IMG/VR virus record: IMGVR_UViG_3300032241_003189
Coordinates: 1-26,785 of that record
Strand: one strand, 5' to 3'
DNA from: a virus
DNA length: 26,785 nucleotides
The translations under genes were made by a program, and so were the position numbers. The notes under the pieces were generated by a model. It was not told where the DNA came from, ran no database searches, and saw only the letters and a program-made list of their open reading frames with translations. Below are positions 1-26,785 of the stretch, in pieces. Position 1 is the first letter of the stretch, and every line of letters starts with the position of its first letter.

Positions 1-591
1 GCCGGCTTGAATAATCAAATCCCCAACCGAGTTTGCAATCCGCCCGTTGACCTCCAATGCCACCCACGGATTTGTCGGGTTGGGATTGTTGATTGAAAGC
101 ACACCGGTCAGATTCACATTCGTGCCGGTCGCATTGTCCACGCGGGGGCTGCTGATGGTGATGCTGCCATCACCGTTGGTGACAAAAGTCATGTTGGTGC
201 CGGGAACCAGGCTGGCGAAACCGTTGGTGCCGAAATAAAACAGCGAGCCTTGCGTGAGGCGCGTGGCCACGTTCACCTGGTTGGTGCCATCCGCTGCGTA
301 GATGCTGAACCTCGCCGGCTGGTGAATGCCGGGCAGCGTGAGCAGATAGGTGTTGGGATACAGATTCACCACCGGGTTAGAGCCGGGCCACGGCACCACG
401 GTGTAGCTGCCGGCCCAGACATTCACGCCATCCGTCACCAGATTGTTCGCGGCCGTGAGGTTGAAGGTTTTGCCGTAGCCGGCGCCGCCAAACATGGAGT
501 TGAGCGGAAAATAAACCGGCGTGGTGTTGGTTTGGGCCGGCAGCGCAAGAGCGCCGAGCGCCAGAAGAAAAAGAGTAAAAAGTTTTTTCAT
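1..591 (-). CDS. Secreted Asn/Thr-rich protein, C-terminus outside window
   Basis: An open frame of 197 codons runs from an ATG at 591 to the window edge with no stop, so the gene is truncated on its 3' side. The N-terminus is a clear Sec signal peptide: MKKL, a Leu/Ala core, then an LPA-Q cleavage-like site near residue 19. The mature part is rich in Asn, Thr and Gly with alternating hydrophobic residues (for example NPTNPW, NGDGSITI), suggesting beta structure. It is the last late gene seen, downstream of tail-type genes, where fibres or receptor-binding proteins often lie, but no fibre domain is recognised. The leader has no SD; the start codon follows directly on an AATTGG-type repeat. 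Function unknown. Confidence 0.75.
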   Translation of the reverse strand, partial: MKKLFTLFLLALGALALPAQTNTTPVYFPLNSMFGGAGYGKTFNLTAANNLVTDGVNVWAGSYTVVPWPGSNPVVNLYPNTYLLTLPGIHQPARFSIYAADGTNQVNVATRLTQGSLFYFGTNGFASLVPGTNMTFVTNGDGSITISSPRVDNATGTNVNLTGVLSINNPNPTNPWVALEVNGRIANSVGDLIIQAG

Positions 592-625
592 AAATTGGAG
601 ATGGGCGATGGGAATTGGGAAATCA
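591..625. repeat. AATTGG-type intergenic repeat, copy 1
   Basis: The string of AAATTGG, GATGGG and GAATTGGG units lies in the gap between two late genes and ends in the start codon of the secreted protein downstream. It closely resembles the copy at 19803-19836, which has the same GCGAT-TGGGAATTG core. See the other copies at 3956, 5592, 6046, 17506 and 19803. Confidence 0.6.
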
Positions 626-1057
626 CGCGAGGGTGGAACATTCAAATTTGTAACTCATCGTGATGATCTTGCCGGTGGTGGCCTCGGGGCCGGCCACGAT
701 CTTGGCGCTTTGCAAAATGGCGTTGGCGTAGGTCAACACGGCCGCGTTGCTGCTATCCGGCTGCAGCACCAGCCTGCCGGTCTGCAGCACCAGCGCATCC
801 ACGGTTTTCAGGAACGCTGTCTGCGCGGCGATGCTGGCGAGCTGGCGCACGATGCGGAAACCGACCGCGCGATCCACGTTGCCCAGCGGCGCCTTGTAAA
901 GCGCGCCGCCGCCGAGCGCCGCGGCCGTGGGATCCTTCTGCAGCAGCCCGGCCACGCCCCAGTCTTCCCAATGGAAACCCGCGCGACCGCCCCCGGCGAA
1001 GTTGGTGTCATCGCCGAGGACGGTGTTCACGGTCCCCACAAGGAAGGTGGCAAGCAT
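623..1057 (-). CDS. Hypothetical phage late protein, 144 aa
   Basis: The frame encodes 144 residues from an ATG at 1057, without a signal peptide or membrane segment. The N-terminal half is Gly-rich (FAGGGRAGFHWEDWG). The C-terminal half is Ala/Leu/Val-rich and could form helices, ending in a beta-like IITMSYKFE stretch. It lies 19 bases after the stop of the gene upstream and is read in the same direction as all other late genes, which supports it as real. No SD precedes the start. I do not recognise the family. Its place after the tail tube candidate suggests a tail or virion role, which is only inference. Confidence 0.6.
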   Translation of the reverse strand: MLATFLVGTVNTVLGDDTNFAGGGRAGFHWEDWGVAGLLQKDPTAAALGGGALYKAPLGNVDRAVGFRIVRQLASIAAQTAFLKTVDALVLQTGRLVLQPDSSNAAVLTYANAILQSAKIVAGPEATTGKIITMSYKFECSTLA

Positions 1058-1076
1058 TGGAATTCAGAAGGCAGAA

Positions 1077-1385
1077 TTAAGAAGTCTTGGCCGGAGCCGG
1101 CGCGGCGGCGGGCGCGGCGGGCGCGGCGGGCGCGGGCAGGTTGATGTGGTGCAGCGCGTAGTCCACGGCCGTGCCGAGACCGCCAATGGCGATCTGCAAC
1201 TGGCCGGTGGCCGGCGCGGCCTTCCAGCCGGCGATGATGCCCTGGATGATTTTGACATCACTGGCGATGTCGATGGTCGGCGACGGGGGCGTCGCCGCTA
1301 CGGGCGGCGCGGCGGGCGTCGGCGCTACTTTGGGCAAGCCGGCGGGAGCATCGGCGGCGAGGAGGAAACGAGTTGGTGTTTTCAT
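1077..1385 (-). CDS. Ala/Pro-rich hypothetical late protein, 102 aa
   Basis: A short protein with low-complexity Ala/Pro ends (residues about 14-36 and 84-102) around a more ordinary core with a hydrophobic helix (VKIIQGIIAGW) and an IAIGGLGTAVDYAL segment. The N-terminus MKTPTRFLLAADAP is too weak to call a signal peptide. The leader is the A/C-rich type seen throughout this operon (CAACCGCAAAATAAA before the ATG) with no SD. A spacer of 35 bases separates it from the secreted protein upstream. Similar Ala/Pro-flanked small proteins occur in phage late operons without known role. Family not recognised. Confidence 0.6.
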   Translation of the reverse strand: MKTPTRFLLAADAPAGLPKVAPTPAAPPVAATPPSPTIDIASDVKIIQGIIAGWKAAPATGQLQIAIGGLGTAVDYALHHINLPAPAAPAAPAAAPAPAKTS

Positions 1386-1420
1386 GGCGATTTATTTTGC
1401 GGTTGCGAGTTTCAGTATTT

Positions 1421-1870
1421 TCAATACAGCGAGACGATGTTGGTGACATTGCCGGCGGCGTTGGTGCAGGCATAAGTGCCCCACGGCTGGATGGGCACCG
1501 TGTTGTAATTGGCCGGCAGCGTGATGACCACCGTGGATCCATTTGTGATGCCCGCACCATTGAAGTTGGTGGAGAACGTGTTTTGGATATACAGGTTGGT
1601 GCCGCCCAGCCCGGCCCACTGGTAGCCGTAATTGGCGGTGACGGTGGAGTTGCTCACCACGTTCTGGATGACCAGCGTGCGGGCCGAGAGCAGGCTCGAC
1701 GCCGTGTTGGTGACCGACATGAAGTTGTTCAGCACCGGCGCATTGCTGGAGCCGACCACGGTGATGCCGCCGTAAAATACCTGGGCGGAGGCGGTGTGAA
1801 CGCCCAGCAACGCCAAGCCGACGAGCGCGAGCGAACGGAGCGGACGGAAGAACGAACGGATTTTTTTCAT
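1421..1870 (-). CDS. Secreted Asn/Thr-rich late protein, 149 aa
   Basis: The N-terminus is a textbook Sec signal peptide: basic MKKIRSFFRPLRS, hydrophobic LALVGLALLGV, then TASA-Q as the probable signal peptidase I site near residue 29. The mature region of about 120 residues is rich in Asn, Thr, Ser, Val and Tyr and probably all beta. It shares this style with the products at 1-591 and 6140-6667. The leader contains CATCAACCAAAAATAAAC before the ATG and lacks an SD. It follows the probable tail tube gene, so it is embedded in the structural operon. Export of a product from a phage structural operon is unusual; role unknown. Confidence 0.75.
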   Translation of the reverse strand: MKKIRSFFRPLRSLALVGLALLGVHTASAQVFYGGITVVGSSNAPVLNNFMSVTNTASSLLSARTLVIQNVVSNSTVTANYGYQWAGLGGTNLYIQNTFSTNFNGAGITNGSTVVITLPANYNTVPIQPWGTYACTNAAGNVTNIVSLY

Positions 1871-1920
1871 AATGTGTTTATTTTTGGTTGATGTTTTAAG
1901 GGACGTTTAACGGACATTTT

Positions 1921-2847
1921 TTAGGCCACCACACTGACGGCCGCGGGCACGCCGGCGGCGAAGCCGCGGGTGGTTTCCCACATGGTTTCGTTCACGCGCA
2001 GCGGTTCCGCGCCCCACGCCACACTGTGGCTGGCGAGCGCGGCATTCTTGAGTGTGATGGTGTGGGCGTTGCTGGCGATGACCAGATCCGCCGCGGCCTG
2101 GCTCTGGCGCTGGCCGTGCGGCTGGCTGATCTGCATCTGCGTGTCAATCTGCGCGCCGGTGGGACCGATGGGGATGCATTTGACGCTGCCGACATTCGTT
2201 TTCTCGCCCACGGTGAAATCCACCGTGCCGTAGCCATCGCAGGTGAAGGGCTTGGCATCGAGCTTCCATGCCACGCGGAAACCTTTCTGCGCGTAGATGC
2301 TGCCAAAGCCGCCGATGCCGGTCCACGAAGCCTGGAACCGCGCCTTGGAAAAGTTCGCCCGGCTGAACGCGCCATCCGCGTAGGCGTTGGTGCCGCGCGT
2401 GAAGTAAGCGCCCGCGGCCTCCGGATTCAATCCGTTGCCGAGGATGGCGGTGAACTCCACGGCCGCCGCCCAGAGTTCTTCATCCACGCCCAGGTATAAT
2501 TCGCCCAGCTTGGTGAGCTGCGCGTTGGTGTAGATGATCTGGTCATTGTTGCGGCCCTGCAGCGTGAGCGGCACATCCACGTTGCCGTAAAGGCTGGTGC
2601 CGGGGATGGGATTCAGCGCGTAGCTGGGGAACAGCAGCGGCAGCGCATCCCAGTTGCCGTAAAGCACCAGCGGGATCTTGATGACGAGGTCCGCCTTGAA
2701 GCGGTCATCCACGCCATACATCGAGGAGCCGATGTCGGTCCATTTTGGATCGTGCAGCACCACGATGTCGCTGCGGGTGAACAGGGTGTAGCCCTGGGTT
2801 TGAACGATGGCCGGCGAGCGGCCGAGCTGGTTGCGGAGGATTCCCAT
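1921..2847 (-). CDS. Putative major tail tube-like protein, 308 aa
   Basis: The product is 308 residues with no signal peptide. The C-terminal part (VIASNAHTITLKNAALASHSVAWGAEPLR) resembles the 'new element / outward-facing loop' pattern found at the ends of tail tube and structural proteins in related prophages, as I recall them; no domain is certain. The middle contains a block of beta-like sequence (CDGYGTVDFTVGEKTNVGSVKCIPIGP) typical of virion proteins. It starts three bases after the stop of the 77-aa gene, and the last codons of that gene double as its A/C-rich leader. Position after a tail terminator-like gene fits tail tube. It could instead be another major tail or decoration protein. 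Confidence 0.65.
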   Translation of the reverse strand: MGILRNQLGRSPAIVQTQGYTLFTRSDIVVLHDPKWTDIGSSMYGVDDRFKADLVIKIPLVLYGNWDALPLLFPSYALNPIPGTSLYGNVDVPLTLQGRNNDQIIYTNAQLTKLGELYLGVDEELWAAAVEFTAILGNGLNPEAAGAYFTRGTNAYADGAFSRANFSKARFQASWTGIGGFGSIYAQKGFRVAWKLDAKPFTCDGYGTVDFTVGEKTNVGSVKCIPIGPTGAQIDTQMQISQPHGQRQSQAAADLVIASNAHTITLKNAALASHSVAWGAEPLRVNETMWETTRGFAAGVPAAVSVVA

Positions 2848-2850
2848 AAT

Positions 2851-3084
2851 TTATTTTTTGGTTGGGGGTTGTGGTTTGAGCGCGGCGGGCGGCGCCGGGC
2901 GGTGTTCGATGAAATAATGCAAGCCGAGCGCGTTCAACCGGTCGGCATGTCGCTGCGCTTCCGGCAGCTCGTGCGCGAGCGCGGTGTGGACATCCGGCGA
3001 AATCTCGACGGCGCCATTCTCGGCGTGCGCGGCCACAAAATGCTTTTGGCCTTTCACGAGCGTATGGAGAAAAAATTCCTTCAT
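2851..3084 (-). CDS. Small hypothetical protein, 77 aa
   Basis: The start at 3084 (MKEFFLHTLVKG) overlaps the stop of the upstream gene as ATGA, which indicates translational coupling and fixes the start. A longer frame upstream in the same phase overlaps that gene fully and is rejected. The product reads like a compact alpha/beta domain followed by a Pro/Lys-rich tail (HRPAPPAALKPQPPTKK). It is His-rich in the middle. No family recognised. Tail assembly operons often hold small proteins between terminator and tube genes. Confidence 0.65.
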   Translation of the reverse strand: MKEFFLHTLVKGQKHFVAAHAENGAVEISPDVHTALAHELPEAQRHADRLNALGLHYFIEHRPAPPAALKPQPPTKK

Positions 3085-3851
3085 GCGAAATAGATGCTGG
3101 AGGATTTGCTGCCCAATAAACCGGCGGGCGTATTGAAACCGCGCGCGCGGAACAGGCACGGACCAGCGATGGCCACCGGCGTGGCACCATCCCACTTCGT
3201 CGCGGCCGCGTTGCCGCTCCACGGATGCGAGCCGTCCGTGGTGAACCAGATCTCCGCCGCCTCGAACGGTGTGAACGTGACGCTCATCGGATATTGATTC
3301 ACGCCCGGCGTGCTGCTGACGGCCGTGTTCGGCGTGAGCCCCGGCGAGCTGACCTGCTGGAACAAAACCGGATCCGATTCGTAGGTGTGGAACTTGATCC
3401 GGCACACGCGCAGATTGTCGTCATCATGTTTGGTGAACACGGAAATGGCCTCGCGTTCCGGGATGTTGTCCGTGATGAGGTTCACCGCGGAATAACATTT
3501 CAAAATCTTTTGCGCATACGCGGCCAGCCAGCGGATCGGAATTTGCGGGCCGCGCTGGCCGGCGTTCAGCAAAACATTTTCCACGATGTCCACCATGATG
3601 GGCAAACGCAGCGGACCAAATTCCGTCTCCGGCTGGTCATCAATCAAATCCTCGATCGGCAGCACACAATAACCGAGACCCACCTTGCCATCCGTGCCGG
3701 CGCCGATGGCCTTGCTCACCTTGGTGGCCACCACGCTCACCGGCGCACCCGGCTCGATGCGCACACCCGCGCGCGCACCCATGAGCGGATCCGACTGCAG
3801 GTAGCCAAAGATGTCCGCCTCGATGCGGTCAAAGTTATCCGTGTATTTCAC
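3081..3851 (-). CDS. Tail terminator-like (Mu gp37-like) protein with a C-terminal chitobiase-type beta domain
   Basis: I place the start at GTG 3851 because GGAGGTG sits 5 bases before it; an ATG further upstream at 3893 lies in a repeat and would add 14 unlikely residues. Residues 1 to about 160 (LRLPIMVDIVENVLLNAGQR, QKILKCY, VFTKHDDDNLRVCRIKF) fit the style of Mu gp37-like / tail terminator proteins from related prophages, by recollection. Residues about 168-255 contain IWFTTDGSHPWSG and end LGSKSSSIYF, the pattern of the CHB_HEX_C_1 (chitobiase C-terminal-like) beta-sandwich. That fusion is uncommon and may place a carbohydrate- or surface-exposed module on the virion. Stop overlaps the next start (ATGA). 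Confidence 0.6.
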   Translation of the reverse strand: MKYTDNFDRIEADIFGYLQSDPLMGARAGVRIEPGAPVSVVATKVSKAIGAGTDGKVGLGYCVLPIEDLIDDQPETEFGPLRLPIMVDIVENVLLNAGQRGPQIPIRWLAAYAQKILKCYSAVNLITDNIPEREAISVFTKHDDDNLRVCRIKFHTYESDPVLFQQVSSPGLTPNTAVSSTPGVNQYPMSVTFTPFEAAEIWFTTDGSHPWSGNAAATKWDGATPVAIAGPCLFRARGFNTPAGLLGSKSSSIYFA

Positions 3852-3870
3852 GCGGCACCTCCGGCTGAAT

Positions 3871-3951
3871 TGGCCACAGAGGCACAGAGGCACAGAGCAT
3901 GGCCGGAAATTAAAATTTTCAACCTCTGCGTCTCTGCGCCTCGGTGGCTAA
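3871..3951. repeat. CCAC[AC]GAG inverted repeat, copy A
   Basis: Two arms of about 26 bases face each other: GGCCACAGAGGCACAGAGGC... on the left and ...CTCTGCGCCTCGGTGGCT on the right, with an AT-rich loop between. The arms are built from the hexamer CAC[AC]GAG and its complement, with several transitions between them. It lies between two minus-strand late genes, just upstream of the SD of the tail terminator-like gene. Copies B (17631-17700) and C (25559-25671) share arms and orientation style. Confidence 0.8.
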
Positions 3952-3955
3952 ATCG

Positions 3956-3982
3956 GCGATTGGAAATTGGAAATTGCAAATT
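3956..3982. repeat. AATTGG-type intergenic repeat, copy 2
   Basis: GATTGGAAATTGGAAATTGC in tandem units directly follows the stop of the 230-aa late gene on the minus strand and abuts inverted repeat copy A, so both repeat families are stacked in one gap. Confidence 0.6.
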
Positions 3983-3984
3983 CA

Positions 3985-4677
3985 TCACGCGGCCCCTCCT
4001 TTGATTTTGCGGAGCTGCTGCACTGCGTAATCTTCCGCGCCGGCCGTGGCGCTCTCGCTCCATTCATCCACGCTGGGCAACAGCGTGCGATCCTGCGGTT
4101 GCGTGACGGACGTGGCGAACCAATACATCACCAGCCCGCCGGAAACCGCGCCGGGCTTGACGTAGCTGGAGATGGCCGCGCCCTTGCGCTGATGCGCCTT
4201 CACCACCGTCACGGCCTGCGCATCCACCTGCTTCAAACCGGCGGGACCATTCTTGCCCCAGAACACCACGAGGTTATCCATCTCCCGCGGGCGGACGCCG
4301 TAAGCTTCCGCACGGGCGGGAATGGCCAGATACTTTGCGCCGGGCGTTTTGGTGCCCGGCACGATCGTGACATCACCGAACGCGCGCGTCAGCCCCGGCA
4401 TGTCCGGCCCGCCGAGCGAGATGGTGGCCGTGCGGCCGGAAACTTCCAGCGCATCCGCCGGGTTGATCTTGTCCGCGATGCCGCTCCAGAAATTTGTGCG
4501 CCGGCCGCCGAGCTTGTTGGGATGCTCCAGGCCCCACTTGCGGACGTGCGCGGAAGTATCGCGCACGACGCGGTGCCCGGCCGCGCCGAGCAACGCCGTG
4601 CCGTATTCGACCATTTGCGCCACCTGCTTCAGCGCCGGCGTGGCGGTGTCGCGCACGATGGCAATCTTGACGTTCAC
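3985..4677 (-). CDS. Putative tail completion / virion morphogenesis protein (Mu gpG-like)
   Basis: The GTG start at 4677 has GGAGGTG just upstream and overlaps the previous stop (GTGA), so the start is well supported. The segment HPNKLGGRRTNFW (about residues 52-64) followed by a beta-rich region and KYLAIPARAEAYG is a pattern I recall from virion morphogenesis / gpG-like proteins of Mu-type prophages. In Mu, gpG is a tail completion factor acting at the head-tail joint. Length of 230 is somewhat above Mu gpG. Position between the gpF-like and the terminator-like gene agrees. Family call is by pattern only and could be wrong; a structural role is fairly safe. Confidence 0.6.
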   Translation of the reverse strand: MNVKIAIVRDTATPALKQVAQMVEYGTALLGAAGHRVVRDTSAHVRKWGLEHPNKLGGRRTNFWSGIADKINPADALEVSGRTATISLGGPDMPGLTRAFGDVTIVPGTKTPGAKYLAIPARAEAYGVRPREMDNLVVFWGKNGPAGLKQVDAQAVTVVKAHQRKGAAISSYVKPGAVSGGLVMYWFATSVTQPQDRTLLPSVDEWSESATAGAEDYAVQQLRKIKGGAA

Positions 4678-5591
4678 TTCGTCACCTCCACTTTCACGCG
4701 ATACTTGATATCGCCGGTTTCCATCGCCTTTACAAACGTCTGCAGGATGTCCGCATCAAACCGATCCGCCGGCAGCTTCACTTCATCGGGACCGAATTCG
4801 GTATCCGTGGCCTCGGTGCCGCGCGCATCGCCGCCGAGCTCCTCAAATTCCTTCGCGGAGATTTCCACGCGCCCCATGCCGCTGTTGAACGCATACGGCT
4901 CATAGTCATTGCCGAGCGTGTCGTCATAGCCGCCGGCACCGTCGCCGAGCGCCTGCCACATGGGCGAATCCTTCCGGGCGATCATGCGGCCGGTGTCGTC
5001 AAAAATCTTTTGCGCGTCCTCGTCGCCGGTTTCATCCAGCGCGGCCTGCCAGCGCCCATGCGCGCTGTCCCAGGCATTTTCGGGATCCGACTCCACGCCG
5101 CCCTTGACCTTTTTTTCGCCACGGGGAATTTCCACGGAGGCGACACGGGTGAGTTCCCACGCGGGATATTGTTCGAGCGCGTCCGGCTCGTTGCCCCAGA
5201 TATTTTTCGCCGCGCCCTGCGTCATCATCTGCTGCGTCTTGAAAATCAAATTGAGCCGGTCGGTGGAAAAAATGTCGCGCAAGCTGCCGGCCTCCGCCGG
5301 TTCGGCTTTTTCCCCTGGGAAGCCGGACTCCGGATCGTAGCCCAGCAAATGTCCGAGCTGCTTCATCTTCAACCGCGCCTCCGCGAGGTTGTCCGCACTC
5401 AAACCATCGGTGCGCGAAAGGATGTTGTTGATGGCGGTGCGGAGCGCCTGCACCGCCGCGGCATTGCTCATGCGGGCGCTGAAAAGCGACTGCCGCAGCA
5501 CGTCCGCGCCGAGGTTGCGCAACTCCGCCGAGGTGAGCTGCGTGGGCAGATCACTTTTTTCAGCGAGCAGGAGTTGCGCGAGACTTAACAT
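4674..5591 (-). CDS. Putative minor head / head morphogenesis protein (Mu gpF-like)
   Basis: Residues about 105-150 (DRLNLIFKTQQMMTQGA... QYPAWELTRV) and the late motif PYAFNSGMG match the scheme of the Mu F-like minor head protein family (RLxLIFRTxxxxxxxG ... YPAWELxR ... PPFAFNSGM), recalled from prophages of the same kind. The usual zinc-binding GWGCRC motif is absent. The N-terminal 95 residues are helical. It starts directly after an AATTTGAGATTTG repeat that forms its leader; there is no SD. In Mu the F gene follows the portal gene; here it lies after capsid and connector genes, so the order is shuffled. Confidence 0.6.
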   Translation of the reverse strand: MLSLAQLLLAEKSDLPTQLTSAELRNLGADVLRQSLFSARMSNAAAVQALRTAINNILSRTDGLSADNLAEARLKMKQLGHLLGYDPESGFPGEKAEPAEAGSLRDIFSTDRLNLIFKTQQMMTQGAAKNIWGNEPDALEQYPAWELTRVASVEIPRGEKKVKGGVESDPENAWDSAHGRWQAALDETGDEDAQKIFDDTGRMIARKDSPMWQALGDGAGGYDDTLGNDYEPYAFNSGMGRVEISAKEFEELGGDARGTEATDTEFGPDEVKLPADRFDADILQTFVKAMETGDIKYRVKVEVTK

Positions 5592-5619
5592 ATTTCAAAT
5601 CTCAAATCTCAAATTTCAA
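5592..5619. repeat. AATTTGAGATTTG repeat, copy 3
   Basis: Three units of TTTGAGA / TTTGAAA (read on the minus strand) fill the entire gap between the connector gene and the gpF-like gene and form the latter's leader. Confidence 0.6.
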
Positions 5620-6045
5620 TCAAGTGGTGGACAGACCATCAAAGCCGCGCGTGCGGACATTACGGCCGGGGCGGGCAATGGCCACACCGCCGGGAGATTT
5701 CAATTCACGCTTGGCCACCATCAGAAAATAATCCGTGGCCGCCTTGGCCTCCGGCTGCCGGTTTTCCGCGAGCGACTTGCCGCTGGGCAGCGCATTCAGG
5801 TAGTTCCAGCGGACCAGCGCGATCGCGCGGTTCTTCTCGCCGGTGGGAATCGTGCCCGCGCCCTGCGTATCCACCACGCGGCCGCCCTGGTCGTATGCCT
5901 GCCAGATCTGATCGGCGACCTTCTGGATGATGTCGGCCAGCGCCACGCCCTTGTCATCGCCCTTGGCGGTGTCATAGGCGGCAGTCTCGGAATCGTTGAA
6001 CTGATTCAGCACTTCCGCTTCCGTCAATGGGGTCCAGCCGGTCAT
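5620..6045 (-). CDS. Putative head-tail connector protein (Mu gp36-like)
   Basis: The product is 141 residues, starts MTGWTPLTEAEVLNQF, and has a helical build: an N-terminal 'LTEAEVL' segment, a long helix ADIIQKVADQIWQAY, then IPTGEKNRAIALVRWNYLNALP. This layout (short acidic N-terminus, a helix of residues binding an A-x-x-I/V-R pattern) resembles the gp36-like adaptor proteins of Mu-type phages that connect portal and tail. No motif is definitive. It is preceded by a repeat-derived AT-rich leader and follows the strong hairpin at 6085-6133. The tail of the protein (VAIARPGRNVRTRGF) is basic. Confidence 0.55.
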   Translation of the reverse strand: MTGWTPLTEAEVLNQFNDSETAAYDTAKGDDKGVALADIIQKVADQIWQAYDQGGRVVDTQGAGTIPTGEKNRAIALVRWNYLNALPSGKSLAENRQPEAKAATDYFLMVAKRELKSPGGVAIARPGRNVRTRGFDGLSTT

Positions 6046-6077
6046 AGAAATTTCAAATGGCGAATTTCGAATTGTGA
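6046..6077. repeat. AATTTGAAAT-type repeat, copy 4
   Basis: AATTCGAAATTCGCCATTTG (minus strand) lies directly before the ATG of the connector gene and acts as its leader in place of an SD. Confidence 0.55.
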
Positions 6078-6084
6078 ATAAAGT

Positions 6085-6133
6085 GCCGGCGGCGGGTTGC
6101 GAATGGTGGCCGTCCGCAAGGACCGCCGCCGGC
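6085..6133 (-). terminator. Strong hairpin downstream of the secreted protein gene
   Basis: An 11-bp perfect stem, GCCGGCGGCGG paired with CCGCCGCCGGC, encloses 27 bases that include a smaller GTCC-GCAA-GGAC hairpin. It begins seven bases after the stop of the 175-aa gene. On the minus strand it is followed by ACTTTATTC, a weak T tract, so it could be an intrinsic terminator, a processing site or an attenuator between the capsid and connector modules. Confidence 0.6.
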
Positions 6134-6139
6134 GATGAG

Positions 6140-6667
6140 TTACGGCGTTTGGTTCAGGAACAGGTTGAACGTCTGGCCGGTGAGCGCGCCGTTGGCGCCG
6201 TTGGTCTGGCCAGTGGTCACCACCGTGCTCACCTCCACCGCCGTGGCGCCGTCGAACACGGAGGCCGGGATGTTGGTGGCGTTATACGAGTTGGTGGTGC
6301 CCAGGTTGGCGAGGACCAGGGTTTGCGGCACGGTGACGATGAAATTGGTCTGCGTGGTGTCATAAGCCAATTTCAAGGTGGCCGTGGTGGTGCCCACCAC
6401 GTTTGCGTTGGTGCAAACGGTGTTGCCCCAGAACGTCCAGCCGTGTTGATAGGCCGGGAACAGCCAGACATTGGTGGCGCTATTCAGCGTCAAGGTCTGG
6501 ACATTCGTGAGGCCCACGTTGACCGCCAATGCCTGCACACGGGGTGCCACATAGGTGGTTTGCGCCGAAGCCGGCGTGGTGAACGCCAGCAGCAACGCAA
6601 TGATTAAAAGCACGAGCAAGACGGATTCAACCATCAGGTCGCGCACGATTTTGTAAGCAGTTTTCAT
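6140..6667 (-). CDS. Secreted Asn/Thr-rich protein next to the capsid gene, 175 aa
   Basis: A long hydrophobic N-terminal segment (VLLVLLIIALLLAF, residues about 17-30) is followed by TPASA-QTTY, a probable signal peptidase site near residue 36; a membrane anchor is the alternative if cleavage fails. The mature part is beta-like and rich in Thr, Asn and Val. The gene lies immediately after the major capsid gene and is bracketed by strong hairpins at 6702-6740 and 6085-6133, so it may be transcribed at a level of its own, like a moron. The leader is A/T-rich (CATCGAAATAATAAA) without an SD. Function unknown. Confidence 0.75.
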   Translation of the reverse strand: MKTAYKIVRDLMVESVLLVLLIIALLLAFTTPASAQTTYVAPRVQALAVNVGLTNVQTLTLNSATNVWLFPAYQHGWTFWGNTVCTNANVVGTTTATLKLAYDTTQTNFIVTVPQTLVLANLGTTNSYNATNIPASVFDGATAVEVSTVVTTGQTNGANGALTGQTFNLFLNQTP

Positions 6668-6701
6668 TTTATTATTTCGATGATGTTTTGGTTTTGCGTG
6701 G

Positions 6702-6740
6702 GGCCACCGGGATTGCTCCCGGTGGCCGTCACGCGGTGAC
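6702..6740 (-). terminator. Tandem hairpins directly after the major capsid gene
   Basis: GGCCACCGGGA pairs perfectly with TCCCGGTGGCC (11 bp, 4-base loop; in the minus-strand RNA the loop is GCAA, a GNRA tetraloop). A second small stem, GTCAC-GCG-GTGAC at 6728-6740, touches the capsid stop codon. No T run follows on the minus strand, so this may stabilise the 3' end of the abundant capsid mRNA or reduce downstream transcription rather than end it fully. Confidence 0.65.
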
Positions 6741-7805
6741 TCAGTTGACCGCGAGCTGCAGGATGCCGCTCGTATGTTGCGCGTGGATCAGCTCGTAGTT
6801 TTCCACGGTGATGACGATCTTCTTGGGACCGTATTCGTTGAGATACACGGCATACTCGCCGCCGCCGCCGAAACCGTTGAAGGTGTGGCGGACGAGGTTG
6901 GACGGATCCATCGGGCCGGTGTCCTTGAGGCCGGTGAAGACCAGGACGTTTTGGCCGATGATTTCCTGTTTGGCCGCAGAAGTGTTCTGGTAACGCTCGG
7001 CGTTCACCAGCACACTACCCACACCCAGCGCGGCCGCGATTTCCGCCTCGCTCTGCGCTTGCGCGCGGGCGATGGAACCGGCGGTCAACTGGCTTTCGTA
7101 GGCGTTGGCGCGCTTGAGGTGCGCGCGATCGCCGTAGGCCACGTTCTGCGGGTAGAACCCGGTGACATCCGCGAGCGTCAAAATGCGGCTGCGCAAATCG
7201 AGGTCGGGATTGCTCGCGCTGTCCCAAGTCGTGCCGGCATTGATTGCCGACGCCTGGTAAAGCGCGATGGCTTCGAGGATCGAAGCGCGATTGAGGATAT
7301 CAATCAGCCACTTCGTGTGGTCCTGCTGCAGCTCGGGTTTTTCCTTGAGCTGATCGCGGTCCAGCACCACGGACAAGCCGCGGTTGAACCCGGTGAGGTC
7401 CGCCTTGGTGGCGGTCTTCTGCCGGACTTCCATGAACTCGGCCAGCAAACCGCGCTTGACCTTGGTGTAATCCACGGTTTCAAACGGTTCATTCTCGTTC
7501 CAGGTGGTGAGCCGGAAGATTCGGCTGGGCGTCGGGCGGGCCGGCGCGATGAAATCGCGCAGCTTCACGAGGCCGTTGCCGGTCATGCCGGAGTAGCTCG
7601 CCGCGAAGAGCGTGAGTTCGGTGATCGGTTCGCTCGTGCGGAGGAGCGAATCGTTGGGCAGGGCCACGCTGCCGCTGGGCAGGTTGTCCATGTCGTTGGC
7701 CAGGGCGTAACCCTGACCCGCGAGCGCGCCGGCGATGGCGGCCTGACGAATGGCGCGGAGAGACCCCGGCACCTTCGTGTTTTGATCTACAGTCGTTTGT
7801 TTCAT
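6741..7805 (-). CDS. Putative major capsid protein, 354 aa
   Basis: Size, position after the protease-scaffold and cement genes, and overall composition fit an HK97-fold major capsid protein. Supporting stretches are FRLTTWNENEPFETVDYTKVKRGLLAEFMEVRQ, an E-loop / spine-like middle, and a C-terminal segment with LVRHTFNGFGGGGEYAVYLNEYGPKKIVITVENYE typical of the P/A domain end of such proteins. The first 50 residues are polar/helical and carry ALAND (34-38) and ALPND (48-52), which could be maturation cleavage sites (see findings). No SD; the leader is A-rich (CATCATTAAAAAAAT). Hairpins follow its stop. Confidence 0.8.
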   Translation of the reverse strand: MKQTTVDQNTKVPGSLRAIRQAAIAGALAGQGYALANDMDNLPSGSVALPNDSLLRTSEPITELTLFAASYSGMTGNGLVKLRDFIAPARPTPSRIFRLTTWNENEPFETVDYTKVKRGLLAEFMEVRQKTATKADLTGFNRGLSVVLDRDQLKEKPELQQDHTKWLIDILNRASILEAIALYQASAINAGTTWDSASNPDLDLRSRILTLADVTGFYPQNVAYGDRAHLKRANAYESQLTAGSIARAQAQSEAEIAAALGVGSVLVNAERYQNTSAAKQEIIGQNVLVFTGLKDTGPMDPSNLVRHTFNGFGGGGEYAVYLNEYGPKKIVITVENYELIHAQHTSGILQLAVN

Positions 7806-7844
7806 ATTTTTTTAATGATGAATTTTTCTTGGTGGTGATGATGC

Positions 7845-8417
7845 TTACAGCGGGTTGTTCGGGTTGGTCAGCGTGCCGCCGGTGACGGTGATGAGATACG
7901 GCACGTCCGGAACGTAGGGGATTTCCATCGTGCTGCTGGTGGCGGCGATGGTCGCGGCCGCACGGCCCACCACCCAGTAAGTGCCGTTCGCCACCGTGGC
8001 AACGTCCGACACCTTGCCGCTGCCGGAGGAAACCAGCAGGTGATCAATCGTCACCGCCGCGGCGGCGATGCCGATTTCGTAACCCGGCCGGGCCCCGAGC
8101 CGGCGCACGGCCAGCACGTCGCCCACGGCATACGGCGCATCCGGCGTCACGCCCACGGGCATGGCCGCGAGGTTGGAGCCGCCATTCGCCAGGTCGGCGT
8201 ATTGGTAACCGCTCGCGCCGCGCTGCACGAGCAGGTAGCGGCCGGTGAACGGCGCATTGCCGGACGCCGGATCGAGCAGCAAAGACTCGATGCCGTGTTC
8301 GTTGATGAGGCCAAGCGCGTTGGGCAAAGCCATGGCGTGGGCCGGACGGAAGAGGCAGTCAATACTCGCGAAGAGCGTGCCAAGCAGAATCGCGAAACGT
8401 TTTTTCAGTTGTTTCAT
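7845..8417 (-). CDS. Capsid cement/decoration-like protein with a signal-like N-terminus, 190 aa
   Basis: From residue 40 on the pattern is that of phage capsid cement (decoration) proteins: RYLLVQRGASGYQYADLANGGSNLAAMPVGVTPD, then YAVGDVLAVRRLG, then VGRAAATIAATSSTMEIPYV, i.e. alternating 'value reset / GD-V / vGrA' beta units. Such proteins are normally about 100-130 residues and cytoplasmic. Here an extra N-terminus MKQLKKRFAILLGTLFAS...RPAHA-M looks like a Sec signal peptide. An internal ATG at residue 29 (MALPNALG) has no SD or A-rich leader, whereas the first ATG has the operon's usual A-rich leader, so the long form is preferred. Location just before the major capsid gene supports the call. 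Confidence 0.6.
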   Translation of the reverse strand: MKQLKKRFAILLGTLFASIDCLFRPAHAMALPNALGLINEHGIESLLLDPASGNAPFTGRYLLVQRGASGYQYADLANGGSNLAAMPVGVTPDAPYAVGDVLAVRRLGARPGYEIGIAAAAVTIDHLLVSSGSGKVSDVATVANGTYWVVGRAAATIAATSSTMEIPYVPDVPYLITVTGGTLTNPNNPL

Positions 8418-8465
8418 TTTTATTTTATTTCGATGTTGCGGTTGTGCAGTAACGGTCCTGCGTGA

Positions 8466-8876
8466 TTATTTGAGCGACGCCTTCGCGGCGTTGATTTCGT
8501 CGAGCGTGATGGAGCCATCAATCTCGCGGATGCGGGCGCGGGTCTCGCGCTCGGTGAGTCTTTCCTTGAGCACGGCCACGATGGCCGGCCGGCGTTTCTC
8601 CCACAGCGCGGCGACGGCCGCGTCGTGATCTTTCTGGCGCTTGATGACGGCGATGGCCTGGTCGCGCGTGAGGCCGGCGGCGACCTTCTCGGCGATTTGT
8701 TTTTCCTCGGCGGCGCGCTCGGTTTCCTTCGCCTCAAAGGCGGCGACCTGGTCGGCGAGGGCTTGGTTCTCGGCGGTAAGCCGGGCGATGATTTGTTCGG
8801 GCGTTTCCTTGACGGGCGCGGCCGGACCGTTGCCGGCGGCGGCATCCGCCATCAGAAGCAATGCGAATTTTTTCAT
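8466..8876 (-). CDS. Coiled-coil late protein between scaffold and cement genes, 136 aa
   Basis: After a short Ala/Gly N-terminus (MKKFALLLMADAAAGNG) the protein is almost wholly helical and charged: IIARLTAENQALADQVAAFEAKETERAAEEKQIAEKV is a likely coiled coil (residues about 29-66). VAAGLTRDQAIAVIKRQKDHD and IDGSITLDEINAAKASLK follow. Helical charged proteins at this place in capsid operons are often scaffold-type or assembly chaperones, and the 'GLTRxQAixVixRQ' motif recalls tails of protease-scaffold proteins of related prophages. The N-terminus is too short and weakly hydrophobic to call a signal peptide. Leader: AAATCATCAAAAC, no SD. Exact role unknown. Confidence 0.65.
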   Translation of the reverse strand: MKKFALLLMADAAAGNGPAAPVKETPEQIIARLTAENQALADQVAAFEAKETERAAEEKQIAEKVAAGLTRDQAIAVIKRQKDHDAAVAALWEKRRPAIVAVLKERLTERETRARIREIDGSITLDEINAAKASLK

Positions 8877-8910
8877 GTTTTGATGATTTGAATTTTGCGG
8901 TGGGTTGGGC

Positions 8911-9621
8911 TTACGGCTTTTTGGGCGCGAGCTTGGCGGCGAGACCGCTCCATTTCGGGAGCGTCATGATGCGGTTGTGCGCCTCGCTGATGTTCTGGCC
9001 GGTGGATGGCAACTCCTCTTCCATCGCCTTCTTGTATTCGTTGGCGAGCGCGGTGGCCTCGTTTTCCAACGCGGCGGCCTGCTTGCGGGTTTCGTCGGCG
9101 TTTTCGCCCGTCTTTACGACCGGCGCGGCTTCGTCCAGTTTCTTGAACTCGGCGGCGAAGTCCTTCGCGTTCGCGAGCGCGGTGATGGTTTCCTCGCGCT
9201 TTGAGACCGCGAGCTTGCCCTTCTGGATCACGAGATCCACAGCCATCTCGGCGCGTTGTTTATTCGCGACCGTCACGTCGTTTTCCAACGCGGTGACTTT
9301 GTCCACGACTTTGCCGGCGAGCAGTGCGGCAACCTCGGCGTCAAAATCCTTCGCATTTTCCAACGCGGTGATTTTGCCATCGCGATCGGCGGCGGCGATC
9401 CGGCCGCCGAGCAAGGCACAATCCACGGCGAACGTGGCGGCCTTGCGGCGGAAGGTGTTGGTGGTGGTGGTTGATTTCTCGTTGGCCAGCGCCGTAGCTT
9501 CACTGCCTTTGGCAGCGAGCACGGTCTTGAAGCCGTCAAGAACCTGTTCTTCGGTTGGATCGGCTGCGTTGGCGAGCGACGTGGCGCCCATGGCCATCAG
9601 CCATCCGGCTAGTTTTTTCAT
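8911..9621 (-). CDS. Internal in-frame scaffold start (Mu gpZ-like), 236 aa
   Basis: Within the protease frame a Met at residue 244 (ATG at 9621) begins MKKLAGWLMAMG, the same MKK start style as the neighbouring genes. It is preceded by a run of AAAAAC repeats and AAACTGAC on the minus strand, the A/C-rich leader used by separate genes in this operon. That region encodes only a Lys/Asn linker (KNKNKK), the natural joint between protease and scaffold. In Mu the scaffold Z is likewise made from the 3' part of gene I. The start MKKLAGW...SLANA-AD also looks signal-like, or ends in an LxN motif. Inference from sequence; needs N-terminal protein data. Confidence 0.5.
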   Translation of the reverse strand: MKKLAGWLMAMGATSLANAADPTEEQVLDGFKTVLAAKGSEATALANEKSTTTTNTFRRKAATFAVDCALLGGRIAAADRDGKITALENAKDFDAEVAALLAGKVVDKVTALENDVTVANKQRAEMAVDLVIQKGKLAVSKREETITALANAKDFAAEFKKLDEAAPVVKTGENADETRKQAAALENEATALANEYKKAMEEELPSTGQNISEAHNRIMTLPKWSGLAAKLAPKKP

Positions 9622-10350
9622 GTCAGTTTTTTTGTTTTTGTTTTTGTCCTCGGCGGATGGGATGGCGGCACTGCCGCCCCGGTCGTTGGCGAGGGATTCA
9701 ACACCGGAAATGTTTGGAAATTGCGTGAGCGCCACGCTGATCAGCTTGAACGGCTTGGCCACGATGGAATCGTTTTCCAGCCCGACCGGCAGCACCCACC
9801 AGTAGGCGGAGGGAAACTTGTAGCCGGCCTGCACCGCCGCCGCGCCGTCATTGTCCAGGGCAAAGTGCGCCTCGATGCCGCGCTCAGACTTGCGGATCTG
9901 GTCCACCACGCCGACCTTGATTTTTTCCGCGCTGTTCGCGAGCGACTTCGGATCCACGTCCTTGATGTCGCCGTGCAGTTTGAAAACCGGCACGCCGACA
10001 AACGCGCGCTTGAGCCTGGTGAAAAAGGAATTGTCCTTGCTCACCAGCGCGTCGGCGGATTCGTTGTCGAGCGCCTGGATAAACTTCTTGGTCTTCGCCA
10101 CGCCGGCGTCGGCATATTGATACGTCTTGGGCCAGCGGCCGAATGGTGCGATCAGACACCAGCAGTCATCATCAATGCCAGCGGCGGAATTTTCCAAAGC
10201 CTCGAACGGCATCGGCTCGTCGCTGTTGGCGAGGGCGACAATCCGGCTGCGGTCGGCGCTGGCGGCAAGCGCCAGCAAACCGGGAGCAAATGAACCGGCC
10301 GGCGCAATCACCACGTTAAAATGTTTTTCAATGATGGATTCTTTTTTCAT
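8911..10350 (-). CDS. Prohead protease-scaffold protein (Mu gpI-like)
   Basis: Coupled to the portal gene (ATGA overlap). Residues 1 to about 230 match the layout of Mu I-like proteases: an N-terminal beta start, VPVFKLHGDIKDVDP, then SERGIEAHFALDNDGAAAVQAGYKFPSAYWW, equivalent to the 'dGLxA.v.wt..a...i..g.y.y.SP' region. Residues about 244-479 are helical, charged and scaffold-like. In Mu, gpI processes itself and the internal scaffold Z. The protein carries 14 copies of [ASG]L[ADE]N (Leu at 40, 52, 94, 137, 165, 191, 220, 259, 288, 330, 355, 392, 428, 434), which hold 14 of its roughly 24 Asn. I could not assign catalytic residues. Confidence 0.7.
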   Translation of the reverse strand: MKKESIIEKHFNVVIAPAGSFAPGLLALAASADRSRIVALANSDEPMPFEALENSAAGIDDDCWCLIAPFGRWPKTYQYADAGVAKTKKFIQALDNESADALVSKDNSFFTRLKRAFVGVPVFKLHGDIKDVDPKSLANSAEKIKVGVVDQIRKSERGIEAHFALDNDGAAAVQAGYKFPSAYWWVLPVGLENDSIVAKPFKLISVALTQFPNISGVESLANDRGGSAAIPSAEDKNKNKKTDMKKLAGWLMAMGATSLANAADPTEEQVLDGFKTVLAAKGSEATALANEKSTTTTNTFRRKAATFAVDCALLGGRIAAADRDGKITALENAKDFDAEVAALLAGKVVDKVTALENDVTVANKQRAEMAVDLVIQKGKLAVSKREETITALANAKDFAAEFKKLDEAAPVVKTGENADETRKQAAALENEATALANEYKKAMEEELPSTGQNISEAHNRIMTLPKWSGLAAKLAPKKP

Positions 10351-12221
10351 TTGGACGCGGGGTTTTTTAATGCCTGGGCAAATTGTTCGGTGGTGAAATC
10401 GTTGATGACCTTCGCGGCCTTGGGGCTGGCGTTCACGTCGGCAAGCAGCTTCACCAGCGGGCCGTGTTCGGCGGCAAACTCCTTCATTTTTTTCAGCCAG
10501 AGCGCTTCGTCCTGTATCTGCATGATGGAATTAAACTCGTGCGCAATCGGCGCGAGATCATCCGCGTGTGCGGCCGCGAGCGAGGTGATGATTTTGTGCG
10601 GCGCGCTGTCAGCGTTCGGCAGCGCGTAGCCGAGGCTCGGCATCGGCAGCGTGTTGCCCTGTGCATCCTTCGGCGCGGTGCCGATCTTGCTCCACGCGGC
10701 GGCGGCATCCACCTGCGGGCTGGGCATCAGCGGACTGGCTGTCTGCACCGCGCCGGGCTTCGCGCCGGCGGCGATGGGCGTGTTCTCATCCGTTTTCGCC
10801 GGGATGGCCGCCTGCGATTTCTTGGCCGGAGACCAGTTCGGTTTCTTGTAGCGTTTGGGTTCGTCGGCTTTCGGCGCGGCCGGCGCGGCGGGTTTTGCCG
10901 GCGCGGGTTTTTCCTCGCCGGGCTTGGCCGTTTCTTCCTTCGGCATTCCGCCTTCGGCATTCGGGGGAACGGCCGGAGCGGACGGCGACAAGATGGGTTC
11001 GTCGTCTTCCGGCTCGCGCCAGCCGGTGCGCTCGCGCGCCTGCGCCACGCTGATGGGCAGGCCCATGTTCACCCACGTCTGCGTGTCCGTGGCCTGCGGC
11101 GTCTCTTCTTCCTCGCCGTGGAGCAGAACAAATTTTGCGCGCGGTTCCTGGTTGAACAAGTAGCGGATCACCGGCCGGTCAATGCGCCGCTGCGCGTAGC
11201 CGTTGAACCACGGCACGTCTTGCGAGAGCAGGATGCCCGACTCCTCCATCTGCATGTTTGCGCCAATCGGCTTTGATCCTTGGCCACCGCTGCCGCCACC
11301 TTGGCCGGTGGCGCTGCCACCCCGCGAGCTGGTCGCCAGATCCACGCCGCGCAGACATTTTGAATAGAGCCGGTCCACGCGCTCGACCAACGGCTCGAAC
11401 GGCGTGTGATTTTTTTGCGACTGTTCGAGAAACTTGAACGTGGTGGTTTTGTTCGCCAGCACGGTGGCATCGTTCGCCAGCGTCTCCAGCGCCTGCAATG
11501 CCTGGTTCCATTCGTCCGTGCCCTGCTCGGCATCCGTTTCGCCAATCAAGAAGCCGGATCCGTAGCGCTGGCAGAACAACAGCCAGTCGCGCATCGGAAA
11601 CCATTTCAGCGCGAAGGCGGTCATCAGCGGGCGCATCCAGCCGCGGCCCACGGCCGTGAACCATTCGCCCTCGATGCACGGCTGGCCATACATATCAAAG
11701 ATATGCTGCAGGTAGCCCAGATAACCGCGGCGGGATTCCATGAACCACACCGGCACTTGGCGGAACTCGCACGTCACCTGCTTGGCGCCGGCGCTGTCCA
11801 CGCGCATGAGCATCTCGTGCACGTTGTATTTCATCAGGTGCGCGCTCCACGCCGTCTGGTAAATCAAATGGCTCACGCCGCCGACTTCATCCTGATCCAG
11901 CGCGTGCGTGGCGGTGAGGTTGTTATAGAAATATTGCAGCGCCTCCTTGTGCTGGTCGCCGATGATGGATCCATCGCTCTTGATATCCCAGGCGAGCGAA
12001 GCCAGGTCGGACGCGCGCTTATCGGCATTCACGCCCAGCTCGCCGTCAATCTCCACCATCACCTCCCAGATCTTGCCCACGTCGCGGTATTCGCCGATGC
12101 GCGCGGCGTTCCGGTAGCGGGTGAGCATGTCCATGTCCAGCTCCGGCATGGGGGAATACCGGAGCCGCATCGCCCACTCGATGCGCGCCTGGTTGAACTT
12201 GGAAAGTGCGGAGATGTTCAT
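10347..12221 (-). CDS. Portal protein (Mu gp29-like, DUF935 type), 624 aa
   Basis: The portal forms the dodecameric DNA gate at one head vertex. Family features: QARIEWAMRLRYSPMPELDMDMLTRYRNAA start region, EVMVEIDGELG, LMKYNVHEMLMRVDSAGA, WMRPLMTAFALKWFPMRDWLLFCQRYGSGFLIGETD (the conserved core), and NMGLPISVAQARERTGWREPEDDEPIL near residue 400. After this a Pro/Ala/Lys-rich linker (about residues 405-480) leads to a helical C-terminal region, making it longer than Mu gp29. It follows the large terminase gene after a 151-base gap and its stop overlaps the protease start (ATGA). Start at 12221 is the first in-frame ATG; no strong SD. Confidence 0.88.
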   Translation of the reverse strand: MNISALSKFNQARIEWAMRLRYSPMPELDMDMLTRYRNAARIGEYRDVGKIWEVMVEIDGELGVNADKRASDLASLAWDIKSDGSIIGDQHKEALQYFYNNLTATHALDQDEVGGVSHLIYQTAWSAHLMKYNVHEMLMRVDSAGAKQVTCEFRQVPVWFMESRRGYLGYLQHIFDMYGQPCIEGEWFTAVGRGWMRPLMTAFALKWFPMRDWLLFCQRYGSGFLIGETDAEQGTDEWNQALQALETLANDATVLANKTTTFKFLEQSQKNHTPFEPLVERVDRLYSKCLRGVDLATSSRGGSATGQGGGSGGQGSKPIGANMQMEESGILLSQDVPWFNGYAQRRIDRPVIRYLFNQEPRAKFVLLHGEEEETPQATDTQTWVNMGLPISVAQARERTGWREPEDDEPILSPSAPAVPPNAEGGMPKEETAKPGEEKPAPAKPAAPAAPKADEPKRYKKPNWSPAKKSQAAIPAKTDENTPIAAGAKPGAVQTASPLMPSPQVDAAAAWSKIGTAPKDAQGNTLPMPSLGYALPNADSAPHKIITSLAAAHADDLAPIAHEFNSIMQIQDEALWLKKMKEFAAEHGPLVKLLADVNASPKAAKVINDFTTEQFAQALKNPASK

Positions 12222-12372
12222 GAGTTTGGCTCCCCGAGGCTTCCAAGGCTCTTAACCCCCGGTTTAATCCGGCTGGAAACGGGCTTAAACGGCTTAAAGA
12301 GACGCCCTTGACCCGGAAACCGGCTCTCGGCGGCGGAAAGCCGGTTTTTGAAATGGTTTGAAGGCAGGGTTT
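12222..12372. other. Gap between terminase and portal genes with hairpin and TTAA-rich motifs
   Basis: No gene is seen. At 12317-12347 AAACCGGCT pairs perfectly with AGCCGGTTT (9 bp), followed by more T on the plus strand; read on the minus strand it may attenuate or process the terminase transcript. At 12250-12300 the motif CCGTTTAAG / GGTTTAA recurs, as also in the gaps at 1890-1918 and 16424-16443. Confidence 0.5.
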
Positions 12373-14013
12373 TCATAGCGTCACGGTGCCCTTCACCTTG
12401 CCCATTCCCATGCGGCCATACGACGGGTTGGGATTTTTACGGAGGGCAGCGAATTTGAACGGGCCGTTGCCGGTTTCCACCGCCCGGATCATCAGGGCCA
12501 CGCCCCAGAAATGGTCCGCGTGGCCGGCTTCGTCGCGCACGGCGGCGATGCTCACCCGGCCGCCGGGGCTGACAATGCGCTCCGGCTTGCGCAGGTCCTC
12601 GATGGCCTGCGTGTCCAGCTCCACCTCAAAGGTCACGGACTTGTCCTCAAACCGGTTCAACAGCGCCGTGGCCATGTTTTCCGTCACGCGCGTGGTCGGC
12701 ACCTTGTCGCCGCGTTTGCCCTTGCGGCCTTCCGCCCGGATGAAATCGTTGATGGGTTCCGTGGTGGCGAAATTGATGCCTTGAATCCGGTTGCGGCCCC
12801 AGCTTTCCTCCTGCGCATATTCCACCAGACCGAGGCCGAGGCCAGTCATGTCAATGCAGCCTTTGCGGAAGCGCGGCAGCCGGGCAATAATCTCCAACTG
12901 CTTTTGCTGGTCCGGCAGCCGCATCCCTTCCATCCGTAGCAGGCCGATGACCTTGAGTTCGTTGCCCTTCTTTTCACCGACCACCTGCACCGACAAGTCG
13001 CGGTTGCGGCCCACGTCCTGGCCAAGATACAAGTCGCCCTCGGCGCGATACATCCGCGCGATGCTCACCGCGCTCCATTGCTGCTCATCAATCGGAATGC
13101 CCTCGCGCATTGCCTGCGTGATGAGTTCATTCGTGAGCAGGCACATGTTCTCATCGTTGAACTTGCACTCGTAATTTTGGTCGTATGCGCGTTTGTCCAA
13201 CGCCGCGGCGCGGGCCTGTTCGGGCGTGATGGGTTCGCGCGTGTTGGCGTCATATATCTTCACGCCCATTTTCCACGCCTCAGTGCGTGTCACGCGGCAC
13301 ACCCAGAAACCAGCCGTGCTCTTGAATAGCGTGCCGTCGTTCGGGCCGGCGCCGCTGGCCATGCGGAAAAACATGTTATGCTTGCCGTTGCCCGTGGAGC
13401 TGATGCGGCAGAGGTATTCCGGATTGCTGCTCAGGATCGGCTCGGCGGCTTCCCAGATGGCCGCGCTGTTTTCGTGGAACGCGAATTCGTCCAGGATCAG
13501 GTCGCCGGAGAAACCGCGCGCCGTGCGCGGATTGGCCGCGAGCACCTTGATGCGGCCCACGCGGGTGACGCCATCCACCTTCACGGTGATGCGCACCTCC
13601 ATCTTCATGTTATCGTAGGTAAGGTCGGGCGAATCGTCGGTGGACTCCATGACCACGCCGAGCTTGTTGCAGACGTCTTGCGCCTTGATGACAAACTCCG
13701 CGCCGTTATCCCGCGAGTTGGACAGCACCGTGACGAGCCACGAATCATTCGTTTTGAGCTTGTCGAGGATCCGATCGACCGCCCAACTCGCCAAAGTGAA
13801 CGATTTGCCGATTTGGCGGGACCAGTGCAACACGATGATGCCCGCCGTGCGGTCGTTAAAAACGGGGCGCTGATATTTGCGGAAGGAAACCGGCTTGACC
13901 TTGACCGTGGCCGGCTTGAGCGGCTTGACCTCCGTGAGGTTGCCCAGGCTGCCGCCGCTTTGGGCGACGGCGCTCAGCGCAACTTTATCACGGGATTTAA
14001 GGCGGGGAGGCAT
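12373..14013 (-). CDS. Terminase large subunit (Mu gp28-like), 546 aa
   Basis: This is the ATP-driven packaging motor and nuclease. Visible motifs: Walker A-like SRQIGKS (65-71), Walker B LILDE (172-176), coupling motif STG (206-208), and an RNase H-like nuclease with D333 (YLGQDVGRNRDLS), D388 (GCIDMTGLG) and the H-x-DHFWGVAL end motif (498-507) typical of Mu gp28 relatives. I chose the ATG at 14013: AAGGAG lies about 10 bases upstream, and the start overlaps the small terminase stop as TGATG. The frame is open much further upstream, but that part runs across the small terminase gene and is a shadow. Length is normal for the family. Confidence 0.92.
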   Translation of the reverse strand: MPPRLKSRDKVALSAVAQSGGSLGNLTEVKPLKPATVKVKPVSFRKYQRPVFNDRTAGIIVLHWSRQIGKSFTLASWAVDRILDKLKTNDSWLVTVLSNSRDNGAEFVIKAQDVCNKLGVVMESTDDSPDLTYDNMKMEVRITVKVDGVTRVGRIKVLAANPRTARGFSGDLILDEFAFHENSAAIWEAAEPILSSNPEYLCRISSTGNGKHNMFFRMASGAGPNDGTLFKSTAGFWVCRVTRTEAWKMGVKIYDANTREPITPEQARAAALDKRAYDQNYECKFNDENMCLLTNELITQAMREGIPIDEQQWSAVSIARMYRAEGDLYLGQDVGRNRDLSVQVVGEKKGNELKVIGLLRMEGMRLPDQQKQLEIIARLPRFRKGCIDMTGLGLGLVEYAQEESWGRNRIQGINFATTEPINDFIRAEGRKGKRGDKVPTTRVTENMATALLNRFEDKSVTFEVELDTQAIEDLRKPERIVSPGGRVSIAAVRDEAGHADHFWGVALMIRAVETGNGPFKFAALRKNPNPSYGRMGMGKVKGTVTL

Positions 14014-14618
14014 CAGCTCGTTTTCTCCTTGTGGCCGACCGCAAGGTCTTCCGGCAGCTCGCCAAACAATTGCCGACGCGCTGCATCGATCTTCTCCACA
14101 TCCGAAAGTTTGCTGGCCGAAATCGTCCTCAATTCCTTCACCGCCGCCAGCGCCGCCTTGGCCGCATCGAACTGAAATTTGCTTTCCTTCAGTGCCAGAT
14201 CCCGTTCCTTCAACCGCGCACTGGTCCGGCCAAAGCGCTCGTTCTGGTCCAACTGCACCACCGTGGCAAACTGGTTCACATCCTTCTTGCCCACCGTTTG
14301 CGAGATGAAGAACTGGATCGCCGTGTCGCGAATCTTGTCCGCCGTCCAATCCTTCTTCTGCTTGCGCAGAAATTCCTCGAACGCCTCCAGCGTGTCGTTC
14401 GATTCCTGCAGCTCCAGCTGGTCCGCATACCAGGACAAGAATTGCGAGACCGCCCGCGAGCCAACCTTGATGCCATCGTCCGCCAGCCATTTGCGGATGG
14501 CGGCCTGCGACCGCTGCTCCGCCGGGCCTTCCGTGCGGCGCAGCCAGATTTCGTGCTGCCGTTCCTTGGGCAGATTTTTCAGGACGGCATCCGGGCGGGG
14601 TGTGTTGGTGGCGCTCAT
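14013..14618 (-). CDS. Terminase small subunit (Mu gp27-like, DUF3486 type), 201 aa
   Basis: The small terminase recognises phage DNA and loads the large subunit. The N-terminal half has the DNA-binding layout of the gp27 family: LPKERQHEIWLRRTEG, then QAAIRKWLADDGIKVGSRAVSQFLSWYADQLELQE, a helix-turn-helix with conserved 'I-x-V-S-x-x-A-v-S-x-F-l-x-W-y'. The C-terminal half is helical (LKERDLALKESKFQFDAAKAALAAVKELRTI), fitting oligomerisation. The stop overlaps the large subunit start by one base. A hairpin (14630-14644) lies just upstream of its start; no clear SD. Confidence 0.85.
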   Translation of the reverse strand: MSATNTPRPDAVLKNLPKERQHEIWLRRTEGPAEQRSQAAIRKWLADDGIKVGSRAVSQFLSWYADQLELQESNDTLEAFEEFLRKQKKDWTADKIRDTAIQFFISQTVGKKDVNQFATVVQLDQNERFGRTSARLKERDLALKESKFQFDAAKAALAAVKELRTISASKLSDVEKIDAARRQLFGELPEDLAVGHKEKTS

Positions 14619-14629
14619 TCATTTATGCA

Positions 14630-14644
14630 GGTATGGCTCATACC
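14630..14644. repeat. Small perfect inverted repeat before terS
   Basis: GGTATG and CATACC flank a 3-base loop. On the minus strand the stop codon of the 85-aa gene lies within it and the terS start is 12 bases downstream, so it could affect terS translation or mRNA processing. Short enough to be chance. Confidence 0.3.
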
Positions 14645-14895
14645 ATCTCCAGCCGGGCGGCTTCGCCCGCGTCGTTGATGTTCCATTTGCGGCCAAGGAA
14701 CTTGCCCTTGACGCCGGTGAGCCAGCGCTTGGCATCGCACACGGCCAGCGCGGCCTCGAACTCCGCCAGCGGGATTTTCTCGCCGAGCCGCAACTGCGCA
14801 TCCGCGTGCAGCACCGGCTCGACCATCTGCATCCCGTCCACGTCGTGGAGCGCGTCCAGGATGGCTTTGGCAATTTTTAATTCGCGCGCGGTCAT
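14638..14895 (-). CDS. Small helical protein upstream of terS, 85 aa
   Basis: The product starts MTARELKIAKAILDALHDVDGMQMVEPVLHADAQL and ends WNINDAGEAARLEMV, a compact mixed fold resembling a small winged-helix domain (LKIAKAILDAL ... EFEAALAVCDAKRWLTGVKG...KWNINDAGEAA). Proteins of this size and style lie before terminase genes in several Mu-type prophages I recall, without assigned role. The start has GAGGAAGA upstream, and the gene begins four bases after the preceding stop. A DNA-binding or packaging accessory role is possible but not shown. Confidence 0.65.
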   Translation of the reverse strand: MTARELKIAKAILDALHDVDGMQMVEPVLHADAQLRLGEKIPLAEFEAALAVCDAKRWLTGVKGKFLGRKWNINDAGEAARLEMV

Positions 14896-14898
14896 GGC

Positions 14899-15225
14899 TC
14901 AGTCTTCCTCCGATTCAAGCTGTTGCATCAGGGCTTCAAGCTGGGTGGAATGGTTTTCCAGAGCCACGCCCACCTGGCCGGCAATCAGCATCTGGCCCGC
15001 GAGCAACCGGTTGATGCGTTTGTGCAATTTCTCGGTGCGCTCTTCCATCAGCTCCTCGATGCCTTGCACCCGTTCCTTCAGGTCATCGACTTCCCGCCGG
15101 GTGGCGAAATAACTGGCGACGGAAATCAGCGCGCCGACCATGCCGAAGACCACCGCCGCACAGACGACGAATAATCCGATTTCATTATTGGTTGCACCCG
15201 TGGTGACAGTTTGAGCCAGCATCAT
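14899..15225 (-). CDS. Membrane-anchored coiled-coil protein, holin or spanin candidate, 108 aa
   Basis: One membrane segment (IGLFVVCAAVVFGMVGALISVASYF, residues 16-40) is followed by a charged helix REVDDLKERVQGIEELMEERTEKLHKRINRLLAG with coiled-coil spacing (about 44-77), then a second helix to the end. The start ATG at 15225 overlaps the lipase stop (ATGA), so the two are coupled; another ATG follows at 15222. A short anchor with periplasmic or cytoplasmic coiled coil next to a lytic-type enzyme is the layout of lysis genes (Rz-like spanin, holin) but topology is not certain. No family recognised. Confidence 0.65.
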   Translation of the reverse strand: MMLAQTVTTGATNNEIGLFVVCAAVVFGMVGALISVASYFATRREVDDLKERVQGIEELMEERTEKLHKRINRLLAGQMLIAGQVGVALENHSTQLEALMQQLESEED

Positions 15226-15977
15226 ATTCCTTGAATCCTTTGTTGATACGCCGCGATAAAATGTTCCGTGATGAGCACGTCCGATTTGTTGCGATACGCC
15301 GCCCACAGGCCCAGCGCATCGCAGGCGAGCAGATACCAGAGCGCCGGGTTGAGCACGGGCGCAGCCGTGCCGGGCGCGAGAAACAGTTCGTTGCCGCAGT
15401 GCCGGTAATCCAGCAGCACGCCGGGCACACGCGGCACGATGTCGTTCTGGTTCACCACGCGGAAAGAACGGTCGCCGAGCGCGGCGTTGTAGATGTCGCG
15501 GAAAACCGAATTGCCCACGCGCGGACAGCCGAAGGTGATGACGCTCGCGACCGGGAGATTCTGCCGCTTGAATTCCAGCGCGCATAACGTGGCCAGCGCG
15601 CCGCCGAGCGAATGCCCGGTGATATGAATCGGCGCGGTCGGGCTGACGGCCAGCAGACTCTTCACCGCCGCCACCGTTTCCACATCAATGGCCTCGAAGT
15701 CTTCCAGGAAGCCGTGATGCACGGAAGCTGTCTCGCCGGTCTGCGCCCAGAACAGGTCGCTCATCCACGCCTCGGCGTCGTGAATGAAATCCTTGGGTTC
15801 CTTGCTGCCGCGAAACGCCACGATGATGGCCGGCTGGCCGTTGATGGTTTCCGCCACCACCAGCGCCTGCGCATCCGTCTTGGGATCGCAAACCGTGTGC
15901 TCGTCATAGGCCCGCGCAGAGCGCGCGGCGAGCAGCCGGATCAGGTTCCAATCGGGGATGGTGATGACGGGGTTCAT
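15222..15977 (-). CDS. Class 3 lipase-family hydrolase, 251 aa
   Basis: The alpha/beta hydrolase triad of Lipase_3 is visible: nucleophile S123 in GHSLGG (121-126), Asp179 in VVNQNDIVPRVP, and a likely His239 in TEHFIAAY. Upstream the family's IIVAFRGSKEPKDFIHDAEAWMSD (oxyanion region) and VHHGFLEDF (88-94) are present. ATGA overlaps on both sides link it to the 61-aa gene before and the membrane protein after. No signal peptide, so release would need the holin or the lysis event. It could attack host membrane lipids or lipoproteins during lysis. No peptidoglycan hydrolase is seen in the window, so this may be a main lysis enzyme. Confidence 0.85.
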   Translation of the reverse strand: MNPVITIPDWNLIRLLAARSARAYDEHTVCDPKTDAQALVVAETINGQPAIIVAFRGSKEPKDFIHDAEAWMSDLFWAQTGETASVHHGFLEDFEAIDVETVAAVKSLLAVSPTAPIHITGHSLGGALATLCALEFKRQNLPVASVITFGCPRVGNSVFRDIYNAALGDRSFRVVNQNDIVPRVPGVLLDYRHCGNELFLAPGTAAPVLNPALWYLLACDALGLWAAYRNKSDVLITEHFIAAYQQRIQGI

Positions 15978-16159
15978 GAGTTGCGTTGTATCCAGGTGGC
16001 GACTTCGTGGTTGAGCGCGCGGGCGCGGACGGCCAGTTCGCGGAGCTGGGCGCGGTTGCGCGGCGTCCGCTTTTGCGCGCGCAGTTTTTTGAACTCCGTC
16101 GCCAGCCACGTTTGCGTCGCCGCAAAATGCGTCAGGTCTTGATTGGCAATGCTGGTCAT
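15974..16159 (-). CDS. Small basic helical protein, 61 aa
   Basis: The product MTSIANQDLTHFAATQTWLATEFKK... is basic and helical (RAQKRTPRNRAQLRELAVRARALNHEVATWIQ). Its start overlaps the stop of the 27-aa gene and its stop overlaps the lipase start, both as ATGA, so it is part of a tightly coupled chain. Family not recognised. Possibly a partner or regulator of the lipase cassette. Confidence 0.65.
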   Translation of the reverse strand: MTSIANQDLTHFAATQTWLATEFKKLRAQKRTPRNRAQLRELAVRARALNHEVATWIQRNS

Positions 16160-16239
16160 GAGCGCAGGGCGGTGATGATTAAACCCACGACGCAGAGCGC
16201 CATCAGCCAGCCGCCGGTGATGTGTAGGTCGAGGGTCAT
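16156..16239 (-). CDS. 27-aa single-span membrane peptide
   Basis: A tiny gene too short for most gene finders: MTLDLHITGGWLMALCVVGL followed by IITALRS. It is one hydrophobic span (WLMALCVVGLIITAL) with a short polar N-terminus. Its stop overlaps the next start as ATGA and it begins four bases after the preceding stop, so all small genes here form a chain. Very small hydrophobic proteins next to lytic genes can be holin-like or pinholin-like. The frame is short enough that chance cannot be excluded, but the coupling argues for it. Confidence 0.55.
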   Translation of the reverse strand: MTLDLHITGGWLMALCVVGLIITALRS

Positions 16240-16243
16240 GGGT

Positions 16244-16423
16244 TCACGCGTTCTGGATACAGCACATGCCTTGGTCCCAAACAACGTGTGTGTTGGCGCC
16301 CTGGGCATTCATGCGGGCGGATTCCTTCGCGCACCACTCCGCGTAGCTGATGAAGCCGAACTGCGATTGCAGCTTGTGCTCCGGGTTGCCCCAGACGGTT
16401 TTGTTTTTGCGGGAGGTGAGCAT
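16244..16423 (-). CDS. Small hypothetical protein, 59 aa
   Basis: The frame encodes MLTSRKNKTVWGNPEHKLQS and on to MCCIQNA. It contains aromatic and charged residues (QFGFISYAEWCAKES) and three Cys, two adjacent near the C-terminus (GMCCIQN). A GGGAGGTGAG near the start in the opposite orientation is not an SD. It follows the outer-membrane protein gene by 37 bases. Family unknown. Confidence 0.5.
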   Translation of the reverse strand: MLTSRKNKTVWGNPEHKLQSQFGFISYAEWCAKESARMNAQGANTHVVWDQGMCCIQNA

Positions 16424-16460
16424 GGCTTTAAACGGTGTTTAAGGGTGGCCGTGCCGGGAC

Positions 16461-17225
16461 TTAAAACGCGTAGCGAATGCCGCCGCCGACCAGCAACCCG
16501 CCGGCGTTGGGCGAGGACTGCGCCGCCGTGGTTTTGGTGAACGCCGTGTTTTCCAGCGCGTAACCCACGCCGACGTATTCGCCCAGGTGCGCGTTCTGGC
16601 GATACTCCACTTCCACGCGCACGGCGGCAAAGCCTGCGGAGTTCCAGTTGTCATAACCGCCGCCGACGCCGACTTGCGCGGAGACATCGCCGATGATTTT
16701 GCGGTAGCCGATCCAGCCCGCCGCGCCGGCTGTGCCGGACTGGCCGGACTTGTTCCCTTGGTAGAGATCAGCGCCGATGCTGAAATTCGGCCACGCGGCA
16801 ATCAGCCCATACTTTTGGATGCCGATGTCCACTGCCGCCTGCCCGGAGTTTTGGAGATACACCGCGCCGACGCTGGCCACGATTTCGTTGGTGCCGTAGT
16901 AGCTGGCGTTCGTCGGGTTGTTGGCGTTGATGAAACCTTCCGCCGTGTTCAGCGCCCCGCCGAGCGTGGTGGCCGGCGTCACGGTCAGCGCGCCATTCGG
17001 GCCGGTGGTGGTGACGGTGTAACCGCCGGAGGAGTTGGTGGTGACGATGAACGACTGGCCGTTGATCGTGGCCGGCTGGCCGAGCGTGATGAGCTGCTGA
17101 TTGAGCAACGCGGAGATGGTGGCCGGGTTGAGCGGCGCATTCGTCTGTGCGCGCACCGCGCCGACCGCCGCGAGGGTGATGCCGGCGATGAGGCCGAGCG
17201 TCCATTTATTGAATTTTAATTTCAT
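16461..17225 (-). CDS. Outer-membrane beta-barrel protein with signal peptide, 254 aa
   Basis: Signal peptide MKLKFNKWTLGLIAGITLAAVGAVRA-QTN (cleavage near residue 26). An N-terminal linker with QLITLGQPATINGQSFIVTTNSSGGYTVTTTG is followed from about residue 110 by amphipathic strands: IVASVGAVYLQN, VDIGIQKYGLIAAW, FSIGADLYQG, GWIGYRKIIGDVSAQVGVGGGY, VRVEVEYRQ, EYVGVGYALE, and a final GLLVGGGIRYAF. The terminal Phe with alternating hydrophobic residues is the BAM recognition signal of Gram-negative barrels. In a phage this may change the lysogen surface (exclusion or conversion) or assist envelope opening. Leader A/C-rich (CAACCAAATAAAACA). It is the first gene after a 474-base control region. 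Confidence 0.75.
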   Translation of the reverse strand: MKLKFNKWTLGLIAGITLAAVGAVRAQTNAPLNPATISALLNQQLITLGQPATINGQSFIVTTNSSGGYTVTTTGPNGALTVTPATTLGGALNTAEGFINANNPTNASYYGTNEIVASVGAVYLQNSGQAAVDIGIQKYGLIAAWPNFSIGADLYQGNKSGQSGTAGAAGWIGYRKIIGDVSAQVGVGGGYDNWNSAGFAAVRVEVEYRQNAHLGEYVGVGYALENTAFTKTTAAQSSPNAGGLLVGGGIRYAF

Positions 17226-17451
17226 AGGTATGTTTTATTTGGTTGATGGTTTAACTGCGGAAAGAGAACGGCCGCACAGGCACACGGAGGGCAAACCGGG
17301 AAAGCGCTGCACGACCGTCAACGCGGCCAAGGAGGAACCGTGGCCAGCCGCGAAGCCGGTGACCGAATTCGCCATTCGCGATTCGGCGTTTGAAGTTTGG
17401 TTTAGTTTGCCCTTCACGCAGGACAGCATGAGGGAGCTTTGGAAAACCGCA

Positions 17452-17466
17452 CGTTAGTCACTAACG
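17452..17466. promoter_or_regulatory. Perfect palindrome, possible operator
   Basis: CGTTAGT-C-ACTAACG is a perfect 7-bp dyad with one central base, 227 bases upstream of the outer-membrane protein start. Such a dyad can bind a dimeric activator or repressor; Mor/C-type activators of Mu late promoters bind dyads. No binding protein is identified. Confidence 0.4.
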
Positions 17467-17505
17467 GAATCTATTTTGGGAAGAAAAAGGAGGGCTGCGG
17501 CATTT

Positions 17506-17566
17506 CCAATCTCCAATTTCCAAGTTCCAATTTCAAATTGGAATTTGCAAATGGCAAATTGGCAAT
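17506..17566. repeat. AATTGG-type intergenic repeat, copy 5 (longest)
   Basis: Tandem CCAATTTCC / CCAAGTTCC units pass into their complement; TTCCAATTT-C-AAATTGGAA at 17525-17543 is a perfect 19-base palindrome. This is the longest of the six AATTGG-type copies. Confidence 0.65.
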
Positions 17567-17630
17567 GAGTGCCCTCCGTGTGCCGGCCATCAAAACACAC
17601 TGGTGGAAAATTTGCAAGAACGGCTTACTT

Positions 17631-17700
17631 TGCCACCGAGACACCGAGGCGCCGAGAAAAAGATTTTCCGGCTCTGCGCCTCGGTGTCTCGGTGGCTAAT
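17631..17700. repeat. CCAC[AC]GAG inverted repeat, copy B
   Basis: GCCACCGAGACACCGAGGC and the matching GCCTCGGTGTCTCGGTGGC pair over 25 bases with one mismatch around an AGATTTTCCGG loop. It directly follows the stop of the zinc-ribbon gene, so it may also act as a transcript end. It is the most regular copy of the three. Confidence 0.85.
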
Positions 17701-18053
17701 TACTTCTCCGTGTTCGCGCGGATGTAAACCAACTGCGCCGCGAGATACAGCCAGACGGAAAGGGAGAAGGCTGCCAGGCAAACTACAAACGCAGCCGGCG
17801 GACCAGCGACGCCCACCAGCAAAGCGATCACGCCGATAAAGACAAACACCACGGCCAGCAGCAAAATGATTTCCGCCTGGCTCCGCACCTTGTCTGCCGG
17901 AGTGAGCGGGCGCTCTGGTGCGACCGGAGCCGGCGCGGGCCGGGGCGGTTCAGGTGCCGGTTCCACCGTGAAATAATTTTCGCAATCCCGGCAGCGCACC
18001 ACCGGGGCCGTGACCACTTCCACATTTTTAGAATTACACTTGGGGCAGTTCAT
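17700..18053 (-). CDS. Zinc-ribbon membrane protein, 117 aa
   Basis: The N-terminus MNCPKCNSKNVEVV...VRCRDCENYF has two CxxC pairs (C3/C6 and C21/C24), a zinc ribbon. A Pro/Ala linker (EPAPEPPRPAPAPVAPERP) leads to two membrane spans: AEIILLLAVVFVFIGVIALLVGVAG (about 60-84) and AAFVVCLAAFSLSVWLYLAAQLVYI (about 87-111). Many bacterial proteins have this layout; some sense the envelope or stabilise membrane complexes. Leader AAAAACTCAAACAATAAATC is A/C-rich. In a phage it may be a moron or superinfection exclusion gene; it could also be a host gene captured by the phage. Confidence 0.7.
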   Translation of the reverse strand: MNCPKCNSKNVEVVTAPVVRCRDCENYFTVEPAPEPPRPAPAPVAPERPLTPADKVRSQAEIILLLAVVFVFIGVIALLVGVAGPPAAFVVCLAAFSLSVWLYLAAQLVYIRANTEK

Positions 18054-18196
18054 GGCGCTGATTTATTGTTTGAGTTTTTAATCCGCCGGGAGAACAATCA
18101 CCAGATTAATCTTTGAGTTTATGACGAGGGAAGTCATGTTGAAAAAGTTTCTGCGGCGGCGCAAGGTGGCGCTGACCACGGCGGAGTTCCGCCGCT

Positions 18197-18577
18197 TCAT
18201 CGGTGCCGGGCGTGTTCCTCGCCAAACTTTTTCAGTCCGACCACACGCGGATTTTCTTCCGGCTCACTGCTGGCGGAACTGCCACCAGCCGAATTAGCCA
18301 GCGCTTCGCGCAAGACATCCCGCAAGTCCGACAACTTTTTTTCCGCCGTCTTCGCGCGGCGCCGCCAGATTTCCAATTCGGTTTCTTGCGCGGTCTCGCA
18401 TAGCACCATGCCGCCGGAATCTCTAAGCTGGTAAATCTCCTGAAGTTTTTCCTTCAGCCGGTCGCTGCCACGGCCTTCAAGTTCCAATGCGTTGATGGTC
18501 GCAATCGAATAACCAGCGATCTCCGACACCTGCTTCAGTGTCAGTTCTCGCGTCTCTCTGGCGGCCTTAAAGTCCAT
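18197..18577 (-). CDS. XRE-type helix-turn-helix regulator, probable phage repressor, 126 aa
   Basis: Residues 1-55 carry a lambda-repressor-like fold: MDFKAARETRELTLKQVSEIAGYSIATINALE, with the turn around residues 19-25 and a following recognition helix. Residues about 65-95 (ETELEIWRRRAKTAEKKLSDLRDVLREALAN) form a likely coiled coil for dimerisation. The tail is Ser/Glu-rich. It is divergent from the early genes, with two direct TGTGTAA elements and an inverted TTACA...TGTAA between them. This is the usual place of the lysogeny repressor (Mu c) in a Mu-type phage. Confidence 0.75.
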   Translation of the reverse strand: MDFKAARETRELTLKQVSEIAGYSIATINALELEGRGSDRLKEKLQEIYQLRDSGGMVLCETAQETELEIWRRRAKTAEKKLSDLRDVLREALANSAGGSSASSEPEENPRVVGLKKFGEEHARHR

Positions 18578-18630
18578 TTACATTTTGTGTAAATTATTTC
18601 TTGCTAGGAATTCCACTCTGTGTAATTATT
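18578..18630. promoter_or_regulatory. Divergent operator/promoter region
   Basis: TTACA (18578-18582) and TGTAA (18588-18592) form an inverted repeat next to the repressor start. TGTGTAAATTATT (18586-18598) and TGTGTAATTATT (18619-18630) form a near-direct repeat 33 bases apart, about three DNA turns. A possible rightward promoter is TTGCTA (18601) with TAATTA (18623) at a 16-base spacing, overlapped by the second element. This fits repressor binding that shuts the early promoter. Confidence 0.55.
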
Positions 18631-18649
18631 GTTCCAGCACGAACGAACA

Positions 18650-18841
18650 ATGAAGAATCTCACACCATCCGCCGCAAAAGTCGAATTAAAAAAACGCGGG
18701 CACTCCTACCGGTCCGCCGCGCCGTTTATCGGGCGCGGCTACCAGTGGATCAGCGAGGTGCTTAACGAGCGGGCCACGAGCCGGCCAGTGCTGGAAGCCA
18801 TTTACCGGTTGCCCATCCGCCAGAAGAAGGCCGCGAAATGA
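18650..18841 (+). CDS. Cro/Ner-like small DNA-binding protein, 63 aa
   Basis: From ATG at 18650 the product is MKNLTPSAAKVELKKRGHSY followed by RSAAPFIGRGYQWISEVLNERATSRPVLEAI. It has a helix-turn-helix with A-x-x-I-G-R-x-Y-Q-x-I-S-x-V-L-N, the pattern of Cro/Ner-type regulators. It is the first rightward gene after the operator region, the place of Ner in Mu. A longer form from a TTG at 18629 is less likely. Its stop overlaps the next start (ATGA). Confidence 0.75.
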   Translation: MKNLTPSAAKVELKKRGHSYRSAAPFIGRGYQWISEVLNERATSRPVLEAIYRLPIRQKKAAK

Positions 18842-19059
18842 AAACGCCCAAGCCCACCATTCCGCAAGTCGAGGCGTTCGAGCGCCGCGCCCTGGCCAAT
18901 CTGCCGGACAGTCTGGAGCAACGCACCGCCGACTTGGAGGTGCTCGTCTCCATTCTGCCGCGCGCCACTTTCGGTTACGTCGCCGCCGTGGCGATGCTGG
19001 ACGGCCTGCGCGCATCGCAACAGGCGCAGAAGGAATTTGTTTTTGGAGGTGCGAAATGA
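18838..19059 (+). CDS. Hypothetical early protein, 73 aa
   Basis: ATGA overlap with the Cro/Ner-like gene and again with the next gene supports it. The product is helical (PTIPQVEAFERRALANLPDSLEQRTADLEVLVSILP ... GYVAAVAMLDGLRASQQAQKEF) without membrane span or metal motif. No family recognised; an early regulatory or host-interaction role is possible. Confidence 0.65.
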   Translation: MKTPKPTIPQVEAFERRALANLPDSLEQRTADLEVLVSILPRATFGYVAAVAMLDGLRASQQAQKEFVFGGAK

Positions 19060-19445
19060 AACTCACCACGTCCAATGCGGAGGCGGCGCTGGCGGCGGTG
19101 CGCGCGCTGGCGGAGGGTCGGGCGGAGAAACGCGCCTTGCTCACCGTGCCCTTCACCGCGTTCCGCGCGCCACTGGCCAAGGCCGAATATAATTTCGATG
19201 ACGTCCTGCGTCCGCTCGGCGCGAGCGCGGGCCGCCGGCACTTCAATCTCGCCGATCAGTGGCCCAAGTTCTGCGCCAAGTTTGCCGGGCAGGAATTCGT
19301 CAGCACGGATTTCGCGCATTTCGTCGGCAAGGAAAACACCGGCGTCGGCAGCATCAGCGCGTTTGTCCATTTCAGGGCCAAGAAGGGCGAGATTGTTTTC
19401 ACCGGCCGCAAAAATGCCCAGGCCAAAATCTGGAGGTTCGCATGA
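19056..19445 (+). CDS. Hypothetical early protein with a winged-helix look, 129 aa
   Basis: GGAGGTG precedes the ATG at 19056, and ATGA links it to its neighbour. The first 35 residues are Ala-rich helix. The C-terminal half, FAGQEFVSTDFAHFVGKENTGVGSISAFVHFRAKKGEIVFTGRKN, has a helix followed by a beta-hairpin 'wing', as in winged-helix DNA-binding domains. I do not recognise the family. Basic residues KAKIWR near the end suit DNA contact. Confidence 0.65.
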   Translation: MKLTTSNAEAALAAVRALAEGRAEKRALLTVPFTAFRAPLAKAEYNFDDVLRPLGASAGRRHFNLADQWPKFCAKFAGQEFVSTDFAHFVGKENTGVGSISAFVHFRAKKGEIVFTGRKNAQAKIWRFA

Positions 19446-19654
19446 ACTTGCCCAATATCCTCATCGGTCCCGCTGGTGAAATCGCGGCCACTATCGCGGC
19501 CAGCCGCCGCATCATGGACCTCAAGCCCGTCAAGGATGTGATCCGCGCGAGCGACAAGTTCACCGAAGTGGAAAAAACCTTGCTCCTCACGCTGGCGGAA
19601 GAACGCGAGGACATGATCGCCGCCCATCACCTCGGCAAAACTCACGCCCTATGA
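19442..19654 (+). CDS. Hypothetical early protein, 70 aa
   Basis: The product MNLPNILIGPAGEIAATIAA and so on is helical (SRRIMDLKPVKDVIRASDKFTEVEKTLLLTLAEEREDMIAAHH). It overlaps the genes on both sides through ATGA and has no cofactor motif. No family recognised. Confidence 0.6.
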   Translation: MNLPNILIGPAGEIAATIAASRRIMDLKPVKDVIRASDKFTEVEKTLLLTLAEEREDMIAAHHLGKTHAL

Positions 19655-19824
19655 ACCACGAACCGATCCAATTCCTGCCCATCGCGCCGTTCTGGAAACA
19701 GGCGCAGAACGCCAACCGCAAAGCCGCGCACGCTTTCCTGCTCGGCCTCGTCATCGGCACCGCCGGCACCGTGCTGGCCGCGTGGCTGATTATCTCCGGT
19801 CTCAAATTGGCGATTGGGAATTGA
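19651..19824 (+). CDS. Small membrane protein, 57 aa
   Basis: One span, AFLLGLVIGTAGTVLAAWLIISGL (about residues 28-51), follows a polar N-terminus MNHEPIQFLPIAPFWKQAQNANRK. Start overlaps the previous stop (ATGA). The last residues LKLAIGN and the stop codon are encoded by an AATTGG-type repeat (copy 6), so the repeat has reached the coding end. A small early membrane protein may act in exclusion or host-function control. Confidence 0.6.
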   Translation: MNHEPIQFLPIAPFWKQAQNANRKAAHAFLLGLVIGTAGTVLAAWLIISGLKLAIGN

Positions 19825-19836
19825 AAATTGGAAATG
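19803..19836. repeat. AATTGG-type repeat, copy 6
   Basis: CAAATTGGCGATTGGGAATTG, cut here to its core, overlaps the 3' end of the 57-aa membrane gene and is the leader of the next gene. It closely matches copy 1 at 591-625. Confidence 0.6.
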
Positions 19837-19838
19837 TC

Positions 19839-20408
19839 ATGAACCCAAATGCCGCCAACATGAGTCCGCTCGCCGATATCAAAGGCGTGCGCCTGCTCAC
19901 GCGCAAGAGCGCGGACGCCATCTATGCGATGTCGGATGGCGGCGACCTGGTGGAAGGCAGTTATCAATGGGTTTGGAATGTGGCCACCGATCCGGCGGGC
20001 ATCATCCGCGACCTGCGCTGGTGGATCGGCGAAGCGCTGGCCCCCAAACGGCAGGCGGATTTGACGCTCCCGCAGGTCATCAATTTTATCCTGCCCGCGA
20101 ACCGCCGCGAGTTTCCCTCCGGGGAAGTGCAGGCGCTTTTACTGGTCAGCCGGCCCACGCTGATGGAGCTGCGCGCCGAGCTGCTCGGCGACCTGCGCGC
20201 GGGCGGCAGTTTTTATCCGCGCCCCGGTCTGGTGAAATTTTTCACCACGCGCTGGCTGGGTGCCTGCGGCACGGCCACAGCCAAAAACAATTTTGCAGAG
20301 GACGGCGTCGGCTCCAAAAAAAACATCACGTGGCCTCAGCCCGGCTGTCAGACCGTCCCTGCAAAAACTTTCCGATTGCAAAAAATGACAACGTTACCTA
20401 AACCATGA
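19839..20408 (+). CDS. Hypothetical early protein, 189 aa
   Basis: The product starts MNPNAANMSPLADIKGVRLL and carries YQWVWNVATDPAGIIRDLRWWIGEAL and INFILPANRREFPSGEVQALLLVSRPTLMELRAELLG, a helical protein with a middle rich in Trp and Arg. Proteins with this 'RDLRxW' and 'REFPxGEV' layout occur in early regions of related Mu-type prophages in my recollection, without known role. Its C-terminal 45 residues (LGACGTATAKNNFAEDGVGS...) read like a frame extension across an inverted repeat (20291-20366), so the original C-terminus may have been changed by insertion. No SD. Confidence 0.6.
   Translation: MNPNAANMSPLADIKGVRLLTRKSADAIYAMSDGGDLVEGSYQWVWNVATDPAGIIRDLRWWIGEALAPKRQADLTLPQVINFILPANRREFPSGEVQALLLVSRPTLMELRAELLGDLRAGGSFYPRPGLVKFFTTRWLGACGTATAKNNFAEDGVGSKKNITWPQPGCQTVPAKTFRLQKMTTLPKP
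20291..20366. repeat. Long inverted repeat at the end of the 189-aa gene
   Basis: TTTTGCAGAGGACGG (20291-20305) pairs with CCGTCCCTGCAAAA (20353-20366) with one bulged base, enclosing 47 bases. It lies where the sequence changes to lower GC and may be an element border or a terminator. Confidence 0.45.
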
Positions 20409-20414
20409 ACACAC

Positions 20415-20657
20415 ATGAAAACATTCAAACGCGGCACGTTCGAGCAGTGCCTATTCTTTCAAGACGGAAACGCTGGACACTTATTGGTGAAGGTTCGCGG
20501 GCGCGGCTGGTTTCGCGATACGCGGCGGGCATATACTGCGGATTCCAAACCGCCGTCCCGCGCACAAGTTCTCACCTGCCTGACAACTCAACTGGAATCA
20601 GCCTTCGAGAAAGTCTCCATCACGAGCTATCGGATTGTCCGTCGCAAAAAGCCGTAG
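20415..20657 (+). CDS. Small protein, 80 aa, in a low-GC patch
   Basis: The product MKTFKRGTFEQCLFFQDGNA and on (GHLLVKVRGRGWFRDTRRAYTADSKPPSRAQVLTCL...ITSYRIVRRKKP) looks like a mixed alpha/beta domain with basic ends. An overlapping frame (20405-20701) has ATGA joints on both sides but an unlikely amino-acid make-up, so this one is preferred, with some doubt. GC is lower and codon use differs from its neighbours, suggesting separate origin. No family recognised. Confidence 0.5.
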   Translation: MKTFKRGTFEQCLFFQDGNAGHLLVKVRGRGWFRDTRRAYTADSKPPSRAQVLTCLTTQLESAFEKVSITSYRIVRRKKP

Positions 20658-20673
20658 TTAGTTCTCGCTCACG

Positions 20674-20696
20674 CGGCGAAGAAAGGAGCTTCGCCG
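20674..20696 (+). promoter_or_regulatory. Hairpin holding the SD of the next gene in its loop
   Basis: CGGCGAAG pairs perfectly with CTTCGCCG (8 bp), and the 7-base loop AAAGGAG contains the whole SD. The ATG of the 258-aa gene starts two bases after the stem. Folding could expose or restrict the ribosome site, or the loop could bind a protein; either way the layout is regulatory in form. Confidence 0.6.
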
Positions 20697-20697
20697 T

Positions 20698-21474
20698 ATG
20701 AGCAAGCTCGTCAAATCTTCCTTCGCTAGGTCGGCCACTTTTAACCACAAGGAACACGCCGACCGAATCGACCAACTCAACACGCAAGCCCAAGCTGCGC
20801 GGCGTATCGATGTTGCGCTTGGCCTTTACTGTTTCGAGTTAAAGGAGATTCATTTACAGCCCGGTCAGTTTGGAAAATGGCTAGCGGAAAATAAACCGCA
20901 TCTGGCGCGGCAACATACCGGATCAAAACTCTGGCAACCATCCCGGTCGCTTGAAGCTGCAATGAGCATCGCGCGGTCTTCTTTGGAGGTTTGTGGCTAT
21001 AAAATCAGCGACTACATTTCGGTGCTCTCCAATCAAATCCCACGCGTGCGTGGGATTTGCGAATCCGGGCAATTAATGCTGCTGCCCGAAGAAAAACTCC
21101 CCGAAGAATTTCAGAAGCTGCGTGAAGAGATTTTTGCTTTGGTGGATGGTAAGTCTCAACGGCAGTTATTGTCCGAATTCAAACAGATGGATGACGACAC
21201 CGGCAAGCCCAAGCGGGGCCGGCTGAAAGGTTCCACCGGTCTCACCAAGGAGATGCGCGAGAAAGCCGCGCAGCGCGCCGAGCAGGAACGCCTGAACGAG
21301 CTGGAGGAAACCATCATCGGGAACATTGACTGGCTGCTGGAAATCGCCGACGCCAAAAACCTCGGCATGATGGACGGCAAGCTGCTCAAGAAATTCGCCG
21401 ACGCCGCCGACACCGCCAGCGGCTTCGCCAAACGCGTGCTCGAAAGCCGCACGACCAACGGAGGTGCCAAGTGA
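20698..21474 (+). CDS. Hypothetical early protein of two-part composition, 258 aa
   Basis: Residues 1 to about 160 are encoded by lower-GC DNA (ARSATFNHKEHADRIDQLNTQAQAARRIDVALGLYCFELKEIHLQPGQFGKWLAENKP...), whereas residues about 161-258 (DDDTGKPKRGRLKGSTGLTKEMREKAAQRAEQERLNELEETIIGNIDWLLEI) are GC-rich like the phage. The N-terminal part recalls phage DUF3102-type proteins that act in early DNA events, by style only. A 26-base palindrome (21034-21059) falls inside it. GTGA overlap couples it to the GNAT gene, with GGAGGTG before that start. It may be a fusion of an acquired domain to an old tail. Confidence 0.6.
   Translation: MSKLVKSSFARSATFNHKEHADRIDQLNTQAQAARRIDVALGLYCFELKEIHLQPGQFGKWLAENKPHLARQHTGSKLWQPSRSLEAAMSIARSSLEVCGYKISDYISVLSNQIPRVRGICESGQLMLLPEEKLPEEFQKLREEIFALVDGKSQRQLLSEFKQMDDDTGKPKRGRLKGSTGLTKEMREKAAQRAEQERLNELEETIIGNIDWLLEIADAKNLGMMDGKLLKKFADAADTASGFAKRVLESRTTNGGAK
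21034..21059. repeat. 26-nt perfect palindrome inside a coding region
   Basis: CAAATCCCACGC (12) and GCGTGGGATTTG (12) flank only GT. It encodes NQIPRVRGI, so it must be compatible with reading. It lies near the boundary between the low-GC and GC-rich parts of the gene. It may be a binding site for a dimeric protein, an RNA hairpin, or the footprint of an insertion. Confidence 0.6.
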
Positions 21475-21830
21475 GCCAGCGTCTTAAATCCGCGCCCCGT
21501 GGCGTGCGATTGGAATACAGCAACCGGCGCAACGGGATTGAAGTTGATCTTCTGGTCGTCGAGGAATCGTTGCGCGGACGCGGGCTGGGCACCCAGGCGA
21601 TGATGCGGCTGCAATGTCTGGGCCGGAAAATCATCCTCTCCGCCGTGCCGGATAACGGCAAAAAAACGGCATTGCATCGCTTTTACCGCCGGCTCGGTTT
21701 TCGCGCAGCGGGCAAAGATGTCGGCGGCAACACGGTTTTTGAATGGCAGCCAAAAGTCATATCAGCCAAACGCTTCGTCGCTGCCTTTAAATCGAAGCTC
21801 CCAAAATTCAACCCGGCAATTTTGAAATGA
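21471..21830 (+). CDS. GNAT-family acetyltransferase-like protein, 119 aa
   Basis: The acetyl-CoA pyrophosphate loop is visible as VVEESLRGRGLGTQAMMRL (R-G-x-G-x-G type, residues about 29-47), and the C-terminal GNAT motif as ALHRFYRRLGFRAAGKDVGG. The GTG start at 21471 has GGAGG six bases upstream and overlaps the previous stop. Basic tail (KVISAKRFVAAFKSKLPKF). It ends in an ATGA overlap with the transposase start. Role may be acetylation of a host or phage factor; Mu Mom, a DNA-modifying protein of GNAT fold, is a more distant analogy. Confidence 0.7.
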   Translation: MSQRLKSAPRGVRLEYSNRRNGIEVDLLVVEESLRGRGLGTQAMMRLQCLGRKIILSAVPDNGKKTALHRFYRRLGFRAAGKDVGGNTVFEWQPKVISAKRFVAAFKSKLPKFNPAILK

Positions 21831-24004
21831 TCTCCGACCTCACCACCAGCGGCAGCGCGCCGGCCACTGTTCCACATGGAAAGTCCGACGTCGTCATCGC
21901 CGCGCTCAATGGCCTGACCAGCACCGTCCAGCCGGTGCGCGACGTGCAGGCGTATTTAGCCGCGCGCACGCCGGTGCCGGATTGTGCGGAGGAAAAGAGT
22001 TTGCTCATCACGCTGCCGGCGAAATTGCAGTTGGAGGTCAAATCGCTCGTGCGCGCGTGCAAGTTCGTGGCCGATCTGGTCCGCGAAAAATGGTCCGTGC
22101 AGTCCGCCTGCAAGAACGCGCTGGCCGTGTTCGACAAATGGCATTGGAAGCTCGCCACGTTCCGGCAGAAGTATGACACCTGGGCGAAGACGCATGACTG
22201 GGTGGTGCTGGTGAACCGCGCGAAAGCCCCGGCGGCGTGGCGCGAGGGCAACGCGGGCTTGCCGGCCCCGTTCCTGGCCTACTGCGAAACCAAGCTGGCC
22301 CGCTTCGCCCGGCGCGATGCCAAGCGGCAGGCGCTGCTCGCCATCCATCGCCAATGGCTCACCGGCAAAAACGAGGATGGCGTCCGGGAGGCGATTCCCG
22401 GCTACGGTTTCAGCGATGGCCAGACCGGCACGGTCCCGGTCGGTTGGAGTTATGACAACGTGCTGTCGCAGATCAAGCGCCGCGCCCGGTTCACCAAGGC
22501 CACCCGCGCGCTGTTGCACGAGGGCGAATCCGCCGCGCGCGAATTTCTGCCGCATCAGCTCGGCTCGCGGCGCGGGCTGCGCTTCCTCGAGAAGATCACC
22601 TTTGACGACGTGCGCCTGGACTGGCTCGTGTTCGATCCCATCACCGGGCAGGCCGTGGAACTCTGGCTGCTCGTCGCGCGGGATGAAGCCACGGCGATAG
22701 TGCTCGGCTTTGTCATGCACCCCGCCACGGTGAACGAGGCCGGCAAGGCCGCGCACCTGGGCGCGCGGCAGATGAAGGAACTCGCCGCCTATCTGCTCCA
22801 GCGCTATCCGCTGCCGCCGTATCTGGTTCACTGGCTCGTGGAACGCGGCACCGCCACGCTGGCGGAGGCCGTCAAGGCCGCGCTCGCGGAACTCTTTAAC
22901 AACCGGATAAAGGTGCATTACACCAGCATGATCGGCGGCACCTCGCCGACCGGTTACGCGGAAAAGCGCAAGGGCAATTCACGCGGCAAGGCTTCGCACG
23001 AAGCGCACAACCGGCTGTTTCACACGCAGGGCAGTTTCATCGGCGGGCAGACCGGCGCCAACTGGGGCATCCGCCCGGCCGACCTCGAAGCGCGCATCCG
23101 GGAATGCCAGGAGATTCACGAGCGCGCGCAGACGCTGCCGGAAGAAAAGCGGGCCGAGGTGAAATATCCGCTGCTCACGCTGGCCGAGGCGCGCGAGAAA
23201 TTCGCCGCCATCTGTCACGAGCAGAACAACCGCACCGAGCACGCGCTGGAAGATTTCGGCACCGTGCTGGAAGTGCAGACCGCCACCGGCTGGGAAGTGG
23301 CCGAGGCCGCGCAGCCCGGCGTGCCGTGCCGCTCGCGCATGGAGCGCCCCACCGAACGCGCGCTCCGCCTGATCCGCAGCGTGGACCGCTGGGAGAAAAC
23401 CTCGCCGGACATCGTCCGCACGTTTCTGGATCACACCCAGCGCTTCGTCACCGTCAATGCGCGCGGCGAAATTGAATTGATGATCGAAGGCCGCAAGCTG
23501 ACCTACCGCGCGCCCGAAACCGGCCCCGCCGGCGAAATGGTGCCCGGCCTGAAATGCCTGGCTTATCACCATCCGGGCGATCCGGAGTTCCTGCATCTCA
23601 CCAGCGGTGATGGCCGGATTCTCGGCACCTGGTGTCAGCGCGGCCGCAGCACCTTCCTGGATCAGCAGGCGCTCGCCGAGGCCATGCGCTACACGCACGC
23701 CGCCCGCAGCGCCGCCCAGGCCGTGGCCGGCGAGATGGCCGCCCCGCAGCGCGAGCAGCTCGACGCCATGCGCGAACACAACCGGCAGGTTGCCGGCGCC
23801 GCGTTTGTTGTCACGTCGATGGTGCCCGATGCGAACGGCGGCAGCGACCCCAGCCGCGTGGCCGCCTCGCTGGAGGCCATCGACGCCGCCGGTGAGCAGA
23901 TGAAGGTCAATCCGCCCGCGCCGGTGCCCGTGGCGGATTGCACGGAAGATTTACTGAAACGGGCCAAGAACATTCCGCCCGTTTCGGAAAAACACTGGGA
24001 CTGA
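21827..24004 (+). CDS. MuA-like transposase, 725 aa
   Basis: MuA joins phage ends to target DNA in the transpososome. The first 170 residues carry helix-turn-helix DNA-binding regions (SLVRACKFVADLVREKWSVQSACKNALAVFDKWHW). The integrase core follows: ITFDDVRLDW with D260/D261, then LVERGTA with E339 where a catalytic D is usual, and GKASHEAHNRLF with E392. A beta barrel (about 480-580, GEIELMIEGRKLTYRAPETGP) and a helical tail for MuB contact complete the layout. The start overlaps the GNAT stop (ATGA). The downstream MuB gene lies 45 bases away. Confidence 0.93.
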   Translation: MISDLTTSGSAPATVPHGKSDVVIAALNGLTSTVQPVRDVQAYLAARTPVPDCAEEKSLLITLPAKLQLEVKSLVRACKFVADLVREKWSVQSACKNALAVFDKWHWKLATFRQKYDTWAKTHDWVVLVNRAKAPAAWREGNAGLPAPFLAYCETKLARFARRDAKRQALLAIHRQWLTGKNEDGVREAIPGYGFSDGQTGTVPVGWSYDNVLSQIKRRARFTKATRALLHEGESAAREFLPHQLGSRRGLRFLEKITFDDVRLDWLVFDPITGQAVELWLLVARDEATAIVLGFVMHPATVNEAGKAAHLGARQMKELAAYLLQRYPLPPYLVHWLVERGTATLAEAVKAALAELFNNRIKVHYTSMIGGTSPTGYAEKRKGNSRGKASHEAHNRLFHTQGSFIGGQTGANWGIRPADLEARIRECQEIHERAQTLPEEKRAEVKYPLLTLAEAREKFAAICHEQNNRTEHALEDFGTVLEVQTATGWEVAEAAQPGVPCRSRMERPTERALRLIRSVDRWEKTSPDIVRTFLDHTQRFVTVNARGEIELMIEGRKLTYRAPETGPAGEMVPGLKCLAYHHPGDPEFLHLTSGDGRILGTWCQRGRSTFLDQQALAEAMRYTHAARSAAQAVAGEMAAPQREQLDAMREHNRQVAGAAFVVTSMVPDANGGSDPSRVAASLEAIDAAGEQMKVNPPAPVPVADCTEDLLKRAKNIPPVSEKHWD

Positions 24005-24048
24005 GGTCCCAATCAAACAACAACCAAAAACAAAACACTGAGGGCAAA

Positions 24049-25095
24049 ATGAGCAACGATAAAATTGAAACGAATCCCGGCAAATGGAAACCCAACGAGG
24101 CGCAGAAGGAAGTCCTCATGGGCCTGCTCCAGGAGTCCGACAAGGAAAAAACCATCGTCGATTTCGCCAAGAAATTCCTGCCGTTCGGGCGGAGCAAATT
24201 CGACCAGATCATGGACGTGTTCGATGCCGCCCGGCCGCAGAGCTACTTCGACAAGGTCAGCGACGAGGTGAAAGTTGAACTCATCGAGGAACTCGCCACC
24301 ATCCTCGAACGCATCCCGATGAAGCGCCTGCAACTCGCGCGCGTCACGGAAATCAAAATCCACAAGACCTCCAAGATCGAGGCGCTGGAAGCCGCCATCA
24401 ACGAGGCCAGCTCCAAGGACGGCCCCGAGCGCCTCATCATCCAGCTCGGCCCGACCGGCGCCGGCAAGACCATCACCAGCAACTATCTCGCCTCCGCCGT
24501 CAGCGCGCGGTTCGTGGAAGTGCGTGATGTCTGGCGCCGCAGCGAATCCGGCATCGTGCCGCTCACCGACATCTGCCGCGCGCTCGACGTGCGCGTGGCC
24601 AAGTATCGCAACCGCGTGGCCGACATGCAGGACGGCCTGATTAAATTCTGCGAGGAGCGCCGCGTCGTCCTGTGCTTTGACGAGGGCGAACATTTCGGCA
24701 AATCCGCGCTCAACCTCCTCAAGCTGCTCCTGAACAAGACCAAACTCGTGCCGGTGATCCATGTGGTGCCCGGCGAATACGAGAAGTGGTTCACCTATTT
24801 CCCGAACGAAGCGGACCAGATCGCGCGCCGCACGCACGCGATTGTGGATTGCAGCATCATCGATCCGGTGGACGCCGCGCTGTTTTTTCCGGCGGACCAG
24901 TTCGAGAAGCGCACCGAGGCGCTGGAAGTCATCTGCCGCGAGGCGAATTCCTTCGGCCATTACTCGCTCATCAACCGCGTGGCCGGCGAGCTGCGCGGCA
25001 TCGTCAAGGCCAAGCTCGGCGAGGCCGGCGACGTGGCCACCGCACTGGCCCGCGCCAAGCGCCAGATGAAAACCCCGCCGCGCTCAAACAAATAA
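24049..25095 (+). CDS. MuB-like AAA+ transposition ATPase, 348 aa
   Basis: MuB selects target DNA and activates MuA. Walker A GPTGAGKT (134-141) and Walker B VVLCFDE (206-212) are clear, followed by sensor-region helices and RVAGELRGIVK (about 309-319). Residues 1-120 hold a regulatory domain with possible helix-turn-helix (IVDFAKKFLPFGRSKFDQIMDVFD). I chose the ATG at 24049: it has GAGGG seven bases before and an A/C-rich leader (AACAACCAAAAACAAAAC). An in-frame start at 23938 would overlap the transposase and is rejected. Confidence 0.9.
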   Translation: MSNDKIETNPGKWKPNEAQKEVLMGLLQESDKEKTIVDFAKKFLPFGRSKFDQIMDVFDAARPQSYFDKVSDEVKVELIEELATILERIPMKRLQLARVTEIKIHKTSKIEALEAAINEASSKDGPERLIIQLGPTGAGKTITSNYLASAVSARFVEVRDVWRRSESGIVPLTDICRALDVRVAKYRNRVADMQDGLIKFCEERRVVLCFDEGEHFGKSALNLLKLLLNKTKLVPVIHVVPGEYEKWFTYFPNEADQIARRTHAIVDCSIIDPVDAALFFPADQFEKRTEALEVICREANSFGHYSLINRVAGELRGIVKAKLGEAGDVATALARAKRQMKTPPRSNK

Positions 25096-25100
25096 TTCCC

Positions 25101-25544
25101 ATGCGCACCTTGCCTGCCCCAATCTCCGACGCCGAGCGCGCCGTGCATCACTACAAGGCCGGACTCCTCCGGCTGGTGATGGCGCACATCGTGCGCCGGG
25201 CTTTGGTGCAGACGCATGTATCCGCCAATGATGTGCCCGAAGACATCATCGAACCCCAGCACCGGCAGGGCGTGGCCAGCAACGCCTGGAACGCCCTGCG
25301 CTCGCTGGAAATCATCGAGGCCGTCCCGATGGCCTTCACGGATGAGACCGCCGCCATTTACGGCGGCCGCATCCAGAACAAAAACCCGCACCGCAAAGGC
25401 GCGTGGGTGACCGCCTACCGGCTGGCCTCCCGCGCGAAAGCCGTGGCGTGGGCCAACGCCAACAACGTGCGTCTGGTGGACGCGGAACTCACCGCCACGC
25501 CGCCCGCGACCAACGGCGTGCAGATCGAATTAAAGGTCGGTTAA
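25101..25544 (+). CDS. Hypothetical early protein, possible winged helix, 147 aa
   Basis: Starts five bases after the MuB stop, at ATG 25101. The product has a helical start (AERAVHHYKAGLLRLVMAHIVRRALVQT), then VSANDVPEDIIEPQHRQGVASNAWNALRSLEIIEAVPMAF and GRIQNKNPHRKGAWVTAYRLASRAKAVAWANANN, a pattern with helix, helix, beta turn, helix as in winged-helix DNA-binding domains. Genes of this form follow MuB in similar prophages as I recall. It may assist replication or transposition. Family not certain. Confidence 0.65.
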   Translation: MRTLPAPISDAERAVHHYKAGLLRLVMAHIVRRALVQTHVSANDVPEDIIEPQHRQGVASNAWNALRSLEIIEAVPMAFTDETAAIYGGRIQNKNPHRKGAWVTAYRLASRAKAVAWANANNVRLVDAELTATPPATNGVQIELKVG

Positions 25545-25558
25545 ACATGAAAACAAAC

Positions 25559-25671
25559 TGGCCACCGAGACCCCGAGGCACCGAGCTGAGCAGTTGTGGG
25601 GCACTGACTCAAGCTGCGAGGAAAACCCAATTAAACAACCTCTCTGTGTCTCGGTGTCTCTGTGGCTAACA
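25559..25671. repeat. CCAC[AC]GAG inverted repeat, copy C
   Basis: Left arm GGCCACCGAGACCCCGAGGC... (25562 on) and right arm CTCTCTGTGTCTCGGTGTCT... (25640 on) form an imperfect inverted repeat around a 54-base centre unrelated to copies A and B. It lies between two early genes and its right arm leads into an A/C-rich leader and SD. Confidence 0.75.
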
Positions 25672-25692
25672 AACAAAACAACGGAGGGCAAA

Positions 25693-25899
25693 TTGAACGT
25701 AGAACTATCCATCACGCAGACCGCATTTCTCAGACTTTACCACGACAAGGTGGCCTATCTCATCGGCAAACCCCGGCGCGTCCTCGAAGACCTGCTGCAC
25801 GAGGCCGAGGAAAACATCCACGCCGAAACCTTCAGCCTGCGGGCCAGCGCCGAGATCAACCGCGCCGCCTGCCTGAAAGTCCTGGGGAGGCTCGCATGA
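25693..25899 (+). CDS. Small early protein with TTG start, 68 aa
   Basis: TTG at 25693 is preceded by ACGGAGGGCAAA, a good SD, and resembles the MuB leader (ACTGAGGGCAAA). An ATG upstream (25594) lies in the repeat and would add 33 unlikely residues. The product MNVELSITQTAFLRLYHDKV is helical overall (LEDLLHEAEENIHAETFSLRASAEINRAACLKVLG). ATGA overlap with the next gene. Family unknown. Confidence 0.65.
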   Translation: MNVELSITQTAFLRLYHDKVAYLIGKPRRVLEDLLHEAEENIHAETFSLRASAEINRAACLKVLGRLA

Positions 25900-26108
25900 A
25901 ACGCTCCCTCCTCGATGCCTTTCAGCAAATGCAGCCCACGCGGCTCTTCTGCCTCGGCTACGCCTGGCACCATCAAGTTTTTGGCGAACTCACCGGCAGC
26001 ACCGTCGTGGATTCCATTGACGGCCAGGTGGCCGTGCGTTCGTTCCAAAGCAAACATCCGCACCTCACCCGCGTGTGGCTCGAAACTCCCGAAACCGCAA
26101 CCAAATAA
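25896..26108 (+). CDS. Small early protein, 70 aa
   Basis: GGGGAGG precedes the ATG at 25896 by a few bases and ATGA links it to the previous gene. The product MKRSLLDAFQQMQPTRLFCLGYAWHHQVFGELTGSTVVDSIDGQVAVRSF... reads like a small alpha/beta protein with an aromatic centre. No motif recognised. It precedes Gam by four bases. Confidence 0.65.
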   Translation: MKRSLLDAFQQMQPTRLFCLGYAWHHQVFGELTGSTVVDSIDGQVAVRSFQSKHPHLTRVWLETPETATK

Positions 26109-26112
26109 AATT

Positions 26113-26664
26113 ATGTCCAAACAACGCATTAAAGTGGTGACGCCCGTCATCCAGACCCGCGACGAAGCCGAAGGCGTGATGAACGCGCTCGCCCTCATCG
26201 CCACCAACAAACGCATCATCGCCGGCCGCATGGACAAGGAAATCCTTGCCGTGCAGGAAAAATATTCCGGCCAGCTCACCAAGTGCGACGCCGTCATCGC
26301 CATTGAAGCCCAGAAGCTCGAAGCCTGGGCCAACGCGCACCCGGAGGAATTTCCGAAAAACAAGAAGTCCATCGAGCTGCTCGCCGGCACCATTGGCTTC
26401 CGCAAAGACACGCCGAGCCTCGTGCTGCTCAACCGCTCGTTCACCTGGGCGAAGGTGGCGTTGGCCGTCACGAAAAATAAATGGCGCAAGTTTGCGCGCG
26501 TCAAGATCGAGGTGGACAAGAATGCGATTCTCTCGCGCAGCGGCACCTTGGAAAAGCCCACGAAGTTTCAGCGCGAGACCTTGCCGGTGCTGGGCTTGAA
26601 GATTGTGCAGGCGGAAAACTTTTTCGTCGAACCCAACCTCACCGAGACGGAGGAAAAGCCGTAA
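26113..26664 (+). CDS. gam: Gam-like host-nuclease inhibitor, 183 aa
   Basis: Mu Gam binds linear DNA ends in a Ku-like way and blocks exonucleases. The family signature is visible at KSIELLAGTIGFRKDTPSLVLLNRSFTWAKVA (about residues 85-117), with helical segments before it (VMNALALIATNKRIIAGRMDKEILAVQEKYSGQLTK) and a basic stretch after (KNKWRKFARVKIEVDKNAI). Length is close to Mu Gam. ATG at 26113 follows AAAATT and has no SD. Its place after MuA and MuB is typical. Confidence 0.88.
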   Translation: MSKQRIKVVTPVIQTRDEAEGVMNALALIATNKRIIAGRMDKEILAVQEKYSGQLTKCDAVIAIEAQKLEAWANAHPEEFPKNKKSIELLAGTIGFRKDTPSLVLLNRSFTWAKVALAVTKNKWRKFARVKIEVDKNAILSRSGTLEKPTKFQRETLPVLGLKIVQAENFFVEPNLTETEEKP

Positions 26665-26672
26665 CGCTCCGC

Positions 26673-26785
26673 ATGAGCCACCGGCACACTGAAAATATGG
26701 AACAGCCCAACACATTACCGATTGACCCGAACGCGCCGCTGCCGGTTGGTCTCCATGCGGTGGTTAGGCACGTCAAACAAGAGGA
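26673..26785 (+). CDS. Truncated early gene at the right edge
   Basis: An open frame from ATG 26673 (MSHRHTENMEQPNTLPIDPN) continues past the window end. A second in-frame ATG at 26697 (MEQPNTLPIDPNAPL) is as likely a start. Too little is present to assign a family. Confidence 0.45.
   Translation, partial: MSHRHTENMEQPNTLPIDPNAPLPVGLHAVVRHVKQE

Follow-up and report, generated by a model that had tools for sequence, protein, structure and literature searches.

The virus of Verrucomicrobia represented by the window (the whole 26,785-base viral record analyzed here) very probably cuts its capsid proteins after Leu-any-Asn (L-x-N), and not after the glutamate of classic phages, as judged from sequence comparison. 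The product of its gpI-like gene (8911-10350; all features of the window given below are on the minus strand) can with considerable confidence be regarded as a prohead protease of the T4 gp21 type fused to a scaffold, which would cut at P3-x-Asn in itself, in the scaffold, in the capsid protein, in a second head protein and in the portal tail, with a P3 that is switchable by lineage. The preliminary description had suggested that L-x-N is the counterpart of the T4 site (I/L)xE; this suggestion is strongly supported, short of proof, by conservation of the motif in close homologues and by joint switching of P3.

Genome neighborhood and relatives

The gene set of the window comprises a terminase, a Mu-type portal protein, gpI, a 136-aa ORF, a 190-aa head protein and the capsid protein, with gpI, scaffold part included, located between the portal and major capsid genes. 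The portal protein (10347-12221) matched PF06074 (E 9e-36 over residues 51-400), and the AF2 model of the major capsid protein (6741-7805) showed the HK97 fold (Foldseek E 7e-13 to 3bjq and 8e-8 to HK97 2ft1). In the 190-aa product (7845-8417), a putative decoration protein, a variable N-terminus precedes a conserved body, and 102 of the 111 relatives encode a homologue immediately upstream of the capsid gene. The 479-aa gpI matched the phrog_328 profile (Mu-I-type head maturation protease) with an E-value of 4e-9; a profile search with PF10123 was above the cut-off in the relatives L004 and L133 and gave no match for the gpI of the window.

Relatives were collected from 388 Verrucomicrobiota genomes and by an additional scan of viral contigs; together these searches yielded 111 capsid proteins and 103 gpI sequences. 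As a direct query on viral contigs gpI yielded zero matches; the capsid protein was used as query instead. Among 50,697 phage records, no match was found to the capsid proteins of the window, L104 and L045 or to gpI.

The L-x-N motif in gpI

The preliminary description had counted 14 copies of [ASG]-L-[ADE]-N in gpI, with S, E, D or A as the next residue of each, which together hold 14 of roughly 24 Asn residues. The recount agreed: gpI contains 14 L-x-N triplets, all of this form and all followed by one of these residues, and the total of Asn is exactly 24. The Leu positions 40, 52, 94, 137, 165, 191, 220, 259, 288, 330, 355, 392 and 428 were likewise correct; the last Leu is at 435 instead of 434, so that the smallest spacing is 7 instead of 6, and the reported lack of a heptad rhythm stands. 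Shuffled gpI sequences contained 1.94 L-x-N on average, with none of 1,000 reaching 14, and among all residue pairs at spacings of 1-7 L-x-N ranked first (z 9.4). The extended form L-x-N-[DESA] was found 14 times versus 0.7 expected.

Close relatives (lineage A) contain 8-14 L-x-N per gpI where gpI is a single ORF. Across five aligned lineage A sequences both L and N are invariant at 220, 259, 288, 355, 392, 428 and 435, while the middle residue at 288, 355, 392, 428 and 435 is A, G, E, S, T, P, N or Q; a fixed L and N with a free middle residue is the pattern that would be expected of P3 and P1 of a cleavage site. The LEN site at Leu52 (10189-10197), directly before the protease domain in a low-confidence and probably disordered part of the model, is predicted to be the N-terminal autocleavage site, and its P3 is the gpI column that best tracks the class of the phage. 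The LAN site at Leu220 (9685-9693), invariant in lineage A, lies between protease and scaffold and adjoins a low-confidence linker (residues 223-241). A further LAN site invariant in lineage A, at Leu259 (9568-9576), is found shortly after Met244 (9619-9621), a conserved Met and the candidate internal start of translation of a Z-like scaffold, and the LEN and LAN sites at Leu428 and Leu435 (9040-9069) lie in the scaffold itself. L006-L008, L020 and L021 encode protease and scaffold in two ORFs, each with the motif, and the scaffold ORF begins near the equivalent of Met244. The sites at Leu 94, 137, 165 and 191 may be left uncut, because they fall within the fold predicted for the protease and are not fully conserved among relatives.

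Residues ~301-410 of gpI (9121-9450) contain a near-tandem duplication of a scaffold unit (RRKAATFAVDCAL...ITALENAKDF / KQRAEMAVDLVI...ITALANAKDF), with one L-x-N per copy, which is absent from the relatives.

Protease domain and fold

The predicted protease domain (residues ~60-222; 9685-10173) is beta-rich in the AF2 model of gpI, which was built from 34 sequences (pLDDT 78). His126 of a GH.D motif (9973-9975) and Ser205 (9736-9738) are candidate catalytic residues; H126, D128, S181 and S205 are invariant across 34 homologues. In a Foldseek comparison of the gpI model with the PDB, T4 gp21 (5jbl) occupied ranks 1-3 (E 1.5e-3 to 4.5e-3, prob 0.92-0.98), and the HCMV protease gave a weak fold match (prob 0.16). 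Herpesvirus assemblin is, like gpI, a protease-scaffold fusion, and it releases itself; it cleaves Ala-Ser bonds and, unlike what is proposed for gpI, does not cut after Asn.

Sites in the capsid, head and portal proteins

The capsid protein does contain ALAND and ALPND, and the portal protein LANDATVLANK, as had been reported together with the gpI repeats. L-x-N-[DESA] occurs three times in the capsid protein versus 0.66 expected (p 0.026) and twice in the 190-aa protein versus 0.29 expected (p 0.03), and none of the other tested ORFs of the window reached p 0.05 (portal 0.10). The N-terminus of the six lineage A capsid proteins is poorly conserved except for two L-x-N-D sites 14 residues apart, both of them invariant. 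At the first of these, a LAN-D at Leu35-Asn37 (7695-7703) that would represent a second propeptide site, L, N and D are invariant in the six proteins. The other, LPN-D at Leu49-Asn51 (7653-7661), is predicted from the alignment to be the maturation site, and the conserved capsid body starts after Asn51. P3 of this site is Leu, Ala or Phe among the relatives, seldom something else, and the residue following Asn is mostly E, D, S or A. The capsid protein of L142 has Asp in the P1 column (VAMAD-AAS), the sole exception to Asn besides L072 and L073.

In lineage A the 190-aa head protein is built in the same order, with a variable N-terminus, L-[AP]-N-[AS] and a conserved body; in the window the boundary of the body is marked by LPN-A at Leu31-Asn33 (8319-8327). 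The L/I-x-E signature of T4 is not found at the P1 column, which holds Asn in 108 of 111 capsid proteins and in 99 of 102 head proteins. LANDATVLANK of the portal protein is probably structural and not a site, since MAND occurs at this place in some relatives. A better candidate in the portal is YALPN, an LPN-A at Leu534 in the C-terminal tail (10614-10622), outside the Pfam portal domain, with [LIV]PN in 8 of the 9 lineage A portals examined.

Co-variation of P3

The co-variation of gpI sites with capsid sites, for which the preliminary description had recommended an alignment of homologues, was found: P3 shifts jointly in gpI, the capsid protein and the second head protein. Enrichment of L-x-N, the lack of which in homologues had been named as an objection, is kept in close homologues, and in distant ones P3 changes jointly. 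The most enriched P3 in gpI was Leu in 33/35 L-class, Phe in 7/9 F-class and Ala in 9/16 A-class phages, and in the single phage with Glu as capsid P3 it was also Glu; matches were not universal, six phages having Ala in the capsid protein and Leu in gpI. In permutations of gpI against capsid sites, agreement as high as observed was obtained in 0/10,000 cases for P3 (z 6.4), 4/10,000 for P4 and 7/10,000 for P1', with a weak signal at P2 (355/10,000). Since the phages are related, capsid P3 was also simulated on a tree of the capsid bodies, which gave 26.6 expected matches versus 49/70 observed (p ~3e-4 at the fitted rate, 1.7e-3 at one third of it). Independent pairs on well-supported branches changed the same way in 2.4, the opposite way in 0.0 and showed no difference in 2.6 cases; these five pairs are alone not significant, and the tree simulation was used because this test is underpowered. 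P3 of the head protein equaled capsid P3 in 41/64 phages, versus 19 by permutation with a maximum of 32 in 10,000, kinship being ignored. Portal tails showed Leu in 38/89 for the L-class and Ala in 18/31 for the A-class, and the signal was weak in the F-class (5/30).

Positions aligned to Lys75, Leu66 and Phe70 of gpI are associated with the P3 class; this association is confounded by relatedness and is a lead.

Natural loss and possible cargo domains

In L072 the GHPD (catalytic-His) motif of gpI is replaced (LPVVCLENSKQK) and little scaffold remains; its capsid protein has Ser at the P1 column, as does that of L073, and its head protein has no more than a short leader. The joint loss of the motif and of the capsid Asn is supportive of the protease reading, and not proof of it, because it concerns one phage.

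In the portal protein of L004, ALAN is followed by a PBECR3 nuclease domain (PF18812, E 9e-20), and homologous domains follow QFAN in L140 (E 2.5e-20) and EFAN in L125, so that each junction motif agrees with the P3 class of its phage. Fusions of PBECR domains to portal proteins have been described earlier (PMC5512222). By their position these domains could be freed by the head protease.

A repeated module GDxxGHxF[HR]GNQ[YWF] was observed in L105 (1772-5227), in the L004 portal, in the gpI ORF of L020 and L021 and, shortened, in the gpI ORF of L006. It usually stands directly after an x-x-Asn site, is present in three copies in the long gpI protein of L105 and is possibly a cargo or packaging tag. 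The portal tail of L055 contains a PBECR1-like domain (E 9e-5, below the cut-off) after a zinc-ribbon-like segment behind LAN-E.

Alternative explanations

A short motif that is not cut and serves docking during assembly, with scaffold, capsid and minor head proteins binding to one another or to the protease, would also be repeated, common to head proteins and co-evolving, and several L-x-N sites do lie in the predicted helices of the scaffold (residues 242-474, largely helical in the model). Such a motif is nevertheless improbable, as it does not account for sites at the junction of variable propeptides and conserved bodies or at junctions with appended nuclease domains, nor for the missing capsid Asn where the catalytic-His motif is missing; moreover, two anchors around a free middle residue fit the known sites of prohead proteases (PMC9026906). 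The same helices could suggest that L-x-N reflects scaffold structure, such as a preference for coiled coils or helix caps, and that other proteins match it by chance, an explanation of very low probability given the irregular spacing and the occurrence of the motif at fixed boundaries of capsid and head proteins with P3 in step across proteins. The weakest alternative is that repeated DNA or a codon bias gave rise to the motif, as internal scaffold repeats might suggest (e.g., 9281-9319 versus 9356-9394, 77% alike). It was rejected because the codons of the gpI motif differ from site to site (CTC/CTG/TTG, AAC/AAT, GCC/GCG/GAA/GAC), which places the signal at the protein level, and is extremely improbable since L and N are also kept while the flanks diverge and the motif recurs in unrelated proteins.

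Comparison with known systems

In the sources consulted, the prohead proteases with mapped sites cut after Glu: that of T4 after L/I-x-E, phiKZ gp175 after S/A-x-E and SPN3US gp245 after A-x-E, the latter two with many substrates including the portal protein and, in SPN3US, Ser favored after the cut (PMC9026906, PMC10052503). T4 gp21 has the closest solved fold and, as predicted for gpI, a short P3-x-P1 code, a scaffold cut many times and the removal of a capsid propeptide (PMC9026906), whereas the family of the window has Asn instead of Glu as the predicted P1, protease and scaffold in one protein and switching of P3 among relatives. The enzymes of phiKZ and SPN3US have in common with gpI a three-residue code with a free middle residue, and differ from it in P1.

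Mu gpI/Z (PF10123, phrog_328) resembles the system of the window in gene order, in the protease-scaffold fusion and in the conserved internal Met at which a Z-like scaffold may begin. In contrast, the start of the Mu capsid protein was confirmed by sequencing, and that of JBD30 is built from residue 2 (residues 2-14 modelled), i.e., both N-termini are untrimmed. Mu gpI also differs in having just one L-x-N and repeating ALSA instead (LxA 14 versus 6.6 expected). Repeats of A-L-S-A, A-L-K-A or A-L-S-[AD] were observed in the Mu-like gpI of gammaproteobacterial phages (L062, which is Mu gpI, L063, L064 and L066) and may be protease codes of their own, with Ala or another small residue as P1. In the open-access literature, no paper on cleavage sites of Mu gpI or on Asn-specific prohead proteases was found.

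Proposed mechanism and significance

The motif was observed together with its location, conservation and co-variation; that it is cut, at which bond, when and in what order is inferred. Under the proposed mechanism, gpI would cut after Asn inside the prohead according to the code P3-x-Asn, with Leu as P3 in the phage of the window and a small or acidic residue next. It would release itself by cuts on either side of the protease domain and chop the scaffold into small peptides that might exit. The capsid protein would lose its first 51 residues and the decoration-like head protein an N-terminal peptide, and the portal tail would be trimmed. In relatives, P3 would have changed to Phe or Ala together with the substrates.

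A wider proposal, which is conceivable and somewhat doubtful, is that of an Asn-specific prohead protease family in which P3 changed repeatedly between Leu, Phe and Ala and every substrate changed with it, and which would also free cargo inside the head at its own motif (the predicted RNase domains PBECR3 of portals and the protease-borne GHxFxGNQ modules) for injection with the genome. The prohead-protease reading predicts how portal-fused nuclease domains are released, on which the consulted passages of PMC5512222 are silent. A clade with Asn as P1 and a jointly flipping P3 would offer a natural series for locating the residues that set the specificity of the protease. In uncultured phages, a cutting rule that can be read off the sequence would allow the N-termini of mature capsid proteins and the boundaries of cargo to be predicted.
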